Assembly (NCBI GenBank): GCA_016214145.1
Contig: JACRPA010000002.1
Coordinates: forward strand, 434,001 to 498,000
Reading direction: 5' to 3'
Source: Rhodocyclales bacterium
GTDB taxonomy: Bacteria; Pseudomonadota; Gammaproteobacteria; Burkholderiales; Rhodocyclaceae
Length of the DNA stretch: 64,000 bases
This document shows, piece after piece, positions 1-64,000 of the stretch. Numbering within the stretch: position 1 is the stretch's first letter; each line of letters opens with the position of its first letter. The notes under the pieces were generated by a model. It was not told the DNA's origin. It saw only the letters and a list, made by a program, of their open reading frames with translations, and did no database searches. The position numbers and the translations under genes were made by a program.

Positions 1-469
1 GCGCGCGCTGCTCGGCGTAGGTGAGGATGCCGGCCGGCGTGTCGCGGCGCCGCGCCAGGCCGATGTCCTCCATCACCGCCTCGGCGCGCAGGCGCGCATC
101 CCTGAGCCCTTCCAGCCTTCGCCAGAAGGAGTAGCGGTAGCCGAGCGACCACAGCACGGCGCAGCGCAGGTTCTCGAACACCGACAGGTTGTGGAAGATG
201 TTGGTGATCTGGAAGCTGCGCGACAGGCCCTTGCGGTTGATCTGGAAGGGCTTCAGGCCGACGACGCTCTCGCCCTTCAGCTCGATCGCGCCCCCGCTGA
301 GCGGAATGCGCGCACTGATGAGGTTGAACAGGGTCGACTTGCCGGCGCCGTTGGGGCCGATGATGGCGTGGCGCTCGCCGGGACGGATGTCGAGGTCGAC
401 GCCGCGGATGATTTCGCTGGCGCCGAAGTTTTTCTTCAGGCCGGCCAGGCGAATCGCAGGGTGGCTCAT
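1..469 (-). CDS. livG: Branched-chain-type ABC transporter ATPase LivG (partial)
   Basis: This is the N-terminal 156 residues of an ABC ATPase; the rest lies beyond the left edge. The Walker A motif GPNGAGKST is at about residues 38-46, and the Q-loop context SRSFQITNIF follows near residue 95, typical of LivG. The ATG at 469 overlaps the livM stop by 4 bp, so the two are translationally coupled. With livM, livH and the binding protein it forms a high-affinity importer of the HAAT family, which carries branched-chain amino acids or, in many degraders, aromatic and alicyclic carboxylates. LivF is expected outside the window. Confidence 0.93.
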   Translation of the reverse strand, partial: MSHPAIRLAGLKKNFGASEIIRGVDLDIRPGERHAIIGPNGAGKSTLFNLISARIPLSGGAIELKGESVVGLKPFQINRKGLSRSFQITNIFHNLSVFENLRCAVLWSLGYRYSFWRRLEGLRDARLRAEAVMEDIGLARRRDTPAGILTYAEQRA

Positions 470-1752
470 GCCCGACCTCCGTTCAGCGTCGACAGCGTTT
501 CGTGCCAGGCCCGCTTCATGCGGCCGCCGATCCAGTACAGGCCGGCCGCGCCGGCGGCGCTGACGGCCAGGGCGGCGGCCCAGGGCATGGCGCTGCGCAG
601 GTGCACCTGCATGCCGAGCACGCGCGTGGCTTCGTCGCCGGCCGTGGCGCCCTCGCCCGCCAGCAGCGCGTAGGCCAGTTCGACCAGCCCGACCAGGCCG
701 GCCAGCAGCACCAGCACGGGGATCACCGTCGCCAGGTAATGCGGCAGCATGCGGCCGAGCAGGCCCGCCTGCCACAGCGCGCGCTGCATGGCAATCACGC
801 TGGCAATGCCGCCCGGCGCCGCCAGCACCATGAAGAGGAAGAACAGTCCGAAGTAGAGCAGCCAGGCATGGGTCAGGCCGCCGATGACGATCTGCATCAC
901 GGTGATCAGGATGGCGCCGATGATCGGCCCGTAGAAGAAGCCGATGCCGCCGACGAAAGTCATCAGCAGCACCACGCCCGAGGTGTGGGCATTCAGCGTC
1001 TCGGCGGTGACGATCTCGTAGTTCAACGCCGTCAGCCCGCCGGCGACGCCGGCGAAGAAGCCCGACAGGATCAGCATCAGGTAGCGCACGCGCTGGGTGT
1101 CATAGCCGACGAACTCGGCGCGCTCCGGGTTGTCGCGCACGGCGTTGGCCATGCGCCCGAGCGGCGTCTGCGTCAGGGCGTACATGGCGACCACGGCGAC
1201 GAAGGCCCAGGCGACGATCAGCCCGTACATCTCGATCTGCGGTCCCCAGGTGAGGCCGAGCAGCTTCTCCTTGCCGACGACCCGGTTGCCCGAGACGCCG
1301 CCCTCGCCGCCGAAGAAGCCGGGGAACATCAGCGCGCAGGCGGCGACCAGTTCGCCGATGCCGAGCGAAATCATGGCGAAGGTGGTGCCGGCCTTCTTCG
1401 TCGTGACGTAGCCGAGCACGACGCCGCCGAGCAGGCCGGCCACCCCGCCCGCCAGCGGCAGCAGCGCCGTCGCCAGCGGGCCGCCGCCCTTGCCGACGAG
1501 GTTCAGCGCGTGCATGGCGACGAAGGCGCCGAGGCCGTAGTAAACGGCGTGGCCGAAGGACAGCAGTCCGGTCTGCCCGAGCAGCATGTTGTAGGACAGG
1601 GCGAAGACCACCATGATGCCCATCTGGCACAACAGCGAGACGAGGAAGCCGCTCTTGAACAGCAGCGGCAGCACGCAGGCGACGGCGAGACAGCCGACCC
1701 ACAACAGCAGCCGCCCCCGGCGGCGGAGGATTTCGGTGGCGGCGCGGCTCAT
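466..1752 (-). CDS. livM: Branched-chain-type ABC transporter permease LivM
   Basis: A 428-residue polytopic inner-membrane permease. It has many hydrophobic segments and the family loop RDNPERAEFVGYDTQRVR at about residues 205-222, which contacts the ATPases. The start ATG overlaps the livH stop (ATGA), and its own stop overlaps livG. The protein is longer than many LivM proteins: after the conserved core a C-terminal extension of about 90 residues carries two more hydrophobic stretches. The substrate cannot be read from sequence; the neighbouring acyl-CoA genes suggest an organic acid rather than an amino acid. Confidence 0.93.
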   Translation of the reverse strand: MSRAATEILRRRGRLLLWVGCLAVACVLPLLFKSGFLVSLLCQMGIMVVFALSYNMLLGQTGLLSFGHAVYYGLGAFVAMHALNLVGKGGGPLATALLPLAGGVAGLLGGVVLGYVTTKKAGTTFAMISLGIGELVAACALMFPGFFGGEGGVSGNRVVGKEKLLGLTWGPQIEMYGLIVAWAFVAVVAMYALTQTPLGRMANAVRDNPERAEFVGYDTQRVRYLMLILSGFFAGVAGGLTALNYEIVTAETLNAHTSGVVLLMTFVGGIGFFYGPIIGAILITVMQIVIGGLTHAWLLYFGLFFLFMVLAAPGGIASVIAMQRALWQAGLLGRMLPHYLATVIPVLVLLAGLVGLVELAYALLAGEGATAGDEATRVLGMQVHLRSAMPWAAALAVSAAGAAGLYWIGGRMKRAWHETLSTLNGGRA

Positions 1753-2687
1753 GATTCGCGCGATCCCATCAGGCCGCGCGGGCGGAACACCAGGATGGCC
1801 ACCATCAGCAGGTAGGGCAGGATCGGCGCCAGCTGGGTGATGGTCAGGCGCGCCACCTGCGAGCCCTGCGGCAGCGCGATGCCGACGAGCGCGAAGACGT
1901 CGGTGATCGAGATCGACAGCGCCACCGAGAAGGTCTGGATGCAGCCGATCAGGATCGAGGCGATGAAGGCGCCGGCCAGCGAGCCGAGGCCGCCGACCAC
2001 CACCACCACGAAGACGATGCTGCCGACCGCCGCCGCCATGCCCGGCTCGGTGACGAAGGCGTTGCCGCCGATGACGCCGGCCAGCCCCGCCAGCGCCGTG
2101 CCACCGCCGAAGACCAGCATGAAGATGCGCGGCACATTGTGGCCGAGGGCCTCGACCATTTCAGGTTTGGTCAGCGCGGCCTGGATGATGAGGCCGATGC
2201 GGGTGCGCGTCAGCAGCGCATACAGCGCCAGCAGCATGCCGACCGAGACCAGCATCATGAAGCCCTTGTAGATCGGGAAGTCGGTTTCGAAGAGGGAGAA
2301 CAGCGTGCCGTCGAGTTCGAGGGGGATTCGATAATCCACCGCAACCTTGCCCCAGACGAGATGGACGACTTCCTCGACGAGGAAGGCCAGGCCGAAGGTG
2401 AACAGCAGCTCGGCGACATGGCCGAACCTGTGCGCGCGGCGCAGTCCGTGGCGCTCGACCAGCGCGCCGACGGCGCCGACCAGCAGGGGCGCCACCAGCA
2501 GGCCGGGCCAGAAACCCGTCCAGGCGCTGATCTGGTAGGCAAAATAGGCGCCCAGCATGTAGAAGCTGGCATGGGCGAAATTGAGGATGCCCATCATGCT
2601 GAAGATGAGCGTCAGCCCGCTCGACAGCATGAACAGCAGCAGGCCATAGGTGATGCCGTTCAGCATCGACATGACGACGAATTCCAC
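1749..2687 (-). CDS. livH: Branched-chain-type ABC transporter permease LivH
   Basis: A 312-residue inner-membrane permease of the LivH family, recognised from the N-terminal pattern LTLIFSMMGILNFAHASFYM and glycine-rich membrane segments such as VVVGGLGSLAGAFIAS. I chose the GTG at 2687 because GGAGGAG lies about 7 nt upstream; the later in-frame ATGs lack such a site. It overlaps livM by 4 bp. It pairs with LivM to make the channel of the importer. Confidence 0.93.
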   Translation of the reverse strand: MEFVVMSMLNGITYGLLLFMLSSGLTLIFSMMGILNFAHASFYMLGAYFAYQISAWTGFWPGLLVAPLLVGAVGALVERHGLRRAHRFGHVAELLFTFGLAFLVEEVVHLVWGKVAVDYRIPLELDGTLFSLFETDFPIYKGFMMLVSVGMLLALYALLTRTRIGLIIQAALTKPEMVEALGHNVPRIFMLVFGGGTALAGLAGVIGGNAFVTEPGMAAAVGSIVFVVVVVGGLGSLAGAFIASILIGCIQTFSVALSISITDVFALVGIALPQGSQVARLTITQLAPILPYLLMVAILVFRPRGLMGSRES

Positions 2688-2756
2688 CCGATCTCCTCCC
2701 GGCTACAGCAGCATCCAACGAAGCGCACAAGCATGGCAGACGCGCCACCTGCACCA

Positions 2757-2832
2757 CGTCATTCCCGCGCAAGCGGGAATCCACGTGTTACTCGACCAAG
2801 CCGCTGGGTCCCCGCTTTCGCGGGGACGACGG
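2757..2832. repeat. CGTCATTCCCGCG-type palindromic repeat
   Basis: Two imperfect inverted arms (CGTCATTCCCGCGCAAGC and GCTTTCGCGGGGACGACGG) sit between livH and the binding-protein gene. Relatives lie at 5435, 12490 and 16116. It can fold as a long hairpin in RNA and may attenuate transcription within the operon. Confidence 0.85.
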
Positions 2833-2841
2833 TCTTGTGTC

Positions 2842-4077
2842 TTACGGCCGCGCCATCACGCAGGAAGTCGGGCGCTCGGATTCCTGCTCCGAGATCGAGG
2901 CCAGGGTCTTCCAGCCGAAGCCGGTGCCTTCGGAGTCGTGCTTCACCGCCTTGCCGTCCTGCTTGGCGAAGATCGAGATGAACAGCGGCTGGATCAGCTG
3001 GTGGTCGCTCTTGCGCATCCAGACCTGGCCGTTCTCTGCCTGGTGGCGCATGTTCTCCAGCGCCAGCGCCACCTGCTTGGGATCGGTCGACTTGGCGCTG
3101 TTCATCGCCTTGGCGACCATCTCGACCATGGTGTTCACGCGCATGTAGTAGAACCAGAGGCCGGGGTACTTCTTGTTGAAGTCGAGGGCGAACTTCTCGG
3201 TCGATTTGGTCGGCACGTTCATGTGCCATTCGGTCAGCTGCAGCACCTTGCCTTCGCCCGAGGCGCCCATGGCCTGCGGCGTGCCGAGGCCGCCGGCGTA
3301 ATAGGTGATGAAGCGCGCCTTGAGGCCGGCATCCTTGGCGGCCTTGACCAGCAGCGAGAGGTCGTTGCCCCAGTTGCCGGTGATCACGGTGTCGGCGCCG
3401 GAAGCCTTGATCTTGGCGATGTAGGGGGCGAAATCCTTGACCCGGCCGATCGGGTGCAGGTCCTCGCCGACGATCTGCACGTCCTTGCGCTTCTGGGCCA
3501 GCATCTCCTTGGCGTACTTCGCGACCTGGTGGCCGTGGGCGTAGTCCTGGCCGATGATGAAGGCCTTCTTCAGCGTCTTGTCGTTCACCAGGAAGTTGGT
3601 GATGGCCTCCATCTTCATCTCGGTGTTGGCGTCGAAGCGGAAATGCCAGAAGCTGCACTTCTCGTTGGTCAGCGTCGGATCGACCGCGGCGTAGTTGAAG
3701 AACAGCACCGTCTTGTCCGGGTTGCGCTCGTTCCACTTGTTGACGGCGTCGATCAGCGAATGCGCGGCGCCGGAACCGTTGCCCAGCGTGACGAAGCGGA
3801 AGCCCTGGTCGATGGCGGCCTTCAATTGCAGCTGGGTCTCCTGCGGACTGCCCTTGTTGTCGAAGCCGGTGAACTCGAGCTTCTGGCCCATGATGCCGCC
3901 CTTCTGGTTGACCAGTATCTCGGCGGCCTCCTTGAAGCCCTTGAGTCCGCCATCGCCGACGTTGGCGAAGGGCCCCGAGAGCGGGTCGATGTAGGCGATC
4001 CTGACCTGGGCGAAGGCGCTGCCGGACAGCAGCAGGGCGCCGAGCGCCAGGGCGATGCGGTTGCTGGTCTTCTTCAT
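2842..4077 (-). CDS. Periplasmic binding protein of Liv-type ABC transporter
   Basis: A 411-residue extracellular ligand-binding receptor (Peripla_BP_6 type). A signal peptide of about 23 residues ends at SGSAFA, followed by VRIAYIDPLSGPFANVG, the usual start of the mature fold. It lies upstream of livH in the same direction and is probably the first transporter gene; AGGAGGAG is close to the start. The last ~10 residues (near SEQESERPTSCVMARP) look unlike the family and lie against the intergenic repeat, so the C terminus may have been altered by repeat insertion. Confidence 0.92.
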   Translation of the reverse strand: MKKTSNRIALALGALLLSGSAFAQVRIAYIDPLSGPFANVGDGGLKGFKEAAEILVNQKGGIMGQKLEFTGFDNKGSPQETQLQLKAAIDQGFRFVTLGNGSGAAHSLIDAVNKWNERNPDKTVLFFNYAAVDPTLTNEKCSFWHFRFDANTEMKMEAITNFLVNDKTLKKAFIIGQDYAHGHQVAKYAKEMLAQKRKDVQIVGEDLHPIGRVKDFAPYIAKIKASGADTVITGNWGNDLSLLVKAAKDAGLKARFITYYAGGLGTPQAMGASGEGKVLQLTEWHMNVPTKSTEKFALDFNKKYPGLWFYYMRVNTMVEMVAKAMNSAKSTDPKQVALALENMRHQAENGQVWMRKSDHQLIQPLFISIFAKQDGKAVKHDSEGTGFGWKTLASISEQESERPTSCVMARP

Positions 4078-4162
4078 GGTTTCTCTCCTCCTGGAAAAGC
4101 GGTTCGTCGTTAGTTATAGCAAGGCTTTGTGACTACCGGACTGCAGGGTGGAACATGCTCCT

Positions 4163-5401
<1,239 letters not shown>

Positions 5402-5434
5402 GGTGGTCCTTTAGTTGAAATTCGATGCGTTATT

Positions 5435-5498
5435 CGTCATTCCCGCGCAAGCGGGAATCCAGTACGGCGGTGGATCCCCGCTTTCGCGGGGATGACGG
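5435..5498. repeat. CGTCATTCCCGCG-type palindromic repeat
   Basis: Inverted arms CGTCATTCCCGCGCAAGCGG and CCGCTTTCGCGGGGATGACG with a short centre, between the kinase and dehydrogenase genes. Same family as 2757, 12490 and 16116. Confidence 0.88.
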
Positions 5499-5506
5499 AG
5501 TGGTGT

Positions 5507-6577
5507 TCATATCTTCCCGGCCATGATGGCTTCCACCTGGCGCCAGGCTTCCTCGGCGAGCGGACGGGCGCGCTTGCCGGTCTCGACGGCTTCCTGGCTG
5601 GAGGCGTTGCCCTGCAGGGCGCGCGCCATGATCCCCTGCAGGATGCCGACGAGGCGGAACATGTTGAAGGCGAGGTAGTACTCGAATTCGGCGGCCGGGA
5701 TCGACGCGCGCCCGGTGCGCTGGCAGTACAGGGCGACGTACTCCTGCTCGCTCGGGATGCCGAGCGCCTTCAGGTCGCAGCCGACGAGGCCGCGGAACTG
5801 GCCGGGCGACAGGCGCCAGGTCATGCAGTGGTAGGCGAAGTCGGCGAGCGGATGGCCGAGGGTGGACAGTTCCCAGTCGAGCACGGCGAGGATGCGCGGC
5901 TCGGCCGGGTGGAAGATCACATTGTCGAGGCGGTAGTCGCCGTGCACGATGCGCGTCTCGTCGCCGGGCGGAATGTTCGCCGGCAGCCAGGCCATGAGGT
6001 TATCCATGGCCTCGATCTTCTCCGTCTCGGAGGCGCGGTACTGCTTGCTCCAGCGGTCGATCTGGCGCGAGAAATAGCTGCCCGGCTTGCCGTACCCGGC
6101 CAGCCCGACCGCGGCGTAATCCACGCTGTGCAGGGCGGCGATGACGCGGTTCATTTCGTCGAAGATGGCCGTGCGCTCGGCGGGCGCCATGCCCGGCAGC
6201 GCCGGGTCCCACAGGATGCGGCCCTCGACGTAGTCCATGACGTAGAAGGCGGTGCCGATCACCGAGTCGTCCTCACAGAGCGCGTAACTCCTCGCCACCG
6301 GCACGTCGGTCCTGGCCAGCGCGGAAATCACGCGGTATTCGCGGTCGACGGCGTGCGCCGAGGGCAGCAGCTTGCCGGGCGGCTTGCGCCGCATGACGTA
6401 CTTCCTGCCGCCGGCGGAGAGCAGGAAAGTCGGGTTGGACTGGCCGCCCTTGAACTGCTCGACGGCGAGCTCGCCGGAAAAGCCCTCCACATGGGCGCGC
6501 AGCCAGTCGGCCAGTCGGCTGCTGTCGAAGGCGTGCTGCGGCGAGACGGGACGGGTACCGACGAATTTATCGCTCAT
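5507..6577 (-). CDS. APH-family phosphotransferase (LvaA / ACAD10-11 kinase type)
   Basis: A 356-residue kinase-fold protein. The Brenner-type catalytic loop HGDYRLDN is near residue 214, followed by the metal-binding LDWELSTLGHPLADFAY near 234. These are the aminoglycoside-phosphotransferase hallmarks, but this subfamily (ACAD10/11 N-terminal domain, LvaA) phosphorylates 4-hydroxyacyl-CoA rather than antibiotics. I start at the ATG at 6577; an in-frame GTG lies 9 nt upstream. Its position just upstream of the ACAD11-like dehydrogenase supports a two-step phosphorylation and elimination. Antibiotic resistance is unlikely given the context. Confidence 0.87.
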   Translation of the reverse strand: MSDKFVGTRPVSPQHAFDSSRLADWLRAHVEGFSGELAVEQFKGGQSNPTFLLSAGGRKYVMRRKPPGKLLPSAHAVDREYRVISALARTDVPVARSYALCEDDSVIGTAFYVMDYVEGRILWDPALPGMAPAERTAIFDEMNRVIAALHSVDYAAVGLAGYGKPGSYFSRQIDRWSKQYRASETEKIEAMDNLMAWLPANIPPGDETRIVHGDYRLDNVIFHPAEPRILAVLDWELSTLGHPLADFAYHCMTWRLSPGQFRGLVGCDLKALGIPSEQEYVALYCQRTGRASIPAAEFEYYLAFNMFRLVGILQGIMARALQGNASSQEAVETGKRARPLAEEAWRQVEAIMAGKI

Positions 6578-6596
6578 GATTTCCACAAAAATCTTT

Positions 6597-6671
6597 AACC
6601 ACAGAGAGCACAGAGAACACAGAGAAAAATTCTTTTTGAATTGCTCTGTGTTCTCTGTGTCCTCTGTGGTT
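6597..6671. repeat. AACCACAGAG-type palindromic repeat
   Basis: Inverted arms built from AACCACAGAGAGCACAGAGA and TCTGTGTCCTCTGTGGTT around an AT-rich centre. Relatives lie at 8982 and 14129; a diverged cousin built on GCAAAG is at 55225. The element fills the gap between two co-directional genes. Confidence 0.88.
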
Positions 6672-6679
6672 CATGCTTT

Positions 6680-7678
6680 TCAAATCAGTTTCACCAACTG
6701 CTTGCCCAGGTTGGCGCCCTTGAGCAGGCCGATGAAGGCCTTCGGCGCGTTCTCCAGGCCCTGGGCGACAGTCTCGCGGTACTTGATCCTGCCGCTGGCG
6801 ACGCCCTGCCCCAGTTCCTGCAGCGCCTGCGGCCAGCGCTCCATGTGCTCGGAGACGATGAAGCCCTGCATCTTGATTCGGTTGATGAGCACGGAGCCGA
6901 TGTTCTTCATCGGGTAGGGTTCGCTGTTGTATTGCGCGATGAGGCCGCACAGGGCGATGCGCGAGAAGGCGTTCATGCGCCCGAGCAGGGTGTCGAAGAT
7001 CTCGCCGCCGACGTTCTCGAAGAGGCAGTCGATGCCCTTCGGCGTCGCCTCCTTGATGTCCTTCCACAGATTGCCGGCCTTGTAGTCGATGCAGGCGTCG
7101 AAGCCCAGCTCGTCGACGACGTAGCGGCACTTCTCCGCCCCGCCGGCGATGCCGACCGCGCGGCAGCCCTGCATTTTCGCCAGCTGGCCGACGACGCTGC
7201 CCACCGCGCCCGAAGCGGCCGTCACCACCACCGTCTCGCCCGCCTTGGGCTGGCAGAGGTCCATCAGGCCATACCAGGCGGTGACGCCGGGCATGCCGAC
7301 CGCGCCGAGGTAGGCGGAGAGCGGAATGTGGCGGTCGTCCACCTTCTGCAGCATCGCGCCGTCGCTGACGCCGTAGAGCTGCCAGCCGAGGTAGCCCACC
7401 ACCTTGTCGCCGGCCTTGAATTTCGGGTTCTTCGAGGCCACCACCTCGCCCGCCGTGCCGCCGACCATCACGTCGCCGATATTCACCGAGGCGGCGTAGG
7501 ACTTGGCGTCGTTCATGCGGCCGCGCATGTAGGGGTCGAGCGAGAGCCAATGGTTGCGCACCAGCACCTGGCCGTCGGCGATCGCCGGCACCGGCGTCTC
7601 GACCAGCTTGAAATTGGCTTCCTCGACCCAGCCCGTGGGGCGGCTGGCGAGGAGGATCTGCTTGTTGGTTTCGGTCAT
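6680..7678 (-). CDS. NADP-dependent MDR-family reductase (zinc-independent)
   Basis: A 332-residue medium-chain dehydrogenase/reductase of the leukotriene B4 12-hydroxydehydrogenase / CurA type, which reduces the double bond of enones or enoyl thioesters with NADPH. The Rossmann signature VTAASGAVGSVVGQLAK lies at about residues 150-167. Residue patterns for catalytic or structural zinc are absent. RPTGWVEEANF at the N terminus and SLDPYMRGRM are family features. It sits between the kinase/dehydrogenase pair and a thioesterase on one strand, so it probably serves the same pathway. Confidence 0.88.
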   Translation of the reverse strand: MTETNKQILLASRPTGWVEEANFKLVETPVPAIADGQVLVRNHWLSLDPYMRGRMNDAKSYAASVNIGDVMVGGTAGEVVASKNPKFKAGDKVVGYLGWQLYGVSDGAMLQKVDDRHIPLSAYLGAVGMPGVTAWYGLMDLCQPKAGETVVVTAASGAVGSVVGQLAKMQGCRAVGIAGGAEKCRYVVDELGFDACIDYKAGNLWKDIKEATPKGIDCLFENVGGEIFDTLLGRMNAFSRIALCGLIAQYNSEPYPMKNIGSVLINRIKMQGFIVSEHMERWPQALQELGQGVASGRIKYRETVAQGLENAPKAFIGLLKGANLGKQLVKLI

Positions 7679-7710
7679 GTGTTTTCCTGTCTCGCTTACT
7701 TACCTGTCGG

Positions 7711-7770
7711 ATGTAGGTCGGCCTTCAGGCCGACTTCGGCCGGCCTGTCGGGCTGAAGCCCGACCTACAT
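7711..7770. repeat. TGTAGGTCGG-type palindromic repeat
   Basis: Arms TGTAGGTCGGCCTTCAGGCC and GGGCTGAAGCCCGACCTACA form a cruciform-like element. Relatives lie at 10264, 19263 and 21032. Confidence 0.88.
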
Positions 7771-7771
7771 A

Positions 7772-8176
7772 TCATGCGCCATCCTTCTTCCGTCGCACCT
7801 TGAACGAGGCCATCGCCTTGGCCACCAGCCCGCCTGCCTCGTCGCGCATCTCGCCCTCGCAGAAAATGATCGAAGCGCCGCTGCGCAGCACGCGCGCCTC
7901 GACCGTCAGGCGGCCTTGTCCGGCGCTGATGAAGCTCACGCTCATGTCGACCGTCACCACCCCGGCGGCATGCGGCACCATGCTGCGCGCCGCCGAACCC
8001 ATGGTGACGTCGAGCAGCGTCATCACCACGCCGCCGTGGGCGTATTGCCAGCTGTTCTGCAGCTCGGGGCGCATCTCGATGGAAGCCACCGCACGGCCCT
8101 TCTCCCAGTGTTCGGCCTTCGCCTTCAGCAGGTCGATGAAGGGGATGTCGAGGCCGAAAAACTTCTCTATTTTCAC
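7772..8176 (-). CDS. PaaI-type hotdog thioesterase
   Basis: A 134-residue single hotdog-fold protein with the PaaI-type motif YAHGGVVMTLLDVTMGSA near the middle; it hydrolyses acyl- or aryl-CoA esters. I start at the GTG at 8176 (VKIEKFFGLDIPF), five bases after the SDR stop codon. A longer reading frame continues into the SDR gene in another frame, but that extension does not resemble the family. It probably releases dead-end CoA esters and recycles CoA during catabolism. Confidence 0.85.
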   Translation of the reverse strand: MKIEKFFGLDIPFIDLLKAKAEHWEKGRAVASIEMRPELQNSWQYAHGGVVMTLLDVTMGSAARSMVPHAAGVVTVDMSVSFISAGQGRLTVEARVLRSGASIIFCEGEMRDEAGGLVAKAMASFKVRRKKDGA

Positions 8177-8180
8177 GCGC

Positions 8181-8957
8181 TCACTTCGAAATGCAGGCGC
8201 CGCCGTCGACCGCGATGTACTGGCCGGTGATGTGGCGCGAGGCCGCCGAAGCAAGGAACACCACGGTGCCCATCAGATCCTCGTCGCCGCCCAGCCGGCC
8301 GAGCGGCGTCACGTCGACAATGTGGTCGCCGATCTGGCTCAGAAGGCCCTGCGACATCTTCGAGGGGAAAAAGCCCGGGCAGATGGCGTTCACGTTGATG
8401 TTGTAGCGGCCCCACTCCGAAGCCAGGGTGCGGGTGAAGTTGACCGCCGCGCCCTTGCTCGTGTGATAGGCAATCGCATTCATGCCCTTCGGGCTGCCGG
8501 AAAGGCCGGCGACCGAGGCGATGTTGATGATCTTGCCGGACTTCTGCGGGATCATGCAGCGCTTGCCGACCTCGCGGCTGAGGAAGAACATGGCGTTGAT
8601 GTTGAGGTTCATCACCTTGTTCCAGGCCTCGTCCGGATGATCCTCGGCCGGCGCGCCCCAGGTGGCGCCGGCGTTGTTCACCAGGATGTCGATGGTGCCG
8701 TACTTCGCCAGCACGGCGTCGACCATGGCGGGGATCTGGTCGAACTTGGAGAGATCGTTGGTGACAGTGAGCACCTCGATGCCTTTGGCCTTCAGGTGCG
8801 TTTCCGCTTCCTTCAGCTCGTCGGCCTTGCGCGCGGTGATCGCCACCTTCGCGCCCATCTCGCCCAGCGCCTCGGCCATCTGCAGCCCGAGCCCGCGCGA
8901 GCCGCCGGTGATGAGGGCGACCTTGCCGCTGAGGTCGAATAGTTGTTTAACGCTCAT
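8181..8957 (-). CDS. Short-chain dehydrogenase/reductase (SDR)
   Basis: A 258-residue classical SDR. The cofactor motif TGGSRGLG is near residue 15, NNAG occurs near residue 90, catalytic Ser lies in NIASVAGLSG and the YxxxK pair in YHTSKGA. The C-terminal half carries NVNAICPGFFPSKMS. The ATG at 8957 has AAAGGG 7 nt upstream. It is tightly followed by the thioesterase. It probably oxidises a hydroxyacyl intermediate or reduces a ketone (compare LvaD in the levulinate pathway); the exact substrate is not shown. Confidence 0.9.
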   Translation of the reverse strand: MSVKQLFDLSGKVALITGGSRGLGLQMAEALGEMGAKVAITARKADELKEAETHLKAKGIEVLTVTNDLSKFDQIPAMVDAVLAKYGTIDILVNNAGATWGAPAEDHPDEAWNKVMNLNINAMFFLSREVGKRCMIPQKSGKIINIASVAGLSGSPKGMNAIAYHTSKGAAVNFTRTLASEWGRYNINVNAICPGFFPSKMSQGLLSQIGDHIVDVTPLGRLGGDEDLMGTVVFLASAASRHITGQYIAVDGGACISK

Positions 8958-8981
8958 TGTCAAACCCTTTCAAAAATCTTG

Positions 8982-9054
8982 AACCACAGAGGACACAGAG
9001 ATCACAGAGAGCTACAAATTGTTTTTCTCTGTGTCCTCTGTGTTCTCTGTGGTT
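8982..9054. repeat. AACCACAGAG-type palindromic repeat
   Basis: Arms AACCACAGAGGACACAGAGA and TCCTCTGTGTTCTCTGTGGT flank an AT-rich centre. Same family as 6597 and 14129. Confidence 0.88.
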
Positions 9055-9061
9055 AATGCTT

Positions 9062-10240
<1,179 letters not shown>

Positions 10241-10263
10241 TGCATACTCCTATTCGCTTTCTC

Positions 10264-10346
10264 TGTAGGTCGGCCTTCAGGCCGACGATGATGGTTGTTT
10301 GTCCCGCGGGATTTCCTTCGGTCATCGGGCTGAAGCCCGACCTACA
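10264..10346. repeat. TGTAGGTCGG-type repeat with inner TCCCGCGGGA module
   Basis: Outer arms TGTAGGTCGGCCTTCAGGCC and GGGCTGAAGCCCGACCTACA enclose an inner segment, TTTGTCCCGCGGGATTTCCT. The same inner segment occurs on its own in the repeats at 17316, 22874 and 52349, so the element is a composite. Confidence 0.87.
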
Positions 10347-10352
10347 TGATCC

Positions 10353-12437
<2,085 letters not shown>

Positions 12438-12489
12438 TTTTCCAGTCCTATGGCTTACTGATAAACGGAGTACGGGATGGCACTTATCC

Positions 12490-12553
12490 CGTCATTCCCG
12501 CGAAAGCGGGAATCCACGCGGCGTATGGATTCCCGCTTTCGCGGGAATGACGA
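12490..12553. repeat. CGTCATTCCCGCG-type palindromic repeat
   Basis: A near-perfect inverted pair, CGTCATTCCCGCGAAAGCGG and CCGCTTTCGCGGGAATGACG, lies in the divergent intergenic region. Same family as 2757, 5435 and 16116. Confidence 0.9.
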
Positions 12554-12603
12554 GGTGCTCACACACATTGGCAATCTTCGATAGTTTCGCTATGCGGAAC
12601 TGT

Positions 12604-12645
12604 ATTTCGATTTATTCGAAAGCATGGTATCTTTCGATTCGAAAT
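12604..12645. promoter_or_regulatory. Candidate operator in divergent promoter region
   Basis: An AT-rich inverted repeat: left arm ATTTCGATTTATTCGAAAG, right arm CTTTCGATTCGAAAT, around CATGGTAT. It lies 28 bp upstream of the aldehyde dehydrogenase start and on the opposite side from the FadB-like gene. A second small palindrome (ATAGTTTCGCTAT) sits at about 12582. This layout suits a TetR- or GntR-type repressor controlling both operons, but no such regulator gene is in this cluster. Inference from symmetry and position only. Confidence 0.45.
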
Positions 12646-12672
12646 TTGTAAACAACCGAACCGACACCCTCC

Positions 12673-14109
<1,437 letters not shown>

Positions 14110-14128
14110 TGGAGCAAGTAAAACCTTG

Positions 14129-14212
14129 AACCACAGAGAGCACAGAGTTCACAGAGAAGGCATTTCAGGAAGATCTCTGATTTTCTCTGTGCTCTCTGTG
14201 TCCTCTGTGGTT
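14129..14212. repeat. AACCACAGAG-type palindromic repeat
   Basis: Arms AACCACAGAGAGCACAGAGT and TCTCTGTGTCCTCTGTGGTT, third copy of the family also at 6597 and 8982. Confidence 0.88.
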
Positions 14213-14234
14213 AAAGATTTTTTTGGAGAATGAG

Positions 14235-14897
14235 ATGCTAAAACTCTGCGGCTTCGCCGTCAGCAACTACTACAACAAGGTCAAGCTCTCGCTGCTGGAG
14301 AAGGGCATCCCCTTCGAGGAGGAGCTGGCCTATCCCTCGCAGAAGGACGAGTTCCGCCAGGACTCGCCGATGGGCAAGGTGCCCTTCCTGCGCACCGAGC
14401 GCGGCGTGCTCACCGAGTCGCAGGTGCTCACCGAATACATCGAGGACATGTATCCCGAACCGCCGCTCTACCCGAAGGACCCCTTCGAGCGTGCGCGCTG
14501 CCGCGAGCTGATCGAGCACATCGAGCTGCACATCGAGCTGCCGGCGCGGCGCCTCTACTACGAGGTGTTCTTCGGCGGCAGCGTGTCGGACGAGACGAAG
14601 CAGGAGGTTGAGAAGCTGCTGGAGAAGGGCGTGCGCAGCCTGACCCGCCTGGCGCGCTTCGCGCCCTACATCGGCGGCAAGGAATTCACCCACGCCGATT
14701 GCGCCGCCTGCGTTCACCTGCCGCTGCTCTCGATGGCGACGAAGAAGGCCTACGGCCGCGATTTCCTCGATGAATTCCTGCCCGCCGCCAAGCCCTACCT
14801 GAAGATGATCGCCGAGCGGCCGCACGTGCAGAAAGTGAACGCCGACCGCAAGGCGGCGTCGGATGCCTACGCCGCGGCCAAGGCCGCCAAGAAATAA
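14235..14897 (+). CDS. Glutathione S-transferase family protein
   Basis: A 220-residue GST-fold protein. The N-terminal thioredoxin-like domain begins MLKLCGFAVSNYYNKVKLSL, where Ser/Tyr residues can activate glutathione; TESQVLTEYIEDMYP is the SxTI-like glutathione-binding turn. The C-terminal domain is all helical and carries FTHADCAACVHLPLLS. The ATG at 14235 has GGAG six bases upstream; a TTG four codons earlier is less likely. Such proteins in degradation clusters may isomerise maleyl-type intermediates, remove halogens or detoxify aldehydes and epoxides. Confidence 0.87.
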   Translation: MLKLCGFAVSNYYNKVKLSLLEKGIPFEEELAYPSQKDEFRQDSPMGKVPFLRTERGVLTESQVLTEYIEDMYPEPPLYPKDPFERARCRELIEHIELHIELPARRLYYEVFFGGSVSDETKQEVEKLLEKGVRSLTRLARFAPYIGGKEFTHADCAACVHLPLLSMATKKAYGRDFLDEFLPAAKPYLKMIAERPHVQKVNADRKAASDAYAAAKAAKK

Positions 14898-14916
14898 CCG
14901 GAACGGAAAGACCCGC

Positions 14917-16113
<1,197 letters not shown>

Positions 16114-16115
16114 CC

Positions 16116-16144
16116 CGTCATTCCCGCGGAAGCGGGAATGACGG
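16116..16144. repeat. Minimal perfect CGTCATTCCCGCG palindrome
   Basis: A 29-bp near-perfect hairpin, a CGTCATTCCCGC arm, a GGA-type turn and the complementary arm. It is the shortest member of the family at 2757, 5435 and 12490 and lies between the paired acyl-CoA dehydrogenase genes. Confidence 0.9.
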
Positions 16145-16164
16145 ATTGACACAAGGATTCAACA

Positions 16165-17289
16165 ATGGACTTCAACTACACCGACGAACAAAACGCCCTG
16201 CAGGACACCCTGCGCCGCTTCATCTCCAAGGACTACGGCTTCGAGCAGCGCCGCGCGCTGGCGAAATCCGATGCGGGCTTCAGCCGCGAGCACTGGGCCC
16301 AGTTCGCCGAGCTCGGCCTGCTGGCCCTGCCCTACCCCGAAGAATTCGGCGGGATGAACGGCAACGCCGTCGACACCCTGCTGGTGATGGAAGCCTTCGG
16401 CCGCGGCCTCGTGCTCGAGCCCTATCTCGCCACGGTGATCGTCGCCGGCGGCCTGATCCGCGATGCCGGCAGCGACGCGCAGAAGGAAGCCCTGCTGCCC
16501 GCCATCGCCGGCGGCGAGCTGATGATGGCGCTGGCCCACTACGAGCCGGGCGCCCGCTACGAAGTCAGCCGCGTCGACACGGCGGCGAAGGCCGACGGCA
16601 GCGGCTGGAAGCTCAGCGGCGCCAAGGGCGTCGTGCTCGGCGGCGGCGCGGCGGACAAGCTGCTCGTCTCGGCGCGCACAGAAAAGGACATCTCGCTGTT
16701 CCTCGTCGACCGCAAGGCGGACGGCGTCACCGTGCGCAGCTACATGACCCAGGACGGCGGCCGCGCCGCGGAGATTCATTTCGACAACGTCGCCGTCGGC
16801 GCCGATGCCCTGGTCGGCACGAAGGACGCCGCCCTGCCGGCGATCGAGCGTGCCCTCGACTACGGCATCGCGGCGCTGTGCGCCGAGGCCGTCGGCATCA
16901 TGGCGGCGCTGGACGAGGCGACGCTGGAATACCTGAAGACGCGCAAGCAGTTCGGCCAGCCCATCGGCCGCTTCCAGGCGCTGCAGCACCGCATGGTGGA
17001 CATGGTCATCGCCACCGAGCAGTCCCGCTCCATGGCGACGCTGGCGGCGGTCAAGGCCGATTCGCCCGACGCCGCCGAGCGCCGCCGCGCCCTCTCCGCC
17101 GCCAAGGCCTACATCGGCCAGCAGGCGCGCTTCGTCGGCCAGCAGGCGGTGCAACTGCACGGCGGCATGGGCGTGGTGGACGAGCTCAACGTCAGCCACT
17201 ACTTCAAGCGCCTGACCATGATCGACCTCACCTTCGGCAACACCGACCACCATCTCGGCCTGTTCAGCGACATGCTGCTGGCCGCGTGA
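16165..17289 (+). CDS. Acyl-CoA dehydrogenase, smaller member of a pair
   Basis: A 374-residue acyl-CoA dehydrogenase of the FadE/PimD small-subunit type. N-terminal DFNYTDEQNALQDTLRRFI and LGLLALPYPEEFGG are typical. The middle domain is diverged (MALAHYEPGARYEVSRV). The C-terminal catalytic region reads LTMIDLTFGNTDHHLGLFSD, far from the usual YEGTxxIQ, so it may be the non-catalytic or specialised partner of the protein encoded just upstream. Both are likely co-transcribed. Substrate unknown. Confidence 0.9.
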   Translation: MDFNYTDEQNALQDTLRRFISKDYGFEQRRALAKSDAGFSREHWAQFAELGLLALPYPEEFGGMNGNAVDTLLVMEAFGRGLVLEPYLATVIVAGGLIRDAGSDAQKEALLPAIAGGELMMALAHYEPGARYEVSRVDTAAKADGSGWKLSGAKGVVLGGGAADKLLVSARTEKDISLFLVDRKADGVTVRSYMTQDGGRAAEIHFDNVAVGADALVGTKDAALPAIERALDYGIAALCAEAVGIMAALDEATLEYLKTRKQFGQPIGRFQALQHRMVDMVIATEQSRSMATLAAVKADSPDAAERRRALSAAKAYIGQQARFVGQQAVQLHGGMGVVDELNVSHYFKRLTMIDLTFGNTDHHLGLFSDMLLAA

Positions 17290-17315
17290 TGCGAATCGAT
17301 CCTCTCCCCGCCACA

Positions 17316-17440
17316 TCCCCCCCTTTGAAAAAGGGGGGCCAGGGGGGATTTCAGCAGCCGCCGGTCATTCACCGCCGAAAAATCCCCCTCCCGTCCCCCT
17401 TTTCTGACCGAAGGAAATCCCCGTGGGACAAAGGGGGAGG
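17316..17440. repeat. CCCCCTTTG-type repeat, long form
   Basis: A G/C-run-rich element: a CCCCCCTTTGAAAAAGGGGG hairpin, then a region ending with TTCTGACCGAAGGAAATCCC and GTGGGACAAAGGGGG. Related copies are at 22874 and 52349. Its right end lies just before the next gene and supplies the purine-rich stretch that acts as that gene's ribosome-binding site. Confidence 0.82.
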
Positions 17441-17449
17441 CCGGTCAGC

Positions 17450-19249
17450 ATGACCGCACGCATCATCAACCGCCGCGACCTGGAGTTCGTCCTCTTCGAG
17501 CTCCTCGACACCGAGTCGCTGACGGCGCGGCCGCGCTTTGCCGACCACTCGCGCGAGACTTTCCTCGCCGCGCTGGACACGGCCGAGGCCATCGCCGCGG
17601 AGAAGTTCGCCACGCACACGCGCAAGGCCGACGAGAACGAGCCGCAGTTTGACGGCCAGCGGGTGAGCATGATTCCCGAGGTGAAGGAGGCCCTGCAGGC
17701 CTTCATCGACGCCGGCTTCATGGCCGCCGCGCACGACTACGATCTCGGCGGCATGCAGTTGCCGGTGACCATGACGCAGGCCTGCTTCTCGCTGTTCAAG
17801 GGCGCCAACGTCTCGACATCGGGCTACCCCTTCCTCACCATCGGCAACGCCAACGTGATCCGCCGCTTCGGATCATTGGCGCAGCAGGAGAAGTACCTCA
17901 AGCCCCTGCTCGCCGGGCGCTTCTTCGGCACCATGGCGCTGACCGAGCCGCAGGCCGGCTCCAGCCTGTCCGACATCGCCACCCGCGCCGAGCCGAATGC
18001 CGACGGCAGCCATTCCATCACCGGCAACAAGATCTTCATCTCCGCCGGCGACCACGATCTGTCCGAGAACATCGTGCACCTGGTGCTGGCGAAGATCCCC
18101 GGCGGCCCGCCCGGCGTGAAGGGCATCTCGCTCTTCATCGTGCCGAAGTTCCGCGTGAACGATGACGGCACGCTGGGCGAGCGCAACGACGTTCAGCTTG
18201 CCGGCCTCATCCACAAGATGGGCTACCGCGGCACGACCTCCACGATGTTGTCCTTCGGCGAGAAGGGGCAGTGCCGCGGCGAGCTGGTCGGCGAGCCGCA
18301 CCAGGGCCTGTCGTACATGTTCCACATGATGAACGAGGCGCGCATCGGCGTCGGCATGGGCGCCGTGATGCTCGGCTACCGCGGCTACCTCGCCGCGCTC
18401 GACTACGCCCGCGAGCGCCCGCAGGGCCGGCATCCGGCCTCGAAGAACCCGCAGTCGCCGCAGGTAAGGATCATCGAACACGCCGACGTGCGGCGCATGC
18501 TGCTGGCGCAGAAGGCCTACGTCGAGGGCGGCTACGCGCTGTGCCTGACCTGTGCGCGCCTGGTCGACGAACAGAACAGCGCGCCGGACGAGACCGCACG
18601 CCGCGAGGCCGGCCTGCTGCTCGACCTTCTCACGCCGATCGCCAAGTCCTGGCCCTCGCAGTGGTGCCTCGAAGCCAACAGCCTGGCCATCCAGGTGCAC
18701 GGCGGCTACGGCTACACGCGCGAATACCCCGTCGAGCAGTACTACCGCGACAACCGCCTCAACCCGATCCACGAAGGCACGCACGGCATCCAGGGCCTCG
18801 ATCTCCTCGGCCGCAAGGTGACGATGCAGGAGGGCGCGGCGCTGAAGCTCTTCGGCCGCGAGGTGCAGAAGACCGTGCAGGAGGCCGGTTCCGTGCCGCA
18901 GCTGCAATCGCATGCGCTGGCGCTCGGCGCGGCGATCACCGAGGTCGCCGTCACCACGCGCACGCTGGCCGACGCGCTCGGCCGCGACGGCGATGCCGCG
19001 CTGGCGAATTCCAGCGTCTATCTGGAGATGTTCGGCCACACGGTGCTCGCCTGGATCTGGCTGCGCCAGGCCGTCGCCGTGTCGCGGGGACTGACTTTTA
19101 AAAACGCCGCAGATGAAGACTTCTACCGCGGCAAGCTCGCCGCCTGCCGCTACTTCTTCCAGTGGGAACTGCCCAAAACCCAGCCGCAGCACGCCCTGCT
19201 GCGCGCGCTGGAGCCGACCTGCCGCGAGATGAGGAACGAATGGTTCTGA
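17450..19249 (+). CDS. Acyl-CoA dehydrogenase, long form with C-terminal extension
   Basis: A 599-residue acyl-CoA dehydrogenase of the DmdC/AidB-like long class: about 450 residues of dehydrogenase core plus an extra C-terminal helical domain. The FAD region is MALTEPQAGSSLSDIAT; the catalytic Glu lies in NPIHEGTHGIQGLDLLG. The ATG at 17450 follows AAAGGGGGAGG, derived from the repeat just upstream. Near residue 545 the DNA contains a half-copy of the GGGGACTGACTTTT repeat, encoding AVSRGLTF in frame. This is the third dehydrogenase gene in this operon. Confidence 0.92.
   Translation: MTARIINRRDLEFVLFELLDTESLTARPRFADHSRETFLAALDTAEAIAAEKFATHTRKADENEPQFDGQRVSMIPEVKEALQAFIDAGFMAAAHDYDLGGMQLPVTMTQACFSLFKGANVSTSGYPFLTIGNANVIRRFGSLAQQEKYLKPLLAGRFFGTMALTEPQAGSSLSDIATRAEPNADGSHSITGNKIFISAGDHDLSENIVHLVLAKIPGGPPGVKGISLFIVPKFRVNDDGTLGERNDVQLAGLIHKMGYRGTTSTMLSFGEKGQCRGELVGEPHQGLSYMFHMMNEARIGVGMGAVMLGYRGYLAALDYARERPQGRHPASKNPQSPQVRIIEHADVRRMLLAQKAYVEGGYALCLTCARLVDEQNSAPDETARREAGLLLDLLTPIAKSWPSQWCLEANSLAIQVHGGYGYTREYPVEQYYRDNRLNPIHEGTHGIQGLDLLGRKVTMQEGAALKLFGREVQKTVQEAGSVPQLQSHALALGAAITEVAVTTRTLADALGRDGDAALANSSVYLEMFGHTVLAWIWLRQAVAVSRGLTFKNAADEDFYRGKLAACRYFFQWELPKTQPQHALLRALEPTCREMRNEWF
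19076..19099 (+). repeat. Half-copy of GGGACTGACTTTT repeat inside a gene
   Basis: Within the long acyl-CoA dehydrogenase gene, GCCGTGTCGCGGGGACTGAC followed by TTTT matches the half-site of the intergenic element at 33713 (GCCGTACCGCAGAGACTGAC) in most positions. It is read as AVSRGLTF. Confidence 0.6.
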
Positions 19250-19262
19250 ACAACGCAGGTCA

Positions 19263-19320
19263 TGTAGGTCGGGCTTCAGCCCGACACGGCCGCCGAAGTC
19301 GGCCTGAAGGCCGACCTACA
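19263..19320. repeat. TGTAGGTCGG-type palindromic repeat
   Basis: Arms TGTAGGTCGGGCTTCAGCCC and GGCCTGAAGGCCGACCTACA, the same family as 7711, 10264 and 21032. Confidence 0.9.
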
Positions 19321-19349
19321 AGGGCGCGGACCGATTGGAGACTGGCAAC

Positions 19350-20120
19350 ATGACCGAAAACATCGTCACCGAACTCGCCTCTGGCGTCCTGCGCATCGAG
19401 ATGCGCCGGCCGGAGAAGAAGAACGCCCTCACCGGCCCGATGTACGCCGCCATGGCCGATGCGCTCGATCGCGCGGCGAACGAGGACGCCGTGCGCGTCG
19501 TCCTCATCCACGGCCAGCCGGACATGTTCACCGCCGGCAACGACCTCGGCGACTTCCTCAACGGCCCGGCCGGCGACCCGGACCGACCGGTGTTCCGCTT
19601 CCTGCGCAACATCGCCGCCGCGCCGAAACCCCTCGTCGCCGCCGTGGCCGGCAACGCCGTCGGCGTCGGCACCACCCTGCTGCTGCACTGCGACCTCGTC
19701 TACGCCGGCGAAAGCGCCCGTTTCCAGCTGCCCTTCGTGAACCTGGCGCTGTGCCCGGAGGCCGCCTCCAGCCTGCTGCTGCCGCGCCTCGCCGGCCACC
19801 CGCGCGCCGCCGAGCTGCTCTTCTTCGGCGAGCCCTTCAACGCCGCCAAGGGTGTCGAGATCGGCCTGGTCAACGCCGTCCACCCGGACGCCGCCCTGCT
19901 CGACGCGGCGCTGGAGCGCGCCCGCAAGCTCGCCACCCTGCCCGCTGCATCCCTGCGCGAAACGAAGCGTCTGCTGAAGCAGGGCCATGCCGCCCTCGTG
20001 CTGCAGACCATGCAGGCGGAAGGCGAGATTTTCACGCGCCAGCTCGCTTCGCCCGAAGCCAAGGAGGCCTTCGCCGCCTTCCTCGAAAAGCGCAAGCCGG
20101 ATTTCTCGAAGTTCAGTTGA
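19350..20120 (+). CDS. Enoyl-CoA hydratase/isomerase family protein
   Basis: A 256-residue crotonase-fold protein. The oxyanion-hole loop FTAGNDLGDFL and the second loop AGNAVGVGTTLLLHCDLVYA are clear. The usual PxxGG catalytic segment reads LCPEAASSLLLPRLAG, keeping a Glu. The ATG at 19350 has GGAG nine bases upstream. It may hydrate an enoyl-CoA or act as a 3,2-enoyl isomerase. It lies seven bases before a thioesterase gene and is probably co-translated with it. Confidence 0.9.
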   Translation: MTENIVTELASGVLRIEMRRPEKKNALTGPMYAAMADALDRAANEDAVRVVLIHGQPDMFTAGNDLGDFLNGPAGDPDRPVFRFLRNIAAAPKPLVAAVAGNAVGVGTTLLLHCDLVYAGESARFQLPFVNLALCPEAASSLLLPRLAGHPRAAELLFFGEPFNAAKGVEIGLVNAVHPDAALLDAALERARKLATLPAASLRETKRLLKQGHAALVLQTMQAEGEIFTRQLASPEAKEAFAAFLEKRKPDFSKFS

Positions 20121-20127
20121 GGCCGAC

Positions 20128-20562
20128 ATGAGCGACATCCCAGAGGGCTTCAAGGCCATCGAGCACACCGGGCCCTTCCTCAGCCAGAACGGCCCGCTCT
20201 ACTGCAAGAAGGCGGACGGCAAGCTTGTCCTCGGCCTGCGCATCGACGAGCGCCACACCAATATGCGCGGCATCGTGCACGGCGGCATGCTGGTCACCAT
20301 CGCCGACAGCGCGCTGGGCACCGTGCTCTACAACTCGCGCAAGCCGCCGCAGCCGATGGTGACGGTGAGCCTGACCACCGACTTCATCGAGAGCGCCTAC
20401 CCGGGCGACTGGGTCGAGGCCCACGTCGACGTCCTGCGCATCGGCAAGCGTCTCGCCTATGCCAACTGCTACCTGCACGTCGGCGAGCGCCGCATCCTGC
20501 GCGCCAGCGCCGTCTTCGCCGTGGTGCCGGAAATCAAACCGAAAGAGGAATCCGAAGGATGA
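20128..20562 (+). CDS. PaaI-family hotdog thioesterase
   Basis: A 144-residue hotdog protein. The catalytic helix region reads MRGIVHGGMLVTIADSALGT, followed by MVTVSLTTDFIESAYPGDWV. The start is the ATG seven bases after the enoyl-CoA hydratase stop. Its stop overlaps the next start by 4 bp (ATGA). It hydrolyses a CoA thioester; it is a second PaaI-type enzyme besides that at 7772, so the two probably act on different intermediates. Confidence 0.88.
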   Translation: MSDIPEGFKAIEHTGPFLSQNGPLYCKKADGKLVLGLRIDERHTNMRGIVHGGMLVTIADSALGTVLYNSRKPPQPMVTVSLTTDFIESAYPGDWVEAHVDVLRIGKRLAYANCYLHVGERRILRASAVFAVVPEIKPKEESEG

Positions 20563-21017
20563 GCAAAAAGTATTATTGGGAGGATTTTCCCGTAGGCAGC
20601 GTCACCGAGTACGGCGGCGTCACGCTGACGAAGGAGGACATCATCCGCTTCGCGAAGGAGTTCGATCCGCAGCCCTTCCACATCGACGAGGAAGCGGCCA
20701 AGCACTCCCAGTTCGGCGGGCTGGTCGCCAGCGGCTGGCACACCTGCAGCCTGTGCATGCGCATGATGTGCGACGCCTACCTGCTCGAATCGGCCAACCT
20801 CGCCTCGCCCGGCGTAGAAAATATCCGCTGGCTGAAGCCGGTGCGCCCCGGCGACACCCTGCACGTGCGCAGCGTCGTGCTGGAGGCGCGCCCCCTGGAA
20901 AGCAAGCCGCACATCGGCCTGATGCGCAACCGCTGGGAAGTGCTCAACCAGAACGGAGAGGAAGTCATGCAGATGGAAGGCTACGGCATGATGCACCGGC
21001 GCAGCCATCGGGATTGA
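20559..21017 (+). CDS. MaoC-like (R)-specific enoyl-CoA hydratase
   Basis: A 152-residue MaoC/hydratase-2 hotdog protein. It begins SKKYYWEDFPVGSVTEYGG and has the hydratase-2 motif: catalytic Asp and His in EFDPQPFHIDEEAA, then FGGLVASGWHT. It overlaps the thioesterase by 4 bp. It adds water to a 2-enoyl-CoA to give the (R)-3-hydroxy product. A second MaoC gene at 22980 suggests hydration of more than one intermediate. Confidence 0.9.
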   Translation: MSKKYYWEDFPVGSVTEYGGVTLTKEDIIRFAKEFDPQPFHIDEEAAKHSQFGGLVASGWHTCSLCMRMMCDAYLLESANLASPGVENIRWLKPVRPGDTLHVRSVVLEARPLESKPHIGLMRNRWEVLNQNGEEVMQMEGYGMMHRRSHRD

Positions 21018-21031
21018 TCCATGCAAGCTCC

Positions 21032-21114
21032 GGTAGGTCGGGCTTCAGCCCGACGACCAAAGGAAGTCCCTGTGGGACAACGAGCGCGATTGTCGGCCTG
21101 AAGGCCGACCTACG
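21032..21114. repeat. TGTAGGTCGG-type repeat with inner TCCCTGTGGGACA module
   Basis: Outer arms GGTAGGTCGGGCTTCAGCCC and GTCGGCCTGAAGGCCGACCT enclose CCAAAGGAAGTCCCTGTGGG, the reverse of the inner module at 10264. Confidence 0.87.
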
Positions 21115-21123
21115 ACAGCCAAA

Positions 21124-21840
21124 ATGAAAATTCACGTCCTTTTGAAAAAGGAAGAACTCGACGCCCAGCGCCTGCCGGGCAAGACGGTGATCGTGCTCGA
21201 CATCCTCTTCGCCACCTCCAGCATCGTCGCGGCGATGGCGCACGGCGCGACCGAGGTCGTCCCGACGCTCGACGGCGCGGCGGCGCAGGCCGAGGCGGCG
21301 CGCCATCCGGCTGACACCTGCGTGCTCTCCGGCGAACTGAACGCCGACACCCTGCCCGGCTTCGTGCACCCGACGCCGCTGGCCCTGCTGGCGGAAAACC
21401 TCGCCGGCAAGACGCTGGTCTACTCCACCACCAACGGCACGGTGGCGGTCGCCAAGTCGCGCGAGGCCGACCACGTCTACGCCGCCGCGCTGCTCAACGG
21501 CGAGGCGGTCGTCGCGCACATCGGGCGGCATCATGCCGACGAGACGGTGCTGATCGTCTGTTCCGGCTCGGCCGACAACTTCAACCTCGAGGATTTCTAC
21601 GGCGCCGGCTACCTGGTCTCGCTGTTCGCGCGCCACGGGCAGGAGCACGAATTCACCGACGCCGCCCTCGCCGCCATGATGCTGCACGAGAAGTGCGAGG
21701 CCGGCGAATGCCTGCGCCGCGCCCGCGTCGGCCGCATGATGCTCGAACGCCGCCTCGACCGCGAGGTCGACTTCGCCGCGCAGAAGAGCCTCTACGACGT
21801 CGTGCCGAAGCTCGACGGCAAGCGCCTGGTAGCGGCATGA
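21124..21840 (+). CDS. 2-phosphosulfolactate phosphatase (ComB) family protein
   Basis: A 238-residue ComB-like protein. Diagnostic segments are VIVLDILFATSSIVAAMAHG near residue 20, CVLSGELNAD near 62, VYSTTNGTVAV near 100 and CSGSADNFNLEDFYGAGYLV near 142. ComB dephosphorylates 2-phosphosulfolactate in coenzyme M and sulfolactate routes; many bacterial relatives have no known substrate. The GE and ED residues that bind Mg2+ in the family appear kept. No ComA or ComC homologue lies nearby, so the role in an acyl-CoA cluster is open. Confidence 0.82.
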   Translation: MKIHVLLKKEELDAQRLPGKTVIVLDILFATSSIVAAMAHGATEVVPTLDGAAAQAEAARHPADTCVLSGELNADTLPGFVHPTPLALLAENLAGKTLVYSTTNGTVAVAKSREADHVYAAALLNGEAVVAHIGRHHADETVLIVCSGSADNFNLEDFYGAGYLVSLFARHGQEHEFTDAALAAMMLHEKCEAGECLRRARVGRMMLERRLDREVDFAAQKSLYDVVPKLDGKRLVAA

Positions 21841-21847
21841 ATCTGCC

Positions 21848-21931
21848 CTTCGATACGCCTGCTACGCAGGCTACTCAGGGCGAACGGAAAATTCCGTTCG
21901 TGGTGAGTAGGTGCGCAGCACCGTATCGAAC
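21848..21931. repeat. TTCGATACG palindromic repeat
   Basis: Outer arms TTCGATACG and CGTATCGAA enclose inner inverted pairs (GCCTGCTACGCAGGC; CGAACGGAAAATTCCGTTCG). A multi-stem palindromic element seen once in the window. Confidence 0.78.
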
Positions 21932-21961
21932 CATGAACGGCGCTCAACCTGGGAACGCGAT

Positions 21962-22849
21962 ATGAACTTGCAGCACCACTACGTCGATTCCGACGACGTC
22001 CGCCTGCACTACGTCGAAGCCGGCGACGGCCCGCTCATCCTCTTCGTGCATGGCTTCCCGGAGTTCTGGTACGCCTGGCAGAACCAGCTGGAGGAATTCT
22101 CGCGCGACCACCATGCCGTGGCGCTCGACATGCGCGGCCACAATCTTTCCGACAAGCCGACCGACGTCAAGGCCTACCGGCCGAAGCATCTCGTCGCCGA
22201 CCTGCGCCGGCTCATCGACCACCTCGGCAGCCGCCCCTGCATCGTGGTGGCCCACGACTGGGGCGGCGCGGCGGCGTGGAACCTGGCGGCGGCGCATCCT
22301 GAATACATCGAGAAGCTGGTCATCATCAACTCGCCGCATCCGGTCACCTTCGCCCGCGAACTGCGCGACAGCCCGGCGCAGATCGAGGCCAGCGCCTACA
22401 TGAACTGGTTGCGCCGCCCCGGCGCGGCGGAGAAGCTGGCCGGGAACGACTGCGCGCGGCTCGCCGCCATGCTGTCGAAATCGACGACCGACGCCGCCTG
22501 GCTCACGGAGGAACTGCTCGCGCGTTACCGCGAAGCCTGGCTGCAGCCGGGCGCGCTCGACGCCAGTCTGAACTTCTACCGCGCTTCGCCGCTGCATCCC
22601 GCCACGCCGGAGGAACCCGGCGCTGCAGGCCTCGACCTCAAGCCGGAGGATTTCACCGTCCGCGTGCCGACGCTGGTGATCTGGGGCGAGCACGACACGG
22701 CGCTCCTGCCCGGCCTGCTCGACGGCATCGAGGCGATGGTGCCGAAGCTCACCGTAAGGCGCATCCCCGACGGCTCGCACTGGGTCATCCACGAGCGGCC
22801 CGCTGAAGTGAACCGTCTCATCCGCGAATTCATCGACAATGCCCCCTGA
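21962..22849 (+). CDS. Alpha/beta hydrolase, epoxide-hydrolase-like
   Basis: A 295-residue alpha/beta hydrolase. The oxyanion motif is HGFPEFWYAW near residue 30. The nucleophile elbow reads VVAHDWGGAAAW near residue 98 with Asp, as in epoxide hydrolases and haloalkane dehalogenases, not Ser. The catalytic acid is probably in WGEHDTALLPG and the His in DGSHWVIHERP. HGFP plus HDWGG favours an epoxide hydrolase. It may open an epoxide in the pathway or detoxify one; a dehalogenase is a less likely alternative. Confidence 0.85.
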   Translation: MNLQHHYVDSDDVRLHYVEAGDGPLILFVHGFPEFWYAWQNQLEEFSRDHHAVALDMRGHNLSDKPTDVKAYRPKHLVADLRRLIDHLGSRPCIVVAHDWGGAAAWNLAAAHPEYIEKLVIINSPHPVTFARELRDSPAQIEASAYMNWLRRPGAAEKLAGNDCARLAAMLSKSTTDAAWLTEELLARYREAWLQPGALDASLNFYRASPLHPATPEEPGAAGLDLKPEDFTVRVPTLVIWGEHDTALLPGLLDGIEAMVPKLTVRRIPDGSHWVIHERPAEVNRLIREFIDNAP

Positions 22850-22873
22850 GCCAATGCCCTCCCACCCACCCTA

Positions 22874-22918
22874 CCCCCTTTGTCCCACGGGGATTTCCTT
22901 CGGTCACAAAAGGGGGTG
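22874..22918. repeat. CCCCCTTTGTCCC-type repeat, short form
   Basis: ACCCCCTTTGTCCCACGGGG is followed by ATTTCCTTCGGTCACAAAAG and GGGG. It forms a stem between the C and G runs. Same family as 17316 and 52349. Confidence 0.85.
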
Positions 22919-22979
22919 GCCCGAAGGGCCGGGGGATTTCGCAGCGGCTACGCCGCACCCACGCTGCCGGTAACCGAAA

Positions 22980-23441
22980 ATGCCCAAAATCACCATCAAG
23001 AATCTCGACGAACTCAAACACTGGGTCGGCAAGGAAGTCGCCGTCAGCGACTGGCTGCCGGTCGACCAGGATCGCATCGACCGCTTCGCCGACGCCACCG
23101 GCGACCACCAGTGGATCCACGTCGACCCGGCGCGCGCGCAAGCCGAATCGCCCTTCGGCTCAACGATAGCCCACGGCTACCTGACGCTCTCGCTGCTCCC
23201 GCACATGATGATGGAGACGCTCGCCATCGAAGGCGGCCGCATGAGCATCAACTACGGCCTCAACCGCGTGCGCTTCTCCGCCCCGGTGCGCTGCAACGAC
23301 CGCATCCGCACCCGCTTCACCCTGGCCGAACTGGAAGACATCCCCGGTGGCATCCAGGTCACCTGGCACGCCCTCGTCGAGATCGAGGGCCAGCACAAAC
23401 CCGCCTGCGTCGCCGAGATGATCGCGCGGCGCTACGTCTAG
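22980..23441 (+). CDS. MaoC-family hydratase (NodN-like)
   Basis: A 153-residue hotdog hydratase. The catalytic pair is within ADATGDHQWIHVDPARA, followed by FGSTIAHGYLTLSL, the NodN/MaoC pattern. It is the last gene of the rightward operon. A nearly identical copy of its last ~54 bp is found out of frame at 31172-31224, beyond the ynb-like operon. It probably gives (R)-3-hydroxyacyl-CoA. Confidence 0.9.
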   Translation: MPKITIKNLDELKHWVGKEVAVSDWLPVDQDRIDRFADATGDHQWIHVDPARAQAESPFGSTIAHGYLTLSLLPHMMMETLAIEGGRMSINYGLNRVRFSAPVRCNDRIRTRFTLAELEDIPGGIQVTWHALVEIEGQHKPACVAEMIARRYV

Positions 23442-23451
23442 CCTCATAAAT

Positions 23452-23491
23452 AGTCAGTCCCTGCAGCACGGCGTACTGCAGGGACTGGCTT
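23452..23491. repeat. AGTCAGTCCC palindromic repeat (full copy)
   Basis: AGTCAGTCCCTGCAGCACGG and CGTACTGCAGGGACTGGCTT form a near-perfect 40-bp palindrome between two convergent genes, where it may act as a bidirectional terminator. Other copies lie at 33713, 38172, 44688, 44891 and 58681. Confidence 0.88.
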
Positions 23492-23516
23492 GATCCATTT
23501 CTACCGCGGGAAGTTC

Positions 23517-23963
23517 TCAGGTTTTGGCATCTGGCGCAGGTTCTTGCTCATGCGCCATATCTTCCTCCTTGAACAGGGCCAGGTCACGAACGTTTTTCTG
23601 CACCGCCACAGCCGCATACAGGCTCATCAGGTAGGCAATGGCATAGAAGCCCTTCTCGCTCTGGGTAAATGAGGCGTTCCACAGCCCGATCACCAGCAGC
23701 GTGATGGAGGCGCCGACGGCTATCCAGGCCAGACTGAAATACAACCCGGTCACAGGAACGCCTTCCAGACGATCGCGGACCGCCTTCTGAAGCGATACGG
23801 ATGAAAACAGGCCCAATATCAGGACAGTGAAGTAGTAGCCCTTTTCATTCAGTTGCATTTCGGCATTCCAAAGCCCGGTAATGAACCCGAGCGTTCCTAC
23901 CATCAAGGCTATCCACGATGCACCGACAAATGCTCCAGTTGGTTTCTGCATTGTTGGCTTCAT
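23517..23963 (-). CDS. yiaA: YiaA/YiaB family inner-membrane protein
   Basis: A 148-residue membrane protein made of two similar halves, each with two membrane segments and the repeated motif GLWNAxxxxxEKGxY (GLWNAEMQLNEKGYYF near residue 30, GLWNASFTQSEKGFYA near 95). This is the YiaAB two-helix domain, whose function is unknown. The start has AGGGAGG upstream. The C-terminal tail is short and acidic. It is convergent with the maoC operon and co-directional with the ynb-like operon. Confidence 0.87.
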   Translation of the reverse strand: MKPTMQKPTGAFVGASWIALMVGTLGFITGLWNAEMQLNEKGYYFTVLILGLFSSVSLQKAVRDRLEGVPVTGLYFSLAWIAVGASITLLVIGLWNASFTQSEKGFYAIAYLMSLYAAVAVQKNVRDLALFKEEDMAHEQEPAPDAKT

Positions 23964-24088
23964 TCCACCCTCCCTTTTTAGTACGTTGTAGAAATTTGAA
24001 ACTTCATGTTTTTCTTCAGTATTTCAATTATGCGCCCGTTGTACGTCAATGCACAATTCATTTGTTGGCGAATGCCTGTCCAGCACCT

Positions 24089-25033
24089 TCATGGCTCCCA
24101 CCAGTAGCGAACGATGTGAAAGAAAATCGGGGCCGAAAAGCTGATGGAGTCCACGCGGTCAAGCATGCCGCCATGGCCTTCGATCATGGCGCCCCAGTCC
24201 TTTACGCCGCGATCACGCTTGATTGCCGAAAGCACAAACCCGCCGAAGAACCCGAAGATATTGATGCAGAGGGCGATGAGCGCCGCTTGCCAGGGCGCAA
24301 AAGGCGTCAGTTGCCAGAGCGCGGCCCCCACCGCCGTAGACGTCACGACACCGCCGATCAACCCTTCGACCGTCTTGGATGGCGATATGGTCACCGATAT
24401 CTTGTGCTTGCCGAGCAGCTTGCCCCAGACATATTGAAAGACATCGCTGGACTGGACGGTCAGGACAAGAAATACAACCAGCAACAGGACACGGTCCCCG
24501 TAGCCTGGAATATCCAGGGTCAGCAGGGCGGGCACATGCGACAGGCAGTAAACGCAGATCATCAGCCCCCACTGCACCTTCGCGGCTCGTTCCAGGAAGC
24601 GTGTCGTGTCGCTGCCGAGCGCTTCCCAAATGGGCAGCAGAAGGAACGCGTAGACCGGAATCAGTATCGAGAACAGCCCATACCAGTCGATGGCAATGAG
24701 GGCATACTGCAGCGGCAGGAAAACGAAAAAGCTCCAGACCAGCGCCTGGTGATCCCCTCGTCGGGTATGGGTCAATGAAACGAATTCACGCAGGCACTGG
24801 AAGGAAATGAAGGAGAACAGGACAATCATCCCCCACTTGCCGAGCCAGAGCGCCCCGCCGAGAAGCACGATCATCCACCACCAGGCCTTGATGCGCGTAT
24901 TCAGATTGTCGATCGTCGCGGAGGAATACCCGGCGGGCAGTCGAAGCCTGAGATACAGTCCGATGCTGCTGGCGACGACAAGAACGGCGAAGACCGCGCC
25001 GAGCGTAAGCAGCAAGGTTTCCTTGACCGTCAT
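24089..25033 (-). CDS. ynbB: Phosphatidate cytidylyltransferase (CdsA/YnbB-like)
   Basis: A 314-residue polytopic membrane enzyme that makes CDP-diacylglycerol from phosphatidate and CTP. The family signature is complete near the C terminus: SAIKRDRGVKDWGAMI followed by GHGGMLDRVDS. The ATG at 25033 overlaps the end of plsC and has GAGGAG upstream; a longer frame continues into plsC out of register and is not real. It is the last gene of the ynb-like operon, unlike E. coli, where ynbB follows ynbA. A housekeeping cdsA probably exists elsewhere. Confidence 0.9.
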   Translation of the reverse strand: MTVKETLLLTLGAVFAVLVVASSIGLYLRLRLPAGYSSATIDNLNTRIKAWWWMIVLLGGALWLGKWGMIVLFSFISFQCLREFVSLTHTRRGDHQALVWSFFVFLPLQYALIAIDWYGLFSILIPVYAFLLLPIWEALGSDTTRFLERAAKVQWGLMICVYCLSHVPALLTLDIPGYGDRVLLLVVFLVLTVQSSDVFQYVWGKLLGKHKISVTISPSKTVEGLIGGVVTSTAVGAALWQLTPFAPWQAALIALCINIFGFFGGFVLSAIKRDRGVKDWGAMIEGHGGMLDRVDSISFSAPIFFHIVRYWWEP

Positions 25034-25038
25034 GGAAA

Positions 25039-25665
25039 TCACTCCTCTGCCGGGGAAAGCGCAGACAACGCTTCCCTGGCGCGGTTGAGGAAAGCCTGCT
25101 TGTCTTCCCCTGCAGCGATTCGCATGGGAGATCCGAACGTAAGGGTGCAAAGCAGGGGTACGGGGATAACGGCTCCCTTTGGCATGACGCGGCCGACATT
25201 CTCGATCCACACCGGGATGAACTCGACTTCCGGGTTCGCGCAGGCCAGATGGTAAATGCCGCTCTTGAACGGCAGCAGTCCGTCCTCCAGATTTCGGGTC
25301 CCTTCCGGAAAAATGATCAGCGAATCTCCTTGGGAAAGCGCCCCGCTCATCTGCGCTATGGGACTCACCTCCTTGCTTGCCTTGGCGGAGCGATCGATCA
25401 GGACGCTGCGGAATACGCTGACCCCGATATAGCGCGACAAGGGCGTTGCCAGCCAGTAGTCGGCACCGGCGACCGGGCGGGTAATGCGCCGCAACGAAGG
25501 CGGCAGGGAAGCCCAAATGAGGACGAAATCCCCATGGCTGCGATGATTCGCGAAATAGACGCGCTGCCTGCCTTCCGGCTGGCTGCCGCGCCAGATGGCC
25601 CGTACGCCAGTCAATAGCTTCGCAAAACCGCAGATTGCCCCTGCCACCATATTTTCAAAGGCCAT
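25039..25665 (-). CDS. plsC: 1-acyl-sn-glycerol-3-phosphate acyltransferase (PlsC)
   Basis: A 208-residue lysophosphatidate acyltransferase. Motif I is NHRSHGDF (HX4D) near residue 40 and the glycerophosphate-binding motif IIFPEGTRN is near residue 115. One N-terminal membrane-associating segment is present. It makes phosphatidate, the substrate of the CdsA encoded next. E. coli ynbABCD has no plsC, so this operon brings its own acyl-chain step. Confidence 0.9.
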   Translation of the reverse strand: MAFENMVAGAICGFAKLLTGVRAIWRGSQPEGRQRVYFANHRSHGDFVLIWASLPPSLRRITRPVAGADYWLATPLSRYIGVSVFRSVLIDRSAKASKEVSPIAQMSGALSQGDSLIIFPEGTRNLEDGLLPFKSGIYHLACANPEVEFIPVWIENVGRVMPKGAVIPVPLLCTLTFGSPMRIAAGEDKQAFLNRAREALSALSPAEE

Positions 25666-25674
25666 CGGATTCCC

Positions 25675-26139
25675 CTAGCTCAAACCACCCGACAAGGCAG
25701 CGAGTAGCGCTCCCAACTGCGCCGCCATGCAAATGGCCTGCGCGTACAGGAGCCGCATTGCACCTCGGCAGCGGCTTGCCATGTCGCGCGGCAGGCCCTC
25801 GGGTGCCTTGATCAGGCCGCAATCCGCCAACGCGGAATCCAGCGCCGTCAGAGTCTCGCCGTCCTGAACCGACGACTTGCTGAATTCGTGATCCGCCAGT
25901 CTCTTGAACAAGACCGCATCCAGCGCAACCCGCAGGGAAAAGTATTTCTGCGCAATGCCGGCGAGAACTGAAACAAATAGGCAGCCATATCTCCAGGGAG
26001 CCAGGACGCCGGCCGAAATCGCAAGCGTGCCGATCGTCACGAGAAGCAGGGCCAGGCTCCATATGTCGATGCGCCGCCCCAATCCTAGCGACGACGCCGC
26101 CACCCCGGCCAGCATTTCCGCGTTCGAGTTGCTACGCAT
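25675..26139 (-). CDS. Unknown small membrane protein in ynb-like operon
   Basis: A 154-residue protein with no family I recognise. It has two or three hydrophobic segments (about residues 25-45, 48-66 and a C-terminal one ending LLAALSGG). A soluble middle holds one Cys pair region (DCGLIKAP, ASRCRGAM). The ATG at 26139 with GGGAGG upstream overlaps the end of the phosphatase gene by 8 bp. It has no counterpart in the E. coli operon. Its place between the phosphatase and plsC genes suggests a part in the same lipid process. Confidence 0.7.
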   Translation of the reverse strand: MRSNSNAEMLAGVAASSLGLGRRIDIWSLALLLVTIGTLAISAGVLAPWRYGCLFVSVLAGIAQKYFSLRVALDAVLFKRLADHEFSKSSVQDGETLTALDSALADCGLIKAPEGLPRDMASRCRGAMRLLYAQAICMAAQLGALLAALSGGLS

Positions 26140-27484
26140 GGCCTCCCCCTGCATACAAGCCGGCTTGGGAAGCCAACTCGGCAAGCACACGGCGATGCGC
26201 CGGGCCGAATACGATGCCGGAACGACGGGACCGCAGCAGCGACTCGGCCGCCTCCACGGACGGCGTCCTTCCCGTCAGCAACAGCCAGGCTGCGACCGCG
26301 CTGGCGCTGCGCGAATAGCCCAAGGCACAACAGACCAGGACCGGGCCATGATGGCGAGCCTGTTCGATCCGTTGTGCAGCTTCTGCCAGATGTTCCGGCT
26401 CGGGCGCGACAAGGTCCAGCCATGGGATGCAGAAATACTGCCAGTTGCCGGATGGAGCCGGCATTTCCGCGGTCAGGTCCACGAGGCACCGGTAGCCCCC
26501 ATGCTGCATGTCGCGCGATGTCGGCATCCTGCCAAGCCACACGCCGTCAGCGATCATGTCCGGCTGTGGACGCCGGAGCGTCCACAGCCGCGAGTTGATC
26601 CAGGCCCCGACCAGGTAGGGCGCAAGCAGAGCGATGGAAGCCGCGCTATGCCTGCCATGCTCCTTCTGAAAGCCTTTCGCGCCGGGAACGGCGTAGATCA
26701 ACGCCACCAATCCCAATGCGGCGGCCAGCCACAGGAGCCAAAGTCCGCCGCCGCCAAGCCAGATCCCGACCAAGGCCGCCGCAAGGGCGCCGAGGCCATA
26801 GCGAATCGCCAGGTGCCCCCTTTCGGAAACGCGGGCCGGCAGCCAATCCGTCAGGGGCGACCTGCCCGAGTCGGGCCACAGCCAGAGACAAAGAAAACCC
26901 ACCAGGGCTCCTGTCGGGATATCGATGAAATGATGCTGGTAGGTCGTCAGGACGGACAGCGCAATCAAGACGGTCCATGCATGGACCAGCCAGCTGTATG
27001 AACGCGGCGTTCCGGCCGCGAATCGCGCCCAGATGATCACGAGGAGCCCGATATGGAGGGACGGCGCCTGGTTGTAAGGTTTGTCGAACCCCATGAGAGC
27101 ATCGAACATGGCGCCAAAGAATCCACCCACCGCGGGCCGCTCGAAACTGAAGTGCAGCGGGAACAACAGGAAGCAGATCACCGATACGATCTGAACGGTG
27201 AGAAGGCGCAACGCATGGCGATCGACCTGTTGCCTGTCGCGGCACAACAGGAAGGACAGTCCATAGAAAAGGTCGATCGACCAGTAGGGAATGATCGTCC
27301 AGGGGATGAAAGGAATCCCCCGTTCCCACTCGAACAGCAAGGTATCGCTGACCTCGCGCTCGGCCGCCACATGATTGGCAAAGCCGTAGCTGAGAAAGAA
27401 GAACGGGCCGAGGAAAAGCAGCCAGGCGAGGCCGCGCCGCCAGGGAACGGATGCCGTCGCCACGTTGACGCCCGTTGCAGTCAT
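26132..27484 (-). CDS. ynbD: PAP2 membrane domain fused to dual-specificity phosphatase (YnbD-like)
   Basis: A 450-residue fusion. The N-terminal two thirds is polytopic with a PAP2/inositolphosphotransferase-type site: NQAPSLHIG and HHFIDIPTGALVG supply the conserved His residues. The C-terminal ~150 residues are a tyrosine/dual-specificity phosphatase with the P-loop CCALGYSRSA (CX5R-like) and an upstream WLGRMPTSRDM. This is the YnbD architecture. The start overlaps the ynbC-like stop (ATGA). It probably dephosphorylates a phospholipid headgroup intermediate at the membrane. Confidence 0.88.
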   Translation of the reverse strand: MTATGVNVATASVPWRRGLAWLLFLGPFFFLSYGFANHVAAEREVSDTLLFEWERGIPFIPWTIIPYWSIDLFYGLSFLLCRDRQQVDRHALRLLTVQIVSVICFLLFPLHFSFERPAVGGFFGAMFDALMGFDKPYNQAPSLHIGLLVIIWARFAAGTPRSYSWLVHAWTVLIALSVLTTYQHHFIDIPTGALVGFLCLWLWPDSGRSPLTDWLPARVSERGHLAIRYGLGALAAALVGIWLGGGGLWLLWLAAALGLVALIYAVPGAKGFQKEHGRHSAASIALLAPYLVGAWINSRLWTLRRPQPDMIADGVWLGRMPTSRDMQHGGYRCLVDLTAEMPAPSGNWQYFCIPWLDLVAPEPEHLAEAAQRIEQARHHGPVLVCCALGYSRSASAVAAWLLLTGRTPSVEAAESLLRSRRSGIVFGPAHRRVLAELASQAGLYAGGGHA

Positions 27485-29238
27485 GAATGCTTGCGGCGGG
27501 CCAGGGAAACCGTGAATATGCCCCACTCGTCGATGCGCTGATCGAGCTTCTCAAAGCCTGCAGCCTCCACGAGCTGGTCCATCTCGGCCTGCGTGCGCCG
27601 TCGCATGACCCATGCCTGCCCGCCGCGATGGCTGGTCAGCGCCCGGGCAATCAATTCAAGCTGCGGATGCCAGGGTTGCCCCGTATACACGAGGTACCCG
27701 CCGGGCTCGATGACATCGCCCATGCCGGCCAGCGAGCGCGCAACCGGCTCGTTTTCCGGAAACAGTTCGTAGAGGCCGGAAACGATGCCGACCGTAGGAC
27801 GCGGCTGCGCCCCGGCGACGGCGGCCCGGTCGAAGGCGTCGCCCCGCTCGAATCTCGCCACGCCATTGAGGTTGCGCGACTCGATCAGCAGCGAACCGTC
27901 GCGTACGTTGATGTCGCTGTAGTCGCGCAGCACGATGGATTCCGGAGGGATGGGCGCTCGCGTCAGCGCATCCAGGACATAGCGGCCATGACCCGCCGCG
28001 ATATCGAGCACCCGGATGGCGCGGCCGTCAGCGTGCAGCGCCGCCATCGCCTTGAGCAGCAATTCCTCGATATTGACCTTCCTCTGGCGGATGCCACGCC
28101 AGCCGATCGAGTCCAGGTACTGGCGGTCGACCAGGCGGCCCAGGGGGCCAAGGCCGGATGCCGTATTCCGATAGACATAATCGAGCGTGCTGCCGGAATC
28201 GAAGCCGGTCTCGTGGCCCAGCCGAACGCCATCGGACAACAGGCCGCCGAACCGCAATCCAGCCCGGGTCATGGACCAATACAGGCCTCGCGGACTGAGC
28301 GGCGAGAGCGGCTGGGCGAGTGCGCGCGATTCCTCGAAGGTAAATCCCTGCCGGTCGGCCGAAAGAAGATCCGGCCGTTGCGGCGGCCGTTCGAACTGGC
28401 GAAGGATGAACTCCCGCGCCTTGCCGACCGCCTCCGCACGCCCAGCCTCGCCGAGCGTGTCGTGGAAGAAACCGTCCAGGACATGCTTCTCCTTGTCGGT
28501 CGAGCCCAGGCGCCGGAAGAATTCGTGCTGCGGCCCATGGTGGACCACCCAATCGGCACCGGATATGAGCAATTGGGTCGGCAACGTGATGGCCTGCGCG
28601 TCGGCCACGATGCGCTCTGCAGCATCGTAAAGCGCAAGCAGGATATTGACCGAAATGGGCCGTGTGATCAGGGGGTCGGCATCATAGGACGCCTGGCGCC
28701 CGGGATCGTGCGTCAGGAACTTCGACTTGACGTAGCTATTGACGAAGAAATTCCCGCGCAGCTTGTGCATCAGCCGCAGCCCGGGACGGGCGAAGGGCAC
28801 GTATAGCTTGACCTTGAAGGCCGGCGAAGCAAGCACCAGGCAGCGCACCTTGGGCGCGTAATCGTGCGCCCAGGTCGAGACGAGCACGGCGCCGACGCTC
28901 TGGGCGAGGACGGCCATGTCCTCGTGGGCGATGCCGTAGGTGGCGGCGATATGCTCGATGAAGCACTGGATGTCGCGCACCGACGCGCCGAGGCTGGGCG
29001 AATAGCCCCGCTGCCCCGGGGAACGCCCGTGGCCCCGGGCATCCCAGGCGAAGACGTCGAAGCCCGGCAAACCGAGCTCGTCGGCGAGATGGCCCATGCG
29101 TCCGGAATGCTCATGTCCGCGATGGAACATGACGACGCATCGCTTTTGCGCGGCGTCGCCCGGCCAGTGGCGGTAGAACAACTCAACGCCATCGTGAGTC
29201 TTGAACGTTCGTTCATGCACCTTGCGGGTTTCCGTCAC
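27481..29238 (-). CDS. ynbC: Alpha/beta hydrolase fused to methyltransferase (YnbC-like)
   Basis: A 585-residue fusion, the same domain order and very similar length to E. coli YnbC. Residues ~1-300 form a monoglyceride-lipase-like hydrolase: FHRGHEHSGRMGHLADEL, AWDARGHGRS, and the nucleophile in LAQSVGAVLVS (AxSxG, not GxSxG). Residues ~330-580 hold a class I SAM methyltransferase with VLDIAAGHGRYVLDAL. I start at the GTG at 29238, which has AAAGGA upstream; an ORF continues further into ynbA out of register. Hydrolysis and methylation of a lipid headgroup is a fair inference. Confidence 0.85.
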   Translation of the reverse strand: MTETRKVHERTFKTHDGVELFYRHWPGDAAQKRCVVMFHRGHEHSGRMGHLADELGLPGFDVFAWDARGHGRSPGQRGYSPSLGASVRDIQCFIEHIAATYGIAHEDMAVLAQSVGAVLVSTWAHDYAPKVRCLVLASPAFKVKLYVPFARPGLRLMHKLRGNFFVNSYVKSKFLTHDPGRQASYDADPLITRPISVNILLALYDAAERIVADAQAITLPTQLLISGADWVVHHGPQHEFFRRLGSTDKEKHVLDGFFHDTLGEAGRAEAVGKAREFILRQFERPPQRPDLLSADRQGFTFEESRALAQPLSPLSPRGLYWSMTRAGLRFGGLLSDGVRLGHETGFDSGSTLDYVYRNTASGLGPLGRLVDRQYLDSIGWRGIRQRKVNIEELLLKAMAALHADGRAIRVLDIAAGHGRYVLDALTRAPIPPESIVLRDYSDINVRDGSLLIESRNLNGVARFERGDAFDRAAVAGAQPRPTVGIVSGLYELFPENEPVARSLAGMGDVIEPGGYLVYTGQPWHPQLELIARALTSHRGGQAWVMRRRTQAEMDQLVEAAGFEKLDQRIDEWGIFTVSLARRKHS

Positions 29239-29254
29239 AGCATGTCCTTTCGGG

Positions 29255-29866
29255 TTAATGTTGACGGGCCTGTTCCAGCCCGCCCCGGATTCGGTTCCAG
29301 ATGTTCGCCGCGATGGCCGCGGCCATCGCAGGCATGAGCCAGAAGAGCCAGGCCGGCAGTTCCGCCGATGCACCGACCCAGAGGCCGAGCGCGCCGAACA
29401 CCAGGGCGCGGTCGCTCTTGCCCATCGGCCCGTCGTAACGGCGTTCGGCGCCGACGACCTGCCCCAGCACCCCGGCCATTTCCGACAGCGCGGACAGGAA
29501 GACGATCGTCGCGATACCGCCCCAGCCGAACGGCGCGATATTCACGAAGGGCAGGTAAAGTGCCGCGTCGGATACGACATCGGACAGCTCATTGAGATAG
29601 GCGCCGAGCGTCGATTTCTGTCCGAACTCCCGGGCCAGCATGCCGTCAATCGCATTCAGCGCCATGCGCAGCAGCATCCAACCCGGCAGGAGCAGGAAAA
29701 GAAGGCGCCTGTCGGGCTCGAAATACAGGAACAGTCCAAGCGCCATGGACACCAGCATGGCGGCCAAGGTCACCGCATTTGCCGTAATGCCCGAGGAAGC
29801 CAGCCGGCCCACGAGCGGCCGCAGCAAGGCCTGGAAGCGCGGCTTGAGCGTATAGAGGCTTGTCAT
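29255..29866 (-). CDS. ynbA: CDP-alcohol phosphatidyltransferase (YnbA-like)
   Basis: A 203-residue membrane enzyme that transfers a phosphatidyl group from CDP-diacylglycerol to an alcohol. The signature is DGMLAREFGQKSTL followed by GAYLNELSDVVSD. Compared with DGxxARx8GxxxDxxxD, the third Asp is Asn (GAYLN), while the last Asp remains and another follows four residues later. Several hydrophobic helices surround it. First enzyme gene of the operon, after the ArsR regulator. The alcohol acceptor is unknown. Confidence 0.88.
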   Translation of the reverse strand: MTSLYTLKPRFQALLRPLVGRLASSGITANAVTLAAMLVSMALGLFLYFEPDRRLLFLLLPGWMLLRMALNAIDGMLAREFGQKSTLGAYLNELSDVVSDAALYLPFVNIAPFGWGGIATIVFLSALSEMAGVLGQVVGAERRYDGPMGKSDRALVFGALGLWVGASAELPAWLFWLMPAMAAAIAANIWNRIRGGLEQARQH

Positions 29867-29885
29867 GCCAGAGGATCCCGCGAAC

Positions 29886-30197
29886 TCAGGTTGATTTCTC
29901 GATGTAGTCGATTACGTTGCCGAACACGGCAATCAGCCATTGCCGGTCGATCCAGTACCAGACTTCCTTGCCGAGCTTCTCCGACTTCAGCACCCCCGCC
30001 TCACGCAGCACCTTGAGATGGTGAGAGACGGTCGAACGGGTCAAGGTCGACACCTCGGCAATCTGGCCGACATTGAGCCGTTCGCCCGGTTCAAACAGCA
30101 GGAGGATGCGCTGGCGATGCTCGTCGCCCAGCGCGGCAAACACCTTCGACATCGCCCGCCAGCGGGTGGGTATGGCCCGGCTATATCCTTTTTTCAT
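29886..30197 (-). CDS. ArsR-family transcriptional regulator
   Basis: A 103-residue winged-helix repressor. It has the ArsR pattern FAALGDEHRQRILLLF and the recognition helix STLTRSTVSHHLKVLREAGV. It lacks the ELCVCD metal site of classical ArsR; there are no Cys residues, so metal sensing there is unlikely. It precedes the ynb-like operon in the same direction by 19 bp and probably controls it. The ATG at 30197 has no Shine-Dalgarno and lies where transcription from the predicted promoter would begin. An internal ATG (MSKVFAALG) is a possible alternative start. Confidence 0.85.
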   Translation of the reverse strand: MKKGYSRAIPTRWRAMSKVFAALGDEHRQRILLLFEPGERLNVGQIAEVSTLTRSTVSHHLKVLREAGVLKSEKLGKEVWYWIDRQWLIAVFGNVIDYIEKST

Positions 30198-30204
30198 ATC
30201 GATG

Positions 30205-30236
30205 AGTTTAGATATGTCGTATTATATTGTCAATAT
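30205..30236 (-). promoter_or_regulatory. Candidate sigma-70 promoter with overlapping palindrome
   Basis: On the minus strand TTGACA (30233-30228) and TAAACT (30210-30205) are 17 bp apart, which puts initiation near 30198, essentially at the arsR start codon. The -35 hexamer lies inside the perfect palindrome ATATTGACAATAT (30224-30236), a likely operator for autorepression. Confidence 0.55.
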
Positions 30237-30282
30237 TTTTTCAAGGTACTTGTCTGCCCAATGACCCGCTTGTTATGATCCA

Positions 30283-31212
30283 ATGACAACCTCATTGCCA
30301 CACCAGATCGCCATGACCGCTCCCGCCACCCGCAAAACATGGATACGACGCGCAGCCCTCCTCGCCGCAATCTGCATTGCCCTGGGATATGCGGCCCTGA
30401 CGCTTCTCGTGCATCCAGCCAACGATCGCGACTGGTCTCTGGACCAGGCGCGGACCGCCAAGGCGGACTTCAAAGGCGACACGGTGAGAATCAGCAACAT
30501 CCGCAACACCTTTTACCGATCGACTCACGATTTCGACGTCAGGTGGGAGGAGCGTACCTACGATCTGCGCCGGATCGAGTCCGTCTGGTTCATGGTCGAG
30601 CCGTTCTCCGACTGGCGCGGCCCTGCCCATACGCTTCTCAGCTTCGGCTTCGGCGATGGCGAGTTCCTTGCAATCTCCGTCGAGATCCGGAAGGAAAAGG
30701 GCGAGTCGTATTCGCCCTTGCTGGGACTGCTGCGCCAATATGAACTGACCTACGTCGTCGGCGACGAGCGCGACCTGATCGGCTTGCGCGCGAACCATCG
30801 CCATGACTCGGTGTACCTCTATCCGATACGCACGACGCCGGAAAAAATCCGGGCCATGTTCGTTTCAATGCTGGAGCGTGCCAACAAGCTGGTCGAACAG
30901 CCCGAGTTCTACAACACGCTGACGAGCACCTGCACCACGAACATCGTTCGCCATATCAACGCCATCGCCCCGAGCCGCATTCCCCTGAGCCACAAGGTGC
31001 TGCTTCCCGCCTATGCCGATGAACTGGCCTACGACCTGGGCCTGATCGACACGGAACTGCCGCGCGACCAGTTTCGAAGCGCCCACCTGATCAACGACCT
31101 CGCGTTGATCCACGCGGACAGCACCGCCTTCTCCAAGGGAATCCGTTCCCGCTATCGCATGCCTCAACCCGGATCGACGGTCAGCACAAGCCCGCCTGCG
31201 TCGCCGAGATGA
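30283..31212 (+). CDS. DUF4105 / Lnb N-terminal-domain membrane-anchored protein
   Basis: A 309-residue protein. One N-terminal membrane anchor (about residues 23-43) is followed by a periplasmic domain of the DUF4105 type, also called the Lnb N-terminal domain. Visible hallmarks are RGPAHTLLSFGFGDGEF with a His and EFYNTLTSTCTTNIVRHIN with a Cys, the likely catalytic pair of this cysteine-protease-like fold. In Firmicutes Lnb performs lipoprotein acyl transfer; the job of the Gram-negative single-domain forms is not settled. An ATG at 30313 is an alternative start. The last ~13 residues come from an out-of-frame maoC fragment. Confidence 0.75.
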   Translation: MTTSLPHQIAMTAPATRKTWIRRAALLAAICIALGYAALTLLVHPANDRDWSLDQARTAKADFKGDTVRISNIRNTFYRSTHDFDVRWEERTYDLRRIESVWFMVEPFSDWRGPAHTLLSFGFGDGEFLAISVEIRKEKGESYSPLLGLLRQYELTYVVGDERDLIGLRANHRHDSVYLYPIRTTPEKIRAMFVSMLERANKLVEQPEFYNTLTSTCTTNIVRHINAIAPSRIPLSHKVLLPAYADELAYDLGLIDTELPRDQFRSAHLINDLALIHADSTAFSKGIRSRYRMPQPGSTVSTSPPASPR

Positions 31213-31224
31213 TCGCGGCGCTAT
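31172..31224 (+). pseudogene. Duplicated 3' end of the maoC gene
   Basis: About 54 bp starting GATCGACGGTCAGCACAAGC match the end of the maoC gene at 23381-23435 (GATCGAGGGCCAGCACAAAC) with a handful of substitutions and a 2-bp deletion. Here the bases are read in another frame as the C terminus of the DUF4105 protein. It marks either a recombination join or the relic of a second maoC gene. Confidence 0.75.
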
Positions 31225-31288
31225 TCCGACGGCCGTCTGCGGCAGAAAGTCGGTTCAATAGCTAAGACTCGTGCCGGAACAAAAGGGA

Positions 31289-31714
31289 TCACCCATTAGC
31301 CGGCCGGCCATTGCGCTGCCAGGTGGTGCGTCTGCCAAGGCGACCTCCCAGCAAGGACAGGATCGGCAATCCAAGCATGGTTGGGATGAACACCCCAGGG
31401 CCTGCGAGATAGAGGCTGACGTCGCCGCGAATTAGCGCCTGAGGAAGAATGAAGACTGCAAGGAGGCCTGCAGCCACACCCGCCGCTGCGGCCATAGGCG
31501 CGCTTCGGTACAGCCGGGCAGTAAAGTAGCCGGCCGCCAGTGCGGTGCCAAGACCTATCGCTGGCGTGAGCCAGTCGGAGAAAATTATCCGTAATCGGAT
31601 GCCAACGCCTAGCTGGTGCAGTCCGGTTTTGGCCAGGTGGTCAACAAACAGCCATGCGACACCGGCAAGAATACCCACGATCAAACCGACGCCCAAGGCG
31701 AGGACAGCGCGCAT
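31289..31714 (-). CDS. Unknown membrane protein
   Basis: A 141-residue protein with about four hydrophobic segments and small-residue-rich helices (AAGYFTARLYRSAPMAAAAG near the middle). I do not recognise a family. The ATG at 31714 has GGGAG close upstream and begins one base after the stop of the secreted-protein gene, so the two are probably co-transcribed. An in-frame GTG seven codons earlier lies inside the upstream gene. Confidence 0.6.
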   Translation of the reverse strand: MRAVLALGVGLIVGILAGVAWLFVDHLAKTGLHQLGVGIRLRIIFSDWLTPAIGLGTALAAGYFTARLYRSAPMAAAAGVAAGLLAVFILPQALIRGDVSLYLAGPGVFIPTMLGLPILSLLGGRLGRRTTWQRNGRPANG

Positions 31715-31715
31715 T

Positions 31716-32291
31716 TCACTCCCTGTTGGCTTCACCGAAAGCCTGAAGTAGTGCGCCTACTTCAGAACGTCCGGTTTCCGCTCGGCTTGCCAGATGCGAA
31801 AAGCGGATCTTCACGAAATGGTTGCGATAGCCTGTCACCAGAAGCCAGGACACCACGGGCTCGGTATTCTCGCGATTCAGGCGAAATTTGTATGCGGCAA
31901 CGTACCACTCGAGGTTGCTGTCCTTGGCCCGCATCACGGCCCCGAGGGGAAACAACTTCTCGAACTCCAGATACATTCCGGACTCCACGAAACCTTGAAC
32001 GTCCCGGTCTGCCGAGGCGTACATCGACCGCACCGTGTCTGAATTGATACCCGGGGGAATGACTGTCAATCCGTAATCAAATACATAGAAGTCCGCCTTT
32101 CCCAGCTCCGGGATGACGTAAGACACTTGCACCCCAAGCTTCGGGTCATCGTAGCGATGAACGCGAGTACGTTCGAACTTCGCCAATCTGGCGGGAAACT
32201 GAAGGTTCGTGCCGGGATGCTCGTACAGTCCCTGTGCCCACACGACCGAGGGCAGAAGGACAAGGAAGATCAGGCAAAGCCGTTTCAGCAT
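31716..32291 (-). CDS. Unknown secreted protein
   Basis: A 191-residue protein with a clear signal peptide (LCLIFLVLLPSVVWA, cut before QGLYEHP). The mature part is a mixed alpha/beta domain without recognised motifs; it contains paired aromatic stretches such as GKADFYVFDYGLTVIPPG. It precedes the membrane-protein gene at 31289 by one base. Base composition is more AT-rich than in the catabolic cluster. Function unknown. Confidence 0.65.
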   Translation of the reverse strand: MLKRLCLIFLVLLPSVVWAQGLYEHPGTNLQFPARLAKFERTRVHRYDDPKLGVQVSYVIPELGKADFYVFDYGLTVIPPGINSDTVRSMYASADRDVQGFVESGMYLEFEKLFPLGAVMRAKDSNLEWYVAAYKFRLNRENTEPVVSWLLVTGYRNHFVKIRFSHLASRAETGRSEVGALLQAFGEANRE

Positions 32292-32304
32292 GGGTGCAAG
32301 GCAA

Positions 32305-32937
32305 TTAACTGCCCAACTTTACTGAGGTAGCCTTCTCAGCGGCAACGGCAAGGCGTTCCAGAACTTCCAACTGGCGGGCATGAGTGGCATTTTGCTGCTC
32401 AATAAGCTCGACAGTACGAACTTGTGGAGAACCCTTCTTGTTGAGCTTGCGCATGAAGAAAATCCAGACACCAATGAGCAGCAGCATTGGTCCCCAGCTG
32501 ACCAGGAGATCGCTCCAGGAAAAGGAAGCCTGCTTCGCTTGGGGCTGTTGAACAACCCGCTGCTCAGCAGACACTACGCGAACGGTACTGGAAGCGTAGG
32601 CGGTCCTGGGTTTATCGGCAGCATCACGGACTCGAAAGGAAACTTCTTGCGATGCCGGCACCACAACTCCGAAGAGGGGTTGAGTGACGACATCAATCAG
32701 CTTCTTCTCAGCATTGAAGTACTTAACCTCGACCACGATGTCTTCAACGAGGGACGCAGACATATTCCTGATTGTTCCGATGGTGGTAACCAAAGATGGC
32801 CTATCGCTCTGTGAGTACGTAAGGGACGTATCAATCACGGTGACCTTCTCAGGGTCGAATTGGACGCGCTGTCCGCATGCTGCGTAAAGCGAAAACGACC
32901 AAAGCAACGGCAATATGAGCAGGACTTTCTTGTTCAA
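32305..32937 (-). CDS. Unknown secreted/membrane protein with FxLYD-like domain
   Basis: A 210-residue protein. I place the start at the TTG at 32937 because AGGGAG lies just upstream and a signal sequence (KKVLLILPLLWSFSLYAAC) follows at once; a longer frame has no such support. The periplasmic domain (about 25-125) resembles FxLYD-type beta sandwiches (GTIRNMSASLVEDIVVEVKY). A membrane helix (MLLLIGVWIFFM) and a short coiled tail with Gln- and Glu-rich heptads end it. No function assigned. Confidence 0.6.
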   Translation of the reverse strand: MNKKVLLILPLLWSFSLYAACGQRVQFDPEKVTVIDTSLTYSQSDRPSLVTTIGTIRNMSASLVEDIVVEVKYFNAEKKLIDVVTQPLFGVVVPASQEVSFRVRDAADKPRTAYASSTVRVVSAEQRVVQQPQAKQASFSWSDLLVSWGPMLLLIGVWIFFMRKLNKKGSPQVRTVELIEQQNATHARQLEVLERLAVAAEKATSVKLGS

Positions 32938-33096
32938 TCTGTTTCTCCCTATATCGGCAAGGACGGCTGGTTCTTGCGCTGAGCGTTGCGATTCATCCCC
33001 GCAGTGCGTGCGGCGCGGATTTGGCGTGCTGCGGGGACCGACTTCACGACGGTATTCGACCCCCAAGGTCTGGAATGCAGCAATCGACCGGCACGT

Positions 33097-33552
33097 TCAA
33101 CTCAAGTTCGCAGCATTGCTCGCAGCGATTTCACGAATGTGGCTCCCCGTCCTCTGGTAAAAAACCAGACCGACCAGGCTGAAATAACAAAAGCTGTAAA
33201 TGTTCGATTCGGATGGAAATTCAAAGTAAATACCAAGCACGATAAACAGGGGCAAAGTGGCGGCGATTACACGGATAACCGTCACCCATCCCACAGCCAG
33301 GTAACGCTGAATAAAGAAAGCGCCGTCGTTCCCCCTGTTTAATCGATAGAGATAGACAGTCCCAAAAATAGTAAGAAAAACGCTGAACACCATGTTCGCG
33401 TAGTCCCAATGATTGAGCGCTTCCGTCGATGGGATATACGAGACGAGGTCAACTATCAGCAAGTAGACAATAAAGTAAGGCAGGACTTCTCTCTCTGTCA
33501 GAGGTGCTACCTTAAGCTTCGACTTTAATTCCTGTATGCGCCAGAAGTACAT
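33097..33552 (-). CDS. Unknown small membrane protein
   Basis: A 151-residue protein with about four membrane helices (YFIVYLLIVDLVSYI; MVFSVFLTIFGTVYLY; WVTVIRVIAATLPLFIVL; FCYFSLVGLVFY). I do not recognise a family. The ATG at 33552 has GGAG nine bases upstream. Just before it lies the attC-like element 33582-33660, which makes this gene a possible last cassette of the array. AT-rich compared with the flanking chromosome. Confidence 0.55.
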   Translation of the reverse strand: MYFWRIQELKSKLKVAPLTEREVLPYFIVYLLIVDLVSYIPSTEALNHWDYANMVFSVFLTIFGTVYLYRLNRGNDGAFFIQRYLAVGWVTVIRVIAATLPLFIVLGIYFEFPSESNIYSFCYFSLVGLVFYQRTGSHIREIAASNAANLS

Positions 33553-33581
33553 TGCGAGGTTCTCCTGCAATCCAACAGTTA

Positions 33582-33660
33582 GCAAACGGACGCCATAATG
33601 CCATTGTATTTGCTTGACATGCAAGCGCTTCTCCGATGCCTGTCTGTCCGTTCGATAACC
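33582..33660. other. attC-like element at left end of cassette array
   Basis: An imperfect palindrome, AAACGGACGCCATAATGCC to CCTGTCTGTCCGTTCGAT, ending CGTTCGATAACC. It is about three quarters identical to the element at 37949-38033, so the array is bracketed by related elements in the same orientation. Confidence 0.5.
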
Positions 33661-33712
33661 CCATATTTCCGCTGCGGCCGGCTACCCGACCTTCCCCGCA
33701 ACATCCCCGGGC

Positions 33713-33761
33713 AAAAGTCAGCCTTTGCGGTACGGCGCCGTACCGCAGAGACTGACTTTTT
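33713..33761. repeat. AAAAGTCAGCC palindromic repeat (full copy)
   Basis: AAAAGTCAGCCTTTGCGGTA, a CGGCGCCG centre and TACCGCAGAGACTGACTTTT form an almost perfect 49-bp palindrome. It is the best full-length copy of the family also at 23452. The remaining bases between 33662 and 33862 show nothing else I can identify. Confidence 0.9.
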
Positions 33762-33862
33762 CCGCTTATACGACAATCGTCATGTACTCGGCTTCAAATA
33801 GCACAACCACGTCCGTTACCCATGTCTCCAGATTTTTTTACCTATCTCCCCGACCGGTCAAA

Positions 33863-34519
33863 CTACTTGAGCTCATAGTCACGGCCAAAGTAGTTTGATT
33901 TGAACAGTTGAAATTTGGCTTTGGAGATATCGAGCTCGGGCACTTTCTTTTTGTGTTCCGCCAAGTACCCATTGAAGCCCTCGCTGTCCTCAAGGTAGTA
34001 GCGCCAAAGGCTTGGCTCTTTGTAGCAGTCAATATAGAAGTGGCCTATGTAAACAACCTCTCCTTCGCCAACACTGAATGTCCCTCCATCGGGAACACCA
34101 TCCTTGAATAGGCGATCTCGACCAACTTTAGCAACTCCAACATCCGTCATTGATCTTGCTGCTTTGATGTGGAGCTTGCTTAATGCGTATTGCCCTGGCT
34201 CGACTAAAAAAGCATAGTCGTCGAATCTGGGTTTAGTCATCAGCAATGGGGCATCGTCAAGTAACAGATCAGTTCCCTCATCGTCAATTGAACGCTTGGA
34301 GGGAAGATGGTCAAAACCAAGCAATCGAAGTTGGGCATTTTCAAATCCGGCGCACTTCCACTTTCTATCCCAACGGACAGAAAGCAGTACAACACCCTTC
34401 TTTGTTCCGTCCTGGATGTAGTTTTCGCTCGTAAGCGGCGCGCTTTGCGCGATGACATTAACACTTGTCAGAAGGAAACTTAGCGCAGCAATGGCTCTGA
34501 GTATAGGTTTAAGCAGCAT
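33863..34519 (-). CDS. Unknown secreted protein, cassette-type gene
   Basis: A 218-residue protein with a signal peptide (ILRAIAALSFLLTSVNVIAQ). The mature part holds two Cys residues (WKCAGFEN; YIDCYKEPS) and blocks such as GEVVYIGHFYIDCY, recalling small envelope lipoprotein-like beta domains, without a firm match. It is clearly AT-richer than the flanking genes. Its start lies just before an attC-like hairpin at 34530-34595, the layout of an integron cassette. Confidence 0.6.
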   Translation of the reverse strand: MLLKPILRAIAALSFLLTSVNVIAQSAPLTSENYIQDGTKKGVVLLSVRWDRKWKCAGFENAQLRLLGFDHLPSKRSIDDEGTDLLLDDAPLLMTKPRFDDYAFLVEPGQYALSKLHIKAARSMTDVGVAKVGRDRLFKDGVPDGGTFSVGEGEVVYIGHFYIDCYKEPSLWRYYLEDSEGFNGYLAEHKKKVPELDISKAKFQLFKSNYFGRDYELK

Positions 34520-34529
34520 AGGAAAGTGG

Positions 34530-34595
34530 CAATGTGGCTAATGTTGGACATGAGGGACCGCCGATAGGCGGTCCCTCTCGATGGATGGATTGGGC
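34530..34595. other. Degenerate attC-like hairpin
   Basis: GAGGGACCGCC-GATA-GGCGGTCCCTC is a perfect 11-bp stem with a four-base loop. It is followed by ATGGATGGATTGGGC, which resembles the GATGGGTTGGGC end of the attC at 36496-36566 with GTTGGGC changed to ATTGGGC. It lies between two minus-strand genes. Confidence 0.5.
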
Positions 34596-34601
34596 CTCAG
34601 T

Positions 34602-35219
34602 TCATTGAGTGACACGAATATCCGCCTTGACGGTGAAAGTGTGCGCACCCGGTGGCGAGGCAAAGGTTGCCTCTTTGGTTTGCTCTAGGATGCACTCTGC
34701 TACTGAACCCTCAGGCTGAATAATGGCCATGTCGAGTTTGCCGGTGGGGCCGACGACAATAAAGAAGGTGAGACTCCCACGAAAAGGTTTACTTGGAGGT
34801 AAGCAGGTACGGAGAACCTCACCCTGTCGAAGATATTGCTGCAGAGCTTTCTGCTCGAAATCTTTCCCGTCTGTAGTTTCCGTATCTGTCGCATTTTGTG
34901 CGGACAACTCAGCCAGTAACTTAGTAGGAGTGAGCTTGTAAAAGCGTGCGGACTTGTCTTCTCGCCACTCGAATTTAAAAAGAGGTTGTGCCTCTGTAGA
35001 CGCTTCACCTTGTGCTGCTGGCCTTAAAACGACACGATCGGGTTCCGACAAGTCAAAGACAACCGGAAGCCCTGGATTAACGCCAGCTACGACGGTCAAC
35101 CGCCTACCAGGAGGTAACGTCGGTGGAGTTCCGTAAAAGCTGATGTCGAAGCCAGCACCTTCAGCCAAGGAACTGGCTACGGTAATTGCGAAAAGAACAA
35201 CTGTAGATCGTAAGCGCAT
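34602..35219 (-). CDS. Secreted protein with TonB-C-like domain, cassette-type gene
   Basis: A 205-residue protein with a signal peptide (STVVLFAITVASSLAEGAG). The C-terminal ~80 residues (FIVVGPTGKLDMAIIQP, EQTKEATFASPP) resemble the TonB C-terminal-type fold, in which a strand, GKL turn and FxxPP end recur; similarity is weak. One Cys pair (RTCLPPSK; AECILEQ) may form a disulfide. The ATG at 35219 lies 8 bp from the attC core at 35228. Its function as a cassette product is unknown. Confidence 0.6.
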   Translation of the reverse strand: MRLRSTVVLFAITVASSLAEGAGFDISFYGTPPTLPPGRRLTVVAGVNPGLPVVFDLSEPDRVVLRPAAQGEASTEAQPLFKFEWREDKSARFYKLTPTKLLAELSAQNATDTETTDGKDFEQKALQQYLRQGEVLRTCLPPSKPFRGSLTFFIVVGPTGKLDMAIIQPEGSVAECILEQTKEATFASPPGAHTFTVKADIRVTQ

Positions 35220-35227
35220 CTTATGAG

Positions 35228-35312
35228 GCCCAACGTTCAAGGTCAGAGGCGGGATGCAAGCGCAGCTTGCAGACCGTCCCCTGGAACGCAGTGTTGAACG
35301 CAGTCGTTGGGC
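35228..35312. other. attC site (integron cassette recombination site)
   Basis: The element begins GCCCAAC (35228-35234) and ends GTTGGGC (35306-35312), the RYYYAAC/GTTRRRY pair of attC sites. The interior folds as an imperfect hairpin (GGGATGCAAGCGCAGCTTGC). It separates two small minus-strand genes. Confidence 0.75.
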
Positions 35313-35313
35313 T

Positions 35314-35823
35314 TCACTTGGCCTCCACGACAACGTTCGTGAAACCAGAGAGCCATGCTTTGCGCTGCTCGTCACTGGGTGCGGTGCGAGACATGTGAAC
35401 CTCTATGCAATGTCCTTTCCCCGTGCCGGAAAGCGCAAACGCTTTTAGCTGCTCCAGCCCCTCCACCTTGAAGCTGAAAACCAAGACGTACGCGTTTTCA
35501 CCCGCTTTGACGAAACGCACCGTGTCTAAAGGCGGCGTGAAGCGAGAAAGCACCCCACCCGCTAACCAACTTGCACACTGCATGGGAGAAATTTCTAAGG
35601 GTACCACCGGCACCAGCATCGAAGCCGTCAGTGTGCCCTTGGTGCCCATAAGGCGAGACGCGGGTTGCGCTGATGCATTAGGGTGCTGTCCGAATTCAAT
35701 AGGTTCGACATCTGGTACTCGGACAACAACAGACGGCGAATCGAGGTGAATCTCCAAGCCCTGGGCAGCAGTGCCGAACGGCACAGACAGTATTAACAAG
35801 AACAAGTAGGCGGTCAGTTTCAT
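35314..35823 (-). CDS. Unknown secreted protein, cassette-type gene
   Basis: A 169-residue protein with a clear signal peptide (LTAYLFLLILSVPFGTAAQG). No family recognised. The mature domain has two Cys residues (SPMQCASWL; GKGHCIEVH) and a hydrophobic core strand AYVLVFSFKVEG. It sits between two attC sites, its stop two bases after the GTTGGGC of one and its start 18 bp from the next, so it is a complete single-gene cassette. Confidence 0.62.
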   Translation of the reverse strand: MKLTAYLFLLILSVPFGTAAQGLEIHLDSPSVVVRVPDVEPIEFGQHPNASAQPASRLMGTKGTLTASMLVPVVPLEISPMQCASWLAGGVLSRFTPPLDTVRFVKAGENAYVLVFSFKVEGLEQLKAFALSGTGKGHCIEVHMSRTAPSDEQRKAWLSGFTNVVVEAK

Positions 35824-35840
35824 ATAAGGTTCTTTGGTGA

Positions 35841-35968
35841 GGCCAACGAAGGTGTAGAAAAACTACCTGTGCGGTCGTGAAGTATGTATTTCGTTGATCA
35901 CTCAACCCCTCCCGAGCATCCGATCGCCGTTTATAGGCCGATTTATGAGGTCGACCGCAGGGTTGGGC
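35841..35968. other. attC site, long form
   Basis: A 128-bp element that starts GGCCAAC and ends GTTGGGC (35962-35968). Its interior has the inverted words GTGTAGAAAAACTACC. Most of it is repeated at 36334-36450, so two neighbouring cassettes share a long attC type. Confidence 0.7.
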
Positions 35969-35976
35969 GTCGGTTG

Positions 35977-36330
35977 TTACTCAGCATTGTGGTCGCCTGA
36001 GGCGGGAGAATGAGAGTAACCACAGCGAGGGCAAACCTCGACATCCAGTAACCAAGAAAGCCAAGCACCATGACTCTGCTTGGACAAGGCATACCAAGCT
36101 AGGCTAAGGCTACACGAGGGGCAACGGACAGAAAGAGCAAAGCCGGCCAAGGCCAGAAAGCCAAAAGCGATGGTAGCAAGGGTGACCGCAGCGCGCTCGG
36201 TTCCGGCCAGCCTAGCTATGGTATCGGGCGCGAACATTCCAACGAGGAGAACACACAAAGCAACTGCACCGAGCTGAAATTTCCAGCGTTGAGCTGCAAT
36301 AAGCGGAACGGATTGCGTGGGTAAGTTCAT
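35977..36330 (-). CDS. Membrane protein with zinc-ribbon-like CPxC pairs, cassette-type gene
   Basis: A 117-residue protein. Two membrane helices (about residues 19-37 and 49-66) are followed by a cytoplasmic tail with two cysteine pairs, RCPSCSLSL and VCPRCGYSH, which could bind one zinc ion. The ATG at 36330 is four bases from the attC core GCCCAAC at 36334. The stop is eight bases from the preceding attC. I know no function; proteins of this shape recur among environmental cassettes. Confidence 0.65.
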   Translation of the reverse strand: MNLPTQSVPLIAAQRWKFQLGAVALCVLLVGMFAPDTIARLAGTERAAVTLATIAFGFLALAGFALSVRCPSCSLSLAWYALSKQSHGAWLSWLLDVEVCPRCGYSHSPASGDHNAE

Positions 36331-36333
36331 GAC

Positions 36334-36450
36334 GCCCAACGAGGGTGTAGGAAAACTACCTGAGGGGTCGTTGAGTACGATTTACGGGGGTCACTCAACC
36401 CCTCCTGAGCATCCGATCGTCGCGTATGGGCCGTTTTATGAGGTCGGCTT
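36334..36450. other. attC site, long form, apparently truncated
   Basis: It begins GCCCAACGAGGGTGTAGGAA and matches 35841-35960 closely (same GAAAACTACCTG and ACTCAACCCCTC words) until GAGGTCGGC, but lacks the GTTGGGC end. The next ~45 bp to 36496 contain no recognisable gene. It may be a damaged site or a join between two cassettes. Confidence 0.55.
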
Positions 36451-36495
36451 TCTTGAGTGCCCATCTGGTTTTTCTCCGTTTGAGTTTTTCTACAG

Positions 36496-36566
36496 CTTCA
36501 ACGTCTGAAATCACAGGCGCTGCGCGGCTTCATCGCGCAGCGTCCGTGTTGATGGATGGGTTGGGC
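36496..36566. other. attC site
   Basis: Ends GATGGGTTGGGC (GTTGGGC at 36560-36566). The core hairpin GGCGCTGCGCGGCTTCATCG with CGCAGCGTCC is nearly the same as in the attC at 36935. The left inverse core is degenerate (CTTCAAC). Confidence 0.62.
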
Positions 36567-36580
36567 ATCATGAGACCCAC

Positions 36581-36931
36581 TCAGTTGCCCCCCGGATTTG
36601 ATAGCACCGCGCCATAACCGACGATGGTTGCTCCTTCGCGAACAGTGAAGGTGGCGCCAGCCTGCACACCGTCGTAGATGGGATTCGGGTAGTACATGAG
36701 AGCCAGCTCAACCTCTGCGGTTTCACCCGGATTAAGTTTCTCGGGGACGCCAACGAAGGCAACGCCGATGTAGGTTTCGACCAGCGTACGGCCATCCACG
36801 ACCACCGAGCGCTGGGTTACCGGCCCCAGGACGATGTGAGGCCGATACTGGCCAGATGTCATGTACTTCGGCGCACTCGTCTCAGGAAGGAGAGTTACTT
36901 TGGCTCGGACTGCGGGAACGGCGCTCTTCAT
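36581..36931 (-). CDS. EF-Tu C-terminal-like small protein, cassette-type gene
   Basis: A 116-residue protein. YRPHIVLGPV in the first half, then EVELALMYYPNPIYDGVQAG and TFTVREGATIVGYGAVL, closely recalls the third (C-terminal) beta-barrel domain of EF-Tu, where FTIREGGRTVGAG closes the domain. No GTPase domain is present. The ATG at 36931 is 4 bp from the attC at 36935; a TTG further upstream lies inside the attC and is unlikely. The stop lies 15 bp from the preceding attC. Such stand-alone domains have no settled function. Confidence 0.65.
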   Translation of the reverse strand: MKSAVPAVRAKVTLLPETSAPKYMTSGQYRPHIVLGPVTQRSVVVDGRTLVETYIGVAFVGVPEKLNPGETAEVELALMYYPNPIYDGVQAGATFTVREGATIVGYGAVLSNPGGN

Positions 36932-36934
36932 GAT

Positions 36935-37021
36935 GCCCAACGTAGAGGTGACCGGCGCTGCGCGGCTTTATCGCGCAGCGTCCAGCGACCGGAGGGAGCG
37001 GGGTCGACCGCCGGGTTGGGC
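36935..37021. other. attC site
   Basis: Begins GCCCAAC (36935-36941) and ends GTTGGGC (37015-37021). The central stem is GGCGCTGCGCGGCTTTATCG with CGCAGCGTCC. It separates the EF-Tu-like cassette from the next gene. Confidence 0.78.
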
Positions 37022-37104
37022 CACATTTGTTCGCCTACGCGCAGCTGAAGAGCGTGGGCTGACAAAGGGAAGACGGCAGGGGCGGCGACGGTGACAGGCA
37101 TGGG

Positions 37105-37452
37105 CTAGAGATTAAGGGCTGCCAATTCGCAGAGCCTACGAACAGCCTCGGCTGAGCCGAAGCGACCGGCGCGTTGGTAAATTTCCAATTGCGCGTCAGC
37201 GTCGGAGCAGACACCGGCAAGGATTTCTTCGGCGACTATACGGTGAGGTTCAATTCGCTTTTCGTATTTTTCAAGGAGCACTCTCTCTTCTTCGTCGGAC
37301 TCGTGGCCATCCAGGGCGTAGAAGGCATAGTAATCGTGATATTCGGAGCAGAAGTCGGCGAAGCTCATATGGCCTTGCGCACACTGGCGAATCAAGTCGT
37401 CGTGATGACCAAGGGAGTCAATTAAGTGGGCTTCGGACTCGAAGATGACCAT
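37105..37452 (-). CDS. Unknown acidic protein, cassette-type gene
   Basis: A 115-residue soluble protein, mostly helical and acidic (HESDEEERVLLEKYEKRIEP). The N terminus (MVIFESEAHLIDSLGHHDDL) and aromatic block EYHDYYAFYALD are distinctive, but I recognise no family. It starts 11 bp from the attC at 37463. About 80 bp between its stop and the attC at 37021 hold no gene. Confidence 0.6.
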   Translation of the reverse strand: MVIFESEAHLIDSLGHHDDLIRQCAQGHMSFADFCSEYHDYYAFYALDGHESDEEERVLLEKYEKRIEPHRIVAEEILAGVCSDADAQLEIYQRAGRFGSAEAVRRLCELAALNL

Positions 37453-37462
37453 TGCCTATGGG

Positions 37463-37540
37463 GCCCAACGTTTGAGTTCACCGGAATGCGGAGGCCGCCG
37501 AAGGCGGCTGTAGCATTTCCGGTGCAACGAAGGGTTAGGC
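37463..37540. other. attC site, best example in the array
   Basis: Begins GCCCAAC (37463-37469), ends GTTAGGC (37534-37540). Arms CACCGGAATGC and GCATTTCCGGTG pair perfectly except for one unpaired A, the extrahelical base typical of attC; the loop is a GCCGCC-GAA-GGCGGC stem. The complementary TAA in GTTAGGC is the stop codon of the neighbouring minus-strand gene. Confidence 0.85.
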
Positions 37541-37897
37541 GGATGGTTCACTGCTCGCTCGCATGGTGAATGCGAAATCATGGCTGGCGATGCCTTGGCC
37601 CGCAACCTCCAAGCACGAGGCAAAGCCTCTCTCGAACCACAAGATTGCACAAGCTCCATTCGCCAGCGCTGGGCTTTCGATTTCCGCGCCCTCAAGCGGC
37701 AGGCCAGCAGCCAGGAACGGCGCCGTGGGAGCGACTGCCGGAGTGCCGGGTGGCAAGACGAGTGTGGTGTAGCTCCCTGCACCAGTGAACTCGCGCGATG
37801 CTGGACGAGCCGCTTGGACTTGCGCGTGCACGTCTGAACGAGCCGCCAGACGCGAAAGAAGGGCGAGCGCGGCCTCTTCGAGCGAGGTGAACTCCAT
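37535..37897 (-). CDS. Unknown small protein, cassette-type gene
   Basis: A 120-residue protein of unknown family. It is Ala-rich at the N terminus (LEEAALALLSRLAARSD), with a middle YTTLVLPPGTP and a C-terminal CAILWFERGFASC. The stop codon is formed by the attC sequence at 37534. The start is about 9 bp from a GCCTAAC word at 37906, a likely recombination core, so this is probably the first cassette in transcription order. Confidence 0.55.
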   Translation of the reverse strand: MEFTSLEEAALALLSRLAARSDVHAQVQAARPASREFTGAGSYTTLVLPPGTPAVAPTAPFLAAGLPLEGAEIESPALANGACAILWFERGFASCLEVAGQGIASHDFAFTMRASSEPSA

Positions 37898-37905
37898 CTC
37901 ATACG

Positions 37906-38033
37906 CCTAACAGGTAGTAAACGGGTGCATACGCCCGGATCATTTTTATTGAACAGGACGTCATAATGCCATCGTATTTACTTGATAGGCAAGGGCTTCA
38001 TATGGCGCCTGTCCGTTCAATAACCCCGATTTT
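37906..38033. other. Right boundary of cassette array with attC-like element
   Basis: GCCTAAC at about 37906 is a core-like word. At 37949-38033 comes a palindrome (ATTGAACAGGACGTCATAAT pairing with CGCCTGTCCGTTCAAT) that resembles 33582-33660. Between 37898 and 38199 I find no gene, no integrase and no clear attI or Pc promoter; the remainder to 38171 shows nothing recognisable. Confidence 0.5.
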
Positions 38034-38171
38034 CCGGGGCCCTTGGCATCTCCGCTCCAAATGCTCTACCCGAGGGCTAAAAGGAATGCAAAGCAGTCAT
38101 TGCTAGTCAGCCAATTCAGAAATATTTTCATCCGCTTCAGCCGATTTCCGGCCGGCAGCGAGACGAAAGGT

Positions 38172-38203
38172 AAAAGTCAGTCCCCGCAGTACGGCGCCGT
38201 CAG
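38172..38203. repeat. AAAAGTCAGTCCCC repeat, half copy
   Basis: AAAAGTCAGTCCCCGCAGTA followed by CGGCGCCGT is the left half of the family seen complete at 33713. Its inner end meets the stop codon of the methionine synthase gene (TGA at 38200-38202). Confidence 0.78.
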
Positions 38204-39234
38204 GACCATCCCAGCTCGCCACGCACGATTGCGGCACCCGCCGCCAGCGCGTTGAGCTTCCCGCGCGCAACGGCGCGCGGCAGCGGCACCATGCCGCAGT
38301 TGGTGCAGCCGATCAGGCGGTGCGGCTTCACCCACTGCAGGGCGCGGCGCAGGGTGGCGGCCACCTCTTCCGGCGTCTCGATGCGGTTCGTCGCCACGTC
38401 GATGGCGCCGACCATCACTTCCTTGCCGTCGAGCAGGCCGATCAGTTCCATCGGCACGTGGGAGTTCTGGCATTCGAGGCTGACCTGGTGGATGCGGCTC
38501 TCGGCGAGCAGCGGGAAGGTCTGCTCGTACTGCCGCCATTCGGCGCCGAGCCCGGCCTTCCACTTGATGTTGGCCTCGATGCCGTAGCCGTAGCAGATGT
38601 GCACGGCGGTCTTGCAGGGCAGCCCCTCGGCGGCGCGCTCCAGCGTCTTCACGCCCCAGTCGCGGACCTCGTCGAAGAAGACATTGAAGGCGGGCTCGTC
38701 GAACTGGACGATGTCGACGCCGGCCTCGGCCAGCTCGTGCGCTTCGCGGTTGAGGATTTCGGCGAAGGCCCACGCCAGCTTTTCGCGGCTGCCGCCGTAG
38801 TGGGCGTCGTAGAGCGTGTCGATCATGGTCATCGGGCCCGGCAGGGTGAACTTGATCGGCTTGTCCGTCAGCAGCCGCAGGCGCCGCGCATCGTCGACGA
38901 AGACCGGGCGCTTGCGCGAGACGGCGCCGACGACCATCGGCACCTCGGCATCGTAGCGGTCGCGGATGCGCATGGTCTTGCGGTTGGCGAAGTCGACGCC
39001 GTCGAGATGCTCGATGAAGGTCGTCACGAAATGCTGGCGCGTCTGCTCGCCATCGCCGATGGTGCCGATGCCGGCGCGCAATTGGTCGTCGACGGCCAGG
39101 CGCATGGCGTCGAGCTTGGCCTGCTCGAGGGTCTCTCCGGAAAGCTGCCAGGGCGCCCACAGTTTCTCGGGCTGGGCCAGCCAGGCCGGCTTGGGCAGGC
39201 TGCCGGCGATGGCGGTGGTGATGGGTTGGGGCAT
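38200..39234 (-). CDS. Methionine synthase, core-MetE type
   Basis: A 344-residue protein equal to the C-terminal catalytic barrel of cobalamin-independent methionine synthase, without the N-terminal domain of full MetE. Zinc ligands are visible: His and Cys in AVHICYGYG, Glu in SLECQNSH, Cys in GCTNCGMVPLP. Core-MetE proteins transfer a methyl group to homocysteine, several of them from a non-canonical donor. The ATG at 39234 has GAGGAG upstream; a longer frame upstream reads through a repeat. It stands alone and directly abuts the cassette region. Confidence 0.83.
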   Translation of the reverse strand: MPQPITTAIAGSLPKPAWLAQPEKLWAPWQLSGETLEQAKLDAMRLAVDDQLRAGIGTIGDGEQTRQHFVTTFIEHLDGVDFANRKTMRIRDRYDAEVPMVVGAVSRKRPVFVDDARRLRLLTDKPIKFTLPGPMTMIDTLYDAHYGGSREKLAWAFAEILNREAHELAEAGVDIVQFDEPAFNVFFDEVRDWGVKTLERAAEGLPCKTAVHICYGYGIEANIKWKAGLGAEWRQYEQTFPLLAESRIHQVSLECQNSHVPMELIGLLDGKEVMVGAIDVATNRIETPEEVAATLRRALQWVKPHRLIGCTNCGMVPLPRAVARGKLNALAAGAAIVRGELGWS

Positions 39235-39377
39235 GTCGATTCTCCTCGTCGGGGTGATGGGCACAGGGGCGGTCTGCGCCGCCCTGTCGAGCAGTTTGCC
39301 AGAACCGCGGCGATCGAGCGGGCCAGTTGGCGCTGCGCCCCGCAGGAAGTACCCTTGGGGTGCGCCCCGCGGCGAAT

Positions 39378-39406
39378 ATCGCGGCCGGGAGGCCGCTCCC
39401 ACAATG
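39378..39406. repeat. GCGGCCGGGAGGCCGCTCCCA repeat
   Basis: A short inverted repeat (TATCGCGGCCGGGAGGCCGC followed by TCCCACA) in the 206-bp gap between the methionine synthase gene and the end of the autotransporter gene. A second G/C palindrome (GCGCCCCGC...GCGCCCCGCGG) lies at 39335-39373. No gene is seen in this gap. Confidence 0.65.
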
Positions 39407-39440
39407 TCTGATGAAGGGTGTCGCTAATCAGGCATCGCTG

Positions 39441-42400
39441 CTACCAGGCGTAGCGCACGCCGGCGAAGCCCGAGTATTCCTTGCGGTCTCGGGCGAGGTT
39501 CGCGTCAAGGGCAACGAACAGGCTCAGGTTTTTCGGCGATGCGTAGTTCATCCCGACGCCGAGCGCCAGGCTGTTTCGCTTCGCCCGGTCTCCCCTTACG
39601 CTGAAGGTTGCGGCAGGCGCGCCGGCAAAGGCGGCGTTGAGCAGGGTGTCGTCGTGCTTGAACTCATGCAGCCACTTGGCGCGCAGCTCCGGGGTGATCG
39701 TCCCGCCGCCGCTGGCGGCATAGTCCTTCGTCAGGCGCACGCCCAGTGAGCCGAGCAGCGACGACGTGCTGTCCCGGCCGACGACCAGGTTCAGCGCGCC
39801 GGCCCCGCTTTCGCTGAAGCCGTTGCGGTTCAGGAAACTCGCCTGCAGGCCGGCCAGCGGGATGACGTCGACTGCCTCCGTGCGCATGCGATAGCCGATC
39901 TCCGCAGAGACGCTGGCGGCGTGCGCGGCATAGTCCGCCCTGGCCTTTCTGGAGAGGCCGCCGACGACCACGTTTCGGCTGGTGTCGTTGCGCATGTACC
40001 CATAGGAGAGCACGCCATTCACGTAGAGGGATTCCTTCCTGTACGCCGCATAGAGGGAAAGCTGATAGCTGTCCGCCTGGCCGTTCTGGGCCAGGTCCTT
40101 CATGTCGACGTCGGTCCGGGAATAGCCGGCGGAGACGCCGAACAGGGTGTCGCGGCTGATAGCGCGGTCCATGCCGAAGGCCACGCCGCCGATCCGGTAG
40201 TCGTAGTTCGAGGAGATGTCATTGCCGCTGCGGTCGCCCCTGCTGCCGTAGCCGCGCATCCAGGCGTGCCGCTCGGGATTTCGTGCAACCCACGCCGGGC
40301 TGGCGTCGCTTGCCGTTTCGGCGTTGTTGTAGGCAAAGAGGAGCAGGCCGGCGCCCGCCGATGCGGCATGGTCCGAGGTGAAGCCGCCCATTCTGCCGTT
40401 GAGGGCGCCCAGGTAGCGGTTCATGGCGGAGAAGTTCGCGCCGGTCATGGCGTTATGGGCATGACCGCCCATCTGGTTGTACGCGCTGCGGGCGCCATCG
40501 GCGCTCTGGTTGAGCAGGGCATCCATGACGGTGACCATGTCGCCGCTGGCCGTCGGCGATCCGCTGTCCAGCGCGGAGGCCACGGCGCGCTGGTTGCGGG
40601 TCAGGGCCACGTCGGCGAAGTTCGTGGTGTTCCGGATGAGATTCAGATAGACATGCGTCGGGTCGTAGCTCAGCGATGGCGTCAGGAAGGCCAGGTTGCT
40701 GGTCACGTTGTTGAAGGTGCCGGCCACGCTCCCGGCGGTGAGGATGGCGTAGCGGGTCCTCATGTAGTAGAGCCCCGCTGCCGCCAGGGCTTCCACGGTG
40801 CCGCCGTTGAGGGTGGCCGTGCCGCCGACATCGAGCCGGTCGGACTGGCCTGCCGCGTTGACCTCCGCCTGGTAGACGGCGCCGGCAGCGTGAGTGTAGT
40901 TGCCGGCGATGGTGGTGGTGCCGATGGAGTTGCCGGGCGCCAGGGTGCCGCTGTTGTCGACGTTGCCGGCGATGCTGCCGCTGCCCATGAGGGTGCCCGC
41001 GGCGCCGACGGTGACGTCGCCGGCGATGCTGCCGTTGACGGCGAGCGCGCCGGCGCTCACGAACGTGCCGCCGCTGTAGGTATTGGCCGCGGTGAGGGTC
41101 AGCATGCCTGCGCCCTGCTTGGTCAGCGCGCCCGTGCCGCCCGCGCTCCCCGTCAGGGTGAGGCTGTTGCCGTTGGTATCGAACGTGCCGCCGCCGGCGT
41201 TGAGCGTCACCGTCCGGTTGCTGGTGAAGCCTGCGCTTGTCTGCAGCGTGCCGCCGTCGAGGGCCAGCCCGCCGGCGGCAGCGCCGAGGTTGGCGTCGCT
41301 GCCCACGCTGAGCGTGCCGCCATTGATGTTGGTGCCGCCGCTGTAGGTGTTGGCTGCGGTGAGGGTCAGCGTGCCGGCGCCCTGCTTGGTCAGCGCGCCG
41401 GCGCCGGCGATGGCGGCATTGACGGTGAGGGCGCCGTCCACATCGGCGGTGGCCAGGCCGATCGGCCCGCTGCCGCCGATGCTGCCGCTGGCGCCGCCTG
41501 ACACCGCGGCCGTGCCGATGCTCACGGCGCCGGCGCCGTTCTGGTTGAACGTGCCGCCATCGAGATTGAGGTTGGTGACGGCGAGGCTGCCCGTGCCCGC
41601 GTAGTTGAGTGTGCCGCTGACGTTGCCCGTCGCCACGCCGGTCGCGCCGCTGCCGTTCAGGAGCCCCGTGTCGGCGGCGGTCACGTCGAGCGTCGTCAGG
41701 GAGAAGCCGGCGGCATTCTGGGTGAGCGTGCCGCCCAGCCGGATGGATCCCGCCCCGCTGTAGGTGGCGCCGGCGTATTGGGTGAAAGTGCCGGTTGCAG
41801 CGATCGTGATCGTGCCGGCGTTGTCCAGCGCGCCGGCGTTGCCCAGCGCGCCGGCGTTGGTCAACGTGCCGGTGTTGTTCAGCGTGCCGGAGTTGCCCAT
41901 GGAGACATAGTTGTTCAGCGTGCCGGCGTTGTTCAGCGTGCTGGCGGCGTAGTTGGACAGCCCGCTGTAGTTGGTCAGCGTCGCGCCGGAATTGTTGTTC
42001 AGCGTACCGCCGTTGTTGTTCAGCGCGGCGTAGTTGGTCAGCACGCCGCCCGATTGATTCGTCAGCGTGCCGGTGTTCGTGATCGAGCCTTGACTGCTGG
42101 GGCTATTGATCAGCGCACCGGAGTTGTTCAGTACGCCAGAGTTGTTCAGATAGCTGCTATAGCCCCCGCTCGAATTGTTCAGCGTGCCGGTGTTGTTCAG
42201 CGTGCCGGCATTGTTCAGCGTGCCGGCGTAAAGGAAGCTGACAAATCCGCCCGAGTTGTTCAGCGTGCCGGCGTTGTTCAGTACGCCTCCGGATTTGTTG
42301 TCCACCAGGCTGTAGCTGGTCAGCGTGCCCGTCGAGGCATTGGTGAGCGTGCCGAAGATGTTCAGCGTGCCGCCGGGCGATCGCGTACAAGGACCCGGAC

Positions 42401-43379
42401 TGCAGTTTATCCACGACGAGGGATCGTTGTTCAATATGCCGGAGTTGGTCAAAGTGCCGCCAATACCGACGTTCAGAACCGCGGTGGTCTGATTTACCAG
42501 CGTGCCGGAGCTGGTCAGCGTGCCGGAGCTGGTCAGGATGTTGGAGTTGGTCAGGGCGCCTGAGTTGGTCAGGGTGCCGGAGCTGGTCAGCGTACCGGAG
42601 TTGGTCAGCGTGCCGGAGCTATTCAGCGTGCCGGAGTTGGTCAGCGTGGCGGCGTTGTTCAAGGTGCCGGTATTGCCCAGGGTGCCGGAGTTGCTCAGCG
42701 TGCTGTTGTTGGTCAAAGTGCCGGAATTGTTCAAGGTGCCGGAGTTGGTCAGCGTGCCGGAGTTGGTCAGCGTGCCGGAACTGGTCAGCGTGCCGGAGTT
42801 GGTCAGCGTGCCTGCGTTGGTCAGGGTGCGGGAGTTGTTCAGCGTGCCTGCGTTGAGCAGCGTGCCTGCGGAGAAGTTTGTCAGATCCCAGGTGCTGGTC
42901 AGGGTGCCGCCGGAGCGGTTTTCAATATACGAATAGTTTTCGAGCCTGTAACTGTTCATTACCCCCGAGTTATAGAGATTGCATTCATAATTGCTCAGCA
43001 GGAGATTGTTGTTGAACGTCCCTGCGTTGGTGAAATTTCCGGTCCCGTAGGTCGCTTCCCCCATCTGCAGGTGCATGGTGGAATTATTCCAGGTGGCGCC
43101 GGCGTTATTGTCGATGTTGGTGCAATCGGAAAAGAAGCACTTGACCCCGTTGCGTTGAAAAATGTTGATTCCCAAGGTATTCACGGTTCCGGAATTGCTC
43201 ACATACCAATCGACCGTTGCGTCTTGATAGGTCCTGGTCTGGCCGACACCGATCCATTCGGCACCCTGCACCGGTGCCGGCGCAAGCTCAAGCACCATGA
43301 CCGCGACAGGCAGCAGCCCGGCTCCCCATCGCCTGATGCAAGCTCCTAGCCCGTGTTTCCCCTGGATGCCGGCGTTCAT
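39441..43379 (-). CDS. Autotransporter with highly repetitive passenger domain
   Basis: A 1312-residue type V secreted protein. A long signal region (about 1-43, LLPVAVMVLELAPAPVQGA) is followed by a passenger. Residues ~165-520 are dominated by six-residue units such as GTLTNS and GTLNNS, predicted to stack as a beta-helix. Around 660-780 lie autotransporter-associated repeats (LTKQGAGTLTLTAANTYSGG, twice). The last ~280 residues form the outer-membrane barrel, ending FAGVRYAW with a terminal aromatic residue. I start at the ATG at 43379 (GGGGAG upstream). A role in adhesion or aggregation is typical of the class but not shown. Confidence 0.9.
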   Translation of the reverse strand: MNAGIQGKHGLGACIRRWGAGLLPVAVMVLELAPAPVQGAEWIGVGQTRTYQDATVDWYVSNSGTVNTLGINIFQRNGVKCFFSDCTNIDNNAGATWNNSTMHLQMGEATYGTGNFTNAGTFNNNLLLSNYECNLYNSGVMNSYRLENYSYIENRSGGTLTSTWDLTNFSAGTLLNAGTLNNSRTLTNAGTLTNSGTLTSSGTLTNSGTLTNSGTLNNSGTLTNNSTLSNSGTLGNTGTLNNAATLTNSGTLNSSGTLTNSGTLTSSGTLTNSGALTNSNILTSSGTLTSSGTLVNQTTAVLNVGIGGTLTNSGILNNDPSSWINCSPGPCTRSPGGTLNIFGTLTNASTGTLTSYSLVDNKSGGVLNNAGTLNNSGGFVSFLYAGTLNNAGTLNNTGTLNNSSGGYSSYLNNSGVLNNSGALINSPSSQGSITNTGTLTNQSGGVLTNYAALNNNGGTLNNNSGATLTNYSGLSNYAASTLNNAGTLNNYVSMGNSGTLNNTGTLTNAGALGNAGALDNAGTITIAATGTFTQYAGATYSGAGSIRLGGTLTQNAAGFSLTTLDVTAADTGLLNGSGATGVATGNVSGTLNYAGTGSLAVTNLNLDGGTFNQNGAGAVSIGTAAVSGGASGSIGGSGPIGLATADVDGALTVNAAIAGAGALTKQGAGTLTLTAANTYSGGTNINGGTLSVGSDANLGAAAGGLALDGGTLQTSAGFTSNRTVTLNAGGGTFDTNGNSLTLTGSAGGTGALTKQGAGMLTLTAANTYSGGTFVSAGALAVNGSIAGDVTVGAAGTLMGSGSIAGNVDNSGTLAPGNSIGTTTIAGNYTHAAGAVYQAEVNAAGQSDRLDVGGTATLNGGTVEALAAAGLYYMRTRYAILTAGSVAGTFNNVTSNLAFLTPSLSYDPTHVYLNLIRNTTNFADVALTRNQRAVASALDSGSPTASGDMVTVMDALLNQSADGARSAYNQMGGHAHNAMTGANFSAMNRYLGALNGRMGGFTSDHAASAGAGLLLFAYNNAETASDASPAWVARNPERHAWMRGYGSRGDRSGNDISSNYDYRIGGVAFGMDRAISRDTLFGVSAGYSRTDVDMKDLAQNGQADSYQLSLYAAYRKESLYVNGVLSYGYMRNDTSRNVVVGGLSRKARADYAAHAASVSAEIGYRMRTEAVDVIPLAGLQASFLNRNGFSESGAGALNLVVGRDSTSSLLGSLGVRLTKDYAASGGGTITPELRAKWLHEFKHDDTLLNAAFAGAPAATFSVRGDRAKRNSLALGVGMNYASPKNLSLFVALDANLARDRKEYSGFAGVRYAW
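41815..42880 (-). repeat. Tandem 18-bp repeats within the autotransporter gene
   Basis: The unit TTGGTCAGCGTGCCGGAG (minus-strand codons for a six-residue GTLTNS-type block) recurs in register; between 42480 and 42880 copies follow almost without interruption. Farther left, units become irregular with spacers. This is the DNA basis of the passenger repeats and a likely site of slippage. Confidence 0.9.
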
Positions 43380-43443
43380 TTCATGCTCCCCGTTCGTCTC
43401 TTTTTCTGACGATTTGAATAGCATGGTTTTCAGTAGGGTCAAT

Positions 43444-43465
43444 GACATTGATAATGATCAATGTC
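43444..43465. promoter_or_regulatory. Perfect 22-bp palindrome upstream of the autotransporter
   Basis: GACATTGAT-AATG-ATCAATGTC is perfectly symmetric in its 9-bp arms and lies 65 bp upstream of the autotransporter start. It contains GATAATGAT, which matches half of a Fur box, but the second half does not. It is a likely operator of unknown regulator. Confidence 0.5.
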
Positions 43466-43522
43466 TTGTCTCATTAGGCTGCATGCTCCAACCTCACGGC
43501 ACGGTGGGAAAGCCGGCGCGGC

Positions 43523-43528
43523 TATAAT
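43523..43528 (+). promoter_or_regulatory. Consensus -10 box of the S4-protein promoter
   Basis: TATAAT occurs 19 bp before the start codon at 43548; the -35 region about 17 bp upstream is weak (CACGGC area). It probably drives the S4-domain gene and ylqF. Confidence 0.5.
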
Positions 43529-43547
43529 CCGCGGCACCGGAGATTCC

Positions 43548-43778
43548 ATGACCATTCACCGCTTCCCACTCAGGGGCGAGTTCATCCCCCTGAACGATCT
43601 CCTCAAGCTGCTGGGGCTGGCGCCGTCCGGCGGCGCCGCCAAGGCTCTGATTGCAGAGGGTTCAGTGGTCGTGGACGGAGAAATCGAGACCCGCATCCGC
43701 CGCAAGCTGCGGCCGGGCATGGTGGTGCGCTTCGCGGACGAGGAAATCCGCGTCGTCGCCGACGACTCCGCCAATTAA
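43548..43778 (+). CDS. S4-domain RNA-binding protein (YbcJ-like)
   Basis: A 76-residue protein that is almost entirely an S4 RNA-binding domain: NDLLKLLGLAPSGGAAKALI and EGSVVVDGEIETRIRRKL. It matches the small YbcJ-type proteins thought to act on ribosomes or structured RNA. The ATG at 43548 has GGAG five bases upstream. It lies 22 bp before ylqF, so both are probably one ribosome-assembly operon. Confidence 0.85.
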   Translation: MTIHRFPLRGEFIPLNDLLKLLGLAPSGGAAKALIAEGSVVVDGEIETRIRRKLRPGMVVRFADEEIRVVADDSAN

Positions 43779-43800
43779 CTTTGACTGAAGCGATTCACCC

Positions 43801-44706
43801 ATGACCATCCAGTGGTTCCCCGGCCACATGACCTCGGCCCGCAAGGAGGCCGCCAGGACCATGGCGCTGACCGACGTGGTGATCGAGGTGTGCGACGCGC
43901 GCCTGCCGGAGGCCAGCAGCAACCCGATGATCCGCGAGCTGCGCCTGCACCGCCAGCGCCCCTGTCTCAAGCTGCTGAACAAGGCCGACCTGGCCGACCC
44001 GGACGTCACGAAGGCCTGGCTCGATTTCTACAACCGCCAGCCCGGCGTCAAGGCGGTGGCCCTCTCCAGCAAGAAGCCGGGCGAGGCCGCGCGCGTGCCG
44101 GCCCTGTGCAAGACGCTGGCGCCGCACCGCAAGGACGCCTTCAAGCAACTGCGCATGATGATCATGGGCATTCCCAACGTCGGCAAATCGACCCTGATGA
44201 ACGCCCTGCTCAAGCGCCGCGTCGCCGCCGTCGGCGATGAACCGGCGGTGACCATGCAACAGCAGCGCGCCGACCTCAGCCCGATGATGGCCGTTACCGA
44301 CACCCCCGGCCTGATGTGGCCGAAGATCGAGCACGACAGCGACGGCTTCATGCTCGCCGCCAGCCACGCCATCGGCCGCAATGCCGTCATCGATTCCGAA
44401 GTGGGGATTTTCCTGGCCGGGCTGCTGCTGCAGCGCTACCCGGCCCTGCTCACAGAGCGCTACGGCATCGCCATCGAAGGCATGGACGGCGTCGCCGTCG
44501 TCGAGGCCATCGCCAAGAAGCGCGGCTGCATCGCCAAGGGCCGCCACGCCGGCGAGCTCGACCTGGAAAAGGCCGCGATGATCCTGCTCACCGACTACCG
44601 CGGCGGGAAGTTGGGACGAATTAGTTTGGAAACGCCGGAGAGCCGGGCGGCGATGCTGGCGGCGGATCAGCGCAACCGAAGCGCATCGCCGTCCTGCGGG
44701 GACTGA
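43801..44706 (+). CDS. ylqF: Ribosome biogenesis GTPase YlqF/RbgA
   Basis: A 301-residue circularly permuted GTPase. The G4 motif LLNKADLAD near residue 60 precedes the P-loop MGIPNVGKSTLMN near 120 and the G3 motif DTPGLMWP near 168, the order that defines the YlqF/YawG class. The C-terminal domain binds the large ribosomal subunit. The last ~8 residues (SASPSCGD) and the stop codon are encoded by an inserted GGGGACTGAC repeat, so the native C terminus has been replaced or trimmed. Confidence 0.92.
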   Translation: MTIQWFPGHMTSARKEAARTMALTDVVIEVCDARLPEASSNPMIRELRLHRQRPCLKLLNKADLADPDVTKAWLDFYNRQPGVKAVALSSKKPGEAARVPALCKTLAPHRKDAFKQLRMMIMGIPNVGKSTLMNALLKRRVAAVGDEPAVTMQQQRADLSPMMAVTDTPGLMWPKIEHDSDGFMLAASHAIGRNAVIDSEVGIFLAGLLLQRYPALLTERYGIAIEGMDGVAVVEAIAKKRGCIAKGRHAGELDLEKAAMILLTDYRGGKLGRISLETPESRAAMLAADQRNRSASPSCGD

Positions 44707-44712
44707 CTTTTT
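44688..44712 (+). repeat. GGGGACTGACTTTT half repeat forming the ylqF stop
   Basis: GCCGTCCTGCGGGGACTGAC followed by TTTTT is the right half of the AGTCAGTCCC family. The TGA inside ACTGAC is the stop codon of ylqF. Confidence 0.78.
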
Positions 44713-44765
44713 GTCAGCGAGGTACGGGTCTTCCGCTTTGACCCGGTGCGGACGGACACCTCACC

Positions 44766-44823
44766 GTAGGAGCCAGCTTGCTGGCGATTTCGGCCGCTGC
44801 ATCGCCAGCAAGCTGGCTCCCAC
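44766..44823. repeat. GTAGGAGCCAGCTTGCTGGC palindromic repeat
   Basis: Arms GTAGGAGCCAGCTTGCTGGC and GCCAGCAAGCTGGCTCCCAC form a long REP-like hairpin of a type common in proteobacteria. Only one copy is in the window. Confidence 0.85.
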
Positions 44824-44890
44824 ATTGGCACCGAATAGAGGGTGCAACACTGGCCGTCCGCCCCTGGCCGGTTGCGGATTACGCAAGAAC

Positions 44891-44918
44891 AAAAGTCAGC
44901 CCCCGCAACACGGCGCCA
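44891..44918 (-). repeat. AAAAGTCAGCCCCC half repeat; rest of gap empty
   Basis: AAAAGTCAGCCCCCGCAACA followed by CGGCGCC is an opposite-facing half copy about 180 bp from that at 44688. The whole gap 44707-45185 (479 bp) carries these repeats and no gene I can support; the bases 44920-45185 show nothing recognisable except the promoter region of the next gene. Confidence 0.72.
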
Positions 44919-45185
44919 TGCCTGTAGTAATTGTCGGCTTTCGACGACATGCCTCCCGCCCTTCTCCCGCCAAGCCCGCCATGCCCGACCGAGTACCGGC
45001 CCCGCACATATCCACAATTTCTGTGAGCAACTCCACCCTCGTTCCCCGAAACCCCGCGCCAATCAACGCCTGAAATCGTTTGCCTGTTTTTGAGGCAATG
45101 CGCCGCTTTGCTTTACCGGCGAATGATCGCTCGGTAGCATATTGGCTCGGCAATTGGCACAGTGTCTTTTTTTGCGGGGAATCCG

Positions 45186-45437
45186 ATGAGGAAATTGATC
45201 GTCACGATGCGAGCCGAGCTGGAAGTGCCTGACGACTGGGAACTCGTCAGGCATCCTTCGGGCATTTCCGTGCTGAAGGTGGGCGACCAGTTCGTCGACT
45301 TCGACCTGGCGCCTTTGGCGACAACGTCGAGCGACCCGGACGCCGAATGGACGGATACGAACGTCGAGGTTGTCGGCAAGGTGCTCGATTGCGTCGTCGG
45401 CCTCGACTCGGACCTGGAATTCATCATCCACCACTGA
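45186..45437 (+). CDS. Unknown small acidic protein
   Basis: An 83-residue protein, start MRKLIVTMRAELEVPDDWEL, rich in Asp and Glu, predicted as a small alpha/beta fold without Cys pairs or membrane segments. I recognise no family. The ATG at 45186 has GCGGGGA upstream; an in-frame ATG eight codons earlier is weaker. It ends 3 bp before hslR and is probably co-transcribed with it. Confidence 0.65.
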   Translation: MRKLIVTMRAELEVPDDWELVRHPSGISVLKVGDQFVDFDLAPLATTSSDPDAEWTDTNVEVVGKVLDCVVGLDSDLEFIIHH

Positions 45438-45440
45438 TGC

Positions 45441-45809
45441 ATGCGCATTGACAAGTGGCTCTGGGCCGCCCGCTTCTACAAGACCCGCAGCCAGGCGGCC
45501 GCTGCGGTGGACGGCGGCAAGGTGAAGCTCAACGGCGGCGCCGCCAAGCCGGCGAGGGAATTGAAGCCGGGTGACCGCCTGCACATCCGCACCGAGGGCG
45601 AGGACTGGGAAGTGGACGTGCTGGGCTTCAACGCGCAGCGCCGCCCCGCGGCGGAAGCCCGCCTGCTCTACGCGGAAACCCCGGAAAACTTACAAAAGCG
45701 CGCGCAGGCGGCGGAACTGCGCAGGCTGGCCCCGCTGCCGCAGGCCGACACGAAGGGGCGCCCGACCAAACGGGACCGCCGGCAACTGACCCGGCTCCGC
45801 GGCGGCTAG
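45441..45809 (+). CDS. hslR: Hsp15 family S4-domain protein
   Basis: A 122-residue heat-shock protein 15. The S4 domain begins at once (RIDKWLWAARFYKTRSQAAA, then VDGGKVKLNGGAAKPARELK). The C terminus is basic (RPTKRDRRQLTRLRGG). In E. coli Hsp15 binds 50S subunits carrying stalled peptidyl-tRNA and helps release them. The start overlaps nothing and follows the preceding stop by 3 bp. Confidence 0.9.
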   Translation: MRIDKWLWAARFYKTRSQAAAAVDGGKVKLNGGAAKPARELKPGDRLHIRTEGEDWEVDVLGFNAQRRPAAEARLLYAETPENLQKRAQAAELRRLAPLPQADTKGRPTKRDRRQLTRLRGG

Positions 45810-45856
45810 CCGCGCCCGGCGGTTGCGATTGTTCCAGGAAATCGACTGCGGCGCTT

Positions 45857-46303
45857 TTAATCCGGAATTTCGGGTTCGACGAGATTCGCCAGCTGTGCGA
45901 GGGACTCCTGCCAGCCGAGATAGCACGCTTCGAGCGGAATGGCTTCAGGCAGCCCTTCCTGCACGACGTTCAACTCCGTTCCGCAAGACACTGGCTTGAG
46001 GGTCACCGTCGTCTGCATTTCTCCGGGCAGGTTCGGGTCGTCGAACCTGTCCGTATAGCGAATCTTCTCGAAGGGCAGCAGTTCGCAATACGCGCCGCCG
46101 AAAGAGTGGCCATGGCCTGTCTTGAAGTTCGTGAACGACATCTTGTAGGTGCCGCCGACCTTGGCATCCAGGTGGTGAACCTTGCAGGTGAAACCATGGG
46201 GCGGAAGCCACTTGGCCATTGCGTCGGCGTCCAGAAATGCACGATAGACGCGCTCGGGATTCGCTCGGAGCACCCGATGCAGCCGGATGGTTCCCGTAGT
46301 CAT
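45857..46303 (-). CDS. SRPBCC / AHSA1-family protein
   Basis: A 148-residue START-like fold protein. Hallmarks are RANPERVYRAFLDADAMAKW, WLPPHGFTCKVHHLDAKVGG and GWQESLAQLANLVEPEIP. Such proteins bind hydrophobic ligands or assist folding; several are stress-related. The ATG at 46303 is near the end of the AraC gene (47 bp away, same strand), so both may be one transcript. A longer frame extends upstream but reads through the AraC gene in a shadow frame. Confidence 0.85.
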   Translation of the reverse strand: MTTGTIRLHRVLRANPERVYRAFLDADAMAKWLPPHGFTCKVHHLDAKVGGTYKMSFTNFKTGHGHSFGGAYCELLPFEKIRYTDRFDDPNLPGEMQTTVTLKPVSCGTELNVVQEGLPEAIPLEACYLGWQESLAQLANLVEPEIPD

Positions 46304-46350
46304 GATGAATTCACCTTTGACCTTGATTGACCTGCCCGCGACGTGCGGGA

Positions 46351-47394
46351 TCAGTTCGAGGCGACGCCTTCTCGCAGCACCGCCCGCGCGAGCAGGTCGG
46401 CGCCGGGCTGCGCGGCGCTGACGCCCTCCGCCGGCGCGGCTTCGCTGCCGGCCATCATGCGGTAGAGCTTCGGCGAGGTGCCGAAGGCTTCCCTGAAGGC
46501 CTTGCTGAAGTGCGTCGAGCTGCTGAAGCCCCAGGAGTAGGCGATCTCGGTGATGGACTTCCAGGCGCAGGCCGGCGCGGCGAGGTCGCGGCGGCAGCGC
46601 TCCAGCCGCTGGCGCCAGATGTAGTCGCTCAGCGTGACGCCGTCGTTGCTGAAGGCCTTGTGCAGGTTGCGCTTGCTGCAGCGGAGCGCCGCGGCGATCT
46701 GGTCGATCGTCAGGCCGGGGTCGCGCAGGTTGCGCTGGATGTGCGTCCTGATGCGGTCGCGCAGCGCCTCGCGCAGCGACATGGACGTCGGCTTGCCGGC
46801 GCGCTCCATGAGCGATTGCCGCAGCAATTGCGCGATGGCGTCGCCGACCGTTTCGGCGGATTCGGGGCTGCATTCGCCGAGTTCGTCGTAGGCCTTGCGG
46901 ATCAGGTGGCCGGCGAGGCGGCCGATGCCGGCCTGCGCGGAATAGCGCTGCACCAGGAGTTCGTCGGCATTCATGCCGGCGGTGAGGACCTTCTCGCGCG
47001 GCACCAGGAGCACCATCTGCTCGATGTCGCTGGTGTTGGAGACGGAGTACGACTTCATGGTGTCGTAGATGCTCCACTCGCCCGGCTGCAGCAGCGTCTT
47101 GTGGCCGCTCTGCTCGAACCAGGTCGAGCCTTCGAGCTGCACCACCACCTTGAGGTAGCCGCGGTCGTCCTGGCGGATCAGGTCGGGCGTGCGCGAGACG
47201 CGGTGGCTGCTGGCGGAGAGCCGGCACAGCTTCACTTCGCCGGCATCGCCGTATTCCATGCGGCCGCGGAAGGTGCCGTCGGCGCGCGCCTCGGAACGCA
47301 GGCGTCCGAGCAATTGCCAGATCAGGTCCTGCCAGTACGGCAGCCGTTCCTTCGGCGCGACCTGGTCGGTGGATACCACTTCCAGTGTTGCCAT
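46351..47394 (-). CDS. AraC-family transcriptional regulator
   Basis: A 347-residue regulator. The N-terminal ~200 residues are of the AraC-binding-like type used by NahR/XylS/AlkR-like activators (PKERLPYWQDLIWQLLG at the start). The C-terminal double helix-turn-helix is clear: LTIDQIAAALRCSKRNLHKA and ITEIAYSWGFSSSTHFSKAF. The ATG at 47394 has an excellent GGAGGAG. It diverges from the sigma-54 activator gene, with which it shares a 232-bp promoter region. It may sense an aromatic acid; the target is unknown. Confidence 0.9.
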   Translation of the reverse strand: MATLEVVSTDQVAPKERLPYWQDLIWQLLGRLRSEARADGTFRGRMEYGDAGEVKLCRLSASSHRVSRTPDLIRQDDRGYLKVVVQLEGSTWFEQSGHKTLLQPGEWSIYDTMKSYSVSNTSDIEQMVLLVPREKVLTAGMNADELLVQRYSAQAGIGRLAGHLIRKAYDELGECSPESAETVGDAIAQLLRQSLMERAGKPTSMSLREALRDRIRTHIQRNLRDPGLTIDQIAAALRCSKRNLHKAFSNDGVTLSDYIWRQRLERCRRDLAAPACAWKSITEIAYSWGFSSSTHFSKAFREAFGTSPKLYRMMAGSEAAPAEGVSAAQPGADLLARAVLREGVASN

Positions 47395-47475
47395 TTCTCC
47401 TCCGGGGGGTATTGCTTCATTTTTTAATTGTTTGTAGACCAAACATAGCAGACATCGGTGGGACGGGCAATCGAA

Positions 47476-47520
47476 TTTCCCCCTCATCCCGGCCCGCTCT
47501 CCCGTGTTCGGGGGAGAGGG
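47476..47520. repeat. CCCTC/GAGGG-rich repeat in divergent region
   Basis: TTCCCCCTCATCCCGGCCCG followed by CTCTCCCGTGTTCGGGGGAG and AGGG. A related element, spelled CCCCCTCTCCCCCTGCCCCT with GAGGGGGGAGGGG, lies inside the livF gene at 57912. Confidence 0.7.
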
Positions 47521-47532
47521 AGTTGGAGGTTC

Positions 47533-47548
47533 TGGCCCGGCTCTTGCT
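47533..47548 (+). promoter_or_regulatory. Sigma-54 (-24/-12) promoter of the activator gene
   Basis: TGGCCCG-GCTC-TTGCT matches the sigma-54 consensus TGGCACG-N4-TTGCW with one mismatch and has GG and GC exactly 10 bp apart. Transcription should start near 47559, about 68 bp before the activator start codon. The activator gene thus appears to be under sigma-54 control itself. Confidence 0.72.
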
Positions 47549-47626
47549 AAGATGAACCATTGATAGCGCGATCGGCGCTCCCCGTACAGCACCAGACGGA
47601 AGGGGCAGCCGGCAAGGAGGAGGAGC

Positions 47627-49327
47627 ATGGGCACCATCGCTACGAACGAGACCGGAGCGGTTCCGAACCTGGACGAACTCGCCTCCAGGCTGCGCTTCTC
47701 CTATGACAACGGCCGCATCTGGCTGGGCGAGACACGCATGATCCTGCTGCACAGCGCCGCCATGGCGTCGCTGCGCAAGGAACTGGTCGATTCGCTCGGC
47801 GCCGAGCGGGCGCGCGGCGTGCTGACGCGCACCGGCTACGCCTCCGGGGCGCGCGACGCGGAGCTGGCGCGCAAGCTCTGCCCGAACGCCTCCGACGCCG
47901 ACGTGCTGGGCATGGGGCCGCTGCTGCACACGCTGGAAGGCATCGTCACGGTGCGCACCGTCCAGCTCGACATCGACATCGCCGAGGGCCGCTACTACGG
48001 CGAGTTCCTCTGGGACAACTCCTTCGAGGCGGACACGCATAGCGAACTGTTCGGCGTCGACACCGGCCCGGCCTGCTGGATGCAGACCGGCTATGCCTGC
48101 GGCTACACCAGCACGGTGATGGGCCGCAGCATCCTCTACAAGGAGACCGATTGCCGCGCCAGCGGCGCCCACGCCTGCCGCATCGTCGGCAAGCCGGCCG
48201 GTGAATGGGAGGATGCCGAGGACCTGCAGCGCTACCTGCGGCCGGATTCGCTGGCCGAACATATTCTCGAATTGCAGGAGCAGGTGCAGAACCTGCGCTA
48301 TTCAATCGACGACGACCTGCGCACCGACGACCTGATCGGCGACTCCGCCGGCTTCCGCGAGACCTGCGCGCTGATCCGCAAGGCGGCGCACAGCCAGGTG
48401 ACAGTGCTGTTGCTCGGCGAGACCGGCGTCGGCAAGGAAATGTTCGCGCGCGCCCTGCACGGTTGCAGCACGCGCGCCAGCGGCCCCTTCGTCGCGGTCA
48501 ACTGCGCCGCCCTGCCAGAAGCGCTGATCGAGTCGGAACTGTTCGGCGTCGAGAAGGGCGCCTTCACCGGCGCCCACCAGTCGCGGCCAGGGCGTTTCGA
48601 ACGGGCGCAGCGCGGCACGCTGTTCCTCGACGAGGTCGGCGAGCTGTCGGCCTCGGCCCAGGCCAAACTGCTGCGCGTGCTGCAGGAAGGCGAGATCGAG
48701 CGCATCGGCGACAGCCACACGCGCAAGGTCGACGTGCGCGTCATTGCCGCCACCAACGTCGACCTGCAGGAAGCCGTGGAACAGGGCCGCTTCCGCCGCG
48801 ACCTCTTCTACCGGCTCAACATCTATCCGGTCAACATCCCACCCCTGCGCGAGCGCGCCAAGGACATTCCGCTGCTGGTGCAGCGCTTCGTCGACAAGCA
48901 GTCGGCGCGCCACGCCAAGAAGGTGGTCGGCGTCACCGACAAGGCGATGCACGCCATGCGCAGCTACGCCTGGCCGGGCAACGTGCGTGAGCTGGAGAAC
49001 GTCATCGAGCGCGGCGTGATCCTCGCGCCGCCGGGCGGGCGCATCGACCTGGGCGACCTGTTTCCCGGCATCAGCGCCGGCGCCAGCAAGGGACGCTCGA
49101 CGGGCGTCGGCCGCGACGGCAGCGTCCGCCACAGCGACGAGCACGCGGTGGACGCCTTTCTCGACCACGTCTTTGCGCGCAAGACCGGGCTCGATGCGGT
49201 CGAAGCGCTGCTGCTGAAAGCCGCGCTTGAACGCGCCGGCGGCAACGTCAGTTCCGCCGCTCGCGCGCTCGGCATGACCCGCCCGCAGTTCGAATACCGC
49301 CTGAAGAAGCGCAACCTGTTGCCGTAA
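47627..49327 (+). CDS. Sigma-54-dependent activator, XylR/DmpR type
   Basis: A 566-residue regulator with the same domain order and length as XylR and DmpR. Residues ~20-120 form the XylR_N sensor, ~130-195 the V4R domain ([20 protein letters not shown] with its conserved Cys residues), ~215-235 a linker helix. The AAA+ core runs ~240-470 with Walker A GETGVGKE, the sigma-54 contact loop GAFTGA and Walker [12 protein letters not shown]. The C-terminal Fis-type HTH ends [18 protein letters not shown]. It probably senses a phenol or alkylphenol directly and activates the operon starting at 49499. Confidence 0.94.
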
Positions 49328-49340
49328 CCGGCTTTCAGCA

Positions 49341-49370
49341 TTTGATGAAACGGCTTCATCTTTCATCATC
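49341..49370. promoter_or_regulatory. Candidate upstream activator site
   Basis: TGATGAAA (49343-49350) and TTTCATCA (49361-49368) are perfect 8-bp inverted arms 10 bp apart. They lie roughly 100-125 bp upstream of the predicted start of the sigma-54 promoter at 49444, the usual place for XylR/DmpR-type binding. Confidence 0.55.
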
Positions 49371-49443
49371 TGCTGAATTGCTGGAATCCCAATTACTGCG
49401 TCGCACCATCCCAAACCTTCTTTCCTTGCAGTGAGTTAGTCGC

Positions 49444-49459
49444 TGGCATGGCCCCTGCT
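49444..49459 (+). promoter_or_regulatory. Sigma-54 (-24/-12) promoter of the pch operon
   Basis: TGGCATG-GCCC-CTGCT matches TGGCACG-N4-TTGCW at all but two positions, with GG (49445) and GC (49457) exactly 10 bp apart. Initiation is expected near 49471, about 28 bp upstream of the cytochrome start. Confidence 0.75.
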
Positions 49460-49498
49460 ATTGGGGCTGGGCGTCCAACACCACAGGAGGAAAGGCAG

Positions 49499-49798
49499 AT
49501 GGGAATCAAGAGCACACCACGCCATGTCGCGATCGCACTCGGCGGCCTCGCATTGGCAATCACATCCTTCGGTGCGATTGCCGACAGCAGCGGAAAATGG
49601 AGCAGCGGCAAGGAGGTCTACGACAAGGTCTGCGGCTATTGCCACGAGCCGAATCCGGGACTCGCGCCGAACATCAAGGGCGCGCAACCGAACGATGTCC
49701 GCGAACGGGTGCGCAAGGGCCACCGAGCGATGCCGCCGTTCCGCCAGACGGAGATCGACGACCAGGCGCTGGCGCAGTTGGTCGATTTCCTCAAGTAG
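49499..49798 (+). CDS. pchC: Cytochrome c subunit of 4-cresol dehydrogenase type
   Basis: A 99-residue periplasmic c-type cytochrome. The signal peptide is about 28 residues (LALAITSFGAIA). Heme-binding CGYCH is at residues 45-49 and the axial Met78 is in HRAMPPFRQ. Size and order (cytochrome gene before flavoprotein gene) match PchC of p-cresol methylhydroxylase and the related eugenol hydroxylase subunit. It accepts electrons from the flavoprotein and passes them to the respiratory chain. AGGAGG is upstream of the ATG. Confidence 0.87.
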   Translation: MGIKSTPRHVAIALGGLALAITSFGAIADSSGKWSSGKEVYDKVCGYCHEPNPGLAPNIKGAQPNDVRERVRKGHRAMPPFRQTEIDDQALAQLVDFLK

Positions 49799-49806
49799 GG
49801 GGCGCG

Positions 49807-50658
49807 ATGAAACCACATCGACGCGCCCTGCTCAAGGGCATGATGGCCGGCAGCGCGATCGCCGCGGTCGGCCTGCCGAAAATTTCCTTCGCAAAACCGC
49901 AGGCGCCGGCAGCCCGCGACGTCGTGCTGGTGGGTTGCGGCGGCATCGACGCCGGCTTCGCCGCCGGGGCCGGAGAAGCCGGCGCGCTCAAGCCGCGGAA
50001 CCTCGGCGCCGGCTCGCTGCCGGACCTCGCCGCCACCCGCGCGCTGTTCGAGAGTTGTCGCGGCAAACGCCTGGTCGGCCTGATGGAGGACGGCGCCTAC
50101 GTGTTGTTCTCCGAAATGGCGCGCGATGCCGGCGCCCGCCTGGTGTTCGAGGGCCAGCACAGCATCGCCGCTGACGGCCGCCTGTCGCGCCACGCTTTCA
50201 GTTCGGCGGCGGGCTTCCACGGTTCGGCCGAGCCGCTGGCGGCGGCATTGAGCGCCACCGATGCCGCCTTCGTCATCGCCGAGGCACCGGTCGGCGGCGG
50301 CGGTCGCGTCGTGCGCGGCGGCGACTGGTCGCGCCTGGGCTTCGATTCCTTCCACGTTGCGGACGAGGTGCCGACCTGGCTGCATTTGTCCGGCGTCTCG
50401 CGCCAGGAGGGATGCGATGCGCTGGGCGTGGCCGCCGTGCAGACCGAGCCGCTGCGCTGCTGGCCCACCTACGTACCCACGGCGTCTGCCAGCGCCGCCG
50501 GCTGGTCGGCCATCCTCGGCAATACGCTGGCCCGGCTCGCCGCCGGCGGCGAGGAGAACCGCCAGCCCTGCATACGCCAGGCCTTCATCCGGCGCGCCGA
50601 GGCGCTCGACGATTTCGCCGCACACGACAGCTACGTTTCCTTCGTCATGGAAGCGTAG
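49807..50658 (+). CDS. Unknown Tat-exported protein in pch operon
   Basis: A 283-residue protein. The N terminus has a twin-arginine signal (HRRALLKGMMAGSAIAAVGL, Arg5-Arg6), so it is exported folded. The mature part is rich in Gly and Ala and contains DVVLVGCGGIDAGFAAGAGE and CRGKRLVGLMEDGAYVLFSE. I recognise no family and no cofactor motif. It starts 8 bp after the cytochrome and ends 37 bp before the flavoprotein gene, so it is probably an accessory protein for assembly of the periplasmic hydroxylase. Confidence 0.75.
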   Translation: MKPHRRALLKGMMAGSAIAAVGLPKISFAKPQAPAARDVVLVGCGGIDAGFAAGAGEAGALKPRNLGAGSLPDLAATRALFESCRGKRLVGLMEDGAYVLFSEMARDAGARLVFEGQHSIAADGRLSRHAFSSAAGFHGSAEPLAAALSATDAAFVIAEAPVGGGGRVVRGGDWSRLGFDSFHVADEVPTWLHLSGVSRQEGCDALGVAAVQTEPLRCWPTYVPTASASAAGWSAILGNTLARLAAGGEENRQPCIRQAFIRRAEALDDFAAHDSYVSFVMEA

Positions 50659-50695
50659 CCAGCAACGCAATCACACAGAATCCAGAGGAGACTCC

Positions 50696-52237
50696 ATGTC
50701 CAAGTACATCGCACTGCCCAAGGGCGTATCCGAAGCCGCCTTCGACAAGGCCATCGCCGAGTTCAGGAAGATTCTCGGCGCCGACAACGTGCTGACCACC
50801 GCCGAACAGCTCACGCCCTATCGCAAGACCATGATGCCGGTGGCCGATGACGCCCACGCGCCGGCCGCCGCGCTCGTGGCGACCGAGGTCGAGCAGATCC
50901 AGAAGATCGTCGCCGTCTGCAACAAGTACAAGGTGCCGGTATGGACCATCTCCACCGGCAAGAACCTCGGCTACGGTTCGGCCGCGCCGGGAGACCGCGG
51001 CCAGGTGGTGCTCGACTTGAAGCGCATGAACAGGATCGTCGAGGTCAACGCCGAGCTGGGCTACGCCCTGGTGGAACCGGGCGTCACCTATCAGCAGCTC
51101 TACGACTACATCCAGGAGAAGAAGCTGCCGCTGTGGATGTCCTGCCCCGCGCCCTCGGCCATCGCCGGCCCGCTCGGCAACACGGTGGATCGCGGCGTCG
51201 GCTACACGCCTTACGGCGAGCACTTCCTGTTCTCCTGCGGCATGGAAGTGGTGCTGGCCACCGGCGAAGTGCTGCGCACCGGCATGGGCGGCGTGGAAAA
51301 TTCCAACACCTGGCAGGTCTTCAAGTGGGGCTACGGGCCCTATCTCGACGGCCTGTTCACCCAGTCCAACTACGGCATCGTCACCAAGCTGGGCATCTGG
51401 CTGATGCCGGCGCCGCCGGCCTACAAGCCTTTCTGCATCCGCTTCCCCGACGACACCGACATCGTCGACATCGTCGAGACAATTCGCCCCCTGCGCATTT
51501 CGATGATCATTCCCAACGCCATCGTCATCGCCAGCACGATCTGGGAAGCCGCGGTCACCGTCAAGCGCAAGGAAGTCTACAAGGGGAGCGGGCAGATTCC
51601 CGACGACATCGTGCGCGACATGGCGAAGAAGAACAACCTCGGCGCCTGGAACGTCTATGCGGCGCTGTACGGCTCGCCGGAGCAGATCGAAGTGAACTGG
51701 CAAATCATCAATCACTTCTTCAAGAAGCATCCCAAGTGCCGCATCACCACCGAAAAGGAGGAGGCCGGCAATCCCGTTTTCCAGTATCGCGCCGATCTCA
51801 TGCGCGGCAAGCCGAACCTGACTGAATTCGGCCTCTACAACTGGCGCGGCGGCGGCGGCTCGATCTGGTTCTCGCCGGTTTCCCAGGCGATGGGCTCGGA
51901 GACGCTGAAGCAGATGGAAATGGCCAAGCGCATCATGGCCAGGCACGGCCTCGACTACGTCGGCGAGTTCATCGTCGGCTGGCGCGACATGCACCACATC
52001 ATCGACGTGCTCTTCGACAAGACCAAGCCGGAAGAGGTGAAGGCTGCCCATGACTGCTTCAGCGAACTGCTGGCCGAGTTCTCCAAGGCCGGCTACGGCA
52101 CCTACCGCACCAACACCGCCTTCATGGACAAGGTGGCCGATACCTACGGGCCGGTGCAGAAGGCGGTGTTCAAGCGCCTGAAGAAAGCGCTCGACCCGAA
52201 CGGCATCCTCGCGCCCGGCAAATCCGGCATCCGTTAA
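50696..52237 (+). CDS. pchF: 4-Cresol dehydrogenase-type flavoprotein (PchF, VAO family)
   Basis: A 513-residue FAD enzyme of the vanillyl-alcohol-oxidase/PCMH family. The PP-loop for FAD is WTISTGKNLGYGSAAPG near residue 83, and NTVDRGVGYTPYGEHFLFSC follows. The C-terminal part holds the substrate-binding cap. It oxidises the benzylic carbon of a 4-alkylphenol to a quinone methide, which adds water. With the cytochrome gene upstream, 4-cresol, 4-ethylphenol or eugenol are the candidate substrates. No signal peptide is visible; export with partner proteins is possible. AGAGGAG precedes the start. Confidence 0.88.
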   Translation: MSKYIALPKGVSEAAFDKAIAEFRKILGADNVLTTAEQLTPYRKTMMPVADDAHAPAAALVATEVEQIQKIVAVCNKYKVPVWTISTGKNLGYGSAAPGDRGQVVLDLKRMNRIVEVNAELGYALVEPGVTYQQLYDYIQEKKLPLWMSCPAPSAIAGPLGNTVDRGVGYTPYGEHFLFSCGMEVVLATGEVLRTGMGGVENSNTWQVFKWGYGPYLDGLFTQSNYGIVTKLGIWLMPAPPAYKPFCIRFPDDTDIVDIVETIRPLRISMIIPNAIVIASTIWEAAVTVKRKEVYKGSGQIPDDIVRDMAKKNNLGAWNVYAALYGSPEQIEVNWQIINHFFKKHPKCRITTEKEEAGNPVFQYRADLMRGKPNLTEFGLYNWRGGGGSIWFSPVSQAMGSETLKQMEMAKRIMARHGLDYVGEFIVGWRDMHHIIDVLFDKTKPEEVKAAHDCFSELLAEFSKAGYGTYRTNTAFMDKVADTYGPVQKAVFKRLKKALDPNGILAPGKSGIR

Positions 52238-52348
52238 GGGCCGGGGGAATGCCGCCGCTTGTCCGGGGTGCGCTCCCGGACAAGCGACGGGTTCCCTGTG
52301 GGCAAAGCAGGATGCGTTCATCGACCCTAAGCTTGATGTTGGAAGGTC

Positions 52349-52471
52349 TCCCCCTTTGTCCCACGGGGATCTCCGTTGGTCACAAAAGGGGGAACAAGGG
52401 GGATTTGCAGCGGCGGTAGGTATATCGACGGCCGTGAAATCCCCCCCTGCCCCCCTTTTGCAAAGGGGGGA
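52349..52471. repeat. CCCCCTTTGTCCC-type repeat, long form
   Basis: CCCCCTTTGTCCCACGGGGA, TCTCCGTTGGTCACAAAAGG and a right-hand CCCCCCTTTTGCAAAGGGGG hairpin. It lies in the 260-bp gap between the flavoprotein and aldehyde dehydrogenase genes and is related to 17316 and 22874. The rest of the gap has no gene. Confidence 0.83.
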
Positions 52472-52497
52472 GTGATATGCGAACGAAGGAGGCAAAC

Positions 52498-53967
52498 ATG
52501 GGAAGCAACGACATACCCTTTCTGAACACCGGCATCTGGAACGGCAAGCTGTTCCTCAGCGGCTGGAACGCGGCCAGCGCCGCGCATGAAATCCTCGAGC
52601 CGGCCACCGGCTCGGTGCTGACCCGCGTCGGCATGGCGACGCCGGCGGATGTCGCGGAGGCGGCGAAGCGCGCCAGGGCGGCGCAGGCGGCCTGGGTCGC
52701 CCTGCCCTACGAGCAGCGCGCGGCGATCTTCCGCAAGGCGGCCGTCATCATCGAGCGCGAAAGCGAAGGCATGACGCAGTGGATCGTGCGCGAGACCGGC
52801 TGCATCCCGCCCAAGGCCGGCGTCGAGCTGCACATGGCGGTCGGCATCCTCAACGAGGCGGCCGGCATGGTGACCCAGCCGAGCGGCCTGGTGCTGCCCA
52901 GCGACGGCGGCCGCATCAGCCTGGCGCGACGCGTGCCGCACGGCGTGGTCGGCGTCATCTCGCCCTTCAATTTCCCGCTCATCCTGTCGATCCGCGCCGT
53001 CGCGCCGGGGCTCGCCGCCGGCAACACGGTGGTGCTGAAGCCGGACCCGCACACGCCGATCACCGGCGGCTACCTCATCGCGCGGGTGTTCGAGGAAGCC
53101 GGCCTGCCGAAGGACTGCCTGCAGGTGCTGCCCGGCGGCGCCGACGTCGGCCAGGCGATGTGCGCCGACCCGAACATCGCCATGATCTCCTTCACCGGGT
53201 CGACGGCGGCCGGCCGCAGCGTCGGCGAGCTGGCCGGCAAGACGCTGAAGAAGGTCACGCTGGAACTGGGCGGCAAGAACCGCCTGGTCATCCTCGACGA
53301 TGCCGACGTCGACCTGGCCGCCTCCTGTGCCGCCTGGGGCGCCTATCTGCACCAGGGACAGATCTGCATGACCACCGGCGTCATCCTGGCGCACGAGAAG
53401 GTGGCGAAGAAAGTGACGGAACTGCTCACCGAAAAGGCCAACCACCTGCCGGTCGGCGACCCGGCCACCCAGCAGGTGGCGCTGGGGCCGCTCATCAACG
53501 CGCGCCAGCGCGACCGCGTGCATTCGATCGTGCAGGACAGCATCAAGCAGGGCGCGAAGCTCGCCGCCGGCGGCAGCTACGAGGGCAACTTCTACAAGCC
53601 GACGGTGCTCACCGGCGTGCAGCCCGGCATGCGCTGCTTCGAGGAGGAGGTGTTCGGGCCGGTCGCCTCGGTGGTGAGTTTTTCCAGCGAGGATGAAGCG
53701 GTGGGGCTGGCCAACCGCACCGAGTACGGCCTCTCGCTCGGCGTCATCAGCGCCTCGACCAGCCGCGCCCTGGCGCTGGCCGCGCGCATCCCCACGGGAC
53801 TCCTGCACATCAACGACCAGACGGTGGCCGACGAGCCGCACATCCCCTTCGGCGGGCGCGGCGCTTCCGGCAACGGCGGCCGCCACGGCGGGCCGGCCAA
53901 CTGGGAGGAATTCACGCAGTGGCAGTGGGTCACCATCAAGGACAGCGCGCCGCGCTATCCGTTCTGA
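52498..53967 (+). CDS. Aldehyde dehydrogenase, benzaldehyde-dehydrogenase-like
   Basis: A 489-residue aldehyde dehydrogenase. ISPFNFPLILSIRAVAPGLA and FTGSTAAGRSVGELAG belong to the coenzyme domain. The Glu is in LELGGKNRLVILDDADVD, the catalytic Cys in HQGQICMTTGVI, and EEVFGPVASVV follows. QGQICM favours the XylC/vanillin dehydrogenase branch. Its place after pchF implies oxidation of 4-hydroxybenzaldehyde (or a similar aldehyde) to the acid. AAGGAGG is upstream of the ATG at 52498. Confidence 0.92.
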   Translation: MGSNDIPFLNTGIWNGKLFLSGWNAASAAHEILEPATGSVLTRVGMATPADVAEAAKRARAAQAAWVALPYEQRAAIFRKAAVIIERESEGMTQWIVRETGCIPPKAGVELHMAVGILNEAAGMVTQPSGLVLPSDGGRISLARRVPHGVVGVISPFNFPLILSIRAVAPGLAAGNTVVLKPDPHTPITGGYLIARVFEEAGLPKDCLQVLPGGADVGQAMCADPNIAMISFTGSTAAGRSVGELAGKTLKKVTLELGGKNRLVILDDADVDLAASCAAWGAYLHQGQICMTTGVILAHEKVAKKVTELLTEKANHLPVGDPATQQVALGPLINARQRDRVHSIVQDSIKQGAKLAAGGSYEGNFYKPTVLTGVQPGMRCFEEEVFGPVASVVSFSSEDEAVGLANRTEYGLSLGVISASTSRALALAARIPTGLLHINDQTVADEPHIPFGGRGASGNGGRHGGPANWEEFTQWQWVTIKDSAPRYPF

Positions 53968-53994
53968 AAGCAAACCAACAAAGGAGGAGAGAAC

Positions 53995-55194
53995 ATGCAA
54001 GAGAAATTCGCCAAGAGACGCACCACCCTGAAGGCCGCCCTCGCCGTAGCCTGGGGACTGACTTTTGCCAGCGGCTTCGCCCTGGCCGATGAACCGACGG
54101 TCAAGGTCGGCTACACGCAGTCGCGCTCCGGCCCCTTCGCCGCCGGTTCGCAGACGACGCAGGAGCCGAACTACCTGCTGTGGGCCGACCACGTGAACGC
54201 TTCAGGCGGTCTCAACGTGCAGGGCAAGAAGCGCAAGATCGAGCTGGTCGGCGTCGACGACCGCAGCGACATCGAGACGATGGTGCGCACCTACGAGAAG
54301 TTCATGACCACCGACAAGGTCGACCTCGTCCTGCCGCCGTGGGGCACGGGCGCCAACTTTGCCGTGGCGCCGGTGGCCAACAAGCACGGCTACCCGATGG
54401 TGGCGCCGACCGCGCTGTCGCAGAAGCTGGTCGACATGAAGCTGCCCTACTACTTCGTCACCCTGCAGCAGCCGAAGCCGATGATGGCAGCGCTGGTGGA
54501 CATGCTCGCCGCCAACGGCGTCAAGACCGTCGTCGTCACCTACATGGATGACCTCTTCGGCCTGGAGAACATCGGCGCGCTGGAGCCGCTGCTGAAGGAA
54601 AAGAACATCCAGGTCCTGGACAAGAAGAGCTATCCGCTCGGCGTGAAGGACCTCTCGCCCATGCTCAAGGGCATGAAGGCCGCCAACCCCGACGCCTTCA
54701 TCGGCATCACCTACCCGCCGGACAACTTCCTCGTCACCGGCCAGGCGAAGGAAATCGGCTTCGCGCCGAAGATCTTCTACACCGCCGTCGGCACCGCCTT
54801 CCCGATCTACCGCGAGCGCATGGGCAAGGCCTCCGAGGGCACGATGGGCATGGGCTCCTGGAACCCGAAGATGAGCAAGGCGGCGAAGACCTACTTCGAC
54901 GCCCACGTCGCGCTCAACAAGAAGGAGCCGGACCGCTGGGCCAGCGCCCACGCCTGGGCCGCGCTGGAGATCCTGCAGCAGACGGTGGAGAAGGTCGGCC
55001 TCGACCGCAAGGCCATGCGCGACCACATCGCCAAGACCGAGTTCGACACCGTGCTGGGCAAGATGAAGTTCAACGGCACCGAGGAAGTCGGCGTGCCGGG
55101 CATGGTCGGCCAGTGGCAGAACGGCGAGTTCGAGATCGTCTGGCCGCCGGCGCGGGCGACGGCGAAGGCGGTGATGCCGAAGGTTTGGAACTGA
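53995..55194 (+). CDS. Periplasmic binding protein of Liv-type ABC transporter (second system)
   Basis: A 399-residue ligand-binding receptor. The signal peptide (about 31 residues, ending SGFALA) contains a half-copy of the GGGGACTGACTTTT repeat, which encodes AVAWGLTF in frame. The mature protein begins DEPTVKVGYTQSRSGPFAAG. It lies 27 bp after the aldehyde dehydrogenase gene and upstream of livHMGF, so this importer probably supplies the aromatic substrate or its acid. Confidence 0.9.
   Translation: MQEKFAKRRTTLKAALAVAWGLTFASGFALADEPTVKVGYTQSRSGPFAAGSQTTQEPNYLLWADHVNASGGLNVQGKKRKIELVGVDDRSDIETMVRTYEKFMTTDKVDLVLPPWGTGANFAVAPVANKHGYPMVAPTALSQKLVDMKLPYYFVTLQQPKPMMAALVDMLAANGVKTVVVTYMDDLFGLENIGALEPLLKEKNIQVLDKKSYPLGVKDLSPMLKGMKAANPDAFIGITYPPDNFLVTGQAKEIGFAPKIFYTAVGTAFPIYRERMGKASEGTMGMGSWNPKMSKAAKTYFDAHVALNKKEPDRWASAHAWAALEILQQTVEKVGLDRKAMRDHIAKTEFDTVLGKMKFNGTEEVGVPGMVGQWQNGEFEIVWPPARATAKAVMPKVWN
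54043..54066 (+). repeat. Half-copy of GGGACTGACTTTT repeat inside a gene
   Basis: GCCGTAGCCTGGGGACTGAC followed by TTTT in the signal-peptide region of the binding-protein gene. It is in the same reading frame as the half-copy at 19076 (both read GLTF). Confidence 0.6.
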
Positions 55195-55224
55195 GTCAGG
55201 GAAAAACCGAAAGCAGACTCCTTC

Positions 55225-55309
55225 AACGCAAAGGACGCAAAGACGCAAAGTGCGCAAAGAAAAACTTCTTTGTTTCCTTCGCGTCCTTTGCGTCTTTGCG
55301 TCCTTTGCG
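55225..55309. repeat. GCAAAGGACGCAAAG palindromic repeat
   Basis: AACGCAAAGGACGCAAAGAC and GTCTTTGCGTCCTTTGCGT arms around an AT-rich centre. The architecture is like that of the AACCACAGAG family with different words. It sits between the binding-protein and livH genes. Confidence 0.85.
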
Positions 55310-55345
55310 TCATAAGCGGTATTCGTTGTGTTTCCAATTGCCTGA

Positions 55346-56221
55346 ATGAACTTCTACCTGTTCATCGACCTCGTCGTGGCCGGCCTGGTGACGGGCGGCA
55401 TCTACGCCGTAGTCGCCCTCGGCCTCAACCTGCAGTACGGCCTGATGCGCATCATGAACATCGCCCACGGCGAGTTCCTCATGCTCGGCGCCTACTTCAC
55501 CTACGCGCTGGTGAAAGTGACGGGCGCCAGCCCGCTGTGGTTCATCCCGCCGATGATGGTCGCCCTCTTCCTGCTCGGCCTGCTGCTGCACCGGCTGATC
55601 TTCCGCCTCCTGGCGGCGACCTCGCCCAACGCGGAGGCGATGGAGGCGCGCAGCCTGATCGTCGGCTTCGGCCTGATGTTCATCGCGCAGAACGTGGCGC
55701 AACTCATCTGGGGCGGCGGCATGAGCGGCCAGCCCTACCTCGACGCGCCGGTGACGTTCGGCGAAGTGACGGTCGCCGCCAACCGCCTGCTGGTGCTGGT
55801 CGTGGTGGCGGCGGCGAGCCTGGCGCTGGTGCTGGTGCTGAAGAAGACCCTGCTCGGCAAGGCCGTGCGCGGCATGCTGCAGGCGCCGCTCGGCGCCATG
55901 CTGGTGGGCATCGACACGCGCACGCTGCACCCGGCCTGCTTCGGCCTCGGCCTCGCCCTGGCGGGACTGGCCGGCGGGCTGCTCAGCATGGTGTACGAGC
56001 TGACGCCGGCGATGGGCGAGCCTTACACCATCTCGGCGCTGATCGTCATCACGCTCGGCGGCCTCGGCAACATTCCCGGCGCCATCGCCGGGGCCATCCT
56101 GCTCGGCCTGGCCGAGACCTTCGGCATGTACTTCACCAGCCCCTCGATGAAGATCCTCATCAGCTACGGCGTGCTGGTGGGCGTGCTGCTGCTGCGGCCG
56201 AAGGGGCTGTTCGCGAGATGA
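55346..56221 (+). CDS. livH: Branched-chain-type ABC transporter permease LivH (second system)
   Basis: A 291-residue permease. The N-terminal LGLNLQYGLMRIMNIAHGEF and the later ITLGGLGNIPGAIAGAILLG are LivH hallmarks. It is followed by livM with an ATGA-type overlap. It forms the channel with LivM. Confidence 0.93.
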   Translation: MNFYLFIDLVVAGLVTGGIYAVVALGLNLQYGLMRIMNIAHGEFLMLGAYFTYALVKVTGASPLWFIPPMMVALFLLGLLLHRLIFRLLAATSPNAEAMEARSLIVGFGLMFIAQNVAQLIWGGGMSGQPYLDAPVTFGEVTVAANRLLVLVVVAAASLALVLVLKKTLLGKAVRGMLQAPLGAMLVGIDTRTLHPACFGLGLALAGLAGGLLSMVYELTPAMGEPYTISALIVITLGGLGNIPGAIAGAILLGLAETFGMYFTSPSMKILISYGVLVGVLLLRPKGLFAR

Positions 56222-57146
56222 TGCGAAACATCCATTTCCTGATCGCAGTCGCCCTGCTGGCGGCGCTGCCCGCCATCGAGTCTCCCTTCATCCAGTCGAT
56301 GGCGCTGACCTGCCTGATGTTCGCCGGCCTGGCGGTGAGCTGGTCGATGTTCAGCGGGCCGACGCGCTACCTGTCGCTCGCCACCTCGGCCTTCTTCGGA
56401 CTGGGCGCCTACTGCACGGCGTGGGGGCTGGGCAAGCTGCCCTGGCCGGCGGTGGTGATGCTGGGCGGCTGCGCGGCGGTGGTGTTCGCCTTCGCAATCG
56501 GACTCATCACGCTGCGCCTGCGCGGCGCCTACTTCGCCGTGATCACCTACGGCCTCGGCGAGCTGGTGAAGCACAGCATCACCCATGTCGAGAAGACCTG
56601 GTTCGGCACCGTCGGCCGCGTCATGACCGAAACGCCCTCCTCCGCGACGGTCTACTGGACGGTGCTGGCCATCGCGGCGCTGGCGGTATGGACCTATGTC
56701 GCCTTCGGCCGCAGCCGCTACGGCCATGCCCTGCGCGGCATCGGCATGGACGAGGAGCGCGCCGCCACGCTCGGCGTGAACCCGATGCGCGTCAAGCTCA
56801 TCGGCTTCTGCCTCTCCGCCTGGTTCGCCGGCGCGCTCGGCGCGGCGATGGCGGTGCGCTGGACCTACATCGATCCGCACACCGTGTTCAATCCCTTCAT
56901 CGTCTTCCAGACGGTGCTGATCTCCATGGTCGGCGGCCCGCTCACCATCGGCGGCCCGCTGATCGGCGCGCTGGCCTTCAGCCTGCTGTCGGAATTCCTG
57001 CGGCTGTCGCTGCCCTACCTGTACATGATCATCCTCGGCGTGCTGCTCATCGTCTCGGTGCTCTACCTGCCCGACGGCATCGCCGGCTACGACTGGAAAC
57101 GGCTATGGGAAAAAATCACGCGGCGCAAAGCGCCGGAAGAGAAACC

Positions 57147-57150
<4 letters not shown>
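56218..57150 (+). CDS. livM: Branched-chain-type ABC transporter permease LivM (second system)
   Basis: A 310-residue permease, shorter than the LivM at 466. The cytoplasmic loop GRSRYGHALRGIGMDEERAA near residue 165 corresponds to the ATPase-contact loop. Two adjacent ATGs (56218 and 56221) are possible starts; the first overlaps the livH stop. The C-terminal tail is basic and cytoplasmic. The stop overlaps livG. Confidence 0.93.
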
Positions 57151-57886
<736 letters not shown>

Positions 57887-57890
<4 letters not shown>

Positions 57891-58681
57891 GTATGAGGAT
57901 GCGCGCCGCCCAACCCCCTCTCCCCCTGCCCCTCCCCCGCGAGGGGGGAGGGGAGAAGGTCGGGCTCGAACTCGATGTGGGCGACCTGCGCGCCGGCTAC
58001 GGCGGCCTGCCGGTGCTGCACGGCATTTCGCTGATCGCGCCGGCCGGACGCATCACCGTGCTGGTCGGCGCCAACGGCGCCGGCAAGACGACGCTGCTGA
58101 AAACCCTCGCCGGGGTGATGCCGCCGGTGTCGGGCAGCGTGCGGGTGGACGGCGAGGCGCTGTCCGGCGACACCCCTGCCGACCGCGTGCGGCGCGGCAT
58201 GGCGCTGGTGCCCGAAGGGCGCCACCTGTTTCCGGACATGAGCGTGCGGGAAAACCTCGAACTCGGCGGCTACCTCGCCACGCGCGCGCAGCGCGAGGAG
58301 ATGCTCGACAGCGTGGTCGGCATCTTCCCGCGCCTGGGCGAGCGCCTGACGCAGATGGCGGGCACCATGAGCGGCGGCGAACAGCAGATGCTCGCCATCG
58401 GCCGGGCACTCATGAGCCGGCCGCGCCTGCTGCTGCTCGACGAGCCCTCGCTCGGCCTGGCGCCGAAGATGGTCGACGAGATGTTCGCCGCCCTGCGCCG
58501 CATAAACAAGGCCGGCACCACCCTGCTGCTGGTCGAGCAGAACGTCTTCCAGGCGCTCGCCGTGGCGGACTTCGCCTACGTGCTCGGCCACGGCGAGATG
58601 ATCGCCGAGGGCGCGGCGTGGGAGCTGCGCGGCAACGCGCTGATCAAGCGGGTGTACCTCGGCGAGGCGATCGCCGGGTAA
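57887..58681 (+). CDS. livF: Branched-chain-type ABC transporter ATPase LivF (second system)
   Basis: A 264-residue ATPase. Walker A GANGAGKTTLLK, signature MSGGEQQMLAIGRALM and Walker B LLLLDEPSLGLAPKM are all canonical. Its first ~28 residues (AQPPLPLPLPREGGGEKV) do not belong to the family and are encoded by an inserted CCCTC/GAGGG repeat. The start ATG overlaps livG; an internal in-frame GTG at 57977 would give a normal-length protein. Confidence 0.92.
57912..57958. repeat. CCCTC/GAGGG repeat inside livF
   Basis: CCCCCTCTCCCCCTGCCCCT paired with GAGGGGGGAGGGG, an imperfect palindrome at the 5' end of livF. A related sequence is at 47476. Confidence 0.72.
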
Positions 58682-58711
58682 AAAAGTCAGCCTCCGCGGT
58701 ACGGCGGCTAC
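58681..58711. repeat. AAAAGTCAGCCTCC repeat, half copy
   Basis: AAAAAGTCAGCCTCCGCGGT followed by ACGGCGGC begins right at the livF stop codon. It separates livF from the convergent CoA-ligase gene. Confidence 0.78.
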
Positions 58712-58721
58712 CGGGCCGCGT

Positions 58722-60533
58722 TCAGGCGACGATGACGGCGCTGTCCGGTACAGCCTCGAACAGGCGTGTGACCTGTTCGGCGCGACAACCCAGAACCATG
58801 CGCTGGTTGATGCTGCCCTTGTCGGTGATTTCGCCCCGGTCGAGGCTGGGCGGCTCCAGCATCAGGAGGGCGCGCCGGATGATCGTGGAGCCGTGGGGGT
58901 GGGCACTGTTATGCAGTTGCAGTTGCTGCCGGATTTCCGACTGCAGCCTCTCCAGCGGCCATTTCTCGCGCGGCGAGGCGGCATCCACGCCGAGGAACCC
59001 GGCGCTGGCGCGCCAGTCCGGAAAGATCAGTATGCCCAGCTCGTCGCGGTTCAGGCCGGCGATTACGACATCCTGTGCGTAGGGCGCCAATGCCGACAGC
59101 AACTTCGCCCGCAGGGGCCCGACGCTGACCCAGGTGCCGCTGGACAGTTTGAAGTCTTCGGCAATACGGCCGTCGAACATCAGGCCCTTGCCGATGTCCT
59201 GTGCATCCATCCAGCGCACGGCGTCGCCGAGCCGGTAGTAGCCTTCCTCGTCGAATGCCGCGGCGGTGGTCTCGGGCTGGCGCCAGTAGCCCGGCGTGAC
59301 ATTGGGGCCTTTCACGCGCATTTCCAGCTTGCCCTCCACCGGCGCCAGCTTGACGACGTTCCCGATCGCCGGCAAACCGATCGCCCCGGCCAGTCGCGTG
59401 CCCGGCCGGGTGAAACACACCGAGGGCGCGGTCTCGGTGGCGCCCAGGCCGGTGATCACCGGCATGTCGCTGCCGCATTCCTGCTGCGCCAGGGCATTCA
59501 GCGCATCCCAGGTGGGCTGCGACAGGCCGGCGCCGGCGAAGAAGCAGGCGCGCAGGCGCTGGAAGAAGCGCTGGCGCAGTTCGGCGACCTGCGCCAGGGC
59601 GACGACCAGCAGCTCGAAACCCTTCGGCACGTTGAAATAGACGGTCGGGGAGATGTCCCTGAGGTTCCGCAGGGTTTGCTCGAAACTGCCTGGCATCGGC
59701 CGTCCGTTGTCGATGTAGAGCGAGCCGCCGTTGAACAGCACCAGATTGACGTTGTGGCTGCCGCCGAAGGTATGGTTCCAGGGAAGCCAGTCGACCAGGA
59801 CCGGCGGTTCCTCGCGCATGAACGGCAGGGCCTGGTGCAACATGACCTGGTTGCTGCACAGCATGCGGTGCGTCGTGATGACCGCCTTGGGATTCCCGGT
59901 CGAGCCCGAGGTCAGCAGGAACTTTGCGATGGTGTCGGCATTCACCTCCCGGTGTGTTGCCTCGAGCGCGGATTGGTCGGTCTCGCCCGCCAGTCCGGCC
60001 AGGTCGGTGACCAGCTCCATGTCGGCCGTGACAGTCTGGCGGATGGCGGCGTCGAAGGCCGGCGAACCGAACGCCGCCACCATGCCCGGCGTCAGCAGCT
60101 GAAAGACGTAGCGCAGCTTGTTGAAATCCGATGTGGCCTGGGCGTAGGCGGTCGACACCGGGGTATAGGGCACGCCGACGTGCATGGCCGCCAGGGCCAG
60201 CAGCAGATGCTCGACACTGTTGCCCGACAGGATCGCAATGGGCCGGTCGGGGGAGAGGCGGCCGGACCGCTGGCGCAGGGCCAGGGCGGCGGCGATGTTG
60301 CGCACGCGCCCGAGCGTCTCGCGATAGGTAAGCGTCTGCCAGGATCCGCTGCCGTCGCGCTGGGCGACGAAGATGCGGTCGGGCGCCTGTTCCGCCCAGT
60401 ATCCCAGCCGGTCGGTGACGCGGAGGGGAAAATCCCCCAATTGCCGCGTCGGCTCGATCAGCGTCGCGCCGTCGTCGCGCTGCTCCACCCTGACCCTGAA
60501 TTCAACGGGCTTCCAGTCGAATCCTCCGCTCAT
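58722..60533 (-). CDS. Acyl-CoA ligase, feruloyl-CoA-synthetase-like
   Basis: A 603-residue AMP-forming ligase. The AMP motif is LLTSGSTGNPKAVITTHRM near residue 200, followed by VDWLPWNHTFGGSHN, ITGLGATETAPSV and YYRLGDAVRWMD. Length and the HTFGGSHN block match feruloyl-CoA synthetase (Fcs) and relatives rather than benzoate-CoA ligases. It would activate a cinnamic or phenylpropanoid acid with ATP and CoA. The ATG at 60533 has GGAGGT upstream. No feruloyl-CoA hydratase/aldolase lies in the window. Confidence 0.83.
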   Translation of the reverse strand: MSGGFDWKPVEFRVRVEQRDDGATLIEPTRQLGDFPLRVTDRLGYWAEQAPDRIFVAQRDGSGSWQTLTYRETLGRVRNIAAALALRQRSGRLSPDRPIAILSGNSVEHLLLALAAMHVGVPYTPVSTAYAQATSDFNKLRYVFQLLTPGMVAAFGSPAFDAAIRQTVTADMELVTDLAGLAGETDQSALEATHREVNADTIAKFLLTSGSTGNPKAVITTHRMLCSNQVMLHQALPFMREEPPVLVDWLPWNHTFGGSHNVNLVLFNGGSLYIDNGRPMPGSFEQTLRNLRDISPTVYFNVPKGFELLVVALAQVAELRQRFFQRLRACFFAGAGLSQPTWDALNALAQQECGSDMPVITGLGATETAPSVCFTRPGTRLAGAIGLPAIGNVVKLAPVEGKLEMRVKGPNVTPGYWRQPETTAAAFDEEGYYRLGDAVRWMDAQDIGKGLMFDGRIAEDFKLSSGTWVSVGPLRAKLLSALAPYAQDVVIAGLNRDELGILIFPDWRASAGFLGVDAASPREKWPLERLQSEIRQQLQLHNSAHPHGSTIIRRALLMLEPPSLDRGEITDKGSINQRMVLGCRAEQVTRLFEAVPDSAVIVA

Positions 60534-60544
60534 GGCACCTCCGC

Positions 60545-61408
60545 TTATTCGAGCCTGAGCGCACTGATGGCGTTCTGCTTGAGGATCAGGTCGTGCACCT
60601 CGGGCTTGAAGCCGGCCTCCGTGAAATCCTTGATCCAGCGATCCGGCGAAATCAGCGGATAGTCCGAACCGAACAGCATCTTGTGCTTGAGCTGGCCGTT
60701 GGCGTACTGCACCAACTGGGGCGGGAAATACTTCGGCGACCAGCCCGACAGGTCGATGTAGACATTGGGCTTGTGCAGGCACACCGACAGCGCCTCGTCC
60801 TGCCAGGGCCAGGAGGGATGCGCCAGGATGACGGTCATGTCGGGAAAGTCGGCGGCGACGTCGTCGAGATGGATGGGGTTGGAGTACTTGAGCCGCAGGC
60901 CGCCGCCGCCCGGCATGCCGGTGCCGATGCCGCTGTGGCCGGTGTGGAAAATGGCCGGCAGCTTGTGTTCGGCGATCACCTCGTAGAGCTGGTAGGCCAT
61001 GCGGTCGTTCGGCATGAAGCCCTGCACGGTCGGATGGAACTTGAAGCCCTTGACCACGCCGTCCCTGACCAGGGCGCGCGCCTCGCGCACGCCCATCTTC
61101 CCCTTGTGCGGATCGATGCTGGCGAAGGCGATCATCATGTCGCTGTTCTCGCGGGCGGCATCGACCACCTCTTCGTTGGGAATGCGCTTGTTGCCGATCT
61201 GGAACTCGGAGTCGACCGTGAACATCACCAGGCCGATCTTGCGTTCGCGGTAGTAGGCGACGGTCTCGGCGATGGTCGGGCGCTTGCCGGCCTTGAAATA
61301 CTTGCTCGAGGCTTCCTCGAAGGGCTTCCAGGCCTCGTCCGGCTCCTGGCGGCAGGACACCTCGGCGTGGGTGTGTACGTCAATCGCGATCAGCTCATCG
61401 AGTTTCAT
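60545..61408 (-). CDS. Amidohydrolase-2 family protein (ACMSD-like)
   Basis: A 287-residue metal-dependent TIM-barrel protein. Metal ligands are seen in IAIDVHTHAEVSC (HxH), AIFHTGHSGIG and VILAHPSWPWQDE, with the Asp in LFGSDYPLISPDRW. This is the amidohydrolase-2 branch, which includes ACMSD, gamma-resorcylate and 5-carboxyvanillate decarboxylases. A decarboxylase or hydrolase on an aromatic acid is plausible. It lies 11 bp upstream of the ligase gene and is co-transcribed with it. Confidence 0.85.
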   Translation of the reverse strand: MKLDELIAIDVHTHAEVSCRQEPDEAWKPFEEASSKYFKAGKRPTIAETVAYYRERKIGLVMFTVDSEFQIGNKRIPNEEVVDAARENSDMMIAFASIDPHKGKMGVREARALVRDGVVKGFKFHPTVQGFMPNDRMAYQLYEVIAEHKLPAIFHTGHSGIGTGMPGGGGLRLKYSNPIHLDDVAADFPDMTVILAHPSWPWQDEALSVCLHKPNVYIDLSGWSPKYFPPQLVQYANGQLKHKMLFGSDYPLISPDRWIKDFTEAGFKPEVHDLILKQNAISALRLE

Positions 61409-61505
61409 TATCCTGCCCCCGTTGTCTTGCGCGGCGCCGATCGATACCGGTCCGCCGCACGGCGGCTTTGCAGCCGCCGTGCCTGCAAGAGAAGAAAAAA
61501 GTCGC

Positions 61506-62531
61506 TTACTTCTTCGAGTACTTGGCGATCAGCGCTTCCGCCTCGGCAGCGAGCTTCGGACCGTCGATGCCCTTCGCCGCCACCTCCTTGTACCAGATCG
61601 CGCGCACGCCCGAAGCGGTGCGACGCCAGGTCTGGGTCTCCACGGCGTCGAGCATGATGATTCGGTTGCCCGCCTTCTGCGCTATCGACAGGCCGACCTT
61701 GTCGCCCTCGTCCATGGCGCGGCCGAACATCGCGGCGGTATCGCTGCCGCTGTTGGCGTCGATGACCTTCTTCAGGTCAGCCGGCAGCTTCTCGTAGCTG
61801 GCCTTGTTCATGGCCACGGCGAAGGTCTGCGTATACAAGCCCTTGTCGCCGGCAAAGCCAGTGTGGTTCTTGACGATCTGCTGCACCTTCAACGCCGGGG
61901 TGACCTCCCAGGGAATCGTCGTGGCGCTGATGACGCCCTTGGACAGGCCTTCGCCGACGGCCGGCACCGGCATGCCGACCGGGGTCGCGCCGAGCTGTTC
62001 GAGCATGATGTTGATGACGCGCGAGCCGCCGCGTATCTTCATCCCCTTCATGTCCTCGAGCCGGGTGATCGGATCCTTGCTGTGGAACAGGCCGGGACCA
62101 TGCACATGAACCGCAATCAGCTTGACGTCCTTGAATTCGTCCATCGCGTGCTTCTCGACGTACTCCTGAAAGGCGCGCGAAGCCGGCTCGGCGAGTCCGC
62201 TCATGAACGGCAGCTCGAACGCCTCGGACTTCGGGAAGCGGCCGGGCGTGTAGCCCAGCACGGTCCAGATGACGTCAACGACGCCGTCCTTGGCCTGGTC
62301 GAACAGTTCAGGCGGCTTGCCGCCGAGCTGCATGGTCGGGAAATGCTGAATCTTGATGCGCCCGCCGCTTTCCTTCTCGACCTTCTGCGCCCAAGGCAGA
62401 ATGGCCTTCGACGGAATCGTCGCCTGCGGCGGCAGCATCTGGTGGAAACGCAGGGTCACGTCCGCGGCGGACGCCGAGTGCCACACTACCAGGCCGACGG
62501 CGGTGGCGAGCAGTTTGTTGATGAGTTTCAT
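61506..62531 (-). CDS. TRAP-type transporter substrate-binding protein (DctP-like)
   Basis: A 341-residue periplasmic binding protein. The signal peptide is about 22 residues (AVGLVVWHSASA). DctP features are RFHQMLPPQATIPSKA and KGMKIRGGSRVINIMLEQLG with the carboxylate-binding Arg. It is an orphan: no DctQ/DctM membrane subunits lie beside it in the window. GGAGGAG precedes the start. It probably binds an aromatic or dicarboxylic acid. Confidence 0.88.
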   Translation of the reverse strand: MKLINKLLATAVGLVVWHSASAADVTLRFHQMLPPQATIPSKAILPWAQKVEKESGGRIKIQHFPTMQLGGKPPELFDQAKDGVVDVIWTVLGYTPGRFPKSEAFELPFMSGLAEPASRAFQEYVEKHAMDEFKDVKLIAVHVHGPGLFHSKDPITRLEDMKGMKIRGGSRVINIMLEQLGATPVGMPVPAVGEGLSKGVISATTIPWEVTPALKVQQIVKNHTGFAGDKGLYTQTFAVAMNKASYEKLPADLKKVIDANSGSDTAAMFGRAMDEGDKVGLSIAQKAGNRIIMLDAVETQTWRRTASGVRAIWYKEVAAKGIDGPKLAAEAEALIAKYSKK

Positions 62532-62614
62532 GGTTTGTCTCCTCCTTCTTGGTTGATGGACGGCACGACTCTGAAATTCTTCTATTGATGCTCAAACTGA
62601 TGCTGGGTGCAATT

Positions 62615-63817
62615 CTAGGCACTCCCCGGGTGCGCGACCCAAACCGCCAGCGGCCGCTGAAGATTGGCCATATCGTCGAAGGGAGATGCGTCGAGCAGCA
62701 GTGCGTCGAATTCGCCCCCCCTGGCCAGCACGGGCGAGGCAAGGCCGAAATGGCGGCGCGCCGCCGAGGTGGCGGCGCGCAGCGCCGTCTCCAGGCTCAG
62801 GCCCGCCTCGACAAAGCGCTCGATCTCCTCGAAGACGGCATGGCCGTGGCGCACGCCCATGCTGCCCGCATCGGTGCCCAGCAGCAGGGTGACGCCCATT
62901 TCATGGGCCAGCTGCAGGTGGCGCGCGTGGTCGTCGAGGATGCGCCGCAGGTTGCCGACCGTCTGCGGCGACCAGCCGACGGCCTCGGGACGAGCCCATT
63001 GGAAATGCACCGGGCTGAAGGTGGGCGTCCAGGCAATCTGCCCGTCGCGCATGATCGACAACGTTTCGCGGTCCATGAAGAAACCGTGCTCGATCGAGCC
63101 AACGCCCGCTGCGACGGCGATGGCCAGGCCCAGACGTCCGCTGCAGTGAGCAAAGGTCAGGCGGCCGCAGGCCCGCGCCGTCTCGACAATCAGTCGGGCC
63201 TCCTCCAGGGTAAATTGCGGCTCGTCCGTCACCGCCCCTGCTTCGAAGTCGATGATGCCGGTGAGGATCAGCTTGATCTCGTCGTTGCTCCGCGCCAGCG
63301 CCGCAACCGAGTCGCGGATGCTATCGGGGTCGTCGACATCCGCGGCCATGAAGGCGCCATAGCGTTTGGCGCGCTTGACGCCGAGGCCGCCGGAGCGCAC
63401 GCGCGGGAAACCGGCGGACGGAGTCCGCGCTTCCCCGCGGATGCGATTGTTGACGCCGTGCCGGTCGCCGGCATCGCGCACCAGCGTGACGCCGCACTCC
63501 AGACTCTGTCGCGCGCTGGCGCGGGCCGCCTCGACCAGCTTATCGAGCGGCTGCTTCAGGTGCTCGGCGCGCTCCTTGGCATCGGTCGGCCCGCCGTCGA
63601 GAAACAGGTGCACATGCGCATCCACCAGGCCGGGCATCAGGAAGCCGCCGCGCCGCACCGCCAGGCCGCCGTCGGCCAGAGCGGCGCTCCGATCGCCGGC
63701 GGCGATGTCCTCGATGCGGCCGTCGCGGACCAGGAAGGTCGCCGGCCCCTCGTGGCGGCGCTCGCCGTCGAACCAGGCGTCGGCGACGACGGCAAAGGCG
63801 TTATCGTCTGCGCTCAT
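62615..63817 (-). CDS. Amidohydrolase family protein (imidazolonepropionase-like)
   Basis: A 400-residue amidohydrolase with the composite beta-sandwich plus TIM barrel. The metal site is MPGLVDAHVHLFLDGG near residue 60, then LTFAHCSG and IEHGFFMD, and LLLGTDAGSMGVRHGH. The pattern is that of prolidase/imidazolonepropionase-type hydrolases with loose specificity. The ATG at 63817 lies 4 bp after the stop of the gene upstream, so they are coupled. It may hydrolyse an amide or lactone-type intermediate. Confidence 0.85.
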   Translation of the reverse strand: MSADDNAFAVVADAWFDGERRHEGPATFLVRDGRIEDIAAGDRSAALADGGLAVRRGGFLMPGLVDAHVHLFLDGGPTDAKERAEHLKQPLDKLVEAARASARQSLECGVTLVRDAGDRHGVNNRIRGEARTPSAGFPRVRSGGLGVKRAKRYGAFMAADVDDPDSIRDSVAALARSNDEIKLILTGIIDFEAGAVTDEPQFTLEEARLIVETARACGRLTFAHCSGRLGLAIAVAAGVGSIEHGFFMDRETLSIMRDGQIAWTPTFSPVHFQWARPEAVGWSPQTVGNLRRILDDHARHLQLAHEMGVTLLLGTDAGSMGVRHGHAVFEEIERFVEAGLSLETALRAATSAARRHFGLASPVLARGGEFDALLLDASPFDDMANLQRPLAVWVAHPGSA

Positions 63818-63821
63818 CGCC

Positions 63822-64000
63822 TCAGGCCCGGTAGAACTTGCGCACCGCGCGCAGCGCATTCGTGCCGGTCTGCTCGAGAAAGTTTCGGTAGACAGCGAAC
63901 ACGTAATCCTCCTCCGGCAGGGGATGGTAGCCGCGCCAGGGCGTGCCCAGCACGGTGTCGAAGCCGTGGGGGGCGGTCAGGGTCAGGAAGGCGTTTTCCA
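63822..64000 (-). CDS. Unknown protein, C-terminal end only
   Basis: The last ~58 residues of a gene whose start lies beyond the right edge. It reads AFLTLTAPHGFDTVLGTPWR and ends GTNALRAVRKFYRA. I recognise no family in this short piece. The stop is 4 bp from the amidohydrolase start, so both belong to one operon. Confidence 0.7.
   Translation of the reverse strand, partial: ENAFLTLTAPHGFDTVLGTPWRGYHPLPEEDYVFAVYRNFLEQTGTNALRAVRKFYRA

What the first reader, a model, noticed from the sequence alone, without database searches (positions are those of the whole stretch)
23517..30236. Expanded ynbABCD-like phospholipid module with plsC, an unknown membrane protein and its own ArsR regulator
Seen: minus-strand order ArsR, CDP-alcohol phosphatidyltransferase, hydrolase-methyltransferase fusion, PAP2-phosphatase fusion, unknown 3-helix protein, PlsC, CdsA, with overlaps of a few bases between most genes. 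Established: E. coli ynbABCD encodes the same two unusual fusions plus YnbA and YnbB; as I recall it has no plsC or regulator. Inferred: the operon can go from lysophosphatidate to a novel headgroup lipid, then hydrolyse, methylate or dephosphorylate it, under one switch. This is the best candidate for an undescribed system here.
Basis: partly seen in the sequence, partly recalled or inferred. Interest (0 to 1): 0.75.

Follow-up and report, generated by a model that had tools for sequence, protein, structure and literature searches.

The report
ArsR-controlled Arc1 membrane-lipid defence operon
This stretch is a known kind of bacterial membrane-lipid operon (called arc1 in Pseudomonas, where it helps cells survive lipid-cutting toxins), here put behind a switch gene that in related bacteria usually sits in front of genes that repair damaged phospholipids, which suggests how such defences are turned on outside Pseudomonas.

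Summary
The genes are as described. The six-gene core (CDP-alcohol phosphatidyltransferase, hydrolase-methyltransferase, PAP2/DSP, 154-residue protein, PlsC, CdsA) is not undescribed: its content matches P. aeruginosa arc1A-F (PA2541-36, eLife 2022), whose arc1A helps resist T6SS lipase effectors (2025). The order is the same in 71 of 80 related loci. PA2541-36 itself could not be compared letter by letter.

Two things look new. (1) The ArsR is not part of Arc1 (none beside arc1A in 69 loci with over 2 kb upstream). It belongs to a regulator group with Aas and/or LplT lysophospholipid-repair genes downstream in 39 of 40 fetched regions, 12 with Arc3A; the window's genome has a second copy (68%) heading an Arc3A-LplT/acyltransferase run with a similar promoter; L007 joins ArsR-Aas-LplT-Arc1. 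So Arc1 here is probably one arm of an ArsR-switched phospholipase-damage response. (2) Arc1A/YnbA has Asn for the first and third of four signature aspartates in every copy examined, so its chemistry is probably unusual.

The lipid product is unknown. YiaA (23517-23963) is local. Verdict: observation confirmed, 'undescribed system' not supported, novelty in regulator and active site.

The parts
30205..30233 (-). Sigma-70-type promoter (TTGACA, 17 nt, TAAACT), 10 of 12 matches
   Evidence: 2 promoter-like sites found in the region, 2.2 expected, so weak alone; TTGAC present in 42 of 44 ArsR upstream regions vs mean 7.2 after shuffling
30195..30222 (-). Putative ArsR operator: imperfect dyad around the -10 box that runs into the arsR start codon (near-leaderless start)
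   Evidence: TCGATA-N10-TATCGA in 8 of 44 upstream regions; the window copy is degenerate and is not one of them; CTAANNTNNTCGAYATG exactly twice in the genome, before the two arsR paralogues; the pattern was read off these sites, so partly circular
29886..30197 (-). ArsR-family repressor, 103 aa, no cysteine; relatives head Aas/LplT operons
   Evidence: HTH_5 2.3e-11, HTH_metalloreg over cut-off, 0 Cys, neighbourhoods
29255..29866 (-). Arc1A/YnbA: CDP-alcohol phosphatidyltransferase homologue with N-D-N-D instead of D-D-D-D
   Evidence: PF01066 7.7e-9; NDND in window and 79 of 79 loci; AF2 pLDDT 93.0, nearest solved folds are PIP synthases, TM 0.62-0.76
27481..29238 (-). Arc1B/YnbC: monoacylglycerol-lipase-like hydrolase fused to Methyltransf_20; GTG start
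   Evidence: PF12146 1.1e-72, PF12147 3.5e-151; Ser114, Asp229, His259 (triad inferred) and Asp412, Gly416, Gly418 in 80 of 80 loci; best PDB match a monoacylglycerol lipase 8.6e-21
26132..27484 (-). Arc1C/YnbD: PAP2_3 domain plus dual-specificity phosphatase
   Evidence: DSPc 1.7e-12, PAP2_3 6.3e-5 (below its cut-off); Ser142, His144, His184, Asp188 in 80 of 80; Cys386 and Arg392 of CX5R in 78 of 80 with 2 gapped
25675..26139 (-). Arc1D: 154-residue helical membrane protein; Arg70, Asp74, Arg123 in 75 of 75, Asp101 in 74 of 75
   Evidence: no Pfam/NCBIfam/PHROG hit; 75 of 80 loci; residues; AF2 pLDDT 89.8, four helices; no solved fold at E<=0.001
25039..25665 (-). Arc1E: PlsC-type acyltransferase, HX4D and FPEGTR intact
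   Evidence: PF01553 4.7e-17; His41 and Asp46 in 75 of 75, PEGTR in 74 of 75 with 1 gapped
24089..25033 (-). Arc1F: CdsA-type phosphatidate cytidylyltransferase
   Evidence: PF01148 1.2e-66; six of seven signature residues in 76 of 76, Asp295 in 75 of 76; a second CdsA lies at G000:C3:260339-261145
23517..23963 (-). YiaA homologue, possible last gene of the transcript, not a conserved member
   Evidence: NF008482 over cut-off; beside the operon in 1 of 80 loci (L005)
23455..23487 (-). Terminator-like stem (15 pairs) after yiaA
   Evidence: 13 terminator-like sites found, 6.5 expected; T tail weak

Best explanation
An Arc1 operon placed under the ArsR-type repressor of the lysophospholipid-repair (Aas/LplT/Arc3) operons. 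When phospholipids are cut by phospholipases (toxins of rivals or other damage), a signal, perhaps a lysophospholipid or free fatty acid, releases ArsR from an operator over the -10 box, and the operon makes a second, damage-specific lipid line: PlsC re-acylates lysophosphatidate, CdsA makes CDP-diacylglycerol, Arc1A joins it to a (probably phosphorylated) alcohol using an altered metal site, YnbD removes phosphate or passes the headgroup on, YnbC's lipase half clears monoacyl or lyso lipids and its methyltransferase half modifies a product; Arc1D is a membrane accessory. Shown here: gene content, order, conservation, active-site residues, regulator family, similar promoters. Published for P. 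aeruginosa: arc1A helps against T6SS lipases. Inferred: the signal, the repressor action, every lipid product and the order of steps.
For: Six genes in Arc1 order in 71 of 80 loci. Gene content matches the text on PA2536-41: five of six genes phospholipid-related, four like PG-synthesis enzymes. P. aeruginosa lacking arc1A was more sensitive to V. cholerae (less so without active TseL) and to A. baylyi with only Tle1, while a strain lacking tssM1, arc1A, arc3A and aas was no more sensitive than its tssM1 parent to Tae1 or Tse2 (PMC12663445). ArsR relatives: 39 of 40 fetched order-level regions carry Aas and/or LplT genes downstream on the same strand, 37 of 40 with the first module gene within about 200 nt, 12 of 40 also Arc3A. 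The own genome's second ArsR (68%) heads amidohydrolase-like gene - DUF2145 - Arc3A - LplT/acyltransferase. L007 has ArsR - Aas (NF005959, over cut-off) - amidohydrolase - LplT (NF008397, over cut-off) - Arc1A-F on one strand. L006 has an LplT-acyltransferase-like fusion just before arc1A. Four other ArsR-family genes of the own genome have none of these neighbours within 1.5 kb. The two ArsR genes share a promoter-operator sequence with no third exact copy in the genome.
Against: The 2025 authors call the role of arc1A auxiliary to arc3A. In P. aeruginosa, loss of no single B. thailandensis effector relieved the arc1 defect, only one Arc1 gene passed the cut-off against Tle3 and one against the pore-former ColA, and the authors read Arc1 as a broader defence. 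The genome has no VipB-type T6SS of its own, though a target of attack needs none. Clear Aas/LplT genes lie beside Arc1 in 2 of 80 loci, and ArsR precedes Arc1 only in the window and in the species of L007. L199 (41% ArsR) has no repair gene, and L123 and L124 show none within 1.5 kb. Fifteen same-genus genomes have no Arc1A, only matches of 28-31%, so the operon is optional. The operator in the window is a degenerate dyad. Comparison with PA2541-36 by letters was not possible.
Confidence: 0.65

Rival explanations
1. The operon makes a standing unusual headgroup lipid for membrane adaptation; the link to damage in P. aeruginosa is a side effect of altered envelope composition, and the ArsR responds to something unrelated.
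For: A full set from lysophosphatidate to a modified lipid with intact catalytic residues except in Arc1A; E. coli ynbABCD lacks PlsC and Arc1D; Arc1 seems to protect more broadly than against one effector.
Against: Relatives of the regulator sit in front of lysophospholipid repair genes in 39 of 40 regions; arc1A phenotype towards lipases; in P. aeruginosa basal Arc1 expression is very low and induced by Gac/Rsm, and arc mutants were not sensitive to heat, peroxide, salt or detergent.
Confidence: 0.2
2. A back-up route for ordinary phosphatidylglycerol: PlsC, CdsA, PgsA-like Arc1A and PGP-phosphatase-like YnbD simply duplicate housekeeping enzymes to refill damaged membrane.
For: Ting et al. 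note homology of four gene products to PG-synthesis enzymes; another CdsA and canonical CDP-APs are elsewhere in the genome.
Against: Arc1A has N at two of eight signature positions called absolutely conserved; its nearest solved folds are PIP synthases, not PGP synthase (TM 0.62-0.76 vs 0.47-0.51); E. coli YnbD did not complement a PGP-phosphatase-deficient strain; it does not explain the methyltransferase.
Confidence: 0.12
3. Arc1A/YnbA is a non-catalytic or single-metal homologue: it binds CDP-diacylglycerol as a sensor, scaffold or exchange protein for the other five proteins.
For: D1 and D3, which coordinate metal, are Asn in window, 79 of 79 loci, 7 of 7 Arc1A places in relatives and four further E. 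coli or plasmid copies; D4 (catalytic base) is kept.
Against: All other signature residues, the D4 base and the basic residues Lys150 and Arg192 that align with arginines of a PIP synthase (my reading of the alignment) are invariant; the constancy of the two Asn suggests a selected active site rather than decay.
Confidence: 0.2
4. A metal-stress module: the ArsR is a metal sensor and the lipids protect against metal damage.
For: NCBIfam names the regulator 'metalloregulator ArsR/SmtB family'.
Against: The window ArsR has no cysteine; 33 of 42 relatives have none in the matched stretch, 9 have one; neighbours are lipid repair genes.
Confidence: 0.04

Closest known systems
arc1A-F (PA2541-PA2536) of Pseudomonas aeruginosa, antagonism resistance cluster 1 (PMC8926400, PMC12663445)
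   Same: Six genes, five phospholipid-related; the same six in order in the named Pseudomonas loci except L069; that PA2541 is the CDP-AP end is my recall of the PAO1 annotation
   Different: P. aeruginosa cluster is under Gac/Rsm (PA2541 has one known RsmA site); here an ArsR repressor gene sits 19 nt upstream and a YiaA gene may be cotranscribed
E. coli ynbABCD
   Same: YnbA (NDND CDP-AP), YnbB (CdsA), YnbC and YnbD homologues
   Different: No PlsC, no Arc1D, other gene order, no ArsR
Plasmid-borne versions in Citrobacter sp. TSA-1 and an E. coli IncK2/Z-typed plasmid
   Same: CDP-AP, CdsA, PlsC, YnbC; in Citrobacter also YnbD and a 136-aa protein in the place of Arc1D
   Different: Different gene order, beside Tn3 or IS66 elements, no ArsR; in the E. 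coli plasmid only the start of ynbD is detectable; the 136-aa protein has no match to Arc1D at E<=1e-3
Aas/LplT lysophospholipid repair system
   Same: Shares the ArsR regulator family and, in L007 (and by similarity L006), the same gene run
   Different: Re-acylates lysophospholipids directly; Arc1 has its own PlsC, CdsA and CDP-AP
Arc3A (DUF2339) / Arc3B
   Same: Lysophospholipid defence in P. aeruginosa; Arc3A is co-located with the ArsR paralogue in the own genome and with the ArsR in 12 of 40 regions
   Different: Different proteins; Arc1 and Arc3 act independently in P. aeruginosa

Membership tests
Arc1 operon (arc1A-F) | Six genes CDP-AP, hydrolase-MTase, PAP2-DSP, unknown, PlsC, CdsA in this order | tested here: met
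   Window genes; 71 of 80 loci, Pseudomonas species among them
Arc1 operon (arc1A-F) | Sequence orthology to PA2541-PA2536 of PAO1 | tested here: inconclusive
Arc1 operon (arc1A-F) | Control by Gac/Rsm | not tested
   An ArsR gene and promoter are present; no search for GacS/GacA or RsmA sites was made
Arc1 operon (arc1A-F) | Protects against T6SS or lipase attack | not testable with these tools
   Published for P. aeruginosa only
CDP-alcohol phosphotransferase enzymes | Signature D1xxD2GxxAR...GxxxD3xxxD4, eight residues called absolutely conserved (PMC4634129) | tested here: not met
   N-D-N-D in window, 79 of 79 loci and four E. coli/plasmid copies; the three other CDP-APs of the own genome keep DDDD
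CDP-alcohol phosphotransferase enzymes | CDP-AP fold | tested here: met
   AF2 pLDDT 93.0; Foldseek best E 7.4e-5, 4 matches at E<=0.001, all a PIP synthase
E. coli ynbABCD | Only CDP-AP, CdsA, YnbC, YnbD | tested here: not met
   Window adds PlsC and Arc1D; order differs
ArsR/SmtB metal sensors | ArsR-type winged helix | tested here: met
ArsR/SmtB metal sensors | Cysteine metal ligands (recalled; not all ArsR metal sites use Cys) | tested here: not met
   0 Cys in the window protein
ArsR regulators of Aas/LplT operons (grouped here) | Close relatives upstream, same strand, of Aas or LplT genes | tested here: met
   39 of 40 fetched regions of 43 non-self genomes (G629, G886, G803 not fetched); the window copy itself precedes Arc1 instead
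PlsC and CdsA | HX4D / FPEGTR; K-R...D...H...D-R-x-D | tested here: met
   (Asp295 of CdsA is N in 1 of 76)

The most novel reading that the evidence does not exclude
A one-component phospholipase-damage response: a mostly cysteine-less ArsR family senses lysophospholipid or fatty acid and by itself switches on Aas, LplT, Arc3A and, in this lineage, Arc1, doing for bacteria without Gac/Rsm what danger sensing does in Pseudomonas; and Arc1A/YnbA is a distinct CDP-AP class with an Asn-Asp-Asn-Asp metal site making an undescribed repair lipid.
Probability: 0.4. Interest if true: 0.78.

Novelty: new variant of a known kind. Interest (0 to 1): 0.6.

Why it matters
Ting et al. point out that arc clusters are widely conserved but Gac/Rsm is restricted to gamma-proteobacteria, and expect induction by antagonism elsewhere without naming how (PMC8926400 discussion passage). 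The ArsR found here is a concrete candidate with a defined promoter, two candidate target operons in one genome and many relatives on Aas/LplT operons. The Asn-Asp-Asn-Asp signature turns the unknown chemistry of E. coli YnbA and Arc1A into a question that can be tested with one purified enzyme.

Tried and rejected
Undescribed system: rejected after the arc1 papers were found. ArsR as a member of Arc1: rejected; a homologue was detected in 1 of 80 loci (L007), about 4.7 kb upstream and heading Aas-LplT; 10 of the 79 loci with arc1A have under 2 kb upstream, so absence there is not shown. YiaA as a member: 1 of 80. PADLOC defence models: none for the six genes, 14 generic hits for ArsR. PHROGs: none for the 154-residue protein or the Lnb_N protein. 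Solved fold for the 154-residue protein: none at E<=0.001. PAO1 identity by published primers: failed. Papers: ynb genes, PA locus tags, Arc1, ArsR + LplT + lysophospholipid (46 papers hold two of three terms, 15 listed, ranked by number of terms, none with all three), ArsR family/phospholipid/acyltransferase/Aas/regulator (0 papers hold all five). These searches cover only the held open-access library; no paper on Arc1 or YnbA chemistry was seen in them. The operator pattern was read off the two own sites, so its two exact hits are expected; only the lack of a third is information (three more sites at one mismatch; reversed-pattern control 2). Upstream shuffles keep base content, not dinucleotides; the 44 regions include L007 and L187, which are one sequence, and start codons were not curated. 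Twenty-two Pseudomonas loci have an upstream stretch 27-30% like the acyltransferase part of Aas; I did not identify that gene and did not count it as support.


Full report
What is in the sequence. The minus strand from 30197 to 24089 carries seven genes in one direction: ArsR, CDP-alcohol phosphatidyltransferase (CDP-AP), hydrolase-methyltransferase, PAP2_3-DSP, a 154-residue protein, PlsC and CdsA. Junctions are a 19-nt gap, a 16-nt gap, a 4-nt ATGA overlap, an 8-nt overlap, a 9-nt gap and a 5-nt gap. A YiaA gene follows 125 nt after CdsA and ends before a 15-pair terminator-like stem. A sigma-70-type promoter, 10 of 12 matches, lies at 30233-30205 just before arsR; about two such matches are expected in the region by chance, so it counts only together with the conservation below.

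It is a conserved six-gene unit. A scan of one genome for each of 84,980 species with the hydrolase-methyltransferase gave 243 relatives, of which the best 80 loci were returned. The order CDP-AP, YnbC, YnbD, 154-residue, PlsC, CdsA was found in 71 of 80. The other nine: contig ends cut L018, L019, L042 and L047; L034 and L055 have PlsC-CdsA in front; L046 and L054 show no 154-residue gene and no PlsC (L054 begins inside CdsA at the contig end, so its PlsC may be cut off); L069 has YnbC-YnbD-154 only. Among 75 loci with more than 2.2 kb beyond ynbD, 73 have the 154-residue gene, 72 PlsC and 74 CdsA. A homologue of the ArsR was found in one of the 80 (L007, about 4.7 kb upstream) and YiaA beside one (L005); 69 of the 79 loci with arc1A have more than 2 kb upstream of it.

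It is known. Ting et al. (PMC8926400; abstract, sections 5-7 and passages read) named PA2541-36 arc1A-F, antagonism resistance cluster 1: six genes, five phospholipid-related, under Gac/Rsm, needed against B. thailandensis T6SS; they could not tie Arc1 to one effector and call it a broader defence. A 2025 paper (PMC12663445, passages read) finds that arc1A contributes, in an auxiliary way beside arc3A, to resistance against the lipase effectors TseL and Tle1. A third (PMC4066749, one passage) lists PA2541 among RsmA targets. That PA2541 is the CDP-AP end is from my recall of the PAO1 annotation plus the paper's description; I could not compare letters. E. coli ynbABCD, between pdxI and azoR in a record labelled plasmid, has only four of the genes. 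A Citrobacter plasmid has CDP-AP, CdsA, PlsC, YnbC, YnbD and a 136-aa protein beside a Tn3 transposase and recombinase, and an E. coli plasmid has the first four, the start of a ynbD and then an IS66 element: the unit moves. In the window's own genus, 15 sampled genomes (completeness 53-100) had no Arc1A, only matches of 28-31%; six of the 24 other sampled relatives had one at 49-72%.

The regulator is the informative part. The ArsR homologue in L007 is 57% identical and heads a run ArsR, Aas (NCBIfam NF005959 over its cut-off), an amidohydrolase-like gene, LplT (NF008397 over its cut-off), Arc1A-F. L006 has an ORF with weak similarity to LplT and to the acyltransferase part of Aas, in one frame, about 30 nt before arc1A. 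The window's own genome holds a second ArsR, 68% identical, on another contig; downstream of it on the same strand are the same amidohydrolase-like gene, DUF2145, Arc3A (DUF2339, PF10101 1.8e-160) and an MFS-acyltransferase fusion like LplT-Aas. In a class-level sample 6 of 369 genomes, the own one included, had the ArsR at E <= 1e-15; of the five others, G418 has ArsR-Aas-amidohydrolase-LplT, and the four more distant ones (44-50%) have an acyltransferase gene nearby, two of them behind an AMP-ligase, though none of the panel shows within 1.5 kb in G270 and G499. In an order-level sample 44 of 399 genomes, the own one included, had it. I fetched 40 of the 43 others (not G629, G886, G803). In 39 of 40, Aas and/or LplT genes lie downstream on the same strand; in 37 of 40 the first module gene starts within about 200 nt; 12 of 40 also carry Arc3A; one, the genome of L007, carries Arc1. 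L199 (41%) has none. As a control, the four other ArsR-family genes of the own genome have none of the panel genes within 1.5 kb; that control is small. The window ArsR is closer to the ArsR of G785 (85%), which heads an Aas operon with Arc3A, than to its own paralogue, which suggests that an Aas-operon regulator was placed in front of Arc1.

A shared promoter. Regions upstream of 44 ArsR genes (window, 40 regions, L118, L126, L007) show TTGAC in 42 (mean 7.2 after shuffling) and TTGAC followed 16-22 nt later by CTAA in 20 (mean 0.2); a dyad TCGATA-N10-TATCGA around the -10 box is present in 8 and CGAYA-N10-TRTCGA in 10 (mean 0.01), and the second half often contains the start codon. The window copy, CGACATATCTAAACTCATCGATATG, is a degenerate form and is not among the 10. 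A 17-nt pattern read from these sites occurs exactly twice in the 3.42-Mb genome, at the two arsR genes; because the pattern came from them, only the absence of a third exact site is informative. This fits an autoregulated repressor with two operons as targets. The window ArsR has no cysteine, and 33 of 42 relatives have none in the matched stretch, so a thiol-bound metal signal is unlikely.

An altered active site. CDP-APs carry D1xxD2GxxAR...GxxxD3xxxD4, described as eight absolutely conserved residues with D1-D3 binding metal and D4 the base, and a D4-to-N change nearly abolishes activity (PMC4634129 and PMC6506517, passages read). The window Arc1A reads N71-D74-N92-D96. N-D-N-D holds in the window and 79 of 79 loci, in the seven Arc1A places found in relatives and in E. 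coli YnbA, two enterobacterial plasmid copies and one of Burkholderia ambifaria. The three other CDP-APs of the own genome keep all four Asp. The model (pLDDT 93.0) has the CDP-AP fold and is nearest to PIP synthases. Lys150 and Arg192, invariant in 79 of 79, align with arginines of RsPIPS that I take for its phosphate-binding pair, so a phosphorylated acceptor is plausible; but the residue after D4, Arg in inositol-phosphate users, is Val, Leu or Ala. The other enzymes keep their catalytic residues. E. coli YnbD did not replace PGP or C55-PP phosphatases (PMC7413402, passages read). I therefore favour an unusual phosphorylated intermediate over plain PG, without knowing it.

The 154-residue protein. 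Arc1D is found in 75 of 80 loci, has Arg70, Asp74 and Arg123 in all 75, is modelled as a four-helix protein and has no counterpart among solved folds at E<=0.001.

Limits. Function in this organism is inferred from neighbours and from P. aeruginosa. The 80 loci are the closest of 243. Genome samples are unnamed and partial. No claim of regulation or chemistry has been tested at the bench.

Noticed in passing
window 30283-31212 (+): Divergent gene with an Lnb_N periplasmic domain sharing the upstream region with arsR; no homologue of it in the 80 Arc1 loci.
   Followed up: partly
window 23517-23963 (-): YiaA homologue downstream of CdsA, also beside the operon in L005; possibly cotranscribed.
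   Followed up: partly
window 20559-23441 (+): Plus-strand genes next to the operon, one of them MaoC-like (22980-23441) and one that looks like an alpha/beta hydrolase (21911-22849, by eye only).
   Followed up: no
L118 1659-2903, L126 5940-7172, L007 3566-4801: A protein of about 410 aa (Amidohydro_2 match in L007, no Pfam hit in the other two) recurs beside Aas or LplT in many ArsR regions; an unrecognised member of the repair operon, perhaps a lipid or glycerophosphodiester hydrolase.
   Followed up: partly
L118 2863-4113: DUF2145 gene between the ArsR paralogue and Arc3A in the own genome; also in L169.
   Followed up: no
L107, L109: Arc1-like genes on an E. coli IncK2/Z-typed plasmid (ynbD cut short, IS66 beyond) and a Citrobacter IncF plasmid (beside Tn3), gene order different from the chromosomal unit.
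   Followed up: partly
L038-L078, about 500 nt upstream of arc1A in 22 Pseudomonas loci: A stretch 27-30% like the acyltransferase part of Aas lies just upstream of arc1A; gene not identified.
   Followed up: no
L069: Pseudomonas oryzagri record with YnbC-YnbD-Arc1D but no Arc1A, PlsC or CdsA detected in the locus.
   Followed up: no
L184: Aas match comes in two pieces next to ArsR, a broken gene or a sequencing error; left as it is.
   Followed up: no
L046, L054: Accumulibacter and Propionivibrio records where CdsA, a SnoaL-like protein and CDP-AP precede YnbC-YnbD and the 154-residue gene is not found.
   Followed up: partly
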